Under the pieces are notes generated by a model, which ran no database searches, was not told the origin of the DNA, and saw only the letters and a program-made list of their open reading frames with translations. A stretch of 64,000 nucleotides of DNA from NCBI RefSeq assembly GCF_030297015.1, contig NZ_AP028056.1, positions 2,986,939 through 3,050,938 of the forward strand. Reading direction: 5' to 3'. Shown here one piece after another: positions 1 to 64,000 of the stretch; within the stretch, counting starts at the first letter, position 1; every line of letters starts with the position of its first letter. A program made the position numbers and the translations under genes. The DNA comes from Brooklawnia propionicigenes. GTDB lineage: Bacteria > Actinomycetota > Actinomycetes > Propionibacteriales > Propionibacteriaceae.

Positions 1-365
1 GCCTTGCCGAAGTGGCAGACCGCACGGGAATGCACCTGAAGCTGTACGACCTGGCCGACAAGACCGAACTGGCCAAGCAGATCTCGGACAGCGCCCTGAT
101 CGCCGATGCGACCAAGGTGGGCATGCCTCCACTGGACAACGAATCCAATGTGGCCAAGCAGTGGCTCGTTGCCGGCCAGGCAGTGGCAGACACCGTCTAT
201 GTGCCTCGAGTCACGAAGCTGCTACGCGAAGCCCAGGAAGTGGGGGCGACCCCGATCAGCGGGCTGGGCATGCTGCTGTGGCAGGCCGCCATCGCCGAAC
301 AGCTCTGGTTCGGTCTGGAGATGCCGGTGCCTTACATCCAGGACCGGTTCTTCGGCGACCACTGA
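1..365 (+). CDS. Shikimate dehydrogenase-like protein, C-terminal part (cut by window edge)
   Basis: The reading frame is open from the first base of the window (codons from base 3) and ends at 365, so the 5' part lies outside. The visible 120 residues resemble the C-terminal half of AroE/YdiB-type shikimate or quinate dehydrogenases: an I-A-D-A-T-x-V-G-M-x-P-L segment (the counterpart of the family's N-x-T-x-x-G-M), a D-x-V-Y-x-P-x-x-T-x-L-L segment and a G-L-G-M-L-x-x-Q-A helix near the end. This family reduces 3-dehydroshikimate (or quinate derivatives) with NAD(P)H. The catalytic Lys/Asp lie in the missing N-terminal half, so substrate and activity cannot be judged. The next gene is on the opposite strand and converges on it. 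Confidence 0.6.
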   Translation, partial: LAEVADRTGMHLKLYDLADKTELAKQISDSALIADATKVGMPPLDNESNVAKQWLVAGQAVADTVYVPRVTKLLREAQEVGATPISGLGMLLWQAAIAEQLWFGLEMPVPYIQDRFFGDH

Positions 366-392
366 TGCCGCACCGCCGGGATGAGCGGGGGC

Positions 393-620
393 CTACTCGC
401 CGCTGAAACCGAAGCCGACCGGACGAGCGTGCTCCTGGCCGAGCTCGATGTAGCCGATGCTGCCCGCGGGCAGCAGGATCCGGCGTCCTTGCGTGGCCTC
501 GATGACCAACAGGCCATCGTCACCGGCCTCGCGCAGGTTCTTCTCGATCTGCTCGGCGGTCTGGTCCGTCTCGATATTGAGCTCACGTCCAATATTGCGG
601 ACGCCAATCTTGATCTCCAC
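393..620 (-). CDS. DUF3107 family small protein
   Basis: A 75-aa acidic protein of the actinobacterial DUF3107 family (mycobacterial relative TB9.4). Its N-terminus reads MEIKIGVRNIGRELNIET, then a charged helix and a short beta-rich tail with LLPAGSIGYIELG. The function of the family is unknown. I chose the GTG at 620 because the family begins at the M-E-I/V-K-I-G motif; a GTG at 650 would add ten residues with no family counterpart. In mycobacteria a DUF3107 gene also lies a few genes from adnAB, so the neighbourhood fits. It converges with the shikimate-dehydrogenase-like gene. Confidence 0.75.
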   Translation of the reverse strand: MEIKIGVRNIGRELNIETDQTAEQIEKNLREAGDDGLLVIEATQGRRILLPAGSIGYIELGQEHARPVGFGFSGE

Positions 621-713
621 GTCCCCAAACCTACCCGGTCGGTCGGCCACACCGGCGCCGACCGGTTCGGCTGGACGCGTAAGCGGGCTGTGATCGCCGA
701 CCCCGGACGTGCA

Positions 714-745
714 GCAGGGGCCGCACCTGTTGGCACGGCCCCTGC
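714..745. terminator. Inverted repeat between cold-shock and DUF3107 genes, probable terminator
   Basis: A perfect 10-bp inverted repeat (GCAGGGGCCG ... CGGCCCCTGC) with a 12-base loop lies just downstream of the cold-shock gene on the minus strand. There is no good T-run, so it may act as a factor-dependent or mRNA-stabilising hairpin rather than a classical intrinsic terminator. Confidence 0.5.
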
Positions 746-800
746 GGGGTATCAGGAGGTCACGGCTTACACACGCGACCTCGAAGTCTGTGGTCTTACG

Positions 801-1007
801 TCAGCCGATGATGTGAACGCTATCGGCCTGCTGGCCCTTGGGGCCCTGGGTGATTTCGAATTCGACCTTCTGACCTTCTTCGAGCGAACGGAAGCCCGCC
901 GCATCGATGGCCGAGTAGTGAACGAAGACGTCGTCATTCGATCCGTCCACGGCAATGAAGCCGTAGCCCTTCTCGGCATTGAACCATTTAACGGTTCCCT
1001 GCGCCAT
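801..1007 (-). CDS. csp: Cold-shock protein (CspA family)
   Basis: A 68-aa single-domain cold-shock protein: an OB-fold RNA/ssDNA-binding chaperone acting in the cytoplasm. Both nucleic-acid-binding motifs are intact: RNP1 K-G-Y-G-F-I (residues 13-18) and RNP2 V-F-V-H-Y (residues 27-31), preceded by the usual G-T-V-K-W-F-N start. Length is typical for the family. A strong GAGGAG ribosome-binding site lies 6 bases before the ATG. A hairpin follows the gene downstream. It is transcribed divergently from adnA, with about 160 bases between the two starts. Confidence 0.95.
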
Positions 1008-1169
1008 GTGTACTCCTCATACTTACTTTGGCGGTCCGTACCTCACGGCCACCTGCCGTTCCAGCCCCGGCGGGGTGGAGCAAAAACGGGATACAGCTTA
1101 GGTACTGCAGCCTGAACTTGCCTGGCAACCTCCACTCTTCCACATAGACAGCTCATAAGTCACGGGAAA

Positions 1170-4100
1170 ATGTCAGACGGTCATGGTTCCATGGATCTCA
1201 TGATCGGTTCCGAGACCCCCACCCTGCGTCCCGCGCGACCGGTCCGCGAGCCCGGCCCGCTTACTGCCGGGCAGCGCTTGGTGGTGGCACAGGCCGCGCT
1301 GAAGGGTCCCGCGCTTTGCGTGGTGGGTGGGCCGGCGAGTGGCAAGACATCCGCCCTGGTTGCCGCCGTCGCAGCTCGGGTGAAGGAGGGTATCTCCTTG
1401 TCGCAGCTGGTTGTGTTGTCCGCCTCGCGCGGCCAGGCGCAGCAACTGCGGGCCCGCATCGTCGCCGCACTCGACACCACTCAACGGGGCCTGCAGATCA
1501 CCACGGTGCACGGCTGGTGCCTGCAGCTGCTGCACCGTTTCGCCGAGACCGAACTCGGCATGCCGCGGCTGCTGAGCGCTCCCGAACAGGAATACCGGGT
1601 CCGGGAATTGTTAGCCGGTCGTGACCAATCAACGTGGCCGCAGGCGCTGTGGCCCGCGCTCGGCACCCGAGGCTTCGCCCGCCAGATCCGCGCGATCCTG
1701 GCCAGGGCGCGGCAATTGGGCTTCGATCCTGGCGATCTGGCCGCGGCCGGACAGGCAGCCGGGCGTCCCGAATGGGTCGCCGCCGCGGGCTTCTTCGGTG
1801 AATATCTCGACGTGCTGGACGCCGAGGGGGTGATCGACTACACCGAGCTGGTATTCCGGGCGCGGCTGCTGCTGGCCGACCCGGCGAACTCGGCGCTGCT
1901 GCCGCACAGCGCAGCCATGGTGTTCTGCGACGAGTTCGCCGAACTCGACCCGGGCATGATCAACCTGCTCGCCGACGCCCAACGCGCGGGTAGCCGGGTG
2001 ATCGCCTTCGCCGATCCGGACACCGCCGTCTCCCGGTTTCGGGGCGCCGATCCCCGTGCGGTCAGCGATTTCGTCGGACGCTTCAGCTTGCCCGGTGCTC
2101 CCGCTCAGCTGCTCGGCTTCGATGAGGCACCGGCCACCGATCCACAGATCGCCCGCGCGTTGCGTGGTGTGGCGGCCCGGCTGCCCGCCCAGGGCATAGC
2201 CCGTCCACCCTTCACGGTGCGCGAAGATGAGTCGGCTGCGGTGCGGGCGGAGATCATCCCGGATGCGGCTGGCCAGGCGGAACGGATCGCCGACGTGCTG
2301 CGCAGCGCCCATGTGCACGACGATCTCGGGTGGCAGCAGATGGCTGTCATCTGCCCGGCCGGCGAACAGACCATCTCCTCGCTGGCCCGCCGGCTGTCCG
2401 CGGCGGGTATTCCCGTCCAGATCGCCGGAGATGAGGTGGCGCTGGCCGATGAACCGCCGGTGCGTCAGCTGCTGGTCCTGCTGCAGGGTGCCGCGGTGCT
2501 GGCCGACGCCGGTCAGCTCGATGCGGGGCAGGCTGCCCGGCTACTGCGCACTCCGCAGGGCGGGTTGGACGCGCTCGGGCTGCGCAGGCTCGCGCGCGAA
2601 CTGCGGGCGCGAGCCGCGGCCGCCCACCCCGACGAGCTATTGCCGAGTTCGGGAGCACTGATCGCCGCCGAGCTGACCGGCCCGGTATTGGTCGACGGCG
2701 ATCAGCCGGGGCTGTCTGCCGAACTGGACGCCCTGATCAGACTGCGCGGACTGTTGGGGGATCTGGTCGCTCTGGTCAACGAGGGCGCCGACACCTCGGC
2801 GCTGCTCTGGCATGCCTGGTCGGCCACCCCTTGGCCGCGGATACTGCAGGCGGAGGCGCTGCGCGGCGCCGAGAACTCGGCGCGGGCGCACCGTGACCTG
2901 GACGCTGTGGTGGCGCTGTTCGACCTGGCCGCCCGCCAGCTCAGCTGGCGGGGGGCAGCGGGAATCCGGGCACTGGTCGCCGAGATCCAGGCACGCCAGA
3001 TCGCCGCAGACACCGCGCGGGAGTCCGATCCGCGGCGAGACAGCGTCGCGATCATCACGCCCTACCGCGCCAAGGGCCGGCAATGGGAGCTGGTCGTGCT
3101 CGCTGGCCTGCAGGAAGGACAGTGGCCGCGAATCAGTGAAGCGGGAGGATTGCTGCGTGCCGATCTGCTGGGCCCCGACGGCCTTCAGACGGCCGAAGGG
3201 GCCACCGCACAGATCGCCGCCGAGCGGCGTTCCTTCCTGCTGGCGGCCAGCCGGGCTCGGCGGCGGCTGATCGTCATCGCGATCGCCGACCCCACGGGCC
3301 AGACCGATGCGCCGTCGCGGTTCATCGGCGAACTCGGCGTCCGACCGGTGGCCTGCCGGCCGGAGATCATGCCGTCCACCCTGGAAGGCCTGGTCGCGCA
3401 GCTGCGCCGAACAGCAGCCGACAGCTCCGCCGGCCCTGGCCTGCGGCAGCGAGCCGCGTCCGAACTGGCCTGGCTGGCCACTCAACGCGACGAGCAGGGC
3501 CGACATCTGGTGCGCGGAGCGGATCCGCGCGAATGGTGGGGCCTGCGGCCGTTCAGCGATCCCGGACTTGCGGTCGCTGCCGAGCCCGAGCCGATCCGGT
3601 TGACCGGCAGCGCGGTGGAGTCGGTCCTGGCCTGCCCCCGGCAGTGGTTTCTCAGCGGACCGGCCAGCGGCCGCCCGGCCAAGGATGTGCGCGCGGTCTT
3701 CGGCACACTGGTGCATCAGCTGATCGCCGAATCGGTGCAGACCGGAGTGTTGGCGGCGGACCTGTCGGAGCGGCTGGCCGAGGTCTGGCCGCAACTGCCC
3801 TATGGGGCGCCGTGGTACACCCAGGCCCAGTACGATCAGGCGGTCGCCGCGCTTCGGCGCTACGACAGTTGGGCCTCCAGCAGCGATCACGCTCATCCGC
3901 TGGGCGTGGAAGTCCCATTTCGGCTGAGGCTGGAGCTGAACGGCCGCCAGGTGCTGGTCACCGGCACGGTGGACCGTCTCGAGGTCGATTCGTCCAACCG
4001 TCTCCGGGTCGTCGATTTCAAGACCAACGGCAGCGCCCGCAGCCAGGACGACGTCCTCCAGATGGATCAACTCGGCATCTACCAACTGGCCGTCCGCGAA

Positions 4101-4367
4101 GGCCAGTTCGACGACCTGACCGGAGGCGTCCGGCAGCTCGCCGACGCGCAGGCGGTCTACTTGAGGGTGGCGAAGGCAGACGGGCCAACCGTGCGCAGCC
4201 AGCCTCCCCTGGATTCGGAGGGCCAGACCTGGGTACATGAGCATCTGAGCGAGGCGGCCGAAATCATCGCGACCGAGGACTTCTACGCGAATGTGCAACC
4301 CGGCTGCCGCCATTGCGACTTCCGGCTCGGTTGCCCGGCGCAGGCCGTGGGCGGCGAGCAGCAGTGA
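1170..4367 (+). CDS. adnA: AdnA-like helicase-nuclease subunit
   Basis: A 1065-aa UvrD-type SF1A motor fused to a C-terminal RecB-family nuclease. It matches AdnA, which with AdnB forms the actinobacterial double-strand-break resection machine. Walker A is GGPASGKT (residues 53-60). Motif II reads C-D-E-F-A-E-L-D, keeping the DE pair but not the usual DEYQD. A later R-F-R-G-A-D replaces the usual motif IV region and A-S-R-A-R is motif VI. The nuclease end has V-V-D-F-K-T-N (D-x-K) and four cysteines (one near residue 822, then C1046, C1049, C1055), the arrangement of an AddB-type iron-sulfur nuclease. The next gene starts inside its stop codon (GTGA), so the subunits are translationally coupled. 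Identity rests on architecture, length and the adnA-adnB-nudC order. Confidence 0.9.
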   Translation: MSDGHGSMDLMIGSETPTLRPARPVREPGPLTAGQRLVVAQAALKGPALCVVGGPASGKTSALVAAVAARVKEGISLSQLVVLSASRGQAQQLRARIVAALDTTQRGLQITTVHGWCLQLLHRFAETELGMPRLLSAPEQEYRVRELLAGRDQSTWPQALWPALGTRGFARQIRAILARARQLGFDPGDLAAAGQAAGRPEWVAAAGFFGEYLDVLDAEGVIDYTELVFRARLLLADPANSALLPHSAAMVFCDEFAELDPGMINLLADAQRAGSRVIAFADPDTAVSRFRGADPRAVSDFVGRFSLPGAPAQLLGFDEAPATDPQIARALRGVAARLPAQGIARPPFTVREDESAAVRAEIIPDAAGQAERIADVLRSAHVHDDLGWQQMAVICPAGEQTISSLARRLSAAGIPVQIAGDEVALADEPPVRQLLVLLQGAAVLADAGQLDAGQAARLLRTPQGGLDALGLRRLARELRARAAAAHPDELLPSSGALIAAELTGPVLVDGDQPGLSAELDALIRLRGLLGDLVALVNEGADTSALLWHAWSATPWPRILQAEALRGAENSARAHRDLDAVVALFDLAARQLSWRGAAGIRALVAEIQARQIAADTARESDPRRDSVAIITPYRAKGRQWELVVLAGLQEGQWPRISEAGGLLRADLLGPDGLQTAEGATAQIAAERRSFLLAASRARRRLIVIAIADPTGQTDAPSRFIGELGVRPVACRPEIMPSTLEGLVAQLRRTAADSSAGPGLRQRAASELAWLATQRDEQGRHLVRGADPREWWGLRPFSDPGLAVAAEPEPIRLTGSAVESVLACPRQWFLSGPASGRPAKDVRAVFGTLVHQLIAESVQTGVLAADLSERLAEVWPQLPYGAPWYTQAQYDQAVAALRRYDSWASSSDHAHPLGVEVPFRLRLELNGRQVLVTGTVDRLEVDSSNRLRVVDFKTNGSARSQDDVLQMDQLGIYQLAVREGQFDDLTGGVRQLADAQAVYLRVAKADGPTVRSQPPLDSEGQTWVHEHLSEAAEIIATEDFYANVQPGCRHCDFRLGCPAQAVGGEQQ

Positions 4368-7300
4368 GCGGCTATCTGCACTCGCCCGATGAGCTGGTTG
4401 AGCTGCTGGGCATTCCGTTCAGCAGCGAGCAGCTGACGGCGATCACCGCACCGCTCGCGCCGGGCGTGATCATCGCAGGAGCCGGCACCGGCAAGACGAC
4501 AGTGATGGCGGCCCGGGTGGTCTGGCTGGTGGCCACCGGACAGCTGCGTCCCGATCAGGTGCTCGGACTCACCTTCACCCGCAAGGCGGCTCTCGAGCTG
4601 TCACAGCGAGTCGACGAGGCGCTGGTGAAGGCTGATCTGGTCGATCCCGATCACGTTGCCGACGAGGGACGCCAGCTGATCACCACCTACGACTCGTTCG
4701 CGTCCCGGCTGATCAGCGAGCACGGCCTGCGGATCGGCGTCGAAGCCGACCAGATACTGATCACCGGCGCCACCCGCTATCGGCTCGCCGCGCAGGCGGT
4801 GGCCGGTACCGGCGAAGCTCTGCCAGGGCTGTGCCAATGGCAGCCCGCAACGGTTGCCGACCGCCTGCTCAAGCTGGATGCCGAGTTGCGCAGTCATCTG
4901 GTCGACAGCGCTGAGGTCCTGGCCGAGGATCAGGCGTTCGCCCAGGAGCTGCAGGCGGTGAAACCCGGACGCGGTGGTCGTCCGACGGCCGCGGTGCGCA
5001 CGGCGACCCGGACGACCGCCACCCGCGCAGAACTGCTCGGCTTGATCGATGATTATCGCCGGCTCAAGCATGATCGAGGCTTCACCGAGTTCGCCGACCA
5101 GATGGCGCAGGCCGTTCGCCTCTTGGATGCCTCCCCGGAAGTGACCCGGCAGCTGCGCGAGCGGTTCGGGGTGGTACTGCTCGACGAGTATCAGGACACC
5201 TCGGCAGCCCAGGCGCATCTGCTGCAGCGGCTGTTCTCCGGCCCGGATACTGCCCGGGGTCTCGGCTTCCCGGTGACCGCGGTCGGTGACCCGTTCCAGG
5301 CCATCTACGGCTGGCGGGGCGCCGCACCCAGCAATATCCTGCAGTTCTGCGATGATTTTCCCAATGCGGACGGCAGCCCCGCGGCCCGTTTCACTCTCAG
5401 CATCAACCGCCGCAGCAAGCCGGTCATTCTCGACCTCGCGAATCAGCTCGCCGAGCCGTTGCGCGCTGATCGGCGACTCCTGGGGGACGGAGTCAGCCCA
5501 CAGCAGCGCCTGCTGCGCGCCCCCGACGACAGCCGCGGTGGCATCGTGCGGGCCGCGAGTTTCGACACCTGGCCGCAGGAGGTCGAATGGCTGGCCGATC
5601 AGGTGCTGGCGGCCAGGCGCACCGGGCAGGTCACCGACTGGTCACAGATCGCGGTGCTGACCCGGACGAACTCGCCCATCGGAGCGATCTTCGAAGCCTT
5701 GGTGAGCCGTGATGTTCCGGTCGAGATCGTCGGCCTGGGCGGTCTGCTGGAGGTGCCGGAGATCGCCGATGTGGTCGCCACGCTGCAGCTGATCGATGAT
5801 GTCACCGCCAATCCAGAGGTGGTGCGGCTGCTGAGCGGGCCCAGATGGCGGATCGGGCCGCGTGATCTTGCGGTCGTGGGCAGTCGGGCTCGAGAGCTGC
5901 TGCGCGCTTCGCAGCCCCCCGGTCGTGCCGACGGTGGCGATGCCCTGGCCGACATCGGCGAGCAGTTCGAACCAGCCGCCCAGCTGTGTCTGATGGATGC
6001 GGTGGAGGACCTGGGCTCGGCGCCGGTCTCCGACGATGCCCGACGGCGGCTGGCGGCCTTCGCCACCGAGCTGCGCGATCTGCGCAGGCATCGCGACGAG
6101 CCGCTCCTCGAACTCGTGCACCGGGTGATCGACAGCAGCGGGATATCGCTGGAGCTGAGCGCGGATGTGGACCTGTTCAACTCCGGACGACGCCGCCAGC
6201 TCGAGCGGTTCGCCGACGCGGTGGGGGAGTACATCGACATCGACGGGGACGGCGCGCTCAGCGGCCTGCTCGCCTGGTTCCGGGTCGAACGCGAGGAGGG
6301 CCGCGGACTCGACCAGGCGGTTCCGAGCAGCGACGAATCGGTCAAACTGCTGACCGTGCACCGTTCCAAGGGACTGGAATGGGACCTGGTCTTCTTGCCC
6401 GGGCTGTGCGAGGGCACCTTCCCCAGCACCCAACCGGCCGACAACTGGACGACCCAGGCGGCCGTACTCCCGGCCGCACTGCGCGGCGACGCACCGTGGG
6501 TGCCGCAACTGGCCGAGGTGAGCAGCACCGAGTTGAGCAAGGTCTACCCGGGCGAGCTGAAAGCGGCCCAGCGGCAGGCCGAGGACCGGCTGATCTATGT
6601 CGGTGTCACCCGCGCGCGCAGCCAGCTGGTGGCCAGCTGTCATTACTGGTTCCCGGGCCGGAAAACGGCCAAGGCGCCCTCCGATTACTTCCGAACCCTG
6701 TGCGATGCCGGCAGCCACATCGACGTGGCGGCGCAGATGTCGGAAGCCAACCCACTACTGGGCGTCGAGTTGCGTCATCGCTGGCCCGTCCCGATCGACG
6801 AGGCGAAACTGGCGGCACTCAGCGAGGCCGCGCAGCAGGTGCGGCAGGCCCAGGAAACCGATCAGGCGGCGCTGGTCGCGGCCGACGCGGACGCGCAGCA
6901 GCATGGCGATGCGTGGCATGCCCTCGGCGAAATGCTCATTGCTGCCGAACACAAGCGGAGGCAGCCGCGCAGCGAGGTCACGTTGCCGGCCTCGGTCTCG
7001 GCGTCGGCCCTGATGATGGCCAACCGGGATCGGGCCGCGTTCGCTTCCCAGGTGCTGCGGCCGATGCCGCGTCCTGTCAGCCAGCGCACCAGCGTGGGCA
7101 CCCGTTTCCACGAGTGGCTGGAGAAACGCTTCGACATGATCGGACTGCTCGACGACGACTTCGACTCCGAGCCGGAGGCCGAACCCGGAGGCACCGCGGA
7201 CCAGCTCTTCCGGAGCCTGACCGACGCGTTCGAGCAGGGATGCTACGCGGAGCGCACGCCGGTGTGCATCGAGGAGCCGTTCATTCTGACGATTGGCGCC

Positions 7301-7585
7301 CAGCAGGTGCGTGGCCGGATAGACGCGGTCTTCGCGACCCCCGAGGACGACAGCCATGACTACCAGGTCGTCGACTGGAAGACCTCGAACGCCCCGGCCG
7401 ACCCGCTGCAGCTGTCGATCTACCGGCTGGCCTGGGCGCGCAGCCTGCAGCTGCCCCTGGATCGGGTTGATGCGGTCTTTTACCATGTGCTGACCGACCG
7501 CGTCGAGGCTCCGCCGTTGCTCGATGAACGCGCAATGGGCACCCTGGTCGCCGATCTCGCCACACAGGCTAACCTCGACGCATGA
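4364..7585 (+). CDS. adnB: AdnB-like helicase-nuclease subunit
   Basis: A 1073-aa SF1A helicase with C-terminal RecB-type nuclease, the partner of the preceding gene. All motor motifs are canonical: Walker A G-A-G-T-G-K-T-T, motif II L-L-D-E-Y-Q-D-T, G-D-P-F-Q-A-I-Y-G-W-R-G-A, N-R-R-S, motif V T-V-H-R-S-K-G-L-E-W and motif VI Y-V-G-V-T-R-A-R. The nuclease carries R-G-R-I-D-A-V and V-V-D-W-K-T-S. In the mycobacterial complex AdnB is the leading, essential motor, which fits its cleaner motifs here. The start chosen is GTG 4364, overlapping the adnA stop as GTGA; an ATG at 4313 is in frame but would read 17 residues through adnA. It overlaps nudC by 4 bases. Confidence 0.92.
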   Translation: MSGYLHSPDELVELLGIPFSSEQLTAITAPLAPGVIIAGAGTGKTTVMAARVVWLVATGQLRPDQVLGLTFTRKAALELSQRVDEALVKADLVDPDHVADEGRQLITTYDSFASRLISEHGLRIGVEADQILITGATRYRLAAQAVAGTGEALPGLCQWQPATVADRLLKLDAELRSHLVDSAEVLAEDQAFAQELQAVKPGRGGRPTAAVRTATRTTATRAELLGLIDDYRRLKHDRGFTEFADQMAQAVRLLDASPEVTRQLRERFGVVLLDEYQDTSAAQAHLLQRLFSGPDTARGLGFPVTAVGDPFQAIYGWRGAAPSNILQFCDDFPNADGSPAARFTLSINRRSKPVILDLANQLAEPLRADRRLLGDGVSPQQRLLRAPDDSRGGIVRAASFDTWPQEVEWLADQVLAARRTGQVTDWSQIAVLTRTNSPIGAIFEALVSRDVPVEIVGLGGLLEVPEIADVVATLQLIDDVTANPEVVRLLSGPRWRIGPRDLAVVGSRARELLRASQPPGRADGGDALADIGEQFEPAAQLCLMDAVEDLGSAPVSDDARRRLAAFATELRDLRRHRDEPLLELVHRVIDSSGISLELSADVDLFNSGRRRQLERFADAVGEYIDIDGDGALSGLLAWFRVEREEGRGLDQAVPSSDESVKLLTVHRSKGLEWDLVFLPGLCEGTFPSTQPADNWTTQAAVLPAALRGDAPWVPQLAEVSSTELSKVYPGELKAAQRQAEDRLIYVGVTRARSQLVASCHYWFPGRKTAKAPSDYFRTLCDAGSHIDVAAQMSEANPLLGVELRHRWPVPIDEAKLAALSEAAQQVRQAQETDQAALVAADADAQQHGDAWHALGEMLIAAEHKRRQPRSEVTLPASVSASALMMANRDRAAFASQVLRPMPRPVSQRTSVGTRFHEWLEKRFDMIGLLDDDFDSEPEAEPGGTADQLFRSLTDAFEQGCYAERTPVCIEEPFILTIGAQQVRGRIDAVFATPEDDSHDYQVVDWKTSNAPADPLQLSIYRLAWARSLQLPLDRVDAVFYHVLTDRVEAPPLLDERAMGTLVADLATQANLDA

Positions 7586-8445
7586 GTCTCGATCGTCTGA
7601 ATCTGTCGCCCTGGGATGGCCTGTCGCTGCTGAACCGGGAGGCCGAAGTCCGTGACCCGGAGTCCATCCGGAGTGCCTGGGCCGATGACTCGGCGCTGCT
7701 GCTGCAGCTCGATTTCGACTCGCAGTTCGTGCTGGATCCTTTCGGAATCCCAGCCGTCGGGGAACTGACCGATGACATCGCCTACCTCGGACGCATCGAC
7801 GGCGTGCCCTGGTTCGCGCAGCGAGTCGAGGAACTCGACGGCGTCACGATCCGGGATTCGCGACTGACTGATCTCCAATATCAGGTAGTCAGCGCCGGAT
7901 TGGCGGTGCTCAATTGGATTGGCAATACGCGCTTCTGCACGATGTGCGGCGGGCAGCTGCGGCGCACTCACGGCGGTTTCGCCGCGGTCTGCTCGATGTG
8001 CGGGCGCGAGCATTTTCCGCGCACGGATCCGGCCATCATCGTCGCTGTGCTCGACCCGGCCGACCGGATCTTCCTGGCTCATCAGACGACCTGGGCGCAA
8101 CACCGGGTGTCGATCCTCGCGGGCTTCATCGAGGCGGGGGAGAGCGCCGAGAACGCGCTCTACCGCGAGGTCGCCGAAGAGGCGAAGCTCCAGATCGATG
8201 CCTACCGGTTCCTCGGTTCACAACCGTGGCCGTTCTCCCGCTCGCTCATGCTTGCCTATGTGGCCCGCAGCCATTCGACCGGCCGGGTCGACCAGGTCGA
8301 GCTGGAGTGGGGCAACTGGTACAGCCGGGCTGAGGTGGACGCCGGACTGGCCGCCGGCAAGCTCATTCTGCCCGGTCCGGGCTCGATCGCAGCCCATGTC
8401 ATCGGCGCCTGGCGCAACCGGACGTTGCCCGCGCCCGAGGGCTAG
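7582..8445 (+). CDS. nudC: NAD(+) diphosphatase / NADH pyrophosphatase (Nudix, NudC type)
   Basis: A 287-aa NudC-type Nudix hydrolase, predicted to split NAD(H) to NMN(H) and AMP and possibly to remove NAD caps from RNA. The zinc ribbon is complete: C-x-x-C-G-G ... C-S-x-C-G, followed by H-F-P-R-T-D-P-A. The Nudix box runs G-F-I-E-A-G-E, then R-E-V-A-E-E-A-K-L: the catalytic REVxEE is intact, but the usual Gly two residues later is Lys. The NudC signature S-Q-P-W-P-F-S-R-S-L-M follows. ATG overlaps the adnB stop (ATGA), so it is the third gene of the adnAB operon; the same order occurs in mycobacteria. Its stop overlaps the stop of recD, which runs the other way, by 4 bases. Confidence 0.93.
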   Translation: MSLDRLNLSPWDGLSLLNREAEVRDPESIRSAWADDSALLLQLDFDSQFVLDPFGIPAVGELTDDIAYLGRIDGVPWFAQRVEELDGVTIRDSRLTDLQYQVVSAGLAVLNWIGNTRFCTMCGGQLRRTHGGFAAVCSMCGREHFPRTDPAIIVAVLDPADRIFLAHQTTWAQHRVSILAGFIEAGESAENALYREVAEEAKLQIDAYRFLGSQPWPFSRSLMLAYVARSHSTGRVDQVELEWGNWYSRAEVDAGLAAGKLILPGPGSIAAHVIGAWRNRTLPAPEG

Positions 8446-10223
8446 ACGCGGCCCCCCAGGCCGGTCGCCCGCCGGGCCGCGGTAGTGACCGCCTGCCTGA
8501 TCGCCTCGGCGGTGCCGACGATCCGCACCCGCTGCCGCGCCCTGGTGACCGCGGTGTAGAAGAGCTCCCGGGTGAGCAGCGGCGACTCGGCCGAGGGCAG
8601 CACCACGGTGACCGCGTCGTACTCGCTGCCCTGCGACTTGTGCACGGTCATCGCGTGCATCGTTTCGCTGGAGTCCAGCAGCCACGGCGAGCGCAGCCGC
8701 GGGTTGTCCCCGCTCGACAGGGCCACCTGAATCTGGCCGTCGATCCGCACGACCACGCCGGTGTCCCCATTGGAGATCTGCAGGTCGGGGGCATTGCGGG
8801 TGATCAGCACCGGCCGGCCCAGATACCACTCGCCCTCGCGTCCGTATCCGAGGATCGCCCGTCGCAGTTCGGCCTCGGCCGCACGCGACCAGCCGCCCAC
8901 CCCGTAGCGTCCCTGCCGGTGCGCACACAGTACGCGGTGGGCATCCATCGCACTGAGCGCCTGCACGGCATCCCCGGCGCGAGCCGCACTCACCATGGCC
9001 CGCCCCTGCGTGACCACATCCGCGGTCAAGGGATTGAGGGTCTCGACCAGCACAGGATCGGGATCGGTCTGGGCCCAGGTCAGCCCGTCGGGAGCCGACG
9101 CCAGCAGGTCCAGCACGTCATCGGCCCGGGACGCCAAGATGGCGTCGGCAAGGTGCTGGATCGGGCCCGCGAACCGGTGCGAGTGAGTGAGCACCGTGAT
9201 GGCGCTGCGCGGCGATCCGCCGGCCGCAGGCAGGCCGGCGCTGACGATGTCGGCGAGCACCGCACCCGCGTCCACCGAGGACAGCTGATGCGGGTCACCG
9301 ACCATGACCAGCCGCGTGCCGGGGCGCAACGCGGCCATCAGCGCCGCCATCAGATCAAGCGAGACCATCGACATCTCATCGATGATCAGCAGATCGTGCG
9401 GCAGCGGATTGCCGGCGTCACGTGTCATGCGTCCGCCTGGACGGGCCCCCAACAGCGCATGCAGGGTGGTGGCCGGCTGCACCTGAAGATGCTTCCAGAC
9501 CGCACCGTCCCGGTCGGAGCCGCTCAGCGACGCGTCCAGGGACTGCTGCATACGGGCCGCGGCCTTGCCGGTGAACGAGGCCAGCGCGACGCTGGTGCGG
9601 TGGGTCACCAGATCGTCCAGGACGCGCAGCAACCCGGCGATGGTGGTGGTCTTGCCGGTCCCCGGACCGCCCGCGATGACGCTGGTCCAGGTGCTCACCG
9701 AGGTGTCAACGGCGGCGCATTGGTCTGCGGTCAGTTCCTGAGCGGCGGATCGCTGCCGCGAGACCCGCATCACGGCGTCGGCGACGGCTTGCCGGTCGAG
9801 GGCCGGCGGCGGCAGGGCGATGCGCTGCGCCAGTGCCGTGCGGACAGCTTCCTCGGATTGCCAGTTGCGTTCCAGATAGAGCCGGTGGCCGATCAACCGG
9901 AGCGGGCGCTGATTCGCCGCGGCCTCCGCGCCGACCACCACCAATGGCGACTCGGCGAGCAGCAGCTGCCACCCCGCCGGGTCGGGCCACGGTAGCTCGC
10001 CGGCCACCGAGTGAGGCTCGTCCAGCGGTAGGCAGACCGACCCGGAGTCCTGTGCACGCAGGCACAGCGCCACAGCCAGCAACACCTCGTCGCGACATTC
10101 CCCGGTCAACCACGACAATGTGCGGGCCAGGTGCACCCCACTGGCCGAGATCAAGCCGGCGGCCGCGAACTCGGCGAGCAACCCGGTGGCGACCACCGGA
10201 ACCTCGAACACTTCGTCGGTCAT
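8442..10223 (-). CDS. recD: Exodeoxyribonuclease V alpha subunit RecD
   Basis: A 593-aa SF1B helicase, the 5'-3' motor of RecBCD. Motifs: Walker A G-G-P-G-T-G-K-T-T-T, motif II I-I-D-E-M-S-M-V-S, G-D-P-H-Q-L-S-S-V, motif V M-T-V-H-K-S-Q-G-S-E-Y-D and motif VI Y-T-A-V-T-R-A-R. An alpha-helical N-terminal region of about 150 residues precedes the motor, as in true RecD rather than RecD2, and the length suits RecD1. Its start overlaps the recB stop by 4 bases. It is the last gene of a leftward recC-recB-recD operon and meets nudC tail to tail. Confidence 0.95.
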   Translation of the reverse strand: MTDEVFEVPVVATGLLAEFAAAGLISASGVHLARTLSWLTGECRDEVLLAVALCLRAQDSGSVCLPLDEPHSVAGELPWPDPAGWQLLLAESPLVVVGAEAAANQRPLRLIGHRLYLERNWQSEEAVRTALAQRIALPPPALDRQAVADAVMRVSRQRSAAQELTADQCAAVDTSVSTWTSVIAGGPGTGKTTTIAGLLRVLDDLVTHRTSVALASFTGKAAARMQQSLDASLSGSDRDGAVWKHLQVQPATTLHALLGARPGGRMTRDAGNPLPHDLLIIDEMSMVSLDLMAALMAALRPGTRLVMVGDPHQLSSVDAGAVLADIVSAGLPAAGGSPRSAITVLTHSHRFAGPIQHLADAILASRADDVLDLLASAPDGLTWAQTDPDPVLVETLNPLTADVVTQGRAMVSAARAGDAVQALSAMDAHRVLCAHRQGRYGVGGWSRAAEAELRRAILGYGREGEWYLGRPVLITRNAPDLQISNGDTGVVVRIDGQIQVALSSGDNPRLRSPWLLDSSETMHAMTVHKSQGSEYDAVTVVLPSAESPLLTRELFYTAVTRARQRVRIVGTAEAIRQAVTTAARRATGLGGRV

Positions 10224-13200
10224 CGTTCACCCCCGGCCAGCACCGTGGACGCCGCCACGATCATCTCGGCGGGCGGCAACCAGGTGAAGACTCCGCTCGG
10301 CATGGTGCCCAGCATCGGATTGCCGGCCCCACCCATGCCACGGACGAACAGATACCCGATCCCACCCAGATGCACGCGGGGGTCGTAGCCCGGCAGCCGC
10401 CAGCCCAGATAGCGATGCAACGCGACGGCGTAGAGCAGCGCCTGCAGCGGATAATGCGCCTGACACATGGCATCGGCCATGGCATCAGGGCCGAATCGGG
10501 CCAGCCGGTTGGTCTTGTAGTCGAGGATGACATAGCGATCGGGGTCTCCGGGCACCTGGAGCACGACATCGATCGAGCCGGTGAGGAATCCTGCGAGGGT
10601 GGTACCTGCCGCGGCGGATTCGGACAGTAGCGCGCCGTAGCGCTGCAGGGGATCGCCGGGCTCGAGCATCGTCTCGAAGCAACGCGCGAGGTCGGCCACC
10701 TGCGACCGGCGGCCGACCGGACCGCCCAGGGGCAGTTCGAAGTCGAGTTCGGCCAGCCGCCGGGCCGCCCCGAGGTCGCGCAGCGTCCGATCACCGGTCA
10801 GTTTCCCCAGCGGTGTGCTGACGAGCTGAGCCAAGCCCGTTGTCAGCGCGGATACGTCCAGGCCGGTCAGCGGATAACGAACGGCCAGCCGCCGCACACT
10901 GGCGCCCAGATCGGCCTCCAACTGCGCGCTGGCGGGGTCGACATCCTCCAGAACGGCATGGACCAGACTGCCGAACTGCGTACCGCCGGGAAGCTCGGCC
11001 AGCGCGGACAGGGCCTGCTGATCCTGCTCCACAACGGCGGACAGCTCGGACACCTCGAGATCGTCATCGCCCGCCACGTCGACCTCGTCGAAGCCCGCAA
11101 CCGATCCGGGCAGCGGCCCCACCTCGTGGATGCCGGTGGTCAGACCGGTGTAGGAGGTGCGCGTCCACGCCCGGTCGATGTGGTCGGCGAAGCGGCGGGC
11201 TTCGAGCAGTCCGGCAAAGCTGGTATCGCGCGGCGCAACGCCGGCTCGCTTGGCGATCTGCTCCGGATCGACGACCGTCACACTCACCCCGGGCGGACGA
11301 CGCAGTTCGCTGGCAGGTTCAACAGGAACCTCGGATCGGGGCGCAGCATGCCAGCGGTCGTTCATCAGCAGCCGGTGCAATGGGGAACAGACCGCGTTCT
11401 GGGTGGGGGCCCACCAGCAGATGAGCAGCGACTGCGCCCGGGTGCAGGCGACATAGAAGGCCCGCAGCGATTCGGCGAGGTCTTCGGCCTGATAGCCCTC
11501 GATGCGCCCGGCACGGCCGCGTGGAGAATCAACATCCAGCACCCGCTCGCCGTCCTGGTGACCGACGACGGGCTCGTCGCGATCATCGACCTGCGCGGTG
11601 TACTTGTCGGCGGCCTGCGGCAGCAGCACGATCGGGAACTGCAATCCCTTTGCCTTGTGAACCGTCATCACCCGGATCGCGGGCCGGTCCGTGGGCAGCC
11701 GGCGGGCCCGCTCGTCCTCGTCCATCGTGTCGGCCTGTTCGATGCTGCGCCGTAAGAACTCGGTCAGCGCCGAGGACGTAAGCCGCTGGTCGGACTGGGC
11801 TTGGTTGAGCAACTCGGTGATGTGCCGCAGATCGCTGGTCAGTTCCTCGCCGCCGGGAGATCGCAGCAGCCGGGCGTAGAGATCGCGTTCGGCTACCAGG
11901 GTCTCGAAGACGGCAGCCACGCCCTGGTCGGTCAGCCGCCTTGCGCATCGGGTCAGCAGCGCGCTCATCTCGACCAGGTCGTCGTCGGACGCCGAGGCGA
12001 TATCGGCGCTGGTCCACCCGATCAGACTGGTCAGCATGGCGCGCCGCTGGTGCCAGCGGTCCGGATTCTCCAGCGCCTGCAACACGATCAGCCAGTCGGC
12101 CGCGGCCTGGGAGGTGAACACGCTGCGTTCCCCGGTGAACACGGCGGAGTATCCGCCGGCGGTGAGACGGGCATGGATGAGCCGGCCCACCTTGTTGGTG
12201 CTCACCAGCACCGCGATGTCGTCGGAGCGCACCGGACGCCAACGCCCACCCGGCTCACGCAGCTGGTGGCTGCCATCCAGCAGCTGCCCGACCTGGCCGA
12301 GCAGGTCGGCCGCGATGAGTTCGCGGGCCGGGAAGGTCTTGATCGGTTGCCCCGGGTCGATGGCGCGCACCCGCACGACCTCAGCCGGCTCCAGCGATCC
12401 TTCCCGGCGGATTCGCGGCTGCTGCTGGGCCGTGGCGACTCGCTCGAGTTCGATTCGGACACCCGGGGAACCGAGGTCGACCGGACCGAAGAGGTTCTCG
12501 ATGCCACGCACCACCTCGGCATCCGAACGGTAGTTGGTGGCCAGCCTCAGGACACGCTCGGCCTGGCCGCGGGCCTGATGGTAGGTCTCGATGTCGCCCC
12601 CGCGGAAGCGGTAGATCGCCTGCTTGGGGTCGCCGATCAACATGAGCGTGGAGCGGCCGGCGAAGCCTGCCTCGAGGAAGGCCCACTGAGCCGGATCGGT
12701 GTCCTGGAACTCGTCCACCAGCACGACCGAGAACCGTTCACTGAGCAGTTGGGCGGCCGCCTGCCCGCTGACCGGATCGGTGAGCACCGCAGACAGCCGC
12801 ATGATCATGTCGTCGTATCCGAAGACCCGGCGCGAGCGCTTCCGGGCGTCGAGCATCTCGCGAACCGCCGTCGCGAAACCCACCCGTACAGCGCCGGAGT
12901 CATCGGGCGGGTAGAGACGCTCGGCCGGGTGTGCAGCTGCCTGCTGGCCGATCGCGTGAGCGGTCTGCCAGCCGAGGCACTGCCAGCGCTCCTCTCCGAG
13001 GTAGCTGTCGGAGATCACCTCCTCGACCAGCACGCACGGGTCGGTCTCCAAGACGGTGGCCTCATCATGGTCGGCCAGCACGCCCAGCTCATCGAGCATC
13101 CGCGCAGCGAAGGTGTGCAGTGTGAAGATCGGGGCGGCGTCGACCAGGCCGATCGCCTCGTCCAGCCGGTCGGCACGCAGCCTGGCGATCGCAGGATCGG

Positions 13201-13495
13201 TATCGCACAACAAGACCGCGACCCGATCGGAGCTGTCCAGCCTGCCGTCGCGCAACCAGCCATCGATCGCCAGCTTGCCGGCGATGAGCCGGGTGCGAAT
13301 GCCGTCGCGCAGTTCACTGGTGGCTCGGCGGGAGAAGGTGACTGCCAGGATCTGGTCGAGGGGCAGGCCGTCGGCCACGTAGCGGGTGACCAGCGCGGCG
13401 ATGGCATAGGTTTTGCCGGTGCCTGCGCTGGCTTCCAGGACGATCGTGGTGCCGGGGGCGGGCAACGGCTGGTCGAGCCGGAAGATCTCATTCAT
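10220..13495 (-). CDS. recB: Exodeoxyribonuclease V beta subunit RecB
   Basis: A 1091-aa SF1A helicase-nuclease, the catalytic core of RecBCD (3'-5' motor plus nuclease). Walker A reads E-A-S-A-G-T-G-K-T-Y close to the N-terminus. Motif II is L-V-D-E-F-Q-D-T-D-P, followed by G-D-P-K-Q-A-I-Y-R-F-R-G-G, N-Y-R-S, motif V T-V-H-K-A-K-G-L-Q-F and motif VI Y-V-A-C-T-R-A-Q. The C-terminal nuclease has G-S-I-D-V-V and L-D-Y-K-T-N, so the metal-binding Asp/Asp/Lys set is present. It overlaps recC by 8 bases and recD by 4. Gene order recC-recB-recD is that of mycobacteria. Confidence 0.95.
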   Translation of the reverse strand: MNEIFRLDQPLPAPGTTIVLEASAGTGKTYAIAALVTRYVADGLPLDQILAVTFSRRATSELRDGIRTRLIAGKLAIDGWLRDGRLDSSDRVAVLLCDTDPAIARLRADRLDEAIGLVDAAPIFTLHTFAARMLDELGVLADHDEATVLETDPCVLVEEVISDSYLGEERWQCLGWQTAHAIGQQAAAHPAERLYPPDDSGAVRVGFATAVREMLDARKRSRRVFGYDDMIMRLSAVLTDPVSGQAAAQLLSERFSVVLVDEFQDTDPAQWAFLEAGFAGRSTLMLIGDPKQAIYRFRGGDIETYHQARGQAERVLRLATNYRSDAEVVRGIENLFGPVDLGSPGVRIELERVATAQQQPRIRREGSLEPAEVVRVRAIDPGQPIKTFPARELIAADLLGQVGQLLDGSHQLREPGGRWRPVRSDDIAVLVSTNKVGRLIHARLTAGGYSAVFTGERSVFTSQAAADWLIVLQALENPDRWHQRRAMLTSLIGWTSADIASASDDDLVEMSALLTRCARRLTDQGVAAVFETLVAERDLYARLLRSPGGEELTSDLRHITELLNQAQSDQRLTSSALTEFLRRSIEQADTMDEDERARRLPTDRPAIRVMTVHKAKGLQFPIVLLPQAADKYTAQVDDRDEPVVGHQDGERVLDVDSPRGRAGRIEGYQAEDLAESLRAFYVACTRAQSLLICWWAPTQNAVCSPLHRLLMNDRWHAAPRSEVPVEPASELRRPPGVSVTVVDPEQIAKRAGVAPRDTSFAGLLEARRFADHIDRAWTRTSYTGLTTGIHEVGPLPGSVAGFDEVDVAGDDDLEVSELSAVVEQDQQALSALAELPGGTQFGSLVHAVLEDVDPASAQLEADLGASVRRLAVRYPLTGLDVSALTTGLAQLVSTPLGKLTGDRTLRDLGAARRLAELDFELPLGGPVGRRSQVADLARCFETMLEPGDPLQRYGALLSESAAAGTTLAGFLTGSIDVVLQVPGDPDRYVILDYKTNRLARFGPDAMADAMCQAHYPLQALLYAVALHRYLGWRLPGYDPRVHLGGIGYLFVRGMGGAGNPMLGTMPSGVFTWLPPAEMIVAASTVLAGGER

Positions 13496-16400
13496 CGCAG
13501 TCCGTCCCGCCCGGACGCCAGGGATTCAGATGATCCTTGATGGGCGCGATCACCTGGTCGCACAACTGCTCGAACCTGCCCGGCCGCGCGGCGTGCAGTT
13601 CATCGAAGTCTGCGAAGAAGTACTGCCAGTTGGCGTCCTCGTCCGCGTACGCCTGGTGGGCACGGCTGAGTGGTTCACCGGATTTCCAGTTGAGCAGATC
13701 GGTGTATGCGGCGCCGGTGCGCAACGGCAGGGGCAGGATCTGATGCAGGCCTTCGGCGCGTACTGCGACGAGATCGCTCAGCAACTGACGGGCCTGCGAC
13801 GCCGGTGGGGCAGTGAGCTGATAGCAGCGTTTGCCGATCAGTAGCCCGCCCACCTGGGCCAGGTCGGGGCCAGGGTCTGCTGCTGCCAACAGAAGCCTGA
13901 TCCAGCAGGTCAGCGCGTCATCAGGCTTGGGAAAGCCGAATCTCTTGACCACTACTCGGCGGTCGAACAGTTGAATGCGGCCCTGTAACCGGACCGCAGG
14001 CAAGTCCAGCTGGCAGTCCGCCAGGAATGGCTCGCCCGCGTGGGCGGCGCGCACCGATCGGGCAACGATCTGCGCGTCGGCCAGTTGGCTATCGAGCACC
14101 CGGGCGCCTGCTTGTCCGGGCAGGACCTGACCCGACAGCCAGACCTTGCGGCGGGTCAGGTCGGCGTCGTGGCCGGCGCTGAGCGCCTCGAACAGCTCGT
14201 TGCCGACCGACCACACGGCCAGATGGTCGGGGGCGATCGGCAGGCTGGTCTGCAATTCGCGTTCGAAGGACGACAGGGTCGTGCCGGTCGCCTCGCGCAA
14301 CAGCGTCCGGGCAGGGTTGACGAAGAAGGCGATGAGCTGTTCGACATCGACCTCGGTTGGCGCTGCGGCCGGATGGTGCAGCTGCCAGTGCGGGACGCCC
14401 GGGGCCGGCGGGGTCTGCAACGCGCATGCCCCGAGCAAACCCTGACGGTCGAAACTGGACACCTGTTCATCCCCGCTGATGGTGAAATCCTGCCAGCCAT
14501 GTGGATGCAGCGGATGCCACCGCACCAAGGCATCCCCTGGCAGTGCATCGCTGCCGGGTGCCCGCCACTGCCCGGATGGTCCTTGAATCGCGCAGGCCTC
14601 CATCAGCTCGGCGATGCAGACGGGCACGGGGCGCACCGACCCGGACGACTGGTCGGCTCCCTGGGTGATGACCACCAAGGCGTCCTGTGCAGCCAACACG
14701 GCATCGAGCAGCCGCTGGCGGCGCACCGCCCGACGATCAGTGGTCCAGTGGGCGGCGCGCCGGCCCGGAGCACGAAGCAGATCGTCGCCGTCGAAACCGG
14801 CCGGCCCCGGAAAATGCGCGTCGTCGAGGCCCAGAACACAGATCACCCGGGCCTCGATGCCGGCCAGATCGTCGAGGTCGGTCACCAGCAGCGAGCCGTT
14901 GCCGTAGTTGGGGCGGCGACTGGCCGAGTGGCGCCTCGAATCCAACCAGCAGGCGATGTCGCCGATATCGAGTAGACCCCGGCGTCCGGCCGCCTGCTCG
15001 CCGAGATCGGCAAGTTCACCGAGCGCGTGGCTGAGCTGCCAACTGTCCTCGAATTCGGTGGAGGTGAGCAATTCGATGGCCTCGCGCAGCCTGTCGACCC
15101 AGACTTGGGCTGGCGCGGCGGTAGCGAACGGCTGGCTGATCTTGCGCACCCGGGAGATCAGCTCGGCGAGCTGGCCGATCAGCTCGGCGTCCGAGCCCTG
15201 CACCTGAGCCAGCGGCGCCGAGGTACCCAGCACCACGGGCGGTTCGTCGGCCAGGGCGAGGCTGATCAACATCCGCTGAACACCGGCCAGCCAGGTCGAC
15301 TGCCTGATCGCCAGGCCGTTGCGGCGCCGCTGCTCCGCGTCCACCCCCCAACGGATCTGGGCGGCCGCGATCAACTCGCGCAGCCGCTCGATATCGTCGG
15401 CGTCGAATCCGAAACGATGCGCGACCGGCGGCAGCTGACAGAAATCCAGCAGGTCGACGCTGGTGGCCCGTTCCGTATAGAGGCTCAGCAGTTCGGCCAG
15501 CACCGCCAGCACCGGGTTGAACGAACTCACCGAGCTGTGTGCCAGCTGGACGCGCAGCCGGTGCCCAGGGTGGAAACCGGCTCCGGGATCCAGGCAGAAC
15601 GATGCTTCGACCAGCGGCGCATACTCGGCGATGCTGGTGCACAGCACCACGACATCGCGGGGCTGCAGGCTGGGATCGTCGGTGAACAACCCGCACAGGG
15701 CGTCGCGCAGGACCTCGACCTGGCGGTCGGGGCCGTGACAGGCATGGATCTGCAGTGATTGATCGGCGAACTGTCGCGGTGCAGCGGGCAGGTCGCGCCG
15801 CAGCTCGTACTGCACCTGATGCAGCAGGCTGCCCGAGCGCGGCGCGCCGGCCGGCGCGCTGTCGCCCGGCATATTGTCGCCCGGCCGGCGGCTGGCATGA
15901 TGACGCAAGAACGCCGAACCGGCCCGGGTGGTGTCGACCGGGATTCCTTCGGCGCAGATCAGGTGCACCTCATGATGGTGGCCGAGCGCGTCGATGAGAT
16001 CACGGCCGGCATCGTCCGGGTCGTCCAGCGCCACCAGGACGATCCGACGCGGTAGCTCACGATCCGGACCAGCGGCCAGCTCGTCGAGTCGTTGCCGGTA
16101 GTGCTCGGCCGGATCGCCGCCCAACAAGGCTCGCACGGCCCGCCACAGGTCGGGTTGCCACAGCTGAGCCGGGGCCAGCGGCTGGCCGTCAGGATCGGTG
16201 TTGTGACCGTCGCGCCATGCGGACACCATCTGCGGAGCCTGGGCGGCATAGCGGCGCAGCACTCGAGCCAGCCGCTGTGCGGTCGCGTAGCGGCGACCCG
16301 GGCGGCTGCCCGGCGCACCCAGGTGACGCCGGAGGGGGGCCAACGCCTCGGCGTGGGCCGGATCGTCCAGCACGTCGCAGATGGCCAGCGTCAACGTCTC

Positions 16401-16643
16401 GCCCTGCCAGGTATCGCCACGGAACCGCTCGATGAACACCCGCCAGGTCACCAGTTCGATGCCGGCAGAAATCTGCGGGCCACCGGGGCGGCCGGCCAGG
16501 TACTGGGAAAACGACCGCCGATGGGCTGCTGAGGGCAGCACCACGAGATCGGCGGCCAGTGGTCCGGCGGGGATGGACTGCAGGAGCTTCGCCGCGTGCT
16601 CACAGGCCTCGCGCCATCCGGTGACCGGTACTTTCTCAATCAT
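13488..16643 (-). CDS. recC: Exodeoxyribonuclease V gamma subunit RecC
   Basis: A 1051-aa protein matching RecC, the subunit that holds the complex together, splits the strands and recognises Chi. RecC has inactive helicase and nuclease folds, and no Walker A or DEXX box is visible. Recognisable stretches include V-V-L-P-S-A-A-H-R-R near the N-terminus, R-R-Y-A-A-Q-A-P-Q, the acidic C-A-E-G-I-P and P-R-D-V-V-V-L-C segments, and L-G-L-D-D-A-H-F-P near residue 600. It is first in the leftward recCBD operon and divergent from uvrD2, with about 110 bases between starts that must hold both promoters. Assignment is by operon position and RecC-like segments; sequence conservation in RecC is generally low. 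Confidence 0.9.
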   Translation of the reverse strand: MIEKVPVTGWREACEHAAKLLQSIPAGPLAADLVVLPSAAHRRSFSQYLAGRPGGPQISAGIELVTWRVFIERFRGDTWQGETLTLAICDVLDDPAHAEALAPLRRHLGAPGSRPGRRYATAQRLARVLRRYAAQAPQMVSAWRDGHNTDPDGQPLAPAQLWQPDLWRAVRALLGGDPAEHYRQRLDELAAGPDRELPRRIVLVALDDPDDAGRDLIDALGHHHEVHLICAEGIPVDTTRAGSAFLRHHASRRPGDNMPGDSAPAGAPRSGSLLHQVQYELRRDLPAAPRQFADQSLQIHACHGPDRQVEVLRDALCGLFTDDPSLQPRDVVVLCTSIAEYAPLVEASFCLDPGAGFHPGHRLRVQLAHSSVSSFNPVLAVLAELLSLYTERATSVDLLDFCQLPPVAHRFGFDADDIERLRELIAAAQIRWGVDAEQRRRNGLAIRQSTWLAGVQRMLISLALADEPPVVLGTSAPLAQVQGSDAELIGQLAELISRVRKISQPFATAAPAQVWVDRLREAIELLTSTEFEDSWQLSHALGELADLGEQAAGRRGLLDIGDIACWLDSRRHSASRRPNYGNGSLLVTDLDDLAGIEARVICVLGLDDAHFPGPAGFDGDDLLRAPGRRAAHWTTDRRAVRRQRLLDAVLAAQDALVVITQGADQSSGSVRPVPVCIAELMEACAIQGPSGQWRAPGSDALPGDALVRWHPLHPHGWQDFTISGDEQVSSFDRQGLLGACALQTPPAPGVPHWQLHHPAAAPTEVDVEQLIAFFVNPARTLLREATGTTLSSFERELQTSLPIAPDHLAVWSVGNELFEALSAGHDADLTRRKVWLSGQVLPGQAGARVLDSQLADAQIVARSVRAAHAGEPFLADCQLDLPAVRLQGRIQLFDRRVVVKRFGFPKPDDALTCWIRLLLAAADPGPDLAQVGGLLIGKRCYQLTAPPASQARQLLSDLVAVRAEGLHQILPLPLRTGAAYTDLLNWKSGEPLSRAHQAYADEDANWQYFFADFDELHAARPGRFEQLCDQVIAPIKDHLNPWRPGGTDCDE

Positions 16644-16741
16644 CGAAACTCACCTTAGAACCCAGCTGTGACATTTCGTGGCTCGTTGCGCTGCCGCGGT
16701 CCAGGTCAGAAGAGGTCGTCACTTTTGTCACTGCCACCGCC

Positions 16742-16747
16742 TACAGT
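16742..16747 (+). promoter_or_regulatory. Probable -10 element of uvrD2
   Basis: TACAGT lies 8 bases before the GTG start of uvrD2 and no ribosome-binding site is visible, so the transcript probably starts at or next to the start codon (leaderless). Confidence 0.45.
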
Positions 16748-16755
16748 GAATCGGC

Positions 16756-18552
16756 GTGAGTACCGAAGCAACGCTGGCAGCGCGCGTCCTGGAGGATCTG
16801 GACGCGGAGCAGCGGGCGGTGGCGACCAGCTTCGGGTGTCCCGTCGTGGTGCTCGCAGGCGCAGGGACCGGCAAGACCCGGGCCATCACGCACCGGATCG
16901 CCTACGGTGCGGCCAGTGGGGTGCTGGAGGCCAGGCGCACCTTGGCGGTCACCTTCACCAGCAAGGCGGCCACCGAGTTGCGCCGCCGGCTGACCCAACT
17001 CGGCGTGCCGCGAGTGCAGGCGCGCACCTTCCATGCTGCCGCATTGCGCCAGATCAGCTACTTCTGGCCGCGGGTCTATGGCGTCGAGCTGCCACCGGTG
17101 GCCAACGGCAACTTCGGCATCATTGCGGAAGCTGCGCGTGCCGTGCCGATCAGCGTCGAGACGCCGTTGTTGCGTGACCTTGCGGCCGAGATCAGCTGGG
17201 CGAAGGTCTCGAACGTGCCACCCGATCGATACAGCGACCTCGCCCCACAGGCCGGGCGCGAGGTCGGAGGGTTGGATGCCGACCAGGTCGCGTCGGTTCT
17301 GGTGCGCTACGAGCAGGTGAAGAAGCACCAGGGGGTCATCGATTTCGACGACATCCTGCTGTGTGCGATAGCCCTGTTGCATGAGCATCCCGAAGTCGCC
17401 GACCAGGTCCGCGACCAGTACCGGCACTTCGTCGTGGACGAGTACCAAGACGTCAGTCCGATTCAGCGCACCATGCTGGAACTGTGGCTGGGCGACCGCG
17501 AGGACATCTGTGTGGTGGGTGACCCCAACCAGGCGATTCATACCTTCGCCGGCGCTCAACCGGCTTATCTGACCACCTTCGGCCGCGACCATCCCGGTGC
17601 GCTGACCCTCAGGCTGCGCACCAACTACCGTTCAACCCCTCAGGTGCTGACGGTGGCGAATGCGCTGATCGGTTCCGGCGCCGGGCTTCGGGCCACCCGC
17701 GATGGGGGTCCCGCGGTCCAGGTCGTCGCGGCCGCCGACGAGCAGACCGAAGCCGCCGACGCCGTCTCCTGGCTGGTCGCCCAACATCACCGTGGGCTGG
17801 CATGGCGACAGCTTGCGGTGCTGTACCGGATCAACGCCCAATCCGAGGTCCTTGCCGGCGAACTGCGAGCGGCCAAGGTGCCCTTCGTGCTGCGCGATGC
17901 CGAGCATCAGGACCCGTCCGACGATGCCGTGACGTTGTCGACGATTCATTCGGCCAAGGGTCTGGAGTGGGAGGCGGTCGCGATGATCGGATTGTCGGAC
18001 GGGCTGTTGCCGTTCGTCCTGGCCGATACCGCCGCAGCGATCGCTGAGGAGAAGCGCCTGCTCTATGTGGGCTTGACCAGGGCGAGAACCGAACTGAGGT
18101 TGTCCTGGGCTCGGACCGGGGGACATGGCCGCGGAATGCGCGAGCCGTCCCGCTTCCTGCGCACTGCTGGGTTGGTCGAGCGCGGGGTGGTTACCTCGGA
18201 CATGCCGCAGCAGGGCTCACGCTTTCGCAAGCCGCGAGCGCTGCCGGCGTGTCATGTCTGCGGGGAGGCCTTGAGTGATGCTGTCGAGATCAAGCTCGGA
18301 CGCCATGAGGGTTGCCCGGCGAGGCTTGATGTGGAGCTTCTGGATGCGCTGCATCAATGGCGGAGCGTGCAAGCGCAGAACCAGTCGGTGCCGGCATTCG
18401 TCGTATTCACCGACGCGACACTACGTGCGCTCGCTGAACAGAAGCCGGTAGACCCGGCCGATTTGATGAAGATCCCCGGCATCGGACGGGTCAAATGCGA
18501 GTGCTACGGTAACCAACTGATCGAAGTGATCGCCCATCATGCGTCGGTCTAG
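16756..18552 (+). CDS. uvrD2: ATP-dependent DNA helicase UvrD2
   Basis: A 598-aa SF1A helicase with a C-terminal HRDC domain, matching actinobacterial UvrD2. Motifs: Walker A G-A-G-T-G-K-T-R, V-V-D-E-Y-Q-D-V, G-D-P-N-Q-A-I-H-T-F-A-G-A, N-Y-R-S, T-I-H-S-A-K-G-L-E-W and Y-V-G-L-T-R-A-R. After the motor comes a C-x-x-C-G-E ... H-E-G-C cluster like the zinc motif of mycobacterial UvrD2, then an HRDC domain ending in M-K-I-P-G-I-G-R-V-K. It is about 100 residues shorter than the mycobacterial protein. In mycobacteria uvrD2 lies near nudC; here recCBD sits between them. Confidence 0.93.
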   Translation: MSTEATLAARVLEDLDAEQRAVATSFGCPVVVLAGAGTGKTRAITHRIAYGAASGVLEARRTLAVTFTSKAATELRRRLTQLGVPRVQARTFHAAALRQISYFWPRVYGVELPPVANGNFGIIAEAARAVPISVETPLLRDLAAEISWAKVSNVPPDRYSDLAPQAGREVGGLDADQVASVLVRYEQVKKHQGVIDFDDILLCAIALLHEHPEVADQVRDQYRHFVVDEYQDVSPIQRTMLELWLGDREDICVVGDPNQAIHTFAGAQPAYLTTFGRDHPGALTLRLRTNYRSTPQVLTVANALIGSGAGLRATRDGGPAVQVVAAADEQTEAADAVSWLVAQHHRGLAWRQLAVLYRINAQSEVLAGELRAAKVPFVLRDAEHQDPSDDAVTLSTIHSAKGLEWEAVAMIGLSDGLLPFVLADTAAAIAEEKRLLYVGLTRARTELRLSWARTGGHGRGMREPSRFLRTAGLVERGVVTSDMPQQGSRFRKPRALPACHVCGEALSDAVEIKLGRHEGCPARLDVELLDALHQWRSVQAQNQSVPAFVVFTDATLRALAEQKPVDPADLMKIPGIGRVKCECYGNQLIEVIAHHASV

Positions 18553-18577
18553 CCCAATGCCGGGAACCCCACGGACT

Positions 18578-18739
18578 TCAGGCCCTACCCAGGATGCGGT
18601 TCAGGTTGGTGCTGCACACCGGGCACTTCGCTTTGGCCATCTTGGTGCCCTTGTCGTTCACCACGACGATTCCCTTGGCCTCGCGCTTCTCCTTGCACTT
18701 CACGCAGTAGAACTCGCCTTCGTAGGTTTCCTCAGCCAC
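18578..18739 (-). CDS. DUF5679-type zinc-ribbon microprotein (53 aa)
   Basis: A 53-residue protein with two C-x-x-C knuckles: F-Y-C-V-K-C-K-E-K (Cys12, Cys15) and K-C-P-V-C-S-T-N-L (Cys39, Cys42), ending in N-R-I-L-G-R-A. This matches the small DUF5679 proteins annotated in many Actinobacteria. It probably binds one zinc; its role is unknown. The start is a GTG with a GGAG site 7 bases upstream. It lies convergent to uvrD2, 25 bases from the uvrD2 stop. The Cys spacing, the Lys-rich knuckles and the codon bias support a real gene despite its size. Confidence 0.85.
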   Translation of the reverse strand: MAEETYEGEFYCVKCKEKREAKGIVVVNDKGTKMAKAKCPVCSTNLNRILGRA

Positions 18740-18895
18740 TGTTGTCTCCTTAGTTTGGGGGCCGGGTTACAGGCCACTGACGCCGATATTAGCCGTCGCC
18801 GGTATCGGTCGCAGCCAGTCGCCCGGCCGCGAAACCGGGAGATCCACGCGGGAAACGCTCATCCGGCAGGCCGTTGGTCTCGGCTGATGCGCGAG

Positions 18896-18982
18896 AGAGC
18901 CCCCGGAGCCGAATCTCATGCCTTCCCCTGCACGGATTCGATCGCCGGAGGCTCTACAGGCAAGCTAGTGCCCTGCGGGCAC
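18896..18982 (+). ncRNA. Candidate structured RNA or leader upstream of the YgjP-like protease
   Basis: The 270-base gap before 19010 holds a nested fold. An outer stem pairs AGAGCCcCCGG (18896-18906) with CCGGaGGCTCT (18945-18955), with one mismatch. An inner stem pairs CGAATC (18910-18915) with GATTCG (18935-18940). A separate perfect 6-bp hairpin GTGCCC-TGC-GGGCAC follows at 18968-18982. No T-run follows, so it does not look like an intrinsic terminator. It could be a structured 5' leader of the protease gene or a small RNA on either strand. I do not recognise a known riboswitch. Confidence 0.35.
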
Positions 18983-19009
18983 CACCGTCAAGACGGACAG
19001 GAGTGAGCG

Positions 19010-19609
19010 ATGCCGAGCTTTCAACAGAGTCCACCGGCAGCTGAGGCCTTGCCCACGGCCGCATTGCGCCTGCCACCGCTACCCGATGGTCTGGCCGGAG
19101 TGAGGGTGCGACGCAGCACACGCCGCCGCAAGACGGTTTCGGCGCGTCTGGAGGCGGGCGAGATCATCGTCTTCCTGCCTTGCGGGCTATCCACGTCCCA
19201 AGAGCAGGAGTGGGTGAACCGGATGGTGGAGCGCGTGGTGACCAAGCGAGCGCGCCCAGCCCGTTCGGACGAGGAGCTGGCCCGCCGGGCCGACGAGATC
19301 GCCACCCGCTACCTCGACGTGCCTGCCGGATGCGAGTTGCGGGCCTCATCGGTGCGTTGGGTGACCAATATGAACCATCGGGGGGGATCGTGCAGCGTCG
19401 ATACCGGGGCGATCCGGCTGAGTGACCGGCTAAGGCAGATGCCCGACTGGGTGGTCGGCTACGTGCTCGCCCACGAGCTGGCCCACCTCAAATATGCCGG
19501 GCATGGCCCGAAGTTCTGGGCCCTGGTCAAGCACTATCCGCAGGCCGAGCGTGCCGGCGGCTACCTGGACGGTTGGAGCGCCGCCCGCTCGTCCACACCG
19601 GGCAGCTAG
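19010..19609 (+). CDS. YgjP-like/M48-type zinc metallopeptidase domain protein
   Basis: A 199-aa protein of the YgjP/DUF45 (WLM/SprT-like) metallopeptidase group. The zinc site is H-E-L-A-H-L-K-Y-A-G-H-G-P-K-F-W: HExxH plus the third His six residues on. Upstream it has the typical R-R-S-x-R-R-x-K-T-V-S-A-R-L start and S-V-R-W-V-T-N-M-N-H-R-x-G-S. There is no signal peptide, so it is probably cytoplasmic. A GGAG site precedes the ATG by 6 bases. Its stop overlaps the stop of the convergent DUF2342 protease by 4 bases. Substrate unknown. Confidence 0.85.
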   Translation: MPSFQQSPPAAEALPTAALRLPPLPDGLAGVRVRRSTRRRKTVSARLEAGEIIVFLPCGLSTSQEQEWVNRMVERVVTKRARPARSDEELARRADEIATRYLDVPAGCELRASSVRWVTNMNHRGGSCSVDTGAIRLSDRLRQMPDWVVGYVLAHELAHLKYAGHGPKFWALVKHYPQAERAGGYLDGWSAARSSTPGS

Positions 19610-20940
19610 TCGTCGGCGTTCCCCGACTCGTCGCGGCGTTCCCGCTCGGCCTGCTCCAGCAGCTGCGCCAACTCCACGTCCATCTCGTCGCCGGCGGCCG
19701 TGTCCTGGTCCGGGGCGAGCAGCCGCAGCGGGTCGTCCAAGTCGTCGGCGCTGGGCATGAGATCGGGATGCGCCCACACGGCGTCCCGCCCGGCCACGCC
19801 GCGCTCACGGGTGAGTCCCGCCCACAGGTTGGCGGCATCGCGGATCCTGCGGGGAGCCAGCTCCAGACCCACCAGCGCGGAAAACAGCTGCTGAGCAGGA
19901 CTGTTGGTGGCCCGACGGCGCCGGACGACCTCGGACAGCGCATTCGCGGCGTGCGGCATCCACCTGCTCACCGTGGTCGCGGTCACTTCGTCCACCCATC
20001 CCTCGACCAGCGCCAGCAGCGTCTCCAGCCGCGCCAGGATCTCGAGTTGGAGATCGGACTGGGTGGGGGAGAACAGCCGGCCCTGCAACTGCTCGCTGAG
20101 TTCCGCGAGGCGTTCGGGAGTCAAGGAGCTGAGATCGCTGACTTCGATCGTCGAGGTGATGGCGCCGACATCGATGGTGATCTCGCGAGCGTAGTGCTCC
20201 AGCAGGGCCAGCATCTGCGGGACGAGCCAGCCGACGTGGGCGAACAGTCGTTGCCGGGCGCCTTCGCGGACCGCAAGATAGATGCGCACATCGTTGTCGG
20301 AGATGCCCAGTCCTGAGCTGAAGCCGCTGACGTTGGTGGGCAGCAGCACCACCTGCGGCGCCGGCAGCAACTGCATGCCGATCTCGCTGCCCGAAACGAT
20401 CACGCCGGAGATCTTGCCCATGGCCTGCGCAAGCTGGGCGGTGTACATCGCACCAGCCGAGGTGCGCAGCATGGGAGCCATCATCGCGCCGAACTGACCG
20501 AGTTCGGCGGGTACCCCTTCGGCCGAGGAGAACTGCTCACCGAACGAGGTGGCCAGAGCGTCCGCGATGCGCGTCACGATCGGTTCGGCGATGGTGCGCC
20601 AGGCACCCATGGTGTTCTCGACCCATTCGGCCCGGCTCCACGCGGCGGCCGGACGAGTGAGTGCATCGAAGCTGACATGTTGATCCAGCCACAGGCTGGC
20701 AAGCCGATCCGCCTCCGCGACATCGTGCTGATCCCGCTGGCTGGGCGCCGGGTCCGGGCCGAGCGATGCCGCCACATGGCGCGCCGTCGCCTTGGCGTAA
20801 CTCCAATCGATGCCCTTGCCGTCGCTGGTGCCGGCCATGGACGCCATCGCCTGCTGCAACTGGGCGATCAGCTTGTTGAAGTCGAAATCATCGCCGGAGC
20901 CGCCGAACTGGGCGAACCAATTGGCCATGTCGTCGTTCAT
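19606..20940 (-). CDS. DUF2342 zinc-dependent metalloprotease / putative hydrolase
   Basis: A 444-aa actinobacterial protein of the DUF2342 family (mycobacterial Rv3195-like), annotated as a putative zinc-dependent metallohydrolase or 'F420-biosynthesis-associated' protein without proven function. The N-terminus is rich in Gly, Asp and Phe (F-G-G-S-G-D-D-F-D-F-N-K-L). The core carries I-Y-L-A-V-R-E-G-A-R-Q-R-L-F-A-H-V-G-W-L, the most conserved family segment, and the C-terminal tail is strongly acidic. It is divergent from the PDZ/Lon-like gene (124 bases between starts), as in mycobacteria. No transmembrane segment is evident. Confidence 0.85.
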   Translation of the reverse strand: MNDDMANWFAQFGGSGDDFDFNKLIAQLQQAMASMAGTSDGKGIDWSYAKATARHVAASLGPDPAPSQRDQHDVAEADRLASLWLDQHVSFDALTRPAAAWSRAEWVENTMGAWRTIAEPIVTRIADALATSFGEQFSSAEGVPAELGQFGAMMAPMLRTSAGAMYTAQLAQAMGKISGVIVSGSEIGMQLLPAPQVVLLPTNVSGFSSGLGISDNDVRIYLAVREGARQRLFAHVGWLVPQMLALLEHYAREITIDVGAITSTIEVSDLSSLTPERLAELSEQLQGRLFSPTQSDLQLEILARLETLLALVEGWVDEVTATTVSRWMPHAANALSEVVRRRRATNSPAQQLFSALVGLELAPRRIRDAANLWAGLTRERGVAGRDAVWAHPDLMPSADDLDDPLRLLAPDQDTAAGDEMDVELAQLLEQAERERRDESGNADD

Positions 20941-21064
20941 CGCTCACCATCGTTCCTGGTTCTTGCCTGACATCCATTCAACCGCACCGGACAACCGGCC
21001 CGTGCCCTGGTTGGCCCAACAGGTAGAGTCAGGACATACCTATCTGCAATGGAAGGGCAGGCCT

Positions 21065-22111
21065 ATGACCAAACAAGGCTGGACGGCCGTCGTCTCCACA
21101 GCCTTGTTCGTCATGCTCATCATCGCGATCTCGCTTATCCCGGTGCCTTTCGTGCGCTGGTCGTCGGGCCCGGCGATCGATCTGCTGGGCAGCAATGGTG
21201 ACAACTCGGTGCTGCAGATCAGTGGTGCGAACAGCTACCCTGCGACCGGCGAATTGCTGCTGCCCACCGTCTCGGTGACGAAGGCGGATTCCGAGATGAC
21301 GCTGCCGCAGGCATTCCTGGCCTATGTGATGCCGGACGAAACGGTGCTGCCGCGTGAGAAGGTCTACCCGGCGGGACTGCCCGCCGATCAGCAGCAGGGC
21401 AACGAGAACAAACTCATGACCGATTCTCAGCGTGATGCGGCGGTGGCTGCGCTGATGGCCGCGGGCATCCCCGTCCAGCCGCTGCCCCAGGTCACCCAGG
21501 TATCCAGTTCCGGGCCCTCCTACGGCAAGGTCGAGGTCGGTGATCTCATCAGCACCGTCAACGGGTCGGTGGTGGAGCGCCGATCCGAGGTCCGGGCCAT
21601 TCTGAATCAGGAGCAGCCCGGCTCGGTGATTCGGCTGGGCCTGCTGCGCGCCAATCAGCAACTGGAAGTCTTCGTCGTCGCGGTGGCCTCCCAGGACGAC
21701 CCGTCGGTCGCCCAGATCGGCGTCGAACTGGAGAACAGCTACCAGCACTCGGTGGACGTCCAGCTGAACATCACCCCCGGTGTGGTCGGCTCATCGGGCG
21801 GTCTGCCGTTCGCCCTGGCGATCTATGACGATCTGACCTCCGGCGCGCTGATCGATGGGCGCGTGGTGGCCGCGACCGGCACGATCACCGCCACCGGGGA
21901 CGTCGGCTCGATCGGCGCCCTGCGGCAGAAGCTGCGCGGTGCAGAACACGCAGGCGCTCAGATCATGCTGGTTCCCGAGGGCAACTGCGTGGACATCGAA
22001 GGCGTTGACACGTCGGTGACGGTCGTCAAGGTGACCAAATTGACAGACGCGATCACTAGCCTGGAATTACTGAAGAATCCGAGTACTGCCGATCAGGTGC
22101 CGAGATGTTGA
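21065..22111 (+). CDS. Membrane-anchored PDZ and Lon-like (S16) serine protease
   Basis: A 348-aa secreted or membrane-anchored protease. An N-terminal transmembrane helix (about residues 8-28) is followed by an extracytoplasmic region, a PDZ domain (about 155-230, with V-G-D-L-I-S-T-V-N-G) and an S16 Lon-like domain. In the last, P-G-V-V-G-S-S-G-G-L-P-F provides the catalytic Ser and L-R-Q-K-L-R-G-A the Lys. The ATG at 21065 is chosen because the hydrophobic anchor follows directly; a longer reading frame begins inside the divergent gene. First gene of an operon: its end overlaps the PPA1309-family gene by 7 bases. Mycobacteria carry the same gene next to UPF0182. Confidence 0.9.
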   Translation: MTKQGWTAVVSTALFVMLIIAISLIPVPFVRWSSGPAIDLLGSNGDNSVLQISGANSYPATGELLLPTVSVTKADSEMTLPQAFLAYVMPDETVLPREKVYPAGLPADQQQGNENKLMTDSQRDAAVAALMAAGIPVQPLPQVTQVSSSGPSYGKVEVGDLISTVNGSVVERRSEVRAILNQEQPGSVIRLGLLRANQQLEVFVVAVASQDDPSVAQIGVELENSYQHSVDVQLNITPGVVGSSGGLPFALAIYDDLTSGALIDGRVVAATGTITATGDVGSIGALRQKLRGAEHAGAQIMLVPEGNCVDIEGVDTSVTVVKVTKLTDAITSLELLKNPSTADQVPRC

Positions 22112-22656
22112 GCAATCACGAACAGCAGACCGAAGCGCTGCTGGCCGGACTCATTGAGGTCGAGCGCTACGTGGGTGTGGCCGGCTGGGATCAGCCGGCC
22201 CGCCTTTTTGCCCTCGTCCCCACGACCGCGCTGCTCGAAGCCGAGCCCGCGCTGGCCGATCAGCTGACGGTGACCGGTCCGGACGCGTTGTCGTCCATCG
22301 AACAAGACGGTTTTCACCCTGGCACTGATCTGATGACCGCGCTCTCGCAGATCTGCTGGCCGCCGACGGTCGCCGGCTGTGCCTTGTCGACCGAACGCAG
22401 CTTCCTGCCGGCCGGGGCCGAACAGGACATCCCCGCCAATCCGGAGCTCGCCGCCGAGTTCGTGGCCCAGCATCCGCAGCGGCAGGATCTGCGGGTGGTC
22501 GCCGGCGCAGTGCGTGCAACCGACGGCGCGATTCTCACCCACTGCGTGGCTCGCGTGGCCACCAATCCCGACGATTTACTTGTCGGGGCCGACATGGTGC
22601 CGGCCCTGACGCAAGCTGTTGCCTGGACGCTGCAAGACAACGAGGGGAACTCATGA
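22105..22656 (+). CDS. PPA1309 family protein (unknown function)
   Basis: A 183-aa soluble protein of the actinobacterial PPA1309 family (named after a Propionibacterium acnes locus). Visible features: an N-terminal helix Q-T-E-A-L-L-A-G-L-I-E-V-E-R-Y-V-G, then W-D-Q-P-A-R-L-F-A-L-V and a conserved core W-P-P-T-V-A-G-C-A-L-S-T-E-R-S-F-L-P. No catalytic motif is recognisable. It overlaps its upstream neighbour by 7 bases and the UPF0182 gene by 4, so it is co-translated with two membrane proteins. This arrangement is widespread in Actinobacteria. Confidence 0.85.
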   Translation: MLSNHEQQTEALLAGLIEVERYVGVAGWDQPARLFALVPTTALLEAEPALADQLTVTGPDALSSIEQDGFHPGTDLMTALSQICWPPTVAGCALSTERSFLPAGAEQDIPANPELAAEFVAQHPQRQDLRVVAGAVRATDGAILTHCVARVATNPDDLLVGADMVPALTQAVAWTLQDNEGNS

Positions 22657-25547
22657 GCTCCACCATCACCGGTGATCGCGCCGCACCGAGACGACGCAAT
22701 GCACTGGCTCCGACGATAGCCATCTTGGCAGTAGTGATGCTGCTGTTCATTCTCTTCGCGCGGATCTGGACCGACCTGCTGTGGTACCGCTCGGTCGATG
22801 CCACCCAGGTCTTCACCGTGCGCCTGATCAGCACGATGGGGCTCTTTGCCATCTTCGGCATCCTGATGGGCGCTGCCGCCTGGATCAATATGGCAATCGC
22901 CTACCGGTTGCGCCCGCGCGGCGCCCAGGCGGCCAACTCGTCCAGCACGCTCGGCAACTATCGCCAACTGATGGAAAGGCGTCCCCAGCTGGTGATCGCC
23001 GTGCCGTCGGTGCTGCTTGCCATTCTGGCCGGTGCCGGCGCGGTGTCGAATGTGGATCTGTTCCTGGCCTGGCTGAACGCGACACCGTTCGGGACCACCG
23101 ACCCCTACTTCGGTCTGGATGTGGCCTTCTTCATCTTTCACCTGCCATGGTGGCGTTTTGTGGTCGGCCAGCTGATCTGGACGCTGATCGTCGCGCTGCT
23201 CGCTGCGGCAGCGGTGCATTTCGTCACCGGCTCGCTGCGTACCAGCCCGATGCGGGTGACGTCGCCGGCCGCCGGTCAGTCGCCGGAGATCAAGTTCAGC
23301 AATCCGTTCACGAAGAATGCTCAGGCTCATCTGTCGGTGGTGATGGGGCTGATCATGCTCGCCATCGGCGTCGACCAGTGGCTGGGGCGCTATGTCTTCT
23401 CGATCTCGGACAACGACGCGCTGTTCACCGGCATCGGCTACACCGACGATCATGCCCGGATCACCGCGAAGATGATCATGTCGATCATCTGCCTGGTCTG
23501 CGCGATCGCCTTCTTCATCAATGCGAAGCTGCGCCGCTGGGTGCTGCCGACCTCGGCGGTGGCCCTGGCCGTGGCGTCCAGCCTGATCGTCCAGGGTGCC
23601 TACCCGGCCCTTGTGCAGCAGTTCGATGTGCGGCCCAACGAGCCCGACCGTGAACGTCCCTATATCGTCAACCAGATTCAAGCGACCCGGCAGGCCTACG
23701 GCGTGGCCGATGTCGAGATCACCGACTATTCCGCCAGAACCACTGTCAGCGCCGGCCAGCTGGTTCAGGATGCCTCGGTGCTGCCCGGTATCCGGCTGAT
23801 GGACCCACAGGTCATCTCGCCGACCTTCGAACAGCTGCAGCAGGTGCGCGGCTACTACCAGTTCCCCGATGTGCTGGATGTCGACAGATACACCATCGAC
23901 GGCCAGGAGACCGACGCGATCGTCGCGGCGCGCGAGATCAACGTGGCCGGGCTGCCGCCGGCGAACCAGAGCTGGAACAACGTGCACACCGTGTACACGC
24001 ACGGTTACGCAATGGTGGGAGCCTACGGCAACCGCCGCCAGCCCAGCGGTGAACCCGAGTGGATCGTCCGCGATATTCCTCCGGTAGGCGCCCTCGAACA
24101 GGTCCAGCCACGCATCTACTTCGGTGAGAACACCACCGAGTATGCGATCGTCGGCACTGCGGAGGGGCTGGATCCGGTAGAACTCGACACTCCGGGCGGC
24201 GGTAACGACACGGGTGCCGGCGAGTCGTACAACACCTATGACGGCTCCGGGGGCGTGCCGATCGGCAACATCTTCACCCGGGCGTTGTTCGCGTCCCGCT
24301 TCGGCAACATCAACCTGCTGCTGAGCAGCCGCGTGCACTCCGAGTCCAAGATCTTGTTCGACCGGACGCCGGCCGAGCGGGTGGCCAAGGTGGCCCCGTG
24401 GCTGAACATCGACAAGGATCCGTATCCGGCGGTTGTCGACGGTCGGGTGGTGTGGATCGTGGATGGCTACACCACATCCGACAGCTATCCGAACTCGCAG
24501 CGGGTCGATCTGGCGAGCGCCACCAGCGACTCGACGAGTTCGTGGACCCCGATCGGTACCGAGCGCCAGAACGTCAACTACATGCGCAATTCGGTCAAGG
24601 CCGTGGTCGATGCCTATGACGGCTCGGTCACCCTCTATGCCTGGGATACCGATGATCCGGTACTGCAGACCTGGGAGAAGGTCTACCCGGACATGCTGCA
24701 TTCGGTCGACGAGGTCAGCCCCGATCTGATGGCGCATTTCCGCTACCCGCAGGATCTGTTCAAGGTCCAGCGCCAGATTCTCGGCCGCTACCACATGACC
24801 AACCCGGATGCCTGGTACCAGCAGTCCGATCTGTGGGTGGTCCCGGAGGATCCGCGTTCAGCCGACACGAAGGAACCGGCCTACTATCTGTCGATCAAGT
24901 GGCCCGGCGACGAGATGCCGGTGTTCAGCCAGACGGCGGTCTTCGTGCCGAACGAACGTGAGAATCTGGGTGCCTATATGGCGGTGGTCGCCGACGCAGC
25001 CAGCCCTGACTACGGCAAGCTCCGGGTGCTGAGGCTCTCGGACACCCATCAGGTGCCCGGTCCGAACCAAACGTTCAACGCCATCCAGACCGACCAGTTG
25101 GTGCAGCAGGCGCTGTTGCCGTTCACCAGCCAGGGCGCTGCTGAACCGGTCTACGGCAACCTGCTGACACTCCCGCTGGGCGGCGGGCTGATCTACGTCA
25201 ACCCGATCTACACGCGGGGCAAGACGCAGGGCTCCTACCCAGTGCTGCGGTTCATCGTGGTGCGTTTCGGTGACCACATCGGGCTCGGGTCGACTCTTCA
25301 GGAGGCACTGGACCAGGTCTTCGAAGGCGACGCGGGCGCGTCCACCGGCGAAGAGGAGGTCAACGGTGGCGAGACCCCGACGACGCCGTCCACCGGGCTG
25401 GCCGCGGTGCAGCAGGCCCTGCAGGAGGCGGCCAACGCCTACACTGCTGCCGACGCCGCGCTGACCAGGGGCGATCTGGGCGAGTATCAGCGCCAGATCG
25501 AGATCGCCCGGCAGAAGCTGCAGGACGCCCAGAACGCGGCCCGGTAG
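22653..25547 (+). CDS. UPF0182 family large membrane protein
   Basis: A 964-aa protein of the UPF0182 family. About seven transmembrane helices occupy the first 340 residues, starting with a hydrophobic segment after a basic N-terminus (P-R-R-R-N-A-L-A). A very large extracytoplasmic domain follows, containing family-typical N-Y-M-R-N-S-V-K, G-R-Y-H-M-T-N-P and L-P-L-G-G-G-L-I-Y. The C-terminal tail is acidic and then Ala/Gln-rich and helical. The function of the family is not established. It is the last gene of the operon (ATGA overlap with its upstream neighbour). The next downstream sequence is an insertion element 38 bases away. Confidence 0.93.
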   Translation: MSSTITGDRAAPRRRNALAPTIAILAVVMLLFILFARIWTDLLWYRSVDATQVFTVRLISTMGLFAIFGILMGAAAWINMAIAYRLRPRGAQAANSSSTLGNYRQLMERRPQLVIAVPSVLLAILAGAGAVSNVDLFLAWLNATPFGTTDPYFGLDVAFFIFHLPWWRFVVGQLIWTLIVALLAAAAVHFVTGSLRTSPMRVTSPAAGQSPEIKFSNPFTKNAQAHLSVVMGLIMLAIGVDQWLGRYVFSISDNDALFTGIGYTDDHARITAKMIMSIICLVCAIAFFINAKLRRWVLPTSAVALAVASSLIVQGAYPALVQQFDVRPNEPDRERPYIVNQIQATRQAYGVADVEITDYSARTTVSAGQLVQDASVLPGIRLMDPQVISPTFEQLQQVRGYYQFPDVLDVDRYTIDGQETDAIVAAREINVAGLPPANQSWNNVHTVYTHGYAMVGAYGNRRQPSGEPEWIVRDIPPVGALEQVQPRIYFGENTTEYAIVGTAEGLDPVELDTPGGGNDTGAGESYNTYDGSGGVPIGNIFTRALFASRFGNINLLLSSRVHSESKILFDRTPAERVAKVAPWLNIDKDPYPAVVDGRVVWIVDGYTTSDSYPNSQRVDLASATSDSTSSWTPIGTERQNVNYMRNSVKAVVDAYDGSVTLYAWDTDDPVLQTWEKVYPDMLHSVDEVSPDLMAHFRYPQDLFKVQRQILGRYHMTNPDAWYQQSDLWVVPEDPRSADTKEPAYYLSIKWPGDEMPVFSQTAVFVPNERENLGAYMAVVADAASPDYGKLRVLRLSDTHQVPGPNQTFNAIQTDQLVQQALLPFTSQGAAEPVYGNLLTLPLGGGLIYVNPIYTRGKTQGSYPVLRFIVVRFGDHIGLGSTLQEALDQVFEGDAGASTGEEEVNGGETPTTPSTGLAAVQQALQEAANAYTAADAALTRGDLGEYQRQIEIARQKLQDAQNAAR

Positions 25548-25585
25548 CGGAGGCCTCTGGATCCGAGCTTTCCAGACAGGGCTAG

Positions 25586-26598
25586 GTCGTGTTACGTAAG
25601 TCGTTTGAGCCAGTCGTTGATTACTCCGATGTGGAGGGTGGCGGTGTAGCGGACAGCGAGTTTGTCGTAGCGGGTGGCGAAGGCTCGTTGGTGTTTGAGC
25701 TTGTTGATGCCACATTCGACCGCGTGGCGGTCCTTGTAGGTGGTTGGGTTGAACGCTGGCGGGCGACCGCCCCGGCGGCCACGGCGTCGGCGGTTGCGGG
25801 CCTGGTCGGCCGGGGTCGGGATGGTGGCTTTGATCCGATGATCACGTAGCCAAGCCCGGTTGGCCCGTGAGGAGTACGCCTTGTCGGCCAACACGCGATC
25901 GGGACGCCGGCGCGGTGCCCCGACCGGGTTGGCGACCTTGATCGCTTCCAGCACGGTGGTGAACTCCGGACTGTCGCCGGCTTGGCCGCCGGTGATGTGG
26001 AAGGCCAGCAGGCCACGGTCTTGGTCCACGGCCAGATGTGTCTTGGTGGACCAGCCGCCCCGGGAACGACCGAACCCGTGATCGGCGGGTTCTCCGGGAA
26101 CCCGTTCGACCGAGTCACGTCGAGCACCAGCGGCGTGAACGTGCCCACGACAGCTGGTGGAGTCCACCGAGACCTGCCATTTCACCTTGCCACGAGCCTG
26201 TGCAACGGCTCGCAGCGTGTCCTCGATGTGTTCCCACACCCCGCGGATCTGCCAGGTGGCGAACAACATGTAGATCCGTCCCCAGGGTCCGTACCGGTCG
26301 GGGACATCGCGCCATGGGCATCCCACTCTCGCTCGGTGACGTATCCCATCGATCAGCTGCCGTAACGGCCATTTGCGTGGCCGTCCCCGTGCTGGGGGAG
26401 TTGGCAGCACGCTCTGGAGGAGCGCCCACTGAGCATCGGTGAGGTCATGACGGCGGGCAACATCTACGATTGGCACGAGGACTCCCGGGGAAGTAGGAGT
26501 GACTAGATACCAATCCGTCTACCCCGGGAGCCCTCCCACCGTCAGGACCGACACGCCAGCCGCCACACCCTCGTCGGACACCACTTTCGAAACACGAC
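25586..26598 (-). mobile_element. IS5-family insertion sequence, complete
   Basis: A 1013-bp element with one transposase gene. Its ends form an inverted repeat: GTCGTGTTACGTAA at 25586 against GTCGTGTTTCGAAA read inward from 26598 (12 of 14 identical). It is flanked by CTAG on both sides (25582-25585 and 26599-26602), matching the YTAR-type 4-bp target duplication of IS5-group elements; because CTAG is palindromic, a TA duplication cannot be excluded. The right-hand CTAG supplies the TAG stop codon of the neighbouring M16 peptidase gene. The intact ends and open reading frame suggest a recent insertion. Confidence 0.88.
25592..26476 (-). CDS. IS5-family DDE transposase
   Basis: A 294-aa transposase with an N-terminal DUF4096-type domain (L-T-D-A-Q-W-A-L-L-Q-S-V-L-P, then G-C-P-W-R-D-V-P) and a DDE_Tnp_1 catalytic domain. 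The likely catalytic residues lie in V-D-S-T-S-C-R-G-H, L-A-D-K-A-Y-S-S and H-A-V-E-C-G-I-N-K-L-K. It is a single uninterrupted frame, with no frameshift needed. The start is a GTG 123 bases inside the element's right end, and the stop lies in the left terminal repeat. Full length, so the element may still be active. Confidence 0.92.
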   Translation of the reverse strand: MPIVDVARRHDLTDAQWALLQSVLPTPPARGRPRKWPLRQLIDGIRHRARVGCPWRDVPDRYGPWGRIYMLFATWQIRGVWEHIEDTLRAVAQARGKVKWQVSVDSTSCRGHVHAAGARRDSVERVPGEPADHGFGRSRGGWSTKTHLAVDQDRGLLAFHITGGQAGDSPEFTTVLEAIKVANPVGAPRRRPDRVLADKAYSSRANRAWLRDHRIKATIPTPADQARNRRRRGRRGGRPPAFNPTTYKDRHAVECGINKLKHQRAFATRYDKLAVRYTATLHIGVINDWLKRLT

Positions 26599-27948
26599 CT
26601 AGCCGTCGATGGTGACGACCTCGGCGGCGAGGCCCTGGGCTTCCAGGCCGGTGAGCAGCTGGTCGGCGTCCCCGCACAGCACCACGCTGAGTCGCTCCGG
26701 CCGGACCGCCGCGCTGAAAGCAGCGGATGCCTGGTCTGCGCTGACCGCCGCGATCTGGGCCTGCTGATCGTTGAACCACGATGCCGGCAGTCCCGTCCCG
26801 GCGAGTACGGACGCCTCGTCGGCGATCGCATCGGCGGTCTGGAAGCGCAGTGGCGCGATACCCAGCAGGAAGGTTCGGGCATCGAGCGCTTCGGTCGCGG
26901 TGAACGGCTCGTCGGTCACATTCAGTAAGTCGATCGCGGCCCGCGCGGCGGGGGCGGCGACCTCGGTGCGGCAACTGGTCTGCACCACGAAACTGCCGTG
27001 GCTGGGCAGCGGCCGGAAGCCGGCGTGGGCGCCGTAGGTGTATCCGAGTTCTTCGCGCAGCACCCGGTTCAACCGGGAGCCGAATGCGCCGCCGATCGCG
27101 CAGGAGGCCACCTGCAGGGCAGCCCACTGCGGATCAAGCCGGTCGGGTCCGAATCCACCGATCCGCAGATCGGCCTGCACCGAGCCGGGACGATCGATCA
27201 CCCACACGACCGGGGCGGCCGGATTGGCGAGGGTCTGCTCGTGGGCGGCCCGCTGGTTGCCCGGCGTCCACGAGCCGAAGGCCGCGTCGACCAGCTGCGC
27301 GGCGTCCGGGGGCAGCTCGCCGGCCAAGATGATGGTGGCCCCATCGGGACGCCACCAGCGGTCGTGAAATGCGATGACATCGTCTCGAGTGATGGCCTCG
27401 ACGGTGCTGATCCGCCCGGCGGCCGGTCGTCCCACCCGGCAACCGGCATCGAAGACAGCATTCTGGAATCCGATCTGGGCCAGCGCCGAACTGCGCGCCA
27501 GGGTCTGCTCGATCTCGGCCAGCCGCAGATCGCGGTGCCTGTCAACGTCGGCTTTCTCGTAGGCGGGCTGAGTGACGGTTTCTGCCAGCAGCCTCAGCGC
27601 CGCGGCCAGCTGGCTGACAGGAACCTCCATGCGGGCGACGGTGGAGGATTGACGCGCGGTGCCTGCGTAGATCGCACCGATGTCCTCCACAGCCTCTGCC
27701 AGCCGCGAACCCGGATGAAGCATGCTGCCCTCGTCGCTGGAGCGCACCGCGATGGTGGCGCAGCCCTCGACAGCCGCCGGCTCGCAGCTCAGCGGGGCAT
27801 CCATGACGACCTGAGCGCTGATCACATACTGGCCGGGTAGCTGGTAGAGCCACAGCCTGGCGCCGTTGTCCAACCGGGTTTCGGTGGGCGATTGCAGCGT
27901 CCAGACGTGTGCCGGGCGTACCTGCGGACGAACAGACGAGTGATTCAT
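26599..27948 (-). CDS. M16 family peptidase-like protein, non-catalytic partner
   Basis: A 449-aa M16-fold protein that lacks the HxxEH zinc motif; the equivalent stretch reads C-E-P-A-A-V-E-G-C. It keeps the R-x-N-R-V-L-R-E-E-L-G-Y-T-Y-G segment, whose Arg/Tyr pair completes the active site in two-subunit M16B proteases. It lies 2 bases downstream of a catalytic M16 gene, so the two probably form a heterodimer. Its TAG stop is formed by the CTAG that flanks the IS5-type element, so the element inserted at the last codon without changing the protein. Confidence 0.85.
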   Translation of the reverse strand: MNHSSVRPQVRPAHVWTLQSPTETRLDNGARLWLYQLPGQYVISAQVVMDAPLSCEPAAVEGCATIAVRSSDEGSMLHPGSRLAEAVEDIGAIYAGTARQSSTVARMEVPVSQLAAALRLLAETVTQPAYEKADVDRHRDLRLAEIEQTLARSSALAQIGFQNAVFDAGCRVGRPAAGRISTVEAITRDDVIAFHDRWWRPDGATIILAGELPPDAAQLVDAAFGSWTPGNQRAAHEQTLANPAAPVVWVIDRPGSVQADLRIGGFGPDRLDPQWAALQVASCAIGGAFGSRLNRVLREELGYTYGAHAGFRPLPSHGSFVVQTSCRTEVAAPAARAAIDLLNVTDEPFTATEALDARTFLLGIAPLRFQTADAIADEASVLAGTGLPASWFNDQQAQIAAVSADQASAAFSAAVRPERLSVVLCGDADQLLTGLEAQGLAAEVVTIDG

Positions 27949-27950
27949 GA

Positions 27951-29231
27951 CTAGTTGCCTCCGTCGATCTCGTAGCGCAAGGTCGCGCGGGCCTCCGGGT
28001 TGAACCAGCGCGCGGCGGCCCGAGCGATGTCGGGTACCTCAAGCTGCTCGATCTCGGCGAGTTCGTGATTGATGCGTTGCGGATCATCGAACAACGTGGC
28101 GTAGTAGCTCAGCTGGTTGGCACGTTCATCGATGGGGGCCAGAGCGGCCAGCCATTCTCGCTCGAAACCGGCTTTGGCGCGGGCGAGTTCTTCGGGCCGC
28201 GGGCCATCGGTGATGATGTCGTCGAGTGTCTCGACGACGGTGTCGGTGATCTGTGCCAGATCCACACCTTCGCGCGCCCGCACCGAGATCACCCCGAGCG
28301 AACTGCCGCGCGCCAGGCCGAAATCGTCGGCGCCGAGTGCCTCGGCGAGCTCGTTCTCGCGGATCAGCTGCCGATGGAGCCGCGACGACTGGCCGTCGGA
28401 GATCAGTGAGAGCAGCACCTCGACGGCCAGCCGGTCGGGATGAGTGAGTGGCGGAGTGCGCCAGCACAGATGGACCATCGGGCGTGGCACATCACGGCTG
28501 ACCACCACCTCGGGAGTGCCCGCATGAGGGGGCAGGGCCGGCGCGGGCTTGTTGGCCGGCACGCCGGCACCGGGGAGGTCACCGAAATAGCGTCCGGCCA
28601 GCTCATGACCTTGATCGACGCTCAACGCCCCGGACAGGGTCAGCACAGCGGCGCCCGGCTGATACCAGGTGCGGTAGAAAGCCTGCACGTCATCGAGGGT
28701 CGCCGCGTCCAGGTCAGCCATCGAACCGATCGCCGGGTGCGCGTAGGGATGGCCACCGGGGAAGTTCAACTGCAGCAGCAGTTCGAGCTGATCACCGTAG
28801 GGCACATTGTCATAGCGCTGGCGTTTCTCCTCCTTGACCACATCCCGCTGGGTCCGGAGGTTCTGCTCCCCGACATCGAGGCTGCCCATCCGGTCGGCCT
28901 CCAGCCACAGCGCCAGCTCGAGTGCCTGCGGCCCGACGGTCTCGAAGTAGTTCGTGCGATCGAAACTCGTGGTGGCGTTCGCGCTGCCACCGACCGCCTG
29001 AATCGTGGCCAGATGCTCGCCCGAGGCCACATTCGCCGAGCCGGCGAACATCAGGTGTTCGAACAGATGCGCGAAGCCGGTGGCCCCGGGGGCTTCGTCG
29101 GCCGATCCGACGCGATACCAGAGATTCACCGCGACACCGGGCGCGAGTGGATCGGGATTGGTGATCACCCGCAGCCCGTTGTCGAGGGTAGTGTCGTCGA
29201 CCGGGTAGTGCAGGCGGGTGACTTCTGACAT
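27951..29231 (-). CDS. M16 family zinc metallopeptidase, catalytic subunit
   Basis: A 426-aa pitrilysin-type peptidase. The inverted zinc motif H-L-F-E-H is at residues 55-59, preceded by the typical G-A-T-G-F-A, and a downstream E-x-x-N-L-R-T-Q-R-D-V-V-K-E-E helix supplies the third ligand. A C-terminal M16 lobe follows (S-R-L-H-R-Q-L-I-R-E-N-E). There is no signal peptide. Starts at 29249 (TTG), 29240 (ATG) and 29231 (ATG) are all possible and none has a ribosome-binding site; I chose the one nearest the conserved region. It is co-transcribed with the non-catalytic partner and divergent from mntH. Confidence 0.87.
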   Translation of the reverse strand: MSEVTRLHYPVDDTTLDNGLRVITNPDPLAPGVAVNLWYRVGSADEAPGATGFAHLFEHLMFAGSANVASGEHLATIQAVGGSANATTSFDRTNYFETVGPQALELALWLEADRMGSLDVGEQNLRTQRDVVKEEKRQRYDNVPYGDQLELLLQLNFPGGHPYAHPAIGSMADLDAATLDDVQAFYRTWYQPGAAVLTLSGALSVDQGHELAGRYFGDLPGAGVPANKPAPALPPHAGTPEVVVSRDVPRPMVHLCWRTPPLTHPDRLAVEVLLSLISDGQSSRLHRQLIRENELAEALGADDFGLARGSSLGVISVRAREGVDLAQITDTVVETLDDIITDGPRPEELARAKAGFEREWLAALAPIDERANQLSYYATLFDDPQRINHELAEIEQLEVPDIARAAARWFNPEARATLRYEIDGGN

Positions 29232-29279
29232 GAACTGCATGCTAGCCAACGCTTAGAATGCGGCGAGGGAGGTATCGAC

Positions 29280-30539
29280 GTGCAGCCAGCCGAGCTTCAG
29301 CCACCGCGCATGAGTATTGGACGGGTGGTCTCGCTGCTCGGTCCGGCGTTCGTGGCCTCCGTTGCCTATGTCGATCCGGGCAATGTGGCGGCAAACATGT
29401 CTGCCGGCGCCGACTACGGCTATCTGCTGGTCTGGGTACTGGTCGGAGCCTGCCTGATGGCGATGATCGTGCAGTATCTCTCGGCCAAGCTGGGCTTGGT
29501 GACCGGACGATCGCTGTCGAGCATGGTCAAGGATTCGCTGGCGCATCACCGGCAGGCGCGTCCTTTGCGGATCGGTTTCGCACTGCAGGCGATCGTCGTC
29601 GCCATCGCCACCGACGTTGCGGAGGTAATGGGCGGCGCGATCGCGATGAATCTGCTCTTCGGCCTGCCGGGCTGGCTGGGTGGACTCATCGTGGTGGTGG
29701 TGTCGCTGTTCTGGCTCGGCTTCATGCGCTCCCGGGGGGAGCGGGCGCTGGACATCGGCGTGACGCTGGTGCTGCTGGTAATCGCTGCCGGCTTCCTGGT
29801 CTCCCTGGTGTGGGCGCCGCCCGACCCGGCAGGGGTCATCGGGGGCATGGTGCCCCGCTTCAGCGGCGCGGGCTCGGTGGCGATCGCCGCGGCGATGCTG
29901 GGGGCCACCGTGATGCCGCACGCGATCTACCTGCATTCGACTCTGGCGATCGATCGGCATCGTCCGCTGGGACAGCTGGATGCCCCCTTGAAGTCGCTGC
30001 TGTTCGTGCAGCGCGTCGATGTCGGAGCGTCCCTGGTGGTGGCCGGCACGGTGAACGTGGCGATGTTGCTGTTCGGTGCGACCATCCTGCGCGGAGTTCC
30101 TCATTCGGATGCGGTCGTGGCCGCATACGAGGTGTTGAATACGCAGATCGGCCGGCTGCCCGCCATCATCTTCGCGATCGGGCTGCTGGCGTCCAGCATC
30201 GGGTCGGCCGTGGTCGGGACCCATGCCGGCGCCAGCATCATGTACGACCTGCTGCCCTGGCGCATCGACAGCCGGATTCGCAGAGTGGCCACGGTGCTGC
30301 CCTCGATCGTCCTGCTCGCGGTGGGCGTCAACGCGACCATGGCGTTGGTGGGTAGCCAACTCGTGCTCAGCTTCGGGATCGGCTTCGCCTTGATCCCGCT
30401 GGTCTGGTTCACCAGCAGCCCGAAGCACATGGGGGAGTGGGCCTCGGGTCCGTGGCTGCGGATGACGTCGATCATCATCACGGCATTGGTGCTCGCGTTG
30501 AATATCGCCGTGATCGTGATGACCCTTGCCGAAGCGTGA
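29280..30539 (+). CDS. mntH: Nramp-family divalent metal (Mn2+/Fe2+) transporter
   Basis: A 419-aa integral membrane protein with about 11 transmembrane helices, of the Nramp/MntH family (proton-coupled Mn2+/Fe2+ import). The metal-binding signatures are present: Y-V-D-P-G-N-V-A-A-N in helix 1 and V-M-P-H-A-I-Y-L-H-S in helix 6. The start is GTG 29280, with a GGGAGG ribosome-binding site 8 bases upstream and a TAGAAT -10 element at 29254-29259, implying a short leader. No clear MntR- or Fur-type operator is visible. The gene stands alone, divergent from the M16 pair. Confidence 0.93.
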   Translation: MQPAELQPPRMSIGRVVSLLGPAFVASVAYVDPGNVAANMSAGADYGYLLVWVLVGACLMAMIVQYLSAKLGLVTGRSLSSMVKDSLAHHRQARPLRIGFALQAIVVAIATDVAEVMGGAIAMNLLFGLPGWLGGLIVVVVSLFWLGFMRSRGERALDIGVTLVLLVIAAGFLVSLVWAPPDPAGVIGGMVPRFSGAGSVAIAAAMLGATVMPHAIYLHSTLAIDRHRPLGQLDAPLKSLLFVQRVDVGASLVVAGTVNVAMLLFGATILRGVPHSDAVVAAYEVLNTQIGRLPAIIFAIGLLASSIGSAVVGTHAGASIMYDLLPWRIDSRIRRVATVLPSIVLLAVGVNATMALVGSQLVLSFGIGFALIPLVWFTSSPKHMGEWASGPWLRMTSIIITALVLALNIAVIVMTLAEA

Positions 30540-30602
30540 ACCGAGGCGCTGATCCTCGCCGATTCGCCGACACGGTAGACATGTCGTAGAGAGGAGAACG
30601 GC

Positions 30603-31571
30603 ATGACAACAGATTCGCCGGTTACCATCGCGCACGACGTGTTGCAGCTGGGGCCCGTCCAGGTGAGCTTCCAACGGACGCTGCGGCTGCCCGAGACCGG
30701 ACTGCACGCGCTGCCGCCCGGGTTGGGTAGATTCCGGCTGCGCCGGGTGGCGGACTATCCGGACACCGCGCCGGCCGACTGGCTGGAACGTGGCGGTGTG
30801 ATGCTGCCGGTCTACCAGCGCGAGGCCATGTGGCTCTCGTTCGTCAGTTCCGAGCCGGCCGCGTTGCAGGTCGCGATCGGCAAGATCTGCGCCATCAGCG
30901 GCACGGCGTGGCGTGAGAAGCTGCGCCACGAGCCACAGAACTATGTGGCCCTACCGCGGCAGCCGTGGCTGGACGGCATCAACTCCGGGGACGGAACCAT
31001 CCGCCAGTTCGTCGCCGTTGCGCTGGGATCGGGAGCCACAGTGGAGGGCCAGCTGAGTGGCGAGGAGATCCATGGGGGAATCCAGCTGCGGGCGGTCGGC
31101 CTGAGCGATGCGGCGTTGCAGAGCTGGCGCGCCGAGCAGCACCGCGCGTCCGGCCGCAGGATGAGCGCGGTCGCCGCCGCGCCGGCATCGGCGGCCATGG
31201 GGCTCGGTGCCGGTGGCCGGATGCGTCAGGAGATCTATGCCGATCAGCGGCAGCTGGCCGATTATGACGAGGACCGCTCGTGGCGGGTCTTCGTCCATCT
31301 GTGCTCGGCCGAGCAGTGGACGACGATCACCGGGGAGCTGCCGCCGCCGACGCCGATCGACCGGGAGACCTACGTCAAGTTCGGCCTGCCATGGTTCGAC
31401 TACTACGACGCGGACGCCGACGATCTGGCGGCCAGCCAGGCATTGGCGCAGGTAAAGACCGTCGACGAGGTGCTCGGTCTGCCGGTCGAACCCTTCAGCC
31501 CGGTCGATCCGGCCACCGTCATCCAATTGAAGGACGCGCACGGGGACGAGGTGAGCGACGGCGATTGGTGA
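30603..31571 (+). CDS. Conserved protein of unknown function
   Basis: A 322-aa soluble protein with no recognised domain. It resembles a widespread uncharacterised family with the segments G-G-V-M-L-P-V-Y-Q-R-E-A-M-W-L-S-F, G-K-I-C-A-I-S-G, Q-P-W-L-D-G-I-N, I-R-Q-F-V-A-V-A-L-G and E-E-I-H-G-G-I-Q-L-R. A central Ala/Met/Gly-rich stretch (about 195-210) leads into a C-terminal part with the acidic-aromatic W-F-D-Y-Y-D-A-D-A-D-D-L. It has a GAGAGGAG ribosome-binding site. No signal peptide or membrane helix is present. It is a single-gene unit ending before the tRNA-fMet terminator. Confidence 0.75.
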   Translation: MTTDSPVTIAHDVLQLGPVQVSFQRTLRLPETGLHALPPGLGRFRLRRVADYPDTAPADWLERGGVMLPVYQREAMWLSFVSSEPAALQVAIGKICAISGTAWREKLRHEPQNYVALPRQPWLDGINSGDGTIRQFVAVALGSGATVEGQLSGEEIHGGIQLRAVGLSDAALQSWRAEQHRASGRRMSAVAAAPASAAMGLGAGGRMRQEIYADQRQLADYDEDRSWRVFVHLCSAEQWTTITGELPPPTPIDRETYVKFGLPWFDYYDADADDLAASQALAQVKTVDEVLGLPVEPFSPVDPATVIQLKDAHGDEVSDGDW

Positions 31572-31628
31572 TCGCGATCGGAGTTCTTGAGAGGGCAACG
31601 ATGACCTCGACGTGTCCGGAGAATGAAA

Positions 31629-31660
31629 GCTCCTGACCAGCATATGCGCTGGTCAGGAGC
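31629..31660 (-). terminator. Intrinsic terminator of tRNA-fMet
   Basis: A perfect 13-bp stem (GCTCCTGACCAGC / GCTGGTCAGGAGC) with a 6-base loop, followed on the minus strand by TTTCATTC. It lies 8 bases past the 3' end of the tRNA, and may also end transcription of the opposing conserved gene. Confidence 0.85.
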
Positions 31661-31668
31661 CTGATTCG

Positions 31669-31742
31669 TAGCGGGGACAGGATTTGAACCTGTGACCTCT
31701 GGGTTATGAGCCCAGCGAGCTACCGAGCTGCTCCACCCCGCG
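31669..31742 (-). tRNA. tRNA-fMet (CAT, initiator)
   Basis: The 74-base minus-strand sequence folds as a tRNA with anticodon CAT. Initiator features are present: a C1/U72 mismatch at the acceptor end, and three G-C pairs in the anticodon stem (GCTGGGCTCATAACCCAGA). The T-loop TTCAAAT and acceptor CGCGGGG/CCCCGC are intact. CCA is not encoded. Confidence 0.95.
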
Positions 31743-31884
31743 TCGACTCGTTGAACCTTAGCCCGGTTCGGGCAGGGATTCAAATCGGCTGCTTAGGTCA
31801 TCCGCCGTGGCGTGGTTTAGGTTCCCGAGGCAGTCGACGACTACACTTTTGGTCCACCGACAAGCGTCAGGAGCCACGAACAAG

Positions 31885-33390
31885 ATGACCAGGGTTTTCC
31901 GCCAGATGGCCACCGTACTGATCGGCCTACTCGCGTTGGTTCTGGCTGCCTGTAGCCCGACAGCCACCGAACCGCAGGATCGCCAGCTCGTTGTCGGCAC
32001 CTCCGTCGCCCCCAACTCCATGGATCCGACCACGTCTGCTGCCGCAGCCATCCCCGAGGCGTTGCTCTACAACGTCTACGAGACACTTCTCAAGATCGAT
32101 GGCGAGGGCAAGTACCAGCCGCTGCTGGCCAGCGAGTGGTCGGTCTCGTCCGACGGTCTGATCTATACCTTCAACCTGCGCCCGCAGGCGCAGTTCGCCA
32201 GCGGTACCAAAGTCACGGCCGACGCGGTGATCGCCTCGATTCAGCGCATCATCGATGACGACTCGGTGCTTCCGATCCTCAAGACCGCGATGGCCCCGCT
32301 CGCCTCGATGCGCGCGGTCGACGACGACACCGTGCAGTTCACGCTCAGCACCCCCTCGCAGAACTGGCTGTTCGACATGTCGCAGCGGGCCGGCATCATC
32401 TTCGATCCCGATCATCTCGACCAGTTGGCCACCACCCCGGCCGGATCCGGGCCGTTCGTCTTCTCCAACTGGACAGAGGGCGACTCGGTGACCCTGGTCC
32501 GCAACGACAACTACTGGGGCACACCCACCAAGCTGGCCGGCGTGACCTTCAAGTCGTACAGCGATCCCAACGCGATGAATGCGGCCATGCTGGCGGGGCA
32601 ACTCGACATCGTCTCCAATGTTGCGGCCCCGCAGGCGCTCGACCAGTTCCAGACCGCCGATTTCAACGTGCTCGAGGGCAGCACGACCGGTGAGGTGGTC
32701 CTCGGTTTCAACCACCAGAATGAGGTCCTCAAGGATCTGCGGGTGCGTCAGGCGATCAACTATGCGATCGATCGTCCGGCATTGCTCGACGCGGTCTGGG
32801 CAGGCAAGGGTGAGCTGATCGGCTCCATGGTTCCGCCCACCGACCCCTGGTTCGAGGATCTTTCGCAGAGGTACCCCTACGATCCGGACAAGGCTCGCGA
32901 ACTGCTGGCCGAGACCGGCCTCGGCCAGATCAGCCTGAGGCTGCGCGTGCCGACGTTGCCGTATGCGCCGGGAGCTGCGAGCTACATCGCCAGCCAGCTC
33001 GGCGCGGTGGGCATTCAGGTCACCGTGGACGAACTCGAGTTCCCGGCCACCTGGGTGGACCAGGTCATGTATCAGGGCAACTACGACATGACGATCGTCG
33101 CCCACGTCGAGGCCCGCGATATCGGCAACTTCGCCGATCCCACCTACTACTGGCATTACGACAACCCCGAGTTCCAGCAGCTGATCGCTGCGGCAGACAA
33201 GACCATGACCGAGGACGAGCAGGTCACACTGATGAAGCAGGCCGCCCGGATTCTGTCCGACGATGCCGCCGCCGATTTCTTGTGGCTGATGCCGAACCTG
33301 ATCGTGACGAAGGCCGATGTCACCGGGGTGGACTCGAACCGCACCTCGCTGAGCTTCGACATGACCGGGGTCAATGCGCCGGCCGCCTGA
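31885..33390 (+). CDS. ABC transporter substrate-binding lipoprotein (peptide/dipeptide type, SBP family 5)
   Basis: A 501-aa extracytoplasmic lipoprotein. The signal sequence M-T-R-V-F-R-Q-M-A-T-V-L-I-G-L-L-A-L-V ends in a lipobox L-A-A-C-S, so it is anchored through Cys after cleavage. The mature part is a family-5 solute-binding protein: L-L-Y-N-V-Y-E-T-L, F-T-L-S-T-P-S-Q-N-W, G-T-P-T-K-L and V-R-Q-A-I-N-Y-A-I-D-R are typical of Dpp/Opp proteins. The ATG at 31885 was chosen over an upstream in-frame codon because it starts the signal peptide; AGGAG lies 11 bases upstream. First gene of a five-gene importer operon. The exact substrate cannot be read from sequence; peptides or nickel are family options. 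Confidence 0.92.
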   Translation: MTRVFRQMATVLIGLLALVLAACSPTATEPQDRQLVVGTSVAPNSMDPTTSAAAAIPEALLYNVYETLLKIDGEGKYQPLLASEWSVSSDGLIYTFNLRPQAQFASGTKVTADAVIASIQRIIDDDSVLPILKTAMAPLASMRAVDDDTVQFTLSTPSQNWLFDMSQRAGIIFDPDHLDQLATTPAGSGPFVFSNWTEGDSVTLVRNDNYWGTPTKLAGVTFKSYSDPNAMNAAMLAGQLDIVSNVAAPQALDQFQTADFNVLEGSTTGEVVLGFNHQNEVLKDLRVRQAINYAIDRPALLDAVWAGKGELIGSMVPPTDPWFEDLSQRYPYDPDKARELLAETGLGQISLRLRVPTLPYAPGAASYIASQLGAVGIQVTVDELEFPATWVDQVMYQGNYDMTIVAHVEARDIGNFADPTYYWHYDNPEFQQLIAAADKTMTEDEQVTLMKQAARILSDDAAADFLWLMPNLIVTKADVTGVDSNRTSLSFDMTGVNAPAA

Positions 33391-33402
33391 TCCGGGGATG
33401 TT

Positions 33403-34389
33403 GTGAACTCGACTCGTGTTGCCAGCACGGGCTGGCTGGTGGCGCGTCGCGTCGGCTGGTTCGCGCTGAGCATGCTGGTGGCCTCGATCGTCGTGTTCGC
33501 TCTGCTGAACCTGCTGCCCGGAGACGTCGCTGGGGTGATCCTCGGCCCGAACGCCAGTCAGCAATCGATCGACGCGCTGCGTGAACAGCTCGGTCTCAAC
33601 CAGAACATCGTGCCGCGCTATGTCGAATGGCTGGGCGCCATGCTGACCGGCGATCTGGGTTCGTCGGCACTGACCGGGGCGCCGGTGAACCCGGTCGTCG
33701 CCGACAAGTTCGGTGTGACCTTGTCGCTGGTGCTGTTCGGAATGCTCGCGGCCGTCCTCATTGCGCTGCCGCTGGGCATTCTGGCGGCGTTGCGTCGCGG
33801 ACGAGCCGATGGTGTACTCATCTCCGGTTTCAGCCAGCTGGGCATGGCGATTCCGGCCTTCGTCGTGGGTATCGCGCTCAGCGTGGTGGTGGGCGCAAAG
33901 CTGCACTGGCTGCCCGCCAACGGCTATGTACCGATCTCGAGGTCATTCGGGCAGTGGCTGTCCCACCTGATTCTGCCGGCGCTGACGCTGGGCCTGGTCC
34001 AGTCCGCGGTGCTGGTGCGCTACGTGCGTTCGGCATTCATCGATGTCATCAGCCAGGACTACTACCGGACCGCTCGTGCGATCGGCTGGCGTCGCTGGCC
34101 CGCGATCGTACGGCACGGGTTGCGCAACGCCTCGCTGCAGATCGTCACCGTCCTCGGCCTGCAGCTGTCGACACTGTTCGTGGGCGCGATCGTCGTGGAG
34201 AGCGTCTTCGTGCTGCCCGGGCTGGGCAGTTATCTGGTGCAGATGGTCGGTAATCGCGACCTGCCTGTCGTCCAGTCGATCGTGATGATCCTGGTCGCCC
34301 TGGTTCTGGTGATCAACCTGCTCGTCGACCTGAGCTACACGCTGATCGATCCCCGATTGCGTGCCGGTGAGGACGAGGTGGACGACTAG
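33403..34389 (+). CDS. ABC transporter permease, DppB type
   Basis: A 328-aa inner-membrane permease with about six helices. N-terminal features: F-A-L-L-N-L-L-P-G-D-V-A, then L-G-L-N-Q-N-I-V-P-R-Y-V-E-W-L, the standard DppB/OppB entry segment. The cytoplasmic coupling loop reads Q-D-Y-Y-R-T-A-R-A-I-G-W ... G-L-R-N-A (EAA loop). It starts at a GTG 12 bases after the binding-protein gene, and its stop overlaps the next start by one base. Confidence 0.93.
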   Translation: MNSTRVASTGWLVARRVGWFALSMLVASIVVFALLNLLPGDVAGVILGPNASQQSIDALREQLGLNQNIVPRYVEWLGAMLTGDLGSSALTGAPVNPVVADKFGVTLSLVLFGMLAAVLIALPLGILAALRRGRADGVLISGFSQLGMAIPAFVVGIALSVVVGAKLHWLPANGYVPISRSFGQWLSHLILPALTLGLVQSAVLVRYVRSAFIDVISQDYYRTARAIGWRRWPAIVRHGLRNASLQIVTVLGLQLSTLFVGAIVVESVFVLPGLGSYLVQMVGNRDLPVVQSIVMILVALVLVINLLVDLSYTLIDPRLRAGEDEVDD

Positions 34390-35207
34390 TGAGACGCAAT
34401 CCCGCCCTGCTGATCGGTGCGGCCATGGTCGCGCTGGTGGTGGTCTTCGCCCTCATCTCCGCGGTGTGGACGCCCTACAATCCCACCGAGGTCACCCCTG
34501 GGCGGCTGCTGCCGCCCAGCACGGCTCACCTGATGGGCACCGACGGCTTCGGCCAGGACATCGCCAGCCGGGTGCTGGTCGGTGCCCGCAGCTGTCTGCT
34601 GGTCGGCGTGGTGGCGGTCGGGATCGGCGCGTTGCTCGGCGTCCCGCTCGGCGTCACGGCCGCGGTCAACCAGCACAGTTGGCCGGGTACGGTGATCATG
34701 CGGGCGACCGACATCGTCTATGCGTTCCCGGCACTGCTGCTGGCCATCATTCTGGCCGCGGCCCGCGGTTCGGGTTCGACGGTGACCGCCATGACCGCGA
34801 TCGGTATCGCGTCGATTCCGGCATTCGCCCGGGTGTCCCGGGGAGCTGCCCTGCAGGTGCTCAGCCAGGACTACATCATCGCGGCCCGCAGCGCCGGCAC
34901 CACCCCCGGTGGCATCGCCTGGCGGCATGTGCTGCCGAACATCACTCCGGTGGTGCTCGTCCAGGCCTCGGTCAGTTTCGGGCTGGCGATCCTCGCCGAG
35001 GCGGCACTGAGCTATCTGGGCCTCGGCACCCCGCCGACCACGCCGACCTGGGGACGAATGATCTACGAATCCCAGCCCTACCTCTACACGAACCTGAATC
35101 TGGCCTTGTGGCCCGGGCTTTTCATCGCGATCGCCGTGCTCGGCTTCAATCTGCTCGGCGATGGGCTGCGTGAACTCGTCGATCCCACCCTGCAAGACGT
35201 CCGGTGA
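34389..35207 (+). CDS. ABC transporter permease, DppC type
   Basis: A 272-aa inner-membrane permease, the second channel subunit. It has the DppC/OppC hallmarks L-M-G-T-D-G-F-G-Q-D-I-A-S-R-V-L-V-G-A near residue 50, the EAA loop Q-D-Y-I-I-A-A-R-S-A-G-T ... H-V-L-P-N, and the terminal N-L-L-G-D-G-L-R-E-L-V-D-P. The GTG start overlaps the stop of the preceding permease; its own stop overlaps the GTG of the ATPase gene. Its C-terminal motif and length are normal. Confidence 0.93.
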   Translation: MRRNPALLIGAAMVALVVVFALISAVWTPYNPTEVTPGRLLPPSTAHLMGTDGFGQDIASRVLVGARSCLLVGVVAVGIGALLGVPLGVTAAVNQHSWPGTVIMRATDIVYAFPALLLAIILAAARGSGSTVTAMTAIGIASIPAFARVSRGAALQVLSQDYIIAARSAGTTPGGIAWRHVLPNITPVVLVQASVSFGLAILAEAALSYLGLGTPPTTPTWGRMIYESQPYLYTNLNLALWPGLFIAIAVLGFNLLGDGLRELVDPTLQDVR

Positions 35208-36058
35208 TCACCATGACCGACGACCTGCTGACGATCGACGACCTGAGTGTCCGTTTCCCGGGCAATCGGCATCCTGCCGTCGACCGGATCTCATTGCGGA
35301 TCGGACGCGGGGAACGCGTCGGCCTGATCGGCGAGTCCGGCTCGGGAAAGTCGGTCACCGCCCTGGCGGTCATGGGTCTGCTGGCCGACAATGCCAAGAC
35401 CACCGGATCGATCCGCTGGCAAGGTGACGAATTGCTCGGCATGCACGACGCGCAGTATTCGAGGCTGCGCGGCGAACAGATCTCGATGGTCTTTCAGGAG
35501 CCGATGACCGCGCTCGATCCCACCATGCGCACCGGACGCCAGGTCGCCGAGGTGCTACGCCTGCATGGTGGGGCGCCTGCCGGCGAAGCTCGCAGCCGGG
35601 TGCTCCAGACACTGGCCAAGGTCGGCATCGGCGACCCTCAGCGAGTCGCCGACAGCTTCCCGTACCAGCTGTCGGGAGGCCAGCGCCAGCGGGTGCTGAT
35701 CGCGATGGCGTTGATCAACACCCCCGATCTGCTGATCTGCGACGAGCCGACCACCGCACTGGATGTCACCGTGCAGGCGCGCGTCCTCGAACTACTACAG
35801 GGAGGTCTCGACCTGGCGGGTTCGGCGCTGTTGTTCATCAGTCACGACCTCGCCGTGGTCAGCCAGATGGTCGACCGGATCGCCGTCATCTATGAGGGCA
35901 GAATCGTCGAGTCGGGCACGCGCAGCCAGATCCTGAACGCCCCGCAGCATCCCTACACGGCGGGGCTCATCGCCACCGCCGACCTGGCCAACGTGCCGGC
36001 GGGTGGCCGGCTGCCGGTGCTCGATGATTTCTGGAAGAGGACCGATCGTGGGCACTGA
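35204..36058 (+). CDS. ABC transporter ATP-binding protein, DppD type
   Basis: A 284-aa ATPase that drives the importer. Walker A G-E-S-G-S-G-K-S, signature L-S-G-G-Q-R-Q-R, Walker B L-L-I-C-D-E-P-T and the H-loop I-S-H-D are all present. The C-terminal [17 protein letters not shown] segment marks the oligopeptide/dipeptide subfamily. Its C-terminal part is shorter than in DppD of enterobacteria. GTG 35204 overlaps the permease stop; ATG 35213 is an alternative. It overlaps the second ATPase gene by 11 bases. Confidence 0.92.
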
Positions 36059-36836
36059 CGAGCCGATCTACCGCGTCCAGGATCTGGTGCGGGTGTTCAG
36101 CCACGGACCGCAACCGGTGACAGCGGTCGATCGGGTCAGCTTCGAGGTTCCGGCCGGCCAACGGCTCGGCATCGTGGGGGAGTCCGGATCCGGAAAGTCC
36201 ACCCTGATCCGGATGATGGCGGGGCTGCGGCGTCCCAGCAGCGGCGACATCGTCTTTCGCGGTCAGTCGATCGTGGGACGCCGGGAATCCGAGCTGGCGT
36301 GGCTGCGTCGGGGCGTCCAGTTGGTCTTCCAGGATCCGCGCTCCTCGCTGGATCCGCGGATGAAGGTCGCCGACATCATCGCCGAGCCGCTGCGCTCCAA
36401 GATCTGGAAGGGCACCCAGCGTCCCGATCCGGCCAGCCGGGTCGTGGATCTGATGGCCCGGGTCGGCCTGGAACCGGCAGACCGCAACCGCTATCCGCAC
36501 CAGTTCAGCGGCGGCCAACGTCAGCGCATCGCTATCGCCCGTGCGCTGGCACCCAGTCCGCAGGTGCTGATCGCCGACGAGGCGGTCTCGGCGCTCGACG
36601 TCAGCGTCCGCGCGCAGGTCCTGAACCTGTTCGGTGAACTGGTCGCCGACCAGGGGCTGACACTGATCTTCGTCAGCCACGACCTGTCGGTGGTACGTCA
36701 CATGTGCGATGCGGTGCTGGTCATGCATGCCGGCCGTATCGTCGAAGCCGGACCGATCGAGCAGATCTACCTCGATCCGCAGCACAGCTATACCCGGCAA
36801 CTGATTGCATCCGTGCCCCGGCTGCGCCGCGGCTGA
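36048..36836 (+). CDS. ABC transporter ATP-binding protein, DppF type
   Basis: A 262-aa ATPase pairing with the preceding one. Walker [11 protein letters not shown]-loop F-Q-D-P-R-S-S-L-D-P-R, signature F-S-G-G-Q-R-Q-R, Walker B L-I-A-D-E-A-V-S-A-L-D and H-loop V-S-H-D-L-S-V-V-R-H are intact. The start is the GTG at 36048, preceded by AGAGG, because the conserved V-x-D-L-V-R-x-F strand follows; it overlaps the upstream gene by 11 bases. Together the five genes form a complete importer without an internal regulator. Confidence 0.92.
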   Translation: MGTDEPIYRVQDLVRVFSHGPQPVTAVDRVSFEVPAGQRLGIVGESGSGKSTLIRMMAGLRRPSSGDIVFRGQSIVGRRESELAWLRRGVQLVFQDPRSSLDPRMKVADIIAEPLRSKIWKGTQRPDPASRVVDLMARVGLEPADRNRYPHQFSGGQRQRIAIARALAPSPQVLIADEAVSALDVSVRAQVLNLFGELVADQGLTLIFVSHDLSVVRHMCDAVLVMHAGRIVEAGPIEQIYLDPQHSYTRQLIASVPRLRRG

Positions 36837-36862
36837 TTGGCGGGAAGCCGCTGCCACGCCTC

Positions 36863-36868
36863 TAGAAT
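36863..36868 (+). promoter_or_regulatory. Probable -10 element of serA
   Basis: TAGAAT lies 8 bases before the GTG of serA, and no ribosome-binding site is visible. This fits a leaderless transcript. Confidence 0.5.
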
Positions 36869-36876
36869 GGGTCGAC

Positions 36877-38064
36877 GTGAAAGCCCTGCTGCTGGAAAAC
36901 ATCCATCCTGAAGCCACCCGCATTCTCACCGAAGCCGGATACGAGGTCGAGAACCGGCGAGGTGCCCTCGGTGAGACCGAACTGATCGACGCGCTCAAGG
37001 GCGTCAGCCTGTTGGGTATCCGATCGCGCACCCAGATCACCGAGAGGGTCGTTGCGCAGGCCACCGATCTGCAGGCGGTGGGCGCTTTCTGCATCGGCAC
37101 CAACCAGATCGATCTGGATGCCGCCGCCCGCGAGGGTATTGCCTGCTTCAACGCTCCGTACAGCAACACCCGCAGCGTCGTCGAACTGGCGATGGCCGAG
37201 ATCGTGGCGCTGGCCCGGCATCTGACCGACAAGAACAAGCAGATGCACGACGGCCTGTGGGACAAGTCCGCCGCCGGATCGCACGAGGTCCGCGGCCGCA
37301 CCCTGGGCCTGGTCGGCTACGGCAATATCGGCTCGCAGCTGTCGGTGCTGGCCGAGGCTTTCGGCATGAAGGTGCTCTTCTACGATGTCGTCGACAAGCT
37401 GGCGCTGGGCAATGCGCAGCGAGTCGACAGCCTGGACGAGTTGCTCGAGCGGGCCGAGACGATCAGCGTGCATGTGGACGGTCGTGAGGAGAACGCCCAC
37501 CTGTTCGGTGCTGAAGAGTTCGCCAAGATGCGTCCGCGTTCGCTGTTCTTGAATCTGTCGCGCGGTTTCGTCTTCGATCCGGCGGCGTTGGCCGCCCAGA
37601 TCCGTTCCGGTCATATCGCCGGTGCGGCCGTGGACGTCTACCCGACCGAGCCCAGGGCTGCCGGGGAGCCGTTCACCAGCGAGCTGCAGGGCCTGCCGAA
37701 CGTCATTCTCACCCCGCACGTGGGTGGTTCGACGAAGGAGGCGCAGGTGGACATCGGCCGCTTCGTGGCCGGCAAGCTGCTCGACTACATCAACACCGGC
37801 TCGACCGTGATGAGCGTGAACCTGCCGCAGGTGCAGGTGTCGCCGCAGCAGGGCAGCCGGGTGCTGCACATCCACCGCAATGTGCCCGGCGTGCTGGCCA
37901 AGCTCACTCAGGCGCTCAGCACCCACGAGGCCAATATCGCCTTCCAGGCTCTGAACACCAACTCCGAGGTGGGTTACGTGGTGACCGACGTGACGTCTGC
38001 GCGTCCTGGCCTGGTGTCCGAACTGGAGGAGATCCCCGGGACCATCCGCGTCCGGCTGATCTGA
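36877..38064 (+). CDS. serA: D-3-phosphoglycerate dehydrogenase
   Basis: A 395-aa enzyme for the first step of serine synthesis (3-phosphoglycerate to 3-phosphohydroxypyruvate, NAD-dependent). The substrate and NAD-binding domains show G-x-F-C-I-G-T-N-Q-I-D-L, N-A-P-Y-S-N-T-R-S-V-V-E-L, the Rossmann L-G-L-V-G-Y-G-N-I-G-S-Q, N-L-S-R-G and L-T-P-H-V-G-G-S-T-K-E-A. A C-terminal ACT domain (about 325-395) should bind serine. This is the short E. coli-like form, without the extra ~130-residue domain of mycobacterial SerA. GTG 36877 is the start because the protein's first strand V-K-A-L-L-L-E begins there; an ATG at 36805 lies inside the ABC gene. Confidence 0.95.
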   Translation: MKALLLENIHPEATRILTEAGYEVENRRGALGETELIDALKGVSLLGIRSRTQITERVVAQATDLQAVGAFCIGTNQIDLDAAAREGIACFNAPYSNTRSVVELAMAEIVALARHLTDKNKQMHDGLWDKSAAGSHEVRGRTLGLVGYGNIGSQLSVLAEAFGMKVLFYDVVDKLALGNAQRVDSLDELLERAETISVHVDGREENAHLFGAEEFAKMRPRSLFLNLSRGFVFDPAALAAQIRSGHIAGAAVDVYPTEPRAAGEPFTSELQGLPNVILTPHVGGSTKEAQVDIGRFVAGKLLDYINTGSTVMSVNLPQVQVSPQQGSRVLHIHRNVPGVLAKLTQALSTHEANIAFQALNTNSEVGYVVTDVTSARPGLVSELEEIPGTIRVRLI

Positions 38065-38100
38065 CCGGTGCCGGGTGCCCGGTCGGCGGTTGCTGCAAGC

Positions 38101-38943
38101 TCAGTGACGCTGGCCGGGCAACGGCATGATGATGCCCGTGGTCTCCTCGTATTCGTCCTGGGCGACCTGCAGCCGGGTGACCAGTTCGTCATGCAGCAGC
38201 CCGTTGGATGCGATGGCCCCCGGCCCGTATGAGCCGTTGTTGCCGTCCAGATCGGTGAACCGGCCACCGGCCTCGCGGACGATGATGTCGAGCGCGGCCT
38301 TGTCCCACAGACTCAGTTCGGGTTCTGCGGCGGCGTCGACCGCACCCTCGGCGACCAGCATGTAGCTCCAGAAATCCCCGAATGCCCGGGTGCGGCCGGC
38401 GTCACGAAGCAGGTCGACGAAGCCTTGGCCGCGTCCCGAGGCAATCCAGCCACCCAGCGACGAATACGACACGAAGGCGTCGGGCACGCTGCGCACGGCG
38501 GAGACCTTCATGCGCTGGGCCTTCAACAAGGATTTGCCGGTGAACGCGCCATCACCCTCGGCAGCCCACCAGCGGCGACCGAGCAGGGGAGCGCTGACCA
38601 CCCCCACGCGCACCACGCCGTCCACCATCAGGCCGATCAGCGTCGCCCAGACCGGCACTCCACGCACATAATTGGCCGTACCGTCGATCGGGTCGATGAT
38701 CCACTGCCGCGGGCCGTACCCGGTGTCGGCCATCTCCTCACCGAGCACCGCGTCGCGCGGACGCGCGGTCGCGAGCAGCTTGCGGAGGGCTTGCTCGGTG
38801 GTGCGGTCGGCATCCGAGACCGCGGTGTGATCGGGCTTGGTTTCCACGTGCAGGTCTTGGGCTTTGAACCGCGACTCGGTGATGGAGTCGGCGTTGTCGG
38901 CCAGCATGTGGGCCAGTCGCAGATCATCGATGTAGGAGGCCAT
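38101..38943 (-). CDS. hisN: Histidinol-phosphatase, inositol-monophosphatase family
   Basis: A 280-aa Mg2+-dependent phosphatase of the IMPase fold, matching actinobacterial HisN (histidinol phosphate to histidinol). Metal-site motifs: the Glu pair in L-G-E-E-M, then W-I-I-D-P-I-D-G-T-A-N-Y-V-R-G, and S-L-W-D-K-A-A-L near the C-terminus. Other IMPase activities (inositol or fructose bisphosphate) are possible, but the length and the V-x-T-K-P-D-x-T-x-V-S-D-A-D segment favour HisN. It is the last gene of a leftward DoxX-aroA-rsgA-hisN unit, 9 bases after rsgA. Confidence 0.87.
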   Translation of the reverse strand: MASYIDDLRLAHMLADNADSITESRFKAQDLHVETKPDHTAVSDADRTTEQALRKLLATARPRDAVLGEEMADTGYGPRQWIIDPIDGTANYVRGVPVWATLIGLMVDGVVRVGVVSAPLLGRRWWAAEGDGAFTGKSLLKAQRMKVSAVRSVPDAFVSYSSLGGWIASGRGQGFVDLLRDAGRTRAFGDFWSYMLVAEGAVDAAAEPELSLWDKAALDIIVREAGGRFTDLDGNNGSYGPGAIASNGLLHDELVTRLQVAQDEYEETTGIIMPLPGQRH

Positions 38944-38952
38944 GCCCCCACG

Positions 38953-39972
38953 TTATCGGGATTCGCCCGCTGTCGGTTCACTGACCGCGCCGAGGATGCG
39001 GCGCAGGGACGCCAATCGGTGGGCGTCGAGGTCGCCCCGGGCCTGCGCTTCGTCCAGTCCGCACTCCGGTTCGTCTTCGGTGTGCCGGCAGCCACGCGGG
39101 CAATCCCGGGTGAAATCACTGAGGTTGCCGAAGGCTCCCAGCACCGACTGGGCGGTGACATGGCTCAGACCGAAGCTGCGCACTCCGGGAGTGTCGATCA
39201 CCCAGCCGTCACCGGTGGGCAACCGCAGGGCGATGGCCGAGCTGGAGGTGTGCCGGCCGCGGCCGGTGACCTCATTGACCTCGCCGGTCGATCGCTGCGC
39301 GTCGGGAACCAGCCGGTTGATGAGGGTCGACTTGCCTACTCCCGAGTGCCCGACCAGCACGGTGACGTGCCCGGCGAGCAGATCATCGACCTCGGCCAGG
39401 TCGGAGCCGGGCTGGGTGACCACGATCGGCACGTCCAGCGGCTGGTATGCGGCGATGATGTCGTCCGGCGAGGCCAGGTCGGCTTTGGTGAGGCAGATGA
39501 TCGGCGCGATGGACGCGTCGTAGGCGGCCACCAGAATGCGGTCGATCATGCCGGTGCGCGGCGGCGGGTCGGCCAGCGCGGTGACGATCATCAGCTGATC
39601 GGCATTTGCCACCAGCGGGCGCTCGCTGGGGTCGTTGTCGTCCGCGGTGCGCCGCAGCACTGTGGTGCGTGGGATGACCTCGACGATGCGGGCCAAGGTG
39701 CCCTCGTCGCCGCTGGTGTCGCCGGCCATCCGGACCACATCGCCGACGATGACCCCCTTGCGTCCCAGGTGGCGGGCCTTGGTGGCGCTCACCATCTGAC
39801 CGCCCACCACCATCTGGCAGCGGAAGCGCCCGCGGTCGACGGTGATCACCCGGCCCAGCTGGGCATCCGAATAGTCGGGCCGGTCCTTGGTGCGCGGCCG
39901 GGTACGCCTGGCCGGACGCCCGAAGCTGTCGGGATCGACATCGGCGTAGGAGTCGGCCAGGTTGCGGCTCAC
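38953..39972 (-). CDS. rsgA: Ribosome small-subunit GTPase RsgA
   Basis: A 339-aa circularly permuted GTPase that checks late 30S maturation. An N-terminal OB domain (V-I-T-V-D-R-G-R-F-R-C-Q ... G-D-V-V-R) precedes the permuted G motifs: L-T-K-A-D (G4), then G-H-S-G-V-G-K-S-T-L-I-N (G1), then D-T-P-G-V (G3). The zinc knuckle F-T-R-D-C-P-R-G-C-R-H-T-E-D-E-P-E-C completes the protein. The basic N-terminal extension (R-R-T-R-P-R-T-K-D-R) may contact rRNA. Its start overlaps the aroA stop by 4 bases. aroA-rsgA adjacency is common in Actinobacteria. Confidence 0.95.
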   Translation of the reverse strand: MSRNLADSYADVDPDSFGRPARRTRPRTKDRPDYSDAQLGRVITVDRGRFRCQMVVGGQMVSATKARHLGRKGVIVGDVVRMAGDTSGDEGTLARIVEVIPRTTVLRRTADDNDPSERPLVANADQLMIVTALADPPPRTGMIDRILVAAYDASIAPIICLTKADLASPDDIIAAYQPLDVPIVVTQPGSDLAEVDDLLAGHVTVLVGHSGVGKSTLINRLVPDAQRSTGEVNEVTGRGRHTSSSAIALRLPTGDGWVIDTPGVRSFGLSHVTAQSVLGAFGNLSDFTRDCPRGCRHTEDEPECGLDEAQARGDLDAHRLASLRRILGAVSEPTAGESR

Positions 39973-41288
39973 CGGACTGCGTCCTGGGTTTCATCGAGCA
40001 TGCGCTGCCAGCGGCTGACGAAATCGGGCATCGTCTTGGAGACCGAACCGATGTCATCGAGTTGCACGCCCGGCACGATCAGCCCGATCAGCGCGGCCAG
40101 ATGTGCCAGCCGGTGATCGGCATAGGCCCTCAGCACGCGGGTGGGTGCCAGACCGGCTCCTCGCGGGCCGGCGCCGTGAATGACCAGTCCGTCGGCTGTC
40201 TGGTGCACCTCGATCCCGACACTGGACAACTCGGCTTCGATCGCCGCCAGCCGGTCGGTCTCGTGCCCGCGGATGTGTGCCACCCCACTGATGGTGGTGG
40301 GCCCGGACGCGAAGGCGGCGAGGCCGGCCACCACCGGCGTCAATTCGCTGGCTTCGTGAAGGTCGATCTCGGCGCCGTGCAGTTCGCCCGGCGCGTAGGC
40401 GGTCAGCCCGTCATCGGTCAGTTCGGCGGTGGCGCCCATCCGCCGCAGGATGTCGGCGATCAAGGCACCGGGCTGTGTGGTTCGCGCCGGCCAGGCCGGC
40501 ACCGTCACCTGTCCGCCGCTGAGCACGCCGGCCGCCAGGAAAACCGCGGCATTGGTCAGGTCGGGCTCGATCCGCTGATCGCGGGCAGCGATCGGGCCGG
40601 GGGCCACCCGCCAGCGTCCCTGCTCGCTGTCGTCGACCTGCACGCCGCGCGAACGCAGCATCGCCAACGTCATCTCAATGTGCGGCAGTGAGGGAACCGT
40701 TGCGCCGCGGTGCACCAGATCGATGCCGGCCGGCAGCCGTGCCGCGGTCAGCAGCAGCGCCGAGATGAACTGGCTGGAGGTGCTCGAATCGATCTGCACC
40801 CGCGGCCCGCCCAACTGAGCGGGGGAATCCATGGTGAAGGGCAGCGCGTCGTTGTCCAGCTGAACACCGAGTTGGGCCAGACCGTCCAACAGCGGGCTCA
40901 TCGGACGCTGCGTCGCGTGCGGATCACCGAAGAAGTAGCTGCGGCCACCCGCCAGTGCCGCGATTGGCGGCACGAAGCGCATCACGGTGCCGGCCAGACC
41001 GCAGTCGATGCCCTCGGGACAAGGCGTGAAATGCGCTGGCGGCGCCACCCGGACGATGTGTTCGGTGGCATCCAGCGGGATGTCGATCCGAACCCCCAGG
41101 GCGCGCAGCGCAGCGATCATCAACTCGGTATCGCGGGCTGCCAGCAGACCGATCAGCGTGCTCGGCGCGTCGGCCAGCGCGGCCAGCACCAGCGCGCGAT
41201 TTGATTCGGACTTGGAACCCGGCAGCGGGCAGACGGCCTGCAGAGCGCCGGGCGCGGCGGGGGCTGACCAGGGTTCGCCGGTGCTCAG
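39969..41288 (-). CDS. aroA: 3-phosphoshikimate 1-carboxyvinyltransferase (EPSP synthase)
   Basis: EPSP synthase, which joins PEP to shikimate-3-phosphate in chorismate synthesis. The first ATG/GTG/TTG in frame is the GTG at 41189, but this would remove P-G-S-K-S-E-S-N-R, which holds the active-site Lys. That motif is encoded immediately upstream. Reading back, the only start-like codon beyond it near the gene boundary is CTG 41288, which overlaps the upstream TGA as CTGA; that gives 439 residues, the normal family length. Other conserved segments: G-L-A-G-T-V-M-R-F, S-S-Q-F-I-S-A-L-L and a late A-D-H-R-L-A-H. The function is secure; the unusual start is inferred. Confidence 0.93.
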   Translation of the reverse strand: MSTGEPWSAPAAPGALQAVCPLPGSKSESNRALVLAALADAPSTLIGLLAARDTELMIAALRALGVRIDIPLDATEHIVRVAPPAHFTPCPEGIDCGLAGTVMRFVPPIAALAGGRSYFFGDPHATQRPMSPLLDGLAQLGVQLDNDALPFTMDSPAQLGGPRVQIDSSTSSQFISALLLTAARLPAGIDLVHRGATVPSLPHIEMTLAMLRSRGVQVDDSEQGRWRVAPGPIAARDQRIEPDLTNAAVFLAAGVLSGGQVTVPAWPARTTQPGALIADILRRMGATAELTDDGLTAYAPGELHGAEIDLHEASELTPVVAGLAAFASGPTTISGVAHIRGHETDRLAAIEAELSSVGIEVHQTADGLVIHGAGPRGAGLAPTRVLRAYADHRLAHLAALIGLIVPGVQLDDIGSVSKTMPDFVSRWQRMLDETQDAVR

Positions 41289-41878
41289 TTGAGGACGTCC
41301 TTCACTTGAGCCTGCACCTTCTTGGACGCCTTGCGAGCCTTGGCCTGGGCCTTCTTCTGGGCGCGCTTGACATCCTTGCCGACGGCTTCGGCGTGCTGCT
41401 GAACGGACTTGCGTGACTGGTCGACACGCTGCTCGGCAGCCTTGCGCGACTGCTCGGCGCGCCAGGCGAGGCCGGGGCGTCCGGCGGTATCCCTGGTGGC
41501 CACCAGGGCGCCGCCGAACAGCGCCAGCTGGACGAACAGATCGGACCGATCCTCGGCGCCGGCTCGCGCTGCCGAAACCACCCGCGGCAAGGTTGCCAGG
41601 CTCAGCAGCGCCGCACCCGGACGACGAGCAATCCCGGTGGCATAGGCAACGCCACCGATGATCTGGGTTGCGCCCAGGATGCGCGTCCAGGTGCGGGCCT
41701 GGGCAGGCACCTTGTCGGCGACATCGGGAGGCAGGAAGGACTGCACGATGGGCACGATCGCTTCGATGGTGTCGGAAACCTCATTGGCGTTCTTGTCGGG
41801 TTTGACGACCATCTGAACGCCATCGGCGACGAAGTAGCTGGAGAACAGCGCGCGGCCGGCGAAACGCAACAATGACAT
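41285..41878 (-). CDS. DoxX-family membrane protein with long basic tail
   Basis: A 197-aa protein with a DoxX-type four-helix membrane domain (about residues 5-135: F-A-G-R-A-L-F-S-S-Y-F-V-A-D-G, then W-T-R-I-L-G-A-T-Q-I-I-G-G-V-A). A long cytoplasmic tail of Lys, Arg, Gln and Ala follows (about 140-197), probably helical. Its biochemical role is unknown. The tail's basic repeats could bind nucleic acid or membranes, but this is only inference. First gene of the unit leading into aroA; divergent from sigR. Confidence 0.8.
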   Translation of the reverse strand: MSLLRFAGRALFSSYFVADGVQMVVKPDKNANEVSDTIEAIVPIVQSFLPPDVADKVPAQARTWTRILGATQIIGGVAYATGIARRPGAALLSLATLPRVVSAARAGAEDRSDLFVQLALFGGALVATRDTAGRPGLAWRAEQSRKAAEQRVDQSRKSVQQHAEAVGKDVKRAQKKAQAKARKASKKVQAQVKDVLN

Positions 41879-41935
41879 AGTCCATTCTTACCCTGCCCGG
41901 GCCGCCCAGACACCTCTTCTGCGCAATTGCGTCAG

Positions 41936-41961
41936 GGAATACCCTGGTGGCCGGTGGCGTT
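41936..41961 (+). promoter_or_regulatory. SigR/SigH-type promoter upstream of sigR (autoregulatory)
   Basis: GGAAT (41936-41940, in GGGAAT) and GTT (41959-41961) are separated by exactly 18 bases. This is the consensus of promoters read by the SigR/SigH group of ECF sigma factors. Transcription would begin about 9 bases past GTT, at or next to an in-frame ATG (41971). Confidence 0.75.
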
Positions 41962-42052
41962 TCAGACAATATGTCGACGGCATTGCACAGACAGCGAAGC
42001 GAGGTGTTGACCCGCAGTTCTGGCGGGTACTGCCCGCTGCTGCGCGATTCGG

Positions 42053-42058
42053 TAGTGT
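42053..42058 (+). promoter_or_regulatory. Probable housekeeping -10 element of sigR
   Basis: TAGTGT lies 8 bases before the ATG at 42067, with no ribosome-binding site, so it would give a leaderless mRNA for the short SigR form. Confidence 0.45.
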
Positions 42059-42066
42059 TGGACTCG

Positions 42067-42678
42067 ATGATCACTCCCAGCACCGACATGCGTGAGGTCG
42101 AATCCGAAGACGAGCGCGCCGCCCGATTCGAGCGCGACGCGATGGGCTACCTCGACCAGTTGTACGGTGCTGCCCTGCGGATGACACGCAATCCAGCCGA
42201 TGCTGAAGACGTGGTTCAGGAGACGTACGCCAAGGCATTCAGCTCCTTCGAGCAGTTCACCCCCGGAACCAACCTCAAGGCGTGGCTCTACCGCATCCTC
42301 ACCAACACTTACATCAATTCCTATCGCAAGAGCCAGCGTCAGCCCCAGACCAGCGGCTCTGCCGACGTGGAGGATTGGCAGCTGGCACGCGCCGCATCCC
42401 ACACCTCTGGTGGGCTTCCGTCCGCCGAGCGTGAAGCCCTGGATCGGATGTCGGACCCGGTGGTGACCGAGGCGCTGGATTCGTTGTCTCCCGATTTCCG
42501 GGAGGTCGTGCTGCTGGCCGACGTCGAGGGATTCTCATACAAGGAGATCGCCGAGATCATGGGAACCCCGATCGGCACCGTGATGTCCCGGCTCAACCGG
42601 GCGCGCGGTCAGCTGAGAACAAAACTGGGTGACTATGCGGCCACCATGGGTATCGGTCAGGAGAACAAGAATGACTGA
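42067..42678 (+). CDS. sigR: ECF sigma factor SigR/SigH (thiol-oxidative and heat stress)
   Basis: A 203-aa ECF sigma factor. Region 2 shows [27 protein letters not shown]; region 4 shows [23 protein letters not shown] and [11 protein letters not shown]. Together with the adjacent zinc anti-sigma factor and pdtaS/whiB1 nearby, this matches SigH of mycobacteria and SigR of Streptomyces, which switch on thioredoxin, mycothiol and proteostasis genes. ATG 42067 begins the conserved protein. The frame is also open upstream to ATG 41971, which would add 32 residues (MSTALHRQ...). Its stop overlaps rsrA by 8 bases. Confidence 0.93.
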
Positions 42679-42946
42679 GAATCCCGGGCTCGTTCCCGAA
42701 GATCCGTGTGTGTTTGCCATGCGGAGTGTGCATGATTTTCTGCATGGCGAGTTGCCCGAGTCGACGGCCGATGAGATCCGTCTCCATCTGATGGCCTGCG
42801 AGAACTGCATGGACCACTTCGATGCGGAGCAGTTCATCAGTGCGATGTTGCGGCGCTGCTACGGGCCTACGGTGGCACCCGCCGGTCTGCGGGTTCGTGT
42901 CTCGCAGCTGAGTATCCAGATCCGCACCGAACCTCCGCAGGCCTGA
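42671..42946 (+). CDS. rsrA: Zinc-binding anti-sigma factor (RsrA/RshA type)
   Basis: A 91-aa redox-sensing anti-sigma factor for the preceding SigR. The ZAS signature H-x3-C-x2-C is H39-L-M-A-C43-E-N-C46, and Cys13 completes the four-ligand zinc site seen in RsrA. In that family, disulfide stress oxidises the Cys residues, zinc is lost and the sigma factor is released. The start overlaps the sigR stop by 8 bases, giving coupled translation. It has no membrane segment, so it is cytoplasmic. It ends before a bidirectional terminator. Confidence 0.93.
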
Positions 42947-42968
42947 TTCGTCCGGCTGCACAAACACT

Positions 42969-43002
42969 ATCGGCCCATGACTGTCAACCAGTCAGGGCCG
43001 AT
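42969..43002. terminator. Bidirectional terminator between rsrA and bL37
   Basis: ATCGGCCC/GGGCCGAT and TGACTG/CAGTCA pair to give a long stem with a short loop between two convergent genes. It has only short T-rich flanks on either side. Confidence 0.7.
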
Positions 43003-43023
43003 ATTCGTGTGCCGACGCCGTGC

Positions 43024-43098
43024 TCAGGCGTTGGGGCGCTTGCCGTGATTGGCAGGGTTCTTGCGACGATCGCGACGCTTGCGGCCACCTTTTCCCAT
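43024..43098 (-). CDS. 50S ribosomal protein bL37 (24 aa)
   Basis: A 24-residue, highly basic protein: M-G-K-G-G-R-K-R-R-D-R-R-K-N-P-A-N-H-G-K-R-P-N-A. It matches the actinobacterial large-subunit protein bL37 known from mycobacterial ribosome structures, including the A-N-H-G-K-R-P-N end. A very strong GGAGGT ribosome-binding site lies 7 bases before the ATG. It is convergent with rsrA across a terminator. It is too short for most gene finders. Confidence 0.93.
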   Translation of the reverse strand: MGKGGRKRRDRRKNPANHGKRPNA

Positions 43099-43302
43099 GA
43101 TTGAGACCTCCAGATTCGGGTGTGTGCGCTGAACGCGCAACTCACTATCTTGCCAAAACCTAGCAGCGAATCCCAAACCGGCGATCGGCCGGCCACCGGG
43201 CCCGCCGGCTGCGCCGGGAGGCGCCCATAGCGGGCCACGGCGGCGGGCGGCGACCAGCGCCGCACGGTGGGATGTGGTGCCTCGCGGATGGGGGCAGCCG
43301 TC

Positions 43303-43308
43303 TATGGT
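43303..43308 (+). promoter_or_regulatory. Probable -10 element of pdtaS
   Basis: TATGGT lies 7 bases before ATG 43316. The GGAGGG between them overlaps the expected transcription start, so a leaderless mRNA is likely. Confidence 0.4.
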
Positions 43309-43315
43309 GGAGGGC

Positions 43316-44788
43316 ATGCGGCGCCTGTCTGAGGTGATGAACACCCACTGCGGGCTCGATGAGGCCGACAGGAAATGGCTCAACTCGCTGGCGCGCGAGT
43401 GGCACCTGTTCGCTGACACGAGCTTCTCCGACCTGGTCTTGTGGCTTCCCGACGCCAGCGACGAGAACATCTTCTGGGCCGGTGCCCAGATTCGCCCGAC
43501 GACCGGTCCCACCGCGCTTCAAGATGATGTGGTGGGCGAGGAGATCCGCTACGAGCCGGACTCGATGGTGACCGCCGCTTATCTCAGCCACGAGATCATG
43601 GAGACCAGCGACAACAATCTGGGCGCCGGTATACCGGTGGACACCTGGGCCATCCCGATCATCCGCCACAACGAGTGCATCGCAGTCATCGAGCGTCACA
43701 CCAATCGCATGGGGGTACGTGCCCCCGGTGCTCTGGAGGACACCTACCTGGCGATCGCCGACGTGTTGAGCGAGATGCTGTGGCACGGCCAGTTCCCGAT
43801 GGATCCCCCCAGCGATCCGACGTCCAGCCCTCGGGTGGGAGACGGGTTGATATGGGTCGATACCGACGCCACCGTCCGATACTGCACCCCGAACGCGGTC
43901 AGCTGTATTCGCAGGCTGGGCGCCACCGGCGACCTCGTCGGCGAGGATGTGCGTCAGCTGCTGCCGGCGCTGACCGTGGAGTTCGATCATGAACGCGACA
44001 GTGCCGAGTCCGGGAATCCGCCGTACGCCGCCTGGGAGGTGACGGTCGAGAAGCCGCAGGCCAGCGTCCGGCTGCGGATCCTGCCACTGTCCGAGCACGA
44101 GAAGTGGGCAGCCACCGTGGTGCTGTGCCGCGACGTCACGACGTTGCGGGAGCGGGAACGCCAGCTGGTGACCAAGGACGCCACAATCCGGGAGATTCAT
44201 CACCGGGTGAAGAACAATCTGCAGACGGTCGCCGCACTGTTGCGGCTGCAGTCGCGCCGGATGAGCAGCCCCGAGGGCCGCGATGCGCTGCGCGACGCCC
44301 AGCGGCGAGTCCAGTCGATCGCAGCGGTGCACGAGATCTTGTCGCAGGGCTTCGACGAGGCGGTGCCGTTCGATCAGATCGCCGACCGGATTCTGCTCAT
44401 GGTGGGCGACGTGGCCTCGGCTGCCGGTCAGGTGTGCGCTCGGCGTGAGGGCAGTTTCGGTTCGGTACCGGGCGACATCGCGACCTCGTTGTCGCTGGTC
44501 ATGACGGAGCTGTGCCAAAACGCCATCGAGCACGGTCTGCAATCGAGCAACGGCACGGTCATCGTGCATGCGGTGCACCAGGGACGCAGGCTTGTTCTGG
44601 AAGTGATCGACGATGGCGCCGGGCTGCCGGGCGACTTCGAGTTGAGCACGGCCGCCAGCCTGGGGCTGTCGATCGTGTCGACCCTGGTCAATGATCTCGG
44701 TGGGGAGTTCACGCTGCGCAACAACACCGGCCACGGTTCGACGGCCCGTGTCGAATTGGAACTGCCGGCCAATCTGCCGCGCCTGTGA
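43316..44788 (+). CDS. pdtaS: Sensor histidine kinase PdtaS (GAF-PAS-HisKA_2-HATPase)
   Basis: A 490-aa soluble histidine kinase. An N-terminal GAF-like domain (about 1-150, with R-P-T-T-G-P-T and V-I-E-R-H-T-N) is followed by a PAS-like domain (about 175-285). The phospho-acceptor box is of the HisKA_2 type, I-H-H-R-V-K-N-N-L-Q-T-V-A-A-L-L-R-L-Q. The ATPase has N-A-I-E-H-G and D-D-G-A-G-L-P. This is the PdtaS architecture, which in mycobacteria signals to the RNA-binding antiterminator PdtaR; no PdtaR gene is in the window. Position next to whiB1 and sigR/rsrA agrees. Upstream in-frame codons at 43274 and 43304 are alternatives. It overlaps the M50-type gene by 4 bases. Confidence 0.92.
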   Translation: MRRLSEVMNTHCGLDEADRKWLNSLAREWHLFADTSFSDLVLWLPDASDENIFWAGAQIRPTTGPTALQDDVVGEEIRYEPDSMVTAAYLSHEIMETSDNNLGAGIPVDTWAIPIIRHNECIAVIERHTNRMGVRAPGALEDTYLAIADVLSEMLWHGQFPMDPPSDPTSSPRVGDGLIWVDTDATVRYCTPNAVSCIRRLGATGDLVGEDVRQLLPALTVEFDHERDSAESGNPPYAAWEVTVEKPQASVRLRILPLSEHEKWAATVVLCRDVTTLRERERQLVTKDATIREIHHRVKNNLQTVAALLRLQSRRMSSPEGRDALRDAQRRVQSIAAVHEILSQGFDEAVPFDQIADRILLMVGDVASAAGQVCARREGSFGSVPGDIATSLSLVMTELCQNAIEHGLQSSNGTVIVHAVHQGRRLVLEVIDDGAGLPGDFELSTAASLGLSIVSTLVNDLGGEFTLRNNTGHGSTARVELELPANLPRL

Positions 44789-45501
44789 TCTGGTCCGACT
44801 TGGCCGCCCAGGTCTGGCAGCGGCTGCTGGACAGCCTGAAGGTCGCACCGCCCGACCTGGACGACCGGCTGATCTGGGTGATCGTGGCGGCCGGTGTCGT
44901 CGTGCTGAGTCCGCTGTGGAAGTGGGTGCGCCCGACGGTCACCGTGATTCACGAGCTCGGACATGCGCTGGTGGGGGTCGTCTGCGGCCGCCGCTTCCGC
45001 GGATTCGTGATCAGCCCGGACATGTCGGGTCATGCCATCACGAAGGGACCCGCGCGTGGCCCCGGCATGGTGCTGACGTTGGCCGCCGGCTACCCGATGC
45101 CCGGCCTGGTAGGTGCGGTGCTGATCTGGGCTGCGGTCAGCGGACGCGCGGATCTGGTGCTGCTGGTGGCGATCGTTGCGTTGTGCATCGGTTTGGTGAT
45201 GTCTCGTTCGCTGTACACCGCGGGGACGATGGTGGCCATGCTGACGATCGCCGTGGTCCTGTGGTGGCGCGCTGCTGCCACCTGGAACGCGGCAGTGGTG
45301 TGCGGGCTCGGGGTGGTCGTCCTGCTGGGTGCCTGGCGGCACCTGGTTGCGGTGGCCGGTAGTCGCGCGCCGCGCCAGGATCCGGGTGCGCTGGCCAGGC
45401 TGACCGGTATCCCTGCGGCGATCTGGACGCTGATGTTCGCCCTGATCCTCGGGGCGTGTAGTTGGTGGGCCGGCCGGGTGATCGTCGCTGGGCTCGGCTA
45501 G
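44785..45501 (+). CDS. M50-type integral membrane metallopeptidase
   Basis: A 238-aa membrane protein with about six helices and a zinc motif at the start of one of them: V-T-V-I-H-E-L-G-H-A-L-V-G (HExxH). This places it in the M50B-like group of intramembrane proteases. The second-metal-site Asp is not obvious. The GTG start overlaps the pdtaS stop by 4 bases, so the two are co-expressed; whether it takes part in a regulated proteolysis step with the kinase is unknown. About 235 bases of non-coding sequence follow. Confidence 0.8.
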   Translation: MIWSDLAAQVWQRLLDSLKVAPPDLDDRLIWVIVAAGVVVLSPLWKWVRPTVTVIHELGHALVGVVCGRRFRGFVISPDMSGHAITKGPARGPGMVLTLAAGYPMPGLVGAVLIWAAVSGRADLVLLVAIVALCIGLVMSRSLYTAGTMVAMLTIAVVLWWRAAATWNAAVVCGLGVVVLLGAWRHLVAVAGSRAPRQDPGALARLTGIPAAIWTLMFALILGACSWWAGRVIVAGLG

Positions 45502-45725
45502 CGTCCTGCGTCGTTGATTCGTTCTAGGTATCTGGCGATGGATTCGAGGATGTCTTGGGCGCAGCTCATCGGTCAGGCCACTTCCGCACCGTCGGCAGCG
45601 ACACCGACACCACCCTCGTGACCCACTAGCTCCCGGGGTTCTCATCGGCAGTCCACGAGGTCCATCCCTCCTCATCTGCTCGAGTAACGTGTTGGGCAGG
45701 TGTTGTATTCGTACGGGTGTTCGAT

Positions 45726-45731
45726 TATACT
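45726..45731 (+). promoter_or_regulatory. -10 element of the DUF222/HNH gene
   Basis: TATACT lies 6 bases before ATG 45738, with no ribosome-binding site; a leaderless start is likely. Confidence 0.5.
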
Positions 45732-45737
45732 TTGGGT

Positions 45738-47039
45738 ATGAGAACACCTCCCCCAGATGTAGACGAGGCGCGCACGCTACCGGCGCCGGTGCTGATCGCC
45801 GCGAGTGTTCAACCCGTGCTGTCCGGCACCGTGGTCGAGGACGAGTCGAACCACGAGATCTTGGACGCGATCGATCACGCGCATCAACAACTGATCGCCG
45901 CTGAGATCGCCGAACTGGTCGGCATCCTGCGGGCCGCAGACCGCTGGAAGATCGACCAAGACGCGGTCGGCGCGGGTATCGAACGACTCATCCAACCCGG
46001 CCACGACGGCACCCCGAGGATCGCCGAGTTCCTCGCCCTCGAAATCGGGGCGCTGCTCGGCATCTCCCAAACCTCGGCACTGTGCCGCATCGGCGATGCC
46101 CTGGACCTGCGCCATCGCCACCCGAAACTCTGGCAGGCCGTGCTCACCGGAAAAGTCCGGGTCTGGCAAGCCACCAAAATCTGCCTCGAATGCGCCCACC
46201 TCTCCCGTAGTGCGGCGCACAACGTGGACGCAGCGATGGCCGCCAGCATCGGGATGCTGCCCTGGACCCGGATCATGAAAGCCCTACCCGGACAGATCAT
46301 TGCTGCCGATCCCGACACCGCCCGGCAGCGTGAACAAGCCCGACGCGAATCCCGCAGAATCCGGATCTCACCAATCGAAGATGGCCACGTCAGCATCCAC
46401 GGGGTGGTGAACCCGGTAGACGGAATCAAATTCGATCACGTCCTCAACGAGGTAGCGAAAACCTTCCCCACCGAACCCGACACGCCCCTGTGTCGTGACC
46501 TCGACCGGCGTCGCTCACTCGCGTTCGGAATGATCACTCAAGACGCCTACACCAAGCTGCACCGTGAGAAGCCGCTCCTCGATCTATCCGAGACACCGAG
46601 CAATCGCCTCCCCCAGCGCAGCACCCCGACCACACACGAGCCGATCGGCTGCACCCTGATCGTCCACATCTCAGCCGACGATCCGGCACTGGACCCATCC
46701 CCCACGTCCACCACCGGCGTGGCACGTATCGAAGGCTGGGGCCCGTTGTTGACCGAGCAACTCCCACACTTCCTCAACGGAGCCAACATCACGGTCCGCC
46801 CCATCATCGACCCCGTCGGAATACGTCCCGTCGACAGCTACGAAACCCCCGCACGCATGCGACTCGCACTAGAACAACGCAACCCCGTCGACGTCTTCCC
46901 CTACGGCACGACCCAAGCCTCCAGATGCGACAGCGACCACACCATCCCCTACATCGACGGCAGATCCAGCCAAACCCACCTCGGCAACCTCGGACCCCTA
47001 TCCAGGAAAGCCCACCGGGCCAAAACCCACGGAAAATAG
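45738..47039 (+). CDS. DUF222/HNH-endonuclease-type protein, truncated by an amber codon
   Basis: A 433-aa protein with an N-terminal DUF222 domain (L-G-I-S-Q-T-S-A-L-C-R-I-G-D-A-L-D-L, L-T-G-K-V-R-V-W-Q-A) and a C-terminal HNH core: C-D-S-D-H-T-I-P-Y, then H-L-G-N-L-G-P-L-S-R-K-A-H-R-A-K-T-H. These genes are multicopy in Actinobacteria and often treated as mobile; their biological role is unsettled. The frame ends at TAG 47037, but the next 39 codons still encode the usual family tail. The HNH His/Asn/His residues precede the stop, so activity may be partly kept. An in-frame GTG at 45717 is an alternative start. Confidence 0.85.
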   Translation: MRTPPPDVDEARTLPAPVLIAASVQPVLSGTVVEDESNHEILDAIDHAHQQLIAAEIAELVGILRAADRWKIDQDAVGAGIERLIQPGHDGTPRIAEFLALEIGALLGISQTSALCRIGDALDLRHRHPKLWQAVLTGKVRVWQATKICLECAHLSRSAAHNVDAAMAASIGMLPWTRIMKALPGQIIAADPDTARQREQARRESRRIRISPIEDGHVSIHGVVNPVDGIKFDHVLNEVAKTFPTEPDTPLCRDLDRRRSLAFGMITQDAYTKLHREKPLLDLSETPSNRLPQRSTPTTHEPIGCTLIVHISADDPALDPSPTSTTGVARIEGWGPLLTEQLPHFLNGANITVRPIIDPVGIRPVDSYETPARMRLALEQRNPVDVFPYGTTQASRCDSDHTIPYIDGRSSQTHLGNLGPLSRKAHRAKTHGK

Positions 47040-47159
47040 AAACTCGAACAACCCACACCCGGCACCTTCCACTGGACCTCACCCCACGGCTACCAATACC
47101 AAGTAACCCCAACAGGAACCATCCGAATCAGGGTGCCCGAACAGGCTCGGGGCTTCTAG
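47040..47159 (+). pseudogene. Orphaned C-terminal tail of the DUF222/HNH gene
   Basis: In frame with the preceding gene after its TAG, 39 codons read K-L-E-Q-P-T-P-G-T-F-H-W-T-S-P-H-G-Y-Q-Y before a second TAG at 47157-47159. This W-x-S-P-x-G-x-x-Y tail is typical of intact DUF222/HNH proteins, so the upstream TAG is most simply a TGG-to-TAG nonsense change. Confidence 0.75.
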
Positions 47160-47285
47160 AGTGTGCGTCGTTTGTTCGCTTCTGGTTGTGTAGAACGGAT
47201 TGTGCCGCGACAGGGACCAGCAATGCCCGAGCTGACGCTCACCACGGCTTGTGTTGGAGTGCGCGACGGGGGTGTCGAACTCTCG

Positions 47286-47537
47286 TCAGCTGCTCCGTAG
47301 CCGGGCTCGTGAGGCACGCCGCTTCATGGCACGGCGTTCGTCTTCTGACATGCCACCCCAGACGCCGTGGTCCTGGCCGGCTTCGAGTGCCCAGCGCAGG
47401 CACTCCTCGCGAGCCTGGCAGCGTCGGCAAACCATCTTCGCCTCCTCGACCTGGGCCAGGGCAGGCCCGGTGTTGCCGATGGGGAAGAAGAGTTCGGGAT
47501 CTTCTGCCAGACAAGCTGCGCGATGGCGCCAGTCCAT
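47286..47537 (-). CDS. whiB1: WhiB1 iron-sulfur transcriptional regulator
   Basis: An 83-aa Wbl protein binding a nitric-oxide-sensitive [4Fe-4S] cluster. The four ligands are Cys9, Cys37, Cys40 and Cys46 (C-x-x-C-x5-C), followed by G-V-W-G-G-M-S-E-D-E-R-R and a basic tail for DNA contact. It begins M-D-W-R-H and contains E-L-F-F-P-I-G-N-T-G-P-A, as in WhiB1, which binds the sigma-A C-terminal region. AGGAG lies 10 bases upstream. Adjacent to pdtaS in mycobacteria too. Upstream, TTGCGG and TACCGT spaced by 18 bases could be the promoter, with a GCAAC-TTT-GTTGC palindrome (47634-47646) beside it. Confidence 0.95.
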   Translation of the reverse strand: MDWRHRAACLAEDPELFFPIGNTGPALAQVEEAKMVCRRCQAREECLRWALEAGQDHGVWGGMSEDERRAMKRRASRARLRSS

Positions 47538-47633
47538 ATGTTGGGACTCCTATTCGATCTGTGGTGTAATCCGCCAGCCAGACAACTTTGCCATGAACGG
47601 CCGGGATACGGTAGGGGTTAGCAGGGGTTTTCC

Positions 47634-47646
47634 GCAACTTTGTTGC
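47634..47646. promoter_or_regulatory. Perfect palindrome next to the whiB1 promoter
   Basis: GCAAC-TTT-GTTGC lies immediately upstream of the likely -35 of whiB1 and 24 bases past the kgd stop. It could be an operator or a small hairpin at the end of kgd. Confidence 0.3.
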
Positions 47647-47669
47647 CGTTCGCAGCCAATTGCGGTGGA

Positions 47670-51398
<3,729 letters not shown>

Positions 51399-51489
51399 AC
51401 CTGCTGCGGCCAAACGCCGCTTCGCCCCTTCCCATGGTTGGCATTGCGCGAACCGCTGGCGAGGTGCCAGTTTGATTGCTGCGTCAACT

Positions 51490-52803
51490 CTAGTGGGACG
51501 AGGCCACCTGCGGGTCGTCCCGGCCGATCCGCCACGCCGACTTGAGGGCCATCGTTACCGAGGCGACGCACAGGGCGATCACCAAGAGATTGCGGACCAC
51601 CAGTCGCACGGTGTCTGCGTGCTCGGCGGTCGGCTGACTGATCAGGCCCGAGTAGTTCAGTGGGAAGACCAGGTGGGTCATCGCGGCGCAGATCAGGCCC
51701 AGAATTGCCAGCCAGCGCGCCTGGATCCGGTCACGGCGCGGCAACGACAGCGACAGCAGAATGGCCAGTGGTCCGCCCAGCCAGATCATGTACTGGGGGC
51801 TGAAGGTCTTGTTCGCCACGATCGTCGCGCAGATCAGCGCGATCTGGGCAAGGACGATGGCGTGCGTCCGGGCAGCCATCGTGTCGGGATCGTTCGCGTT
51901 GGGCAGGCGATGGTGGGGCAGACCCATCCCGCCGAGCGCGATCAACCAGCCGAGGGCCACGGCCAGCAGGACGCTGCCGACCAGCATCCAGTCCGCGACC
52001 GAGAGCCAGAAGTCGACGCCCGGGCCGAAGATCTCCCAGGCGTTGTACTGCGAGAGTTCGGTGTGAAACAGGTCGGGGGAGATGAAGGCGTGCCGGATCA
52101 TCGGGACGGTGGCCACGATCGATTCGATCTGCAGACCGCGGTCGGACTGCCAGGTCACCGGGGAGATCGAGCGCGTCCAGCCGAAGAACAGGACGGAGCC
52201 GAGGCCGAGCAGGCCGCCGGCGATCAGGAAGCCCAAGCCGCGGCGTTTGCCCCAACGGTCGGTGCCGAGCATGGGGGCGATCAGCATCGCGGGCCACAGT
52301 TTGGTCGCCGCTCCGACGGCCACGGCAGCCCCTGAAGCGATCGGACGACGGGTGACCCAGACCAGGCTTGCCAGCACGGCGACGGCAGGCAGCAGATCAA
52401 TGCGGAACCAGATCAGCGAGCCGATGCACCACGTGTAGGCGGCCCAGTAGGCACTCGCCGTCTTGCTGTACGACCGCCACAGCCAGACCGTGACTGCTCC
52501 GTCCAATATGACCATGATGAGGACGAATGCGATGACGTACGCGTTCTCGGTGCGCCCTGCCGTGATCCGGATGAGGTCGAGGAAAACTGCGATGGGAGTG
52601 GGGTACTCGACCAGGGCTCCGGAGACCCCGTCGGCATCGAGCTGCCAGAAGTAGTAGCGCACATCGTGGTCGATGAATGTCTCGCGGTTGCTCCACAGCA
52701 AGGCCATCAGTGCGCGGCTGAGCACCCACAATGAGAAGGCGACGAACCCATTCGTCAGCAACCTGCCGAGGGATGCCGCACGCCGGGTGGCCGGTCTGCT
52801 CAT
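51490..52803 (-). CDS. GT87-like (DUF2029) membrane glycosyltransferase, copy A
   Basis: A 437-aa polytopic membrane protein with about ten helices, resembling polyprenyl-phosphate-mannose-dependent (GT-C/DUF2029) mannosyltransferases of Actinobacteria. A conserved Asp follows the first helix in D-H-D-V-R-Y-Y, near V-E-Y-P-T-P; further family-like segments are W-L-W-R, A-T-K-L-W-P-A and N-K-T-F-S-P-Q-Y-M-I-W-L-G-G-P-L. It shares these with the next gene upstream, so the two are paralogues. The start overlaps the stop of copy B by 4 bases. Acceptor unknown; cell-envelope glycans are likely. Confidence 0.82.
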   Translation of the reverse strand: MSRPATRRAASLGRLLTNGFVAFSLWVLSRALMALLWSNRETFIDHDVRYYFWQLDADGVSGALVEYPTPIAVFLDLIRITAGRTENAYVIAFVLIMVILDGAVTVWLWRSYSKTASAYWAAYTWCIGSLIWFRIDLLPAVAVLASLVWVTRRPIASGAAVAVGAATKLWPAMLIAPMLGTDRWGKRRGLGFLIAGGLLGLGSVLFFGWTRSISPVTWQSDRGLQIESIVATVPMIRHAFISPDLFHTELSQYNAWEIFGPGVDFWLSVADWMLVGSVLLAVALGWLIALGGMGLPHHRLPNANDPDTMAARTHAIVLAQIALICATIVANKTFSPQYMIWLGGPLAILLSLSLPRRDRIQARWLAILGLICAAMTHLVFPLNYSGLISQPTAEHADTVRLVVRNLLVIALCVASVTMALKSAWRIGRDDPQVASSH

Positions 52804-54161
52804 GCGCGCCTTTCCTTAGCAGTAGTCCAGACGAAACCCTTCACCAACCGCAGAACATAGCCCAGAAGCGCCGTTATCAACAGGTTTCGTAATGCCAGAA
52901 CGATAGTCACAGGCAACCGCCAGTAGCGCGTGATATAGGAATCGCGCACCAAGGGGTCGTAGCCGAGGGGGAAGACGATGCCGGTGAGGATCGTGATCGT
53001 CAAGATGGTGAGGCAGATCAACCAGAGTCTGCGCCGGTCGAGTGCGTAGTTCGCGGTGTCCGGACGCCGGCAGCCGAGCAGTGCGATCGCTGCGGCCATC
53101 GGCCCACCCAGCCAGATCATGTACTGCGGGCTGAACGTCTTGTTGGTGACGATCATCGTCAAGATCACGAGGATCATGAGCAGCGCGGCCTGCGAGGTGG
53201 TGCCGTGGCCGCGCCGCCACCACAGCGCGAAGACGACGATGAGCATCAGCATTCCGATCACCGTGGCGATGGTGGCCAGCGTTGACCAGAAGGGCACGCC
53301 GGTGCCGTAGATCTCGAACGCCTGGAAGCGGGATATCGTCACCGCATAGTCGCCGATACCGACGGCGCGCGCCAGCATGGGGATGGTCGCCCAGACCGAT
53401 TCCACTTGAAGCCCGCGGCCCGACTGCCAGGTGAGCGGCGAGATGAGGCGGTCCCAACCGGCCCAGATCAGCGAGATCAGGGCGAGCAGGCCACCGGTCA
53501 GCCAGAAACCGATGCTGGTGCGGATGCGTTGGGGACGACTGCCGCCGCACAGCGCGGGCCACAGCAGCGCCGGCCAGAGTTTGATCGCGGCGCCGATGCC
53601 GGCCAGTGCTCCGCTCGCCGTCCAGTGGCGGCGCAGCAGCAACAGGCTCCAGCCCGCGAGTACCGAGGTCACCAGATCGAAACGCAGGTAGACCGTCGGC
53701 CCGATGAATACGACGAACAGCGTCCAGAAGGTGACCGCATGGGATCGCAGGCGTCCACCCCAGCGCCACAGGGACAGCGTGAAAGCCACGTCCAATGCCA
53801 GCATAAGGAGCACGAATGCGACGACGTAGCCGGTCTGAGTGCCGAACCCGAGATACCACGGCAGTGTCAGCAGCCACAACACCGGGGTGGGGTACTCGGT
53901 CATGGTGGCAGCCGGGCCCACCTGGAACATGTAGGCGATGTGCTCGTAGTAGTAGACGACATCACCCTGGGTTTCGGGGTTGATCAGGGCCCAGGTGAGC
54001 AGCACGGCAAGACGCCCGATCGCCCAGATCAGCAGTTGCATGCGTCCCGAGCGCAGGTTCCAGCGGTCGAAGAAGTGCGAGACGATGCGCTCGGGAGCGA
54101 CGAGAAGCTCGGAGAGGTGCCAGCGCTCGGGAGGCTGTGAGGCTTGGGGTGTCTCGGCCAT
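52800..54161 (-). CDS. GT87-like (DUF2029) membrane glycosyltransferase, copy B
   Basis: A 453-aa polytopic GT-C-type protein, paralogous to its downstream neighbour: shared T-E-Y-P-T-P-V, I-K-L-W-P-A-L-L, N-K-T-F-S-P-Q-Y-M-I-W-L-G-G-P and F-P-L-G-Y segments in the same order. It has a longer hydrophilic N-terminus (about 60 residues) than copy A. ATG 54161 was chosen because GAGGA lies 8 bases upstream; an in-frame codon at 54209 overlaps the previous gene. Follows the AI-2E-family gene by 16 bases, so the three probably form one operon. Confidence 0.82.
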   Translation of the reverse strand: MAETPQASQPPERWHLSELLVAPERIVSHFFDRWNLRSGRMQLLIWAIGRLAVLLTWALINPETQGDVVYYYEHIAYMFQVGPAATMTEYPTPVLWLLTLPWYLGFGTQTGYVVAFVLLMLALDVAFTLSLWRWGGRLRSHAVTFWTLFVVFIGPTVYLRFDLVTSVLAGWSLLLLRRHWTASGALAGIGAAIKLWPALLWPALCGGSRPQRIRTSIGFWLTGGLLALISLIWAGWDRLISPLTWQSGRGLQVESVWATIPMLARAVGIGDYAVTISRFQAFEIYGTGVPFWSTLATIATVIGMLMLIVVFALWWRRGHGTTSQAALLMILVILTMIVTNKTFSPQYMIWLGGPMAAAIALLGCRRPDTANYALDRRRLWLICLTILTITILTGIVFPLGYDPLVRDSYITRYWRLPVTIVLALRNLLITALLGYVLRLVKGFVWTTAKERRA

Positions 54162-54177
54162 CGGGGGTATCCTCGGG

Positions 54178-55302
54178 TCAGCCCTGCTCCGGCGGAACGA
54201 GGCCGGCATCGGCTTCGTCCGTGGCTGAATCCGCGTCCCGCTGGGCGCGGATCGCGGCGGCCGCCTTCGTGGTTGCGGATAGTAGCGGGGGAGCCAGCAC
54301 CATTCCGAGGATGCCGGCGATGACGCCGCCTACCATCGTTGCGACCAGCACAGCGACCGGGTGCATCTTGAGAGACGACCCGAGCGCCCAGGAACTGACC
54401 GCTGTCTGCACAGTGCCGTTGGAGACGAGCAGGCTGACCAGCACGATCAGCGCGGCCGTGGAGCCACCTGAGCCGAAGGCGATGAGCACGGCGAATATGC
54501 CGGTGATCCAGGCGCCGACGAACGGCACGAACGACAAGACGAAGTACATGATGAAGATGGGGATCGCCAGCGGCACGCGCAGGAGCAGCAGCGGCACCAT
54601 GAAGACGGGGGCGGTGATGATCGCGGTGACGGCTACACCCCTGAAGTAGCCGCTCAGCGCGCCTTGCACCAACGAGATGACCTTGTCGGCAAGCGCGGGA
54701 TCAGTGCCGGTGAGGCGAGCGACCCAGTCGGGGAACTTCGACCGGTCCCTGATGACGAAGAAGAGGAAGAAGACAGCGAAGAACACGCCGAAGGCCAGCG
54801 AAATCACCCCGAAGAAGGTATCCGTCACCAGGCCGAGCACGCCTTCGCCCAACCGCGGGGCATAGTCCTGGACGGCGGCCCGCGCACGTTCCAGCCAGAT
54901 CGTGTCGAGATCCAAGCTGTTTCCCCAGACCAGGAATGAGCTCCAGCCGGCGTTGAGCTGGCTTGAGATCTCCGGGACCTGTTGGATGAAGCCTCGTGTG
55001 ACGAGCACAATGATTCCCGCTGCCACCAGAGCGAAGACCAGCAGGGCGGCCAGCGCCGCGAGCACGGGGCGGGCTCCTCGACGTTCCAGTGAGGCGGCGA
55101 TGGGACTCAACACCGTGCCCAACATGACGGCGATCACCAGTGGCACCATCACGCCACTCACGGCGCCGAATGCCAAGCACACCACGACGACCAGGCCGAT
55201 GATCCCGAGTGCGGACCAGCTCGCGATGCCATAGCGCCGCAGGCCGATGAGCCAAGCTGGGTCGCCGGCACCTGCCCGGTCGCCGACGTGTGGCGTTTCC
55301 AT
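54178..55302 (-). CDS. AI-2E family transporter
   Basis: A 374-aa membrane protein of the AI-2E transporter (PF01594) family with about eight helices. Visible markers: the central I-S-L-A-F-G-V-F-F-A-V-F-F-L-F-F-V-I-R-D, F-V-P-F-V-G-A-W-I-T-G and a late S-W-A-L-G-S-S-L-K-M-H-P-V-A-V-L-V-A-T-M-V-G-G. Family members export autoinducer-2-like compounds or act as Na+/H+ antiporters; which applies here is unknown. ATG 55302 has an AGAGAGG site 8 bases upstream; a longer frame to 55416 lacks one. First gene of the leftward unit. Confidence 0.87.
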   Translation of the reverse strand: METPHVGDRAGAGDPAWLIGLRRYGIASWSALGIIGLVVVVCLAFGAVSGVMVPLVIAVMLGTVLSPIAASLERRGARPVLAALAALLVFALVAAGIIVLVTRGFIQQVPEISSQLNAGWSSFLVWGNSLDLDTIWLERARAAVQDYAPRLGEGVLGLVTDTFFGVISLAFGVFFAVFFLFFVIRDRSKFPDWVARLTGTDPALADKVISLVQGALSGYFRGVAVTAIITAPVFMVPLLLLRVPLAIPIFIMYFVLSFVPFVGAWITGIFAVLIAFGSGGSTAALIVLVSLLVSNGTVQTAVSSWALGSSLKMHPVAVLVATMVGGVIAGILGMVLAPPLLSATTKAAAAIRAQRDADSATDEADAGLVPPEQG

Positions 55303-55442
55303 TCGTTCTGCCTCTCTGCCATGCCAGACCGAGTGCAACGCGTTGCCTGCCAACTCAGACCATACCGCCCAGTCGAGTGCGATATCGCAGTGCCCGGCCC
55401 GCCGCGCAGAAGCCAAAGCAGAGCGGAGACCGAGAAAATGAG

Positions 55443-55514
55443 CGCCCCCGAGAGGATTCGAACCTCTGCTCCCGCCTCCGGAGGGCGGTGCTCTATCCCC
55501 TGAGCTACGGGGGC
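55443..55514 (-). tRNA. tRNA-Arg (CCG)
   Basis: The 72-base minus-strand sequence folds as a tRNA: acceptor GCCCCCG/CGGGGGC with G discriminator, anticodon arm CCGCC-CTCCGGA-GGCGG (anticodon CCG) and T-arm AGAGG-TTCGAAT-CCTCT. CCA is not encoded. Confidence 0.95.
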
Positions 55515-55590
55515 AAACCTGACAGCATTACTGGCTTGCTGGGCAGAGTTCAGGTTAGCACTGGGCGGCCTCCGGGTGGAAATGAGCGAC

Positions 55591-55650
55591 GAGACTCATA
55601 CATAGTCCCCGCGAGTGAGGGGGCCGTGCCTCATACAGTTTCCCCCGCGA
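55591..55650 (+). repeat. Left terminal inverted repeat of the rve-type IS
   Basis: Contains GAGACTCAT (55591) and GTGCCTCAT (55626-55634), plus the TCCCCGCGA core; pairs imperfectly with the right end. Confidence 0.7.
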
Positions 55651-55695
55651 AGCTTGGGTCGGCCACGATGGGGTGTGAGTGATGAGGGTTTGTCG

Positions 55696-56952
55696 ATGGC
55701 AGCCAGGGTTGAGGTCACGAAGCGGTACGCCACGGCGTACGCGGCCGCGTCGAAGAAGGACAAGGGTCTGATCTTGGATCAGGTCGTGGACGTGACGGGC
55801 TGGAATCGGGATCATGCTCGTCAGACACTGAAGGCGCGACTACGGCAGCCGAAGGGCCGCGCTGTTGCGACGGTCGCGGTGATTGACCGGCGACGCACGA
55901 AACCACGCAAGTACTCCTACGATGCGCTGGTGGTGCTGCAGCGGGTTTGGGCGACTGCTGGCGGCAGTTGCGGGAAGTACCTCGTCGTGTCGATCAGCGA
56001 CTGGCTGGATGCGATGGAAGCCGAAGGTTCACTGGTGGCCGGGCAGGACCGCTACAGCGTGGAGGTGCGTGCCGAGCTGGAGTCCATGTCGGCGGCCACG
56101 ATCGACCGGTACCTGAACACAGCGCGGGCCAAGGACCCGATCCGAGGCAAATCGGCAACGAAACCGGGGAGCTTGTTGCGTAACTCGATCAGTATCCGCA
56201 AGGCCGGTGACGAGGTCGAGGCCGAGCCGGGGTTCTTCGAGGTCGACACGGTGGCTCACTGCGGCCCGACGTTGAAGGGCGAGTTCGCGCGCACCGTGAA
56301 CTTCACCGACATGCATACCGGCTGGGTGTTCACCAAAGCGATCCGCAACAACGCCCACCTCCACATCCGGTCCGCGTTCGACGAGTTCATCAACCAGGTG
56401 CCGTTCATGGTCACCGGGATCGACTGTGACAACGGCTCGGAGTTCATCAACTATGACCTGATCGGCTGGGCCGGGCAGCGTGAGGTGTTCTTCACCCGAT
56501 CAAGGCCCTACAAGAAGAACGACCAAGCCACCATCGAATCGAAAAACAACCACCTCGTCAGGCGTTACGGCTTCTACCACCGCTACGACACCCCACTGGA
56601 GCTGGAACTCCTCAACCGGCTGTGGCCACTAGTCAACGACCGGTTGAACTTCTTCACCCCCACGAAGAAACCAATCGGCTGGGCCACCGATGCCGTCGGT
56701 CGCCGCAAACGCGTCTACGACAAGCCCAAAACGCCCTACCAGCGGTTCCTCGACGCCGGGGTCCTCAGCCGAGCCCAGCAAGCCGAGCAGGCCGCATACA
56801 AGACCACCTTGCAGCCCGCCGCGATGGCCCGACAGATCGGCCTGATCCAGCAAGAACTCACCCGCCACGCCGGTCTGAAAACCCGCCGTCTAGAAGAACA
56901 AGCACGACCACAACTACCCAACCCCGCCGGGATCCGGCTAACCGCCAGCTGA
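55696..56952 (+). CDS. Transposase with integrase (rve) catalytic core
   Basis: A 418-aa DDE transposase. An N-terminal helical DNA-binding region (V-T-K-R-Y-A-T-A-Y, then D-V-T-G-W-N-R-D-H-A-R-Q-T-L) precedes an rve-type core with F-F-E-V-D-T-V-A-H-C-G, D-C-D-N-G-S-E-F-I-N and Q-A-T-I-E-S-K-N-N-H-L-V-R-R as the likely D, D, E positions. The ATG at 55696 has GAGG 9 bases upstream; GTG 55675 is an alternative. The frame is intact, so the element may be active. I would call it an ISNCY-like or otherwise unassigned family without a database comparison. Confidence 0.87.
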   Translation: MAARVEVTKRYATAYAAASKKDKGLILDQVVDVTGWNRDHARQTLKARLRQPKGRAVATVAVIDRRRTKPRKYSYDALVVLQRVWATAGGSCGKYLVVSISDWLDAMEAEGSLVAGQDRYSVEVRAELESMSAATIDRYLNTARAKDPIRGKSATKPGSLLRNSISIRKAGDEVEAEPGFFEVDTVAHCGPTLKGEFARTVNFTDMHTGWVFTKAIRNNAHLHIRSAFDEFINQVPFMVTGIDCDNGSEFINYDLIGWAGQREVFFTRSRPYKKNDQATIESKNNHLVRRYGFYHRYDTPLELELLNRLWPLVNDRLNFFTPTKKPIGWATDAVGRRKRVYDKPKTPYQRFLDAGVLSRAQQAEQAAYKTTLQPAAMARQIGLIQQELTRHAGLKTRRLEEQARPQLPNPAGIRLTAS

Positions 56953-56960
56953 ACCCTACG

Positions 56961-57018
56961 CGAGGAAAACAATGTGAGGCACGACCCCCCATTTCGCGGG
57001 GATTTGACAATGAGGCAC
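56961..57018 (-). repeat. Right terminal inverted repeat of the rve-type IS
   Basis: Carries GTGAGGCACG (56974-56983) and ATGAGGCACC (57010-57019), plus the TCGCGGGGA core at 56994-57002; reverse-complementary to the left end. Confidence 0.7.
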
Positions 57019-57113
57019 CACGATGAGCGCGCCGGTTCTCGGCATCGGTTCGGCACGCGCATTGTGCTGGACGGCTTGGCGCCAGTTGGCCAGGTCTGGG
57101 AGAATAGGGCATC

Positions 57114-58517
57114 GTGACTCACATGCACGTCGCTGGTGCCATCCATGCAGATGTTTCGACTCCAGGCCCGCAATGGCTGGAGCGTCCCAGCGACCCCAAT
57201 AAGCTCAACTCCGCACTGTGGAGCAAGACGACTGAACGTGCCGAGGACGGCGTCATCAGCACCGCCGGGCTGAGAGTCACCGATGCCATTGAGCAGTTCG
57301 GCAGCCCGGTCTATCTCATGGACGAGCAGGACTTCCGGCATCGCGCGCGAGAGTTCCGCGACGCCTTCGAGGGCTGGACGGTCTACTACGCCGGCAAGGC
57401 GTTCCTGACCCGCACCGTGGCCCACTGGGTCGATGAGGAAGGCCTGTCGCTCGACGTCTGTTCGGCAGGTGAGCTGGCGACCGCCTTGCAGGCCGGGTTC
57501 GATCCGGCCCGGATCGGCATGCACGGCAACAACAAGAGTGTCGACGAGCTGGCGACGGCTCTGGACGCGGGAGTCGGGCGGATCATCATCGATTCGCTGG
57601 ACGAGCTGGACCGGATCATCGAACTCTGCGAGGCCAACGACTGGCATGCTCGCGTGATGGTGCGCGTCACCCCCGGGGTGGAGGCTCATACCCACGAGTA
57701 CATCGCCACCGCCCATGAGGACCAGAAGTTCGGCTTCTCCATCACCAACAACCAGGCGATGGTGGCGATGGTGCGCTGTCACTACGACCCGCACACCACG
57801 CTGCTGGGTATCCACTCGCACATCGGCTCGCAGATCTTCGACACCGGCGGCTTCGAAGTTGCCGCCCGGCGCACCATGAAGCTGCTCTCGCAGTTCACCG
57901 ACGCGACCGGCACCCAGCTGCCCGAACTCGATCTGGGCGGCGGTTTCGGCATCGCCTACACCAGCCAGGACTCTCCGTCCACCCCTGAGCAACTGGCCGG
58001 CGATCTGCGCGAGATCGTGGCGCACGAGGCACGTGGCCACGGGATGATCGAGCCCCGACTGTCGATCGAGCCCGGCCGCGCGATCGTTGGCCCGGCCGCG
58101 ATGGCCGTCTACACGGTCGGCACCGTCAAGCCGGTCGATCTGGAGGGCGGCGCCCAGCGCATCTACGTGAGCGTGGACGGCGGCATGAGCGACAACATCA
58201 GGCCCGCCCTGTATGCCGCCGAGTACTCCGCGGTCCTGGCAAATAGGTGTTCGCAAGCCGAAACCGTGCTCTGCCGGGTGGTTGGCAAACACTGCGAGGG
58301 CGGCGACATTCTGGTGCATGACGTCTTCCTGCCGGCCGATGTGCATCCCGGTGATCTGCTCGCCGTGCCCGCATCGGGCGCCTACAGCCGCTCGATGGCC
58401 AGCAACTACAATCACACCCCGCGTCCTCCGGTGGTCGCGGTGAACGATGGCGTGGCGAAGGTGCTGCTCCGCCGGGAAACTCTGGACGATCTGATGGCAT
58501 TGGATGTGGGGGAATGA
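57114..58517 (+). CDS. lysA: Diaminopimelate decarboxylase
   Basis: A 467-aa fold-type III PLP enzyme making L-lysine from meso-diaminopimelate. The PLP Lys is K95 in Y-Y-A-G-K-A-F. Other family motifs: S-L-D-V-C-S-A-G-E-L, H-G-N-N-K-S, G-I-H-S-H-I-G-S-Q-I, the phosphate-binding D-L-G-G-G-F-G-I, E-P-G-R-A-I-V, and the C-terminal active-site V-G-K-H-C-E-G-G-D and A-S-G-A-Y. The GTG start has GAGAAT 8 bases upstream, so it may be leaderless. It overlaps hom by 4 bases. The usual argS upstream neighbour is missing; a tRNA-Arg and an IS lie there instead. Confidence 0.95.
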   Translation: MTHMHVAGAIHADVSTPGPQWLERPSDPNKLNSALWSKTTERAEDGVISTAGLRVTDAIEQFGSPVYLMDEQDFRHRAREFRDAFEGWTVYYAGKAFLTRTVAHWVDEEGLSLDVCSAGELATALQAGFDPARIGMHGNNKSVDELATALDAGVGRIIIDSLDELDRIIELCEANDWHARVMVRVTPGVEAHTHEYIATAHEDQKFGFSITNNQAMVAMVRCHYDPHTTLLGIHSHIGSQIFDTGGFEVAARRTMKLLSQFTDATGTQLPELDLGGGFGIAYTSQDSPSTPEQLAGDLREIVAHEARGHGMIEPRLSIEPGRAIVGPAAMAVYTVGTVKPVDLEGGAQRIYVSVDGGMSDNIRPALYAAEYSAVLANRCSQAETVLCRVVGKHCEGGDILVHDVFLPADVHPGDLLAVPASGAYSRSMASNYNHTPRPPVVAVNDGVAKVLLRRETLDDLMALDVGE

Positions 58518-59842
58518 TGATGCGGGTGCGTCAGGACGGTGATGAGCCGCTGAAGGTGGTTCTGCTGGGATCCGGCACGGTCGGCACACAGGTGGCCAGG
58601 CTGATTCTCGAGCACGGCGACGACTTCGCCGCCCGGATCGGGCGACCCCTGGAACTGATCGGTATCGCGGTGCGCGACCTATCCCGCCAGCGCCCCGGAT
58701 TGCCCGCCGGCCTGTTCACCGACGACCCGCAAGGGCTCATCGACCGTGGCGAGGCCGACATCGTCATCGAGCTGATCGGCGGAATCGATCCCGCTCGGCA
58801 GTTGATCTTGTCGGCGATCGAGCATGGTGCCTCCGTGGTGACCGCCAACAAGGCCCTGCTGGCAGCACACGGCGAGGAGATCTTCGATGCCGCCGAGCTG
58901 GCCGGTGTCGATGTGTACTACGAGGCTGCCGTGGCCGGCGCGATCCCGATCATCCGGCCGCTGCGCGAATCGCTGGTCGGCGATTCGATCCGCCATGTGA
59001 TGGGCATCGTCAACGGCACCACCAACTACATCCTCGACAAGATGACCACCGAGCAGACCGACTACGAGGCTGCCTTGGTGCAGGCACAGGACCTCGGTTA
59101 CGCCGAAGCCGATCCGACTGCCGACGTCGAGGGCTACGATGCGGCCGCCAAGGCCGCATTGCTGGCCAGCCTGGCCTTCCATACGCGGGTGAACGGTGAC
59201 GAGGTGCACACCGAGGGCATCACCCGCATCGTGCAGGACGACATCCGGGCCGCCCGCGATGTCGGCTGCGTCGTGAAGCTGGTGGCCATCGCCAAACAAC
59301 TGGACGACGATCAGATCTCGGTGCGCGTGCACCCGACGCTGATCCCGCTCGGCCACCCGCTGGCAGCGGTGGGCGGGGCCTACAACGCGATCTTCGTCGA
59401 GGCGGATGCTGCCGGACGGCTGATGTTCCTCGGGCCGGGTGCCGGTGGCGCTCCCACGGCCAGTGCGGTGACCGGTGACCTCGTGACGGTGGCCCGCAAC
59501 CGGGCGCGTGGGGTTGCCGGACCCAACCAGACCATCTACAACGAACTTCGAGTTGCCGACATGGGCGCGGTGCAGACCCGCTACTTCCTGCGGCTGCGAG
59601 TCGTGGACGAGCCGGGCGTGCTGGCCACGATCGCCGCGATCCTGGCCCACCACAAGATATCGGTGCAGACCGTTCTGCAGACTCCGGCCGATTCGTCCGG
59701 AGTTCGTGACGGGGCATCGGCCGAGCTGAGTCTGATGACTCACATGGCAACCGAATCCGATCTGCTCGCCTGCCTGAGCGAACTGAAGGCCAACCCGAAG
59801 GTGCGCAGTGAGGTCCGATTCTTGAGAGTGGAGGGCATGTGA
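58514..59842 (+). CDS. hom: Homoserine dehydrogenase with ACT domain
   Basis: A 442-aa NAD(P)H-dependent enzyme making homoserine from aspartate semialdehyde. The Rossmann motif V-L-L-G-S-G-T-V-G-T-Q-V is near residue 15; V-T-A-N-K-A-L-L-A holds the catalytic-site Lys; G-I-V-N-G-T-T-N-Y-I-L, A-E-A-D-P-T-A-D-V-E-G and D-A-A-A-K follow. The C-terminal ACT domain (about 360-442) is expected to bind threonine for feedback control. ATG 58514 overlaps the lysA stop; ATGs at 58517 and 58520 are alternatives. Second gene of the lysA-hom-thrH operon. Confidence 0.95.
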   Translation: MMMRVRQDGDEPLKVVLLGSGTVGTQVARLILEHGDDFAARIGRPLELIGIAVRDLSRQRPGLPAGLFTDDPQGLIDRGEADIVIELIGGIDPARQLILSAIEHGASVVTANKALLAAHGEEIFDAAELAGVDVYYEAAVAGAIPIIRPLRESLVGDSIRHVMGIVNGTTNYILDKMTTEQTDYEAALVQAQDLGYAEADPTADVEGYDAAAKAALLASLAFHTRVNGDEVHTEGITRIVQDDIRAARDVGCVVKLVAIAKQLDDDQISVRVHPTLIPLGHPLAAVGGAYNAIFVEADAAGRLMFLGPGAGGAPTASAVTGDLVTVARNRARGVAGPNQTIYNELRVADMGAVQTRYFLRLRVVDEPGVLATIAAILAHHKISVQTVLQTPADSSGVRDGASAELSLMTHMATESDLLACLSELKANPKVRSEVRFLRVEGM

Positions 59843-60459
59843 TGCAGCTGGCCTGCCTTGACCTGGAAGGCGTCCTGGTTCCGGAGATCTGGATCGCCGT
59901 CGCCGAGGCCACCGGAATCGACGAGCTGCGCCTGACGACACGCGATGTCAGTGACTACGACGAACTGATGACCCACCGGCTGCGTGTATTGGACGCCCAC
60001 GGACTGAAATTGCCGCAGATCCAGCGGGTCATCGCCGGGCTGGGGCCGCTGCCCGGTGCCCGTGACTTCCTCGACTGGTTGCGCGAGCGCTACCAGGTGA
60101 TCATTTTGTCTGACACCTTCTATGAGTTCGCCGAGCCGCTGATGATCCAGCTCGGACGTCCGACGCTGTTCTGCCACCGTCTCGAGGTGGCCGAGGACGG
60201 TCAGATCACCGGCTACAAGCTGCGGATGCCCGACCAGAAACGGCACGCGATCGAGGCCTTCCAGGGCCTCAACTTCTCGTGTATCGCGGCCGGTGACTCC
60301 TACAACGACACATCGATGCTCGGCCAGGCCGAAGCGGGCATCTTGTTCGATGCGCCGCAGCGGGTGATCGATGAGTTCGGGCAGTTCGAGTCGACCACCG
60401 ATTACGACGGACTGCGCGCCGCTTTCACCAGGGCAAGCGCCAAGATCGCGACTCGCTGA
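59839..60459 (+). CDS. thrH: ThrH: phosphoserine phosphatase / homoserine phosphotransferase
   Basis: A 206-aa HAD-family protein very like Pseudomonas ThrH: it starts Q-L-A-C-L-D-L-E-G-V-L-V-P-E-I-W-I-A and has I-I-L-S-D-T-F-Y-E-F-A (motif II), the Lys at P-D-Q-K (motif III) and A-A-G-D-S-Y-N-D-T (motif IV). ThrH removes phosphate from phosphoserine and can pass it to homoserine, bypassing the usual kinase ThrB. Here it directly follows hom (4-base overlap), where Actinobacteria normally carry thrC-thrB. This supports a role in threonine synthesis, serine synthesis or both. GTG 59839 or ATG 59842 may be the start. Confidence 0.92.
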   Translation: MMQLACLDLEGVLVPEIWIAVAEATGIDELRLTTRDVSDYDELMTHRLRVLDAHGLKLPQIQRVIAGLGPLPGARDFLDWLRERYQVIILSDTFYEFAEPLMIQLGRPTLFCHRLEVAEDGQITGYKLRMPDQKRHAIEAFQGLNFSCIAAGDSYNDTSMLGQAEAGILFDAPQRVIDEFGQFESTTDYDGLRAAFTRASAKIATR

Positions 60460-60501
60460 GCTCACGAACCGGCGGTGTCGCGTTTCTCATGCAACCTTTG
60501 G

Positions 60502-60507
60502 TAAAGT
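60502..60507 (+). promoter_or_regulatory. Probable -10 element of rho
   Basis: TAAAGT follows TTGG in an A/T-rich patch about 190 bases before the rho start, implying a long 5' leader. Confidence 0.4.
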
Positions 60508-60645
60508 AGCTGAAGCGCGGCGTACTAAACAGCCGTCATGAGTCTGGTAGTTCAGGCACATGCGTCCGTAACGGGACAACCCACTCACAAGCCTGTCGGA
60601 TCATGACGTGGTCTGCAGACGCAACCGTGCTCAGGTTGTGCCAGT

Positions 60646-60664
60646 TCGGGCAAACCCGATTTTT
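60646..60664 (+). terminator. Terminator-like hairpin in the rho leader
   Basis: TCGGG-CAAA-CCCGA followed by TTTTT, 34 bases before the rho start codon. The stem is short (5 bp) but the T-run is perfect. It may be an attenuator of rho. Confidence 0.5.
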
Positions 60665-60697
60665 CATGTGAGCCGCCTTGTGGCGGAAAGGAATCTT

Positions 60698-62536
60698 GTG
60701 AGCGAAACCTCATCGGGCCCCCAGGCAGGACTGTCGACAATGCTCCTGCCGGAGCTGAAGAAGGTTGCCGCCGGTCTGGGCATCAAAGGTGCCAGCACCA
60801 TGCGTAAGGCCGATCTGATCGCCGCGATCAGCGGAAACCAGAGCAGCGGCCACCCTGCCACCCCCCAGAAGTCAGCCGGCGCCGCGTCTGTGGCGCCCAC
60901 CACCGAACCCCCCACCCGCACCCGCAGTCGTCGTCAGCGCAGCGCGGACAGCGGCCAGCGCGCCGCCGAGCAGGCCCCGCAGGCAGAACTGACCGGAGGC
61001 ACCGAGCACCCGGCGATCGCGCGCTCTGAGCGAAGCGAGCATTCGGTGGTCGAACGAGTCGATCGTCCAGTCGCCGAACCAACTCGCGACGAGACCGAGC
61101 AGAGCCTGGAGGACAGCGTCGGCGCCCGGCTCGCAGCCCTCGGCCAGGATCCGAAGGTCCGCGAGCGTCTGCGGGAACGGGAGACCACCCGCGGCTCGGC
61201 CTCCGACAAGCAGGAACAGGTGGCCCAGGCGGTCGCCAAGCAGGTGAGTGCGCCGACCCACGAGGCACCGTCGCGCACCGGCGAGGACGAGCAACCCAGC
61301 GGATCGCGCCGCTCCCGCAACCGCCGTCAGCGCGAGCGCGGCAGTCGCCGCAATCGAAGCGCCGGCAACGAGGCCGAGCGCGTCGACGAGTCGGTGCATG
61401 ACGACGATGTGCTGATCCAGATCAGCGGCATTCTCGATGTCCTCGACAACTACGCTTTCGTGCGTACCAGTGGCTACCTGGCCGGACCCAACGACGCCTA
61501 CGTCTCGCTGTCGATGGTGCGCAAGAACGGACTCCGCAAGGGTGACATCATCACCGGCGCCATCCGTCAGCCCCGCGAGGGGGAGCGTCGCGAGAAGTAC
61601 AACCCGCTGGTGCGTCTCGACACGGTCAACGGCCAGCCGCCCGAGAAGATGAAGGATCGTCCCGATTTCTCCAAGCTGACCCCGCTGTACCCGCAGCAGC
61701 GGTTGCGGATGGAGACCACCCAGCAGAACATGACCGGCCGCATCATCGACCTGGTCAGCCCGATCGGCAAGGGCCAACGCGGTCTGATCGTCTCCCCGCC
61801 GAAGGCCGGCAAGACGATGGTGATGCAGTCCATCGCCAACTCGATCACCGCGAACAACCCCGAGGTGCACCTCATGGTGGTGCTCGTGGACGAGCGTCCC
61901 GAGGAGGTCACCGACTTCCAGCGGACGACCACCGGCGAGATCATCGCGTCCACCTTCGACCGTCCCGCCGAAGACCACACCTCGATCGCCGAACTCGCCA
62001 TCGAGCGTGCCAAGCGGCTCGTCGAGTTGGGCCGCGACGTGGTCGTGCTGCTCGACGGCATCACCCGGTTGGGCCGTGCCTACAACCTGGCCGCGCCGCC
62101 ATCGGGACGAATCCTGTCCGGCGGTGTCGATTCGGCGGCGCTCTACCCGCCGAAGAAGTTCTTCGGTGCGGCCCGCAATATCGAGAACGGCGGCTCGCTG
62201 ACCATTCTCGCGACCGCCCTGGTGGAGACCGGCTCGAAGATGGACGAGGTGATTTTCGAGGAGTTCAAGGGCACCGGCAACATGGAGCTGAAGCTCTCGC
62301 GTCAGCTCGCCGACAAGCGCATCTTCCCAGCCATCGATGTGGACGCCTCCGGTACCCGCCGTGAGGAGCTGCTGATGGGGCGCGCCGAACTCGATATCAT
62401 CTGGAAACTGCGCCGGGTGCTGGCCGGAATGGACGATCAGCAGGCCCTGGAGACCCTGCTGAGCCGGATGCGGAAGACCGCAAACAATCCGGAGTTCATC
62501 GTTTCGATCGCCAAGACCACGCCCGGAGCGGTCTGA
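60698..62536 (+). CDS. rho: Transcription termination factor Rho
   Basis: A 612-aa hexameric RNA-dependent ATPase that ends transcription. The Rho N-terminal helical domain ([20 protein letters not shown]) is followed by a long disordered insert (about residues 45-240) rich in Arg, Gln, Glu and Ser, typical of high-GC Actinobacteria. The RNA-binding cold-shock-like domain then starts at [13 protein letters not shown]. The ATPase has [12 protein letters not shown] and [17 protein letters not shown] 60698, with AAGGA 6 bases upstream, is preferred over an in-frame ATG at 60608, which would add residues unlike Rho. Confidence 0.95.
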
Positions 62537-62636
62537 GTGAGATTTGGGTAATACCACAGCGCGCGGTAAGATCGCGCGACGGCGCCGGTTCACGCCCTCG
62601 ATACATGGCGACCCGGCACGATAACTAGGAGAAACC

Positions 62637-62846
62637 ATGAAGCAGTCGACTCACCCTGAGTACCACGAGGTGAAGGTCGTGTGTACCTGCGGGAATCAGT
62701 TCGAGACGCGCAGCACCATCAAGTCGGATGTCATGAGCGTCGACGTGTGCTCCGAATGCCACCCGTTCTACACCGGCAAGCAGAAGATTCTTGACACCGG
62801 TGGCCGCGTTGCTCGTTTCGAGCGCCGCTACGGCAAGAAGAAGTAG
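62637..62846 (+). CDS. rpmE: 50S ribosomal protein bL31 (zinc form)
   Basis: A 69-aa large-subunit protein. Four cysteines in V-V-C-T-C-G-N and [14 protein letters not shown] identify the zinc-binding (C+) form, which zinc-limited cells can swap for a C-minus paralogue. It has an AGGAG site 5 bases before the ATG. It follows rho by 100 bases and precedes prfA, the usual actinobacterial order. TAAGAT at about 62568 may be its own -10. Confidence 0.97.
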
Positions 62847-62859
62847 CAGTCTTCCAGCG

Positions 62860-62893
62860 GGCGCTGGCGGCGGAGATACCCGCCGTCGGCGCC
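62860..62893 (+). terminator. Intrinsic terminator or attenuator after rpmE
   Basis: A 14-bp GC-rich stem (two G-T wobbles) with loop AGATAC, followed by TCTTTCATT, lies between rpmE and prfA. Confidence 0.75.
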
Positions 62894-62942
62894 TCTTTCA
62901 TTGCCAGGAACTGCTAGCTGCCGACGTCCCTCAGGAGGACTG

Positions 62943-64000
<1,058 letters not shown>

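Follow-up and report, generated by a model that had tools for sequence, protein, structure and literature searches.

A conserved two-promoter arrangement at sigR of Brooklawnia propionicigenes predicts two N-termini of the sigma factor

The organization of the sigR locus of B. propionicigenes is summarized in Table 1. All positions refer to the window, i.e., the whole stretch of 64,000 nucleotides that was analyzed from a genome with a size of 3.21 Mb. The score of the sigR product places it among the SigR/SigH-type ECF sigma factors, and the stop codon of the gene (TGA, 42676-42678) lies within an 8-nt overlap with the following anti-sigma factor gene, as read directly from the window. The latter is located directly 3' of sigR and its product contains the H-x3-C-x2-C motif (HLMACENC in the translation) in addition to a zf-HC2 domain above the cut-off; it scores below the equivalog cut-off for RsrA (TIGR03988; 49.2 vs. 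62.5 bits). A DoxX-like gene and the EPSP synthase gene aroA are located on the opposite strand 5' of sigR. The small bL37 gene (25 residues; 43024-43101, minus strand), which annotation easily overlooks, is located between rsrA and the gene of a PdtaS-type histidine kinase.

Table 1. Positions of genes and predicted regulatory features at the sigR locus, numbered from the first letter of the window.
Feature	Position	Strand	Characteristics
P2, candidate SigR-type promoter	41936-41961	+	-35 GGAAT(A) 41936-41941 (GGAAT 41936-41940); -10 GTT 41959-41961; spacer 18
Predicted long-form start and 32-codon extension (SigR')	41971-42066	+	ATG 41971-41973, 9 nt after GTT
P1, candidate -10 hexamer	42053-42058	+	TAGTGT (TANNNT); gap of 8 nt to the short ATG 42067-42069
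sigR, short form	42067-42678	+	203 aa; SigH/SigR-family ECF sigma factor; TIGR02947 331.5 bits (cut-off 251.55)
rsrA-type zinc anti-sigma factor gene	42671-42946	+	91 aa; zf-HC2 31.3 bits (cut-off 22.2)

A sequence-only reading of this stretch had proposed that sigR possesses two promoters, and that the upstream one, a GGAAT-N18-GTT element ending 9 nt before an in-frame ATG, would add 32 residues to the N-terminus. This element, the frame between the two ATGs, which is open over 32 codons by direct read, and the TAGTGT hexamer 8 nt before the normal start are all exact in the window. The GGAAT-N16..20-GTT motif by itself is not significant (three matches in the window vs. 2.92 expected), and comparative conservation was therefore used as the deciding evidence. 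The family search for sigR retrieved a match in 175 of 198 Propionibacteriaceae genomes, and the upstream regions of 125 loci from 26 genera, including that of the window, were compared after L142 (same species with an identical protein) and L109 (another family) had been dropped. About 50 of the 175 matched genomes, including the whole genus labelled g21 (15 genomes), lie outside this sample, and the family counts are thus valid for the sampled part. The 125 loci share ancestry, and a value such as 124/125 thus does not represent 124 independent cases; the span of the evidence is 26 genera, and every feature is present in one or more loci of each genus.

The short start is preceded by a strikingly constant element. 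In 124 of the 125 loci, an in-frame ATG follows the end of a TANNNT hexamer at a gap of exactly 8 nt, and the sole exception, L201, exhibits the same spacing before a GTG. Since the test selects an ATG that has the hexamer, the neighboring gaps served as a control, and the same test resulted in 0/125 at gaps of 4-7, 9, 10, 12, and 13 nt and 1/125 at 11 nt. A cruder count that considered only the most downstream ATG yielded 108/126; several genes, including sigR of the window, contain a second Met further in. In 122 of 124 loci, the TA of the hexamer is carried by a GTA or CTA codon (-15 to -13), and the remaining two loci have ATA and TTA; within the sigR bodies of these loci, by contrast, GTA and CTA together represent 34 of 2403 GTN/CTN codons (1.4%). 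This bias indicates that the DNA rather than the peptide is conserved at this position, and an explanation at the protein level for the tail conserved ahead of this ATG was accordingly rejected in favor of the hexamer. Two nearby positions carry a conserved G (-16, 88%; -1, 98%), and no column from -60 to -18 of the profile exceeds the threshold, i.e., no -35 element was found for P1. Shine-Dalgarno matches of at least 4 nt at the short ATG are rare (5/124 loci, 4%) in comparison with shuffled copies (23%), and none was found at the short ATG of the window; this depletion could simply reflect that the promoter occupies that place. By its sequence, P1 is thus a candidate second promoter, placed downstream of the upstream start codon and ahead of the short one.

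The distance between hexamer and ATG is informative in the light of mapped transcripts from the same family. According to the available text of PMC3848588, the TAnnnT promoters of Propionibacterium (Cutibacterium) acnes are centered on average 9 nt before the mapped starts, and AUG or GUG codons are found at the transcription start site (TSS) or at most 10 nt from it: an overlap with a TSS was reported for 50 starts and a position up to 10 nt after it for 88, and the codons are AUG (68%), GUG (29%), and UUG (3%). Leaderless and near-leaderless mRNAs are hence common in Propionibacteriaceae. The main text of PMC3848588 contains no occurrence of sigH, “sigma factor” or ECF, nor does its available part describe a two-isoform gene. 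Transferred to the window, the spacing predicts a P1 start at about 42064-42066 with a leader of about 0-3 nt. The proposal of two leaderless transcripts is thus supported by the comparative promoter spacing, and the predicted P1 transcript is more accurately described as leaderless or almost leaderless.

The conservation of P2 is comparable. GGAAT-N17..19-GTT is present in 118 of the 125 family loci, and GGAA[TC]-N17..19-GTT in 123; the motif is absent in L209 and in L212, whose upstream sequence comprises just 83 nt. With strict GGAAT, the first in-frame start is located 7-10 nt after GTT in 115/118 loci, a count that disregards offsets below 5 nt (an additional in-frame start at 0-4 nt occurs in 9/118), and if GGAAC is allowed, an open in-frame start is found within 7-10 nt in 120/123. 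The strongest point of the P2 evidence is the frame bias of these codons. At offsets 8-9 after GTT, 106 start codons are in the sigR frame and two in the other two frames, and over the whole range of 7-10 nt, with GGAAC allowed, the start codons are distributed over the three frames as 127:1:6. Judged from these comparisons, place, spacing, and frame of P2 exceed chance, and sequence together with conservation supports a SigR-type promoter 5' of sigR that is followed by an in-frame start codon. Frame breaks in close relatives, which the sequence-only reading had named as a check, were not found in any of the six relatives of the same genus; these and the window (7/7) retain P2, an in-frame start at 7-10 nt, the open extension, and the P1 gap of 8 nt.

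Single loci deviate from this scheme. The in-frame GTG after P2 runs into a stop codon in L154, and the long start of L208 and L214, which belong to the same genus, is located 33 and 17 nt after GTT with GGAGG or AGAGG ahead. Together with L008 these two loci represent a natural change of the long SigR start from a leaderless to a Shine-Dalgarno type within Propionibacteriaceae, thereby offering a usable comparison pair.

The precedent for two SigR isoforms is Streptomyces coelicolor, and the autoregulated upstream promoter with an unstable extended product to which the sequence-only reading refers agrees with the available text of two papers, according to which p1 directs the short, stable sigma-R and p2 the long, unstable sigma-R' (PMC5472188, PMC4921905). 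The short form starts at a GTC codon, as documented by codon changes (PMC5472188). The locus of B. propionicigenes resembles this system in the sigR-rsrA operon, the putative autoregulated upstream promoter, the second downstream promoter, the in-frame start between them, and the predicted extended form. It differs from most Streptomycetaceae, with their leadered long form and a short GTC start with Shine-Dalgarno sequence, in that each start falls into the start region of its own promoter and the short form begins with an ATG that lacks a Shine-Dalgarno sequence; neither a GTC short start with Shine-Dalgarno sequence nor a leadered long form was found at this locus.

This difference holds for most of the Streptomycetaceae sample. 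None of the 30 loci (0/30) showed the P1 gap of 8 nt or a near P2 start, in a P1 test that, as for the named loci below, considered ATG, GTG, and TTG and to which a leaderless GTC is invisible. In 27/30 loci, a distance of 40-75 nt separates P2 from the next in-frame ATG, and a Shine-Dalgarno-like match of at least 4 nt precedes this long-form ATG in 27 of the 29 loci that have it. A GAGG-type sequence ahead of the GTC is present in 23/33 loci, probably a lower bound because the strict search demanded that GTC be followed by a codon for Thr or Ala. The clean split is spoiled by L264, one of four more loci of a family taken for Streptomycetaceae (f19), with an in-frame ATG 7 nt after GTT.

The distribution of the two features beyond both families is patchy. 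Both the P1 gap of 8 nt and a P2 start at 7-10 nt are present in all named loci of Nocardioides (10/10) and Cellulomonas (5/5). Ornithinimicrobium, Janibacter, and Nostocoides have the P1 gap of 8 nt and a first P2 start 15-37 nt away, and neither feature was found in the named loci of Actinomadura, Actinocorallia, and Catelliglobosispora. A class-wide survey of 76 loci from 39 other families (one to ten loci per family) detected P1 with a gap of 7-8 nt in 28 families and a P2 start 7-10 nt after GTT in 23, a family being counted if one or more of its loci showed the feature. Both features co-occur in one locus in 15/39 families (22/76 loci), and the double-leaderless build is hence not universal. 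Start codons at 7-10 nt are distributed 34:1:9 over the frames, which extends the frame bias beyond Propionibacteriaceae, with the proviso that single hits may be due to chance. From these sequence comparisons, the class possesses at least two builds of one SigR circuit.

Further relatives of the circuit are found in mycobacteria and corynebacteria. The sigH gene of Mycobacterium smegmatis and M. tuberculosis is an ortholog of sigR. Work by Kim in 2009 reportedly revealed a larger, unstable SigH in M. smegmatis after thiol stress. In a family whose assignment to Mycobacteriaceae is a guess (f7), the P1 gap of 8 nt is present in 2/10 loci and the P2 start at 7-10 nt in 3/10. M. tuberculosis sigH is reported to have two promoters, with the upstream one recognizable by SigH, and sigEp1 is called leaderless in the available text of the same paper, which does not so describe the sigH promoters (PMC4921905). 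A study on M. tuberculosis SigH lists four starts downstream of annotated initiation codons, which could point to alternative forms or mis-annotation, and three within 5 bp of such codons (PMC4803200). The sigH-rshA operon of Corynebacterium glutamicum is, like the arrangement predicted here, a SigR-type autoregulated multi-promoter operon, but a leadered one, whose three reported starts precede the initiation codon of sigH by 22, 89, and 93 nt (PMC3489674). No description of leaderless SigR/SigH isoforms was found in the available literature on these isoforms and on leaderless starts, in which subscription journals are poorly covered. The sigma-R/sigma-R' circuit is thus known, and, judged from comparative sequence data, the locus represents a distinct and conserved double-leaderless build of it.

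It is likely, on the basis of the sequence comparisons, that sigR of B. propionicigenes has two promoters and two N-termini and that promoter choice sets the N-terminus. Transcription from P1, presumably by the housekeeping sigma factor, would start at the short ATG or 1-3 nt ahead of it, and translation from the 5' end of this message would provide short SigR, which RsrA would hold inactive. In Streptomyces, oxidation of RsrA releases SigR. In the same manner oxidized RsrA would free SigR, which would then fire P2. The P2 message is predicted to begin at or beside the in-frame start codon and would thus encode SigR' with its 32 extra residues. On this message the short ATG would be internal and, lacking a Shine-Dalgarno sequence, hardly usable, so that P2 should give almost only the extended form, from which the extension follows. 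If the 5'-terminal start alone is efficient on the P2 message, one would expect a preserved frame together with an almost unconstrained amino-acid sequence. The outcome would be an autoregulated burst of a separate isoform under thiol stress, and SigR' may, by analogy with S. coelicolor, be a short-lived substrate of a Clp protease.

The extension itself shows this predicted pattern. Its length ranges from 15 to 58 codons in the family (L201, with a value of 6, was left out because its short start is mis-set), and the frame is still kept, which indicates that insertions and deletions preserved it. The pN/pS of the extension is 0.79 in 135 close pairs and 0.85 in 282 wider pairs, compared with 0.09 and 0.23 in the sigR body; the pairs overlap, so that all these ratios are descriptive and carry no statistical tests. 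In close pairs of equal length the in-frame ratio of the extension is 0.82 compared with 0.93 out of frame, a difference too small to be a sign of a conserved degron, and a conserved peptide degron is hence unsupported. Judged from these comparisons, the extension keeps its frame and hardly its amino-acid sequence.

The near neutrality of the extension, its variable length, and the scarcity of Shine-Dalgarno matches at the short ATG would equally be expected if the extended isoform were a functionless by-product of the leaderless normal start, with an unavoidable extension and unchanged stability. We regard this explanation as possible, but not as the probable one. The extension of Streptomyces is about equally free (pN/pS 0.86 vs. 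0.05 in the body; 60 pairs), and it has been kept there despite two leadered starts and a separate Shine-Dalgarno sequence for the short one; the long form is reported to be unstable nonetheless (PMC4921905). The absence of sequence constraint is therefore no argument against turnover, and by analogy an unconstrained tail can still act as an instability tag. With respect to B. propionicigenes, we slightly favor an unstable SigR', again by analogy. A second explanation accepts P2 and assumes that its message is mainly read from the short ATG, with an incidental upstream start and one single protein. Openness of the frame is weak evidence against it, because chance alone leaves many frames open in high-GC DNA: of 118 loci, 114 have an open sigR frame from P2 to the short start, but 83 have an open frame other than that of sigR. 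The preference for the sigR frame at offsets 8-9 (106 vs. 2) and the rarity of Shine-Dalgarno matches at the short ATG make this explanation improbable. That only the long protein exists, with ATG 42067 as an internal Met and TAGTGT as a chance match, gains something from the frame being open far upstream, up to a GTG at 41947, and is very hard to reconcile with a hexamer at the same gap in 124/125 loci that is built from GTA/CTA codons otherwise used at 1.4%.

The two-promoter reading leads to a tentative proposal about the origin of the extended form. A leaderless normal start might force a new protein form from any autoregulated upstream promoter, and SigR' would then result from the mode of translation and not from selection on the extension sequence. 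Leaderless starts may also replace the role of the Streptomyces GTC in holding SigR low relative to RsrA, and they could be IF3-sensitive. IF3 is known to disfavor leaderless starts. The 3.25-kb infC locus of the same genome contains no GGAA-N-GTT site in the region examined, which counts against the full IF3 loop of Streptomyces, and a Streptomyces-like IF3 feedback was rejected for this reason. The infC frame of this locus (L141) reads ...TVISNEFRINERIRV... and may start with a non-ATG codon; the start codon of infC is often different from ATG.

If the two-promoter reading is true, the start position of the message alone decides which of two proteins is made from one gene, and a Shine-Dalgarno sequence is needed at neither start. 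The two-isoform SigR circuit would then have been kept across actinobacteria while its translational hardware was rebuilt, thereby providing a clean test case for the purpose of leaderless starts, and the sigR annotation of Propionibacteriaceae should carry two N-termini.

The predicted SigR regulon of the genome was surveyed with the same motif. GGAAT-N17..19-GTT occurs at 113 sites, and 20 of the 21 GGAATA sites among the about 100 matches listed were examined. The Pfam domains of ten genes 3' of such sites comprise Clp_N/AAA (ClpB-like), AhpC-TSA, a pyridine nucleotide-disulphide oxidoreductase (trxB-like), a ferritin-like protein, thioredoxin, Hsp70, nitroreductase, a helix-turn-helix protein, Hsp20, and YceI. 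These redox and chaperone genes make a functioning SigR regulon likely. In nine of the ten genes, the chosen start (longest frame) is located 32 to 136 nt after GTT; that of the tenth, the helix-turn-helix protein, is ambiguous. The leaderless build thus appears to be specific to sigR and not a general property of SigR promoters. The other ten of the 20 sites probably include chance matches, and in two of them an ATG follows GTT at a distance of 14 and 17 nt.

Two minor observations concern individual sites. Upstream of trxB (L270; G000:C1:1550670-1551970), an ATG at +6 after a SigR-type site opens a 12-codon frame whose stop codon overlaps the trxB start; this short frame was not found in the readable loci of the same genus and was rejected as a real feature, as it is probably due to chance. 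An identical 25-base GGAAT...GTT string is present twice in the genome (G000:C1:331961-331985 and 763741-763765) and perhaps represents a repeated element.
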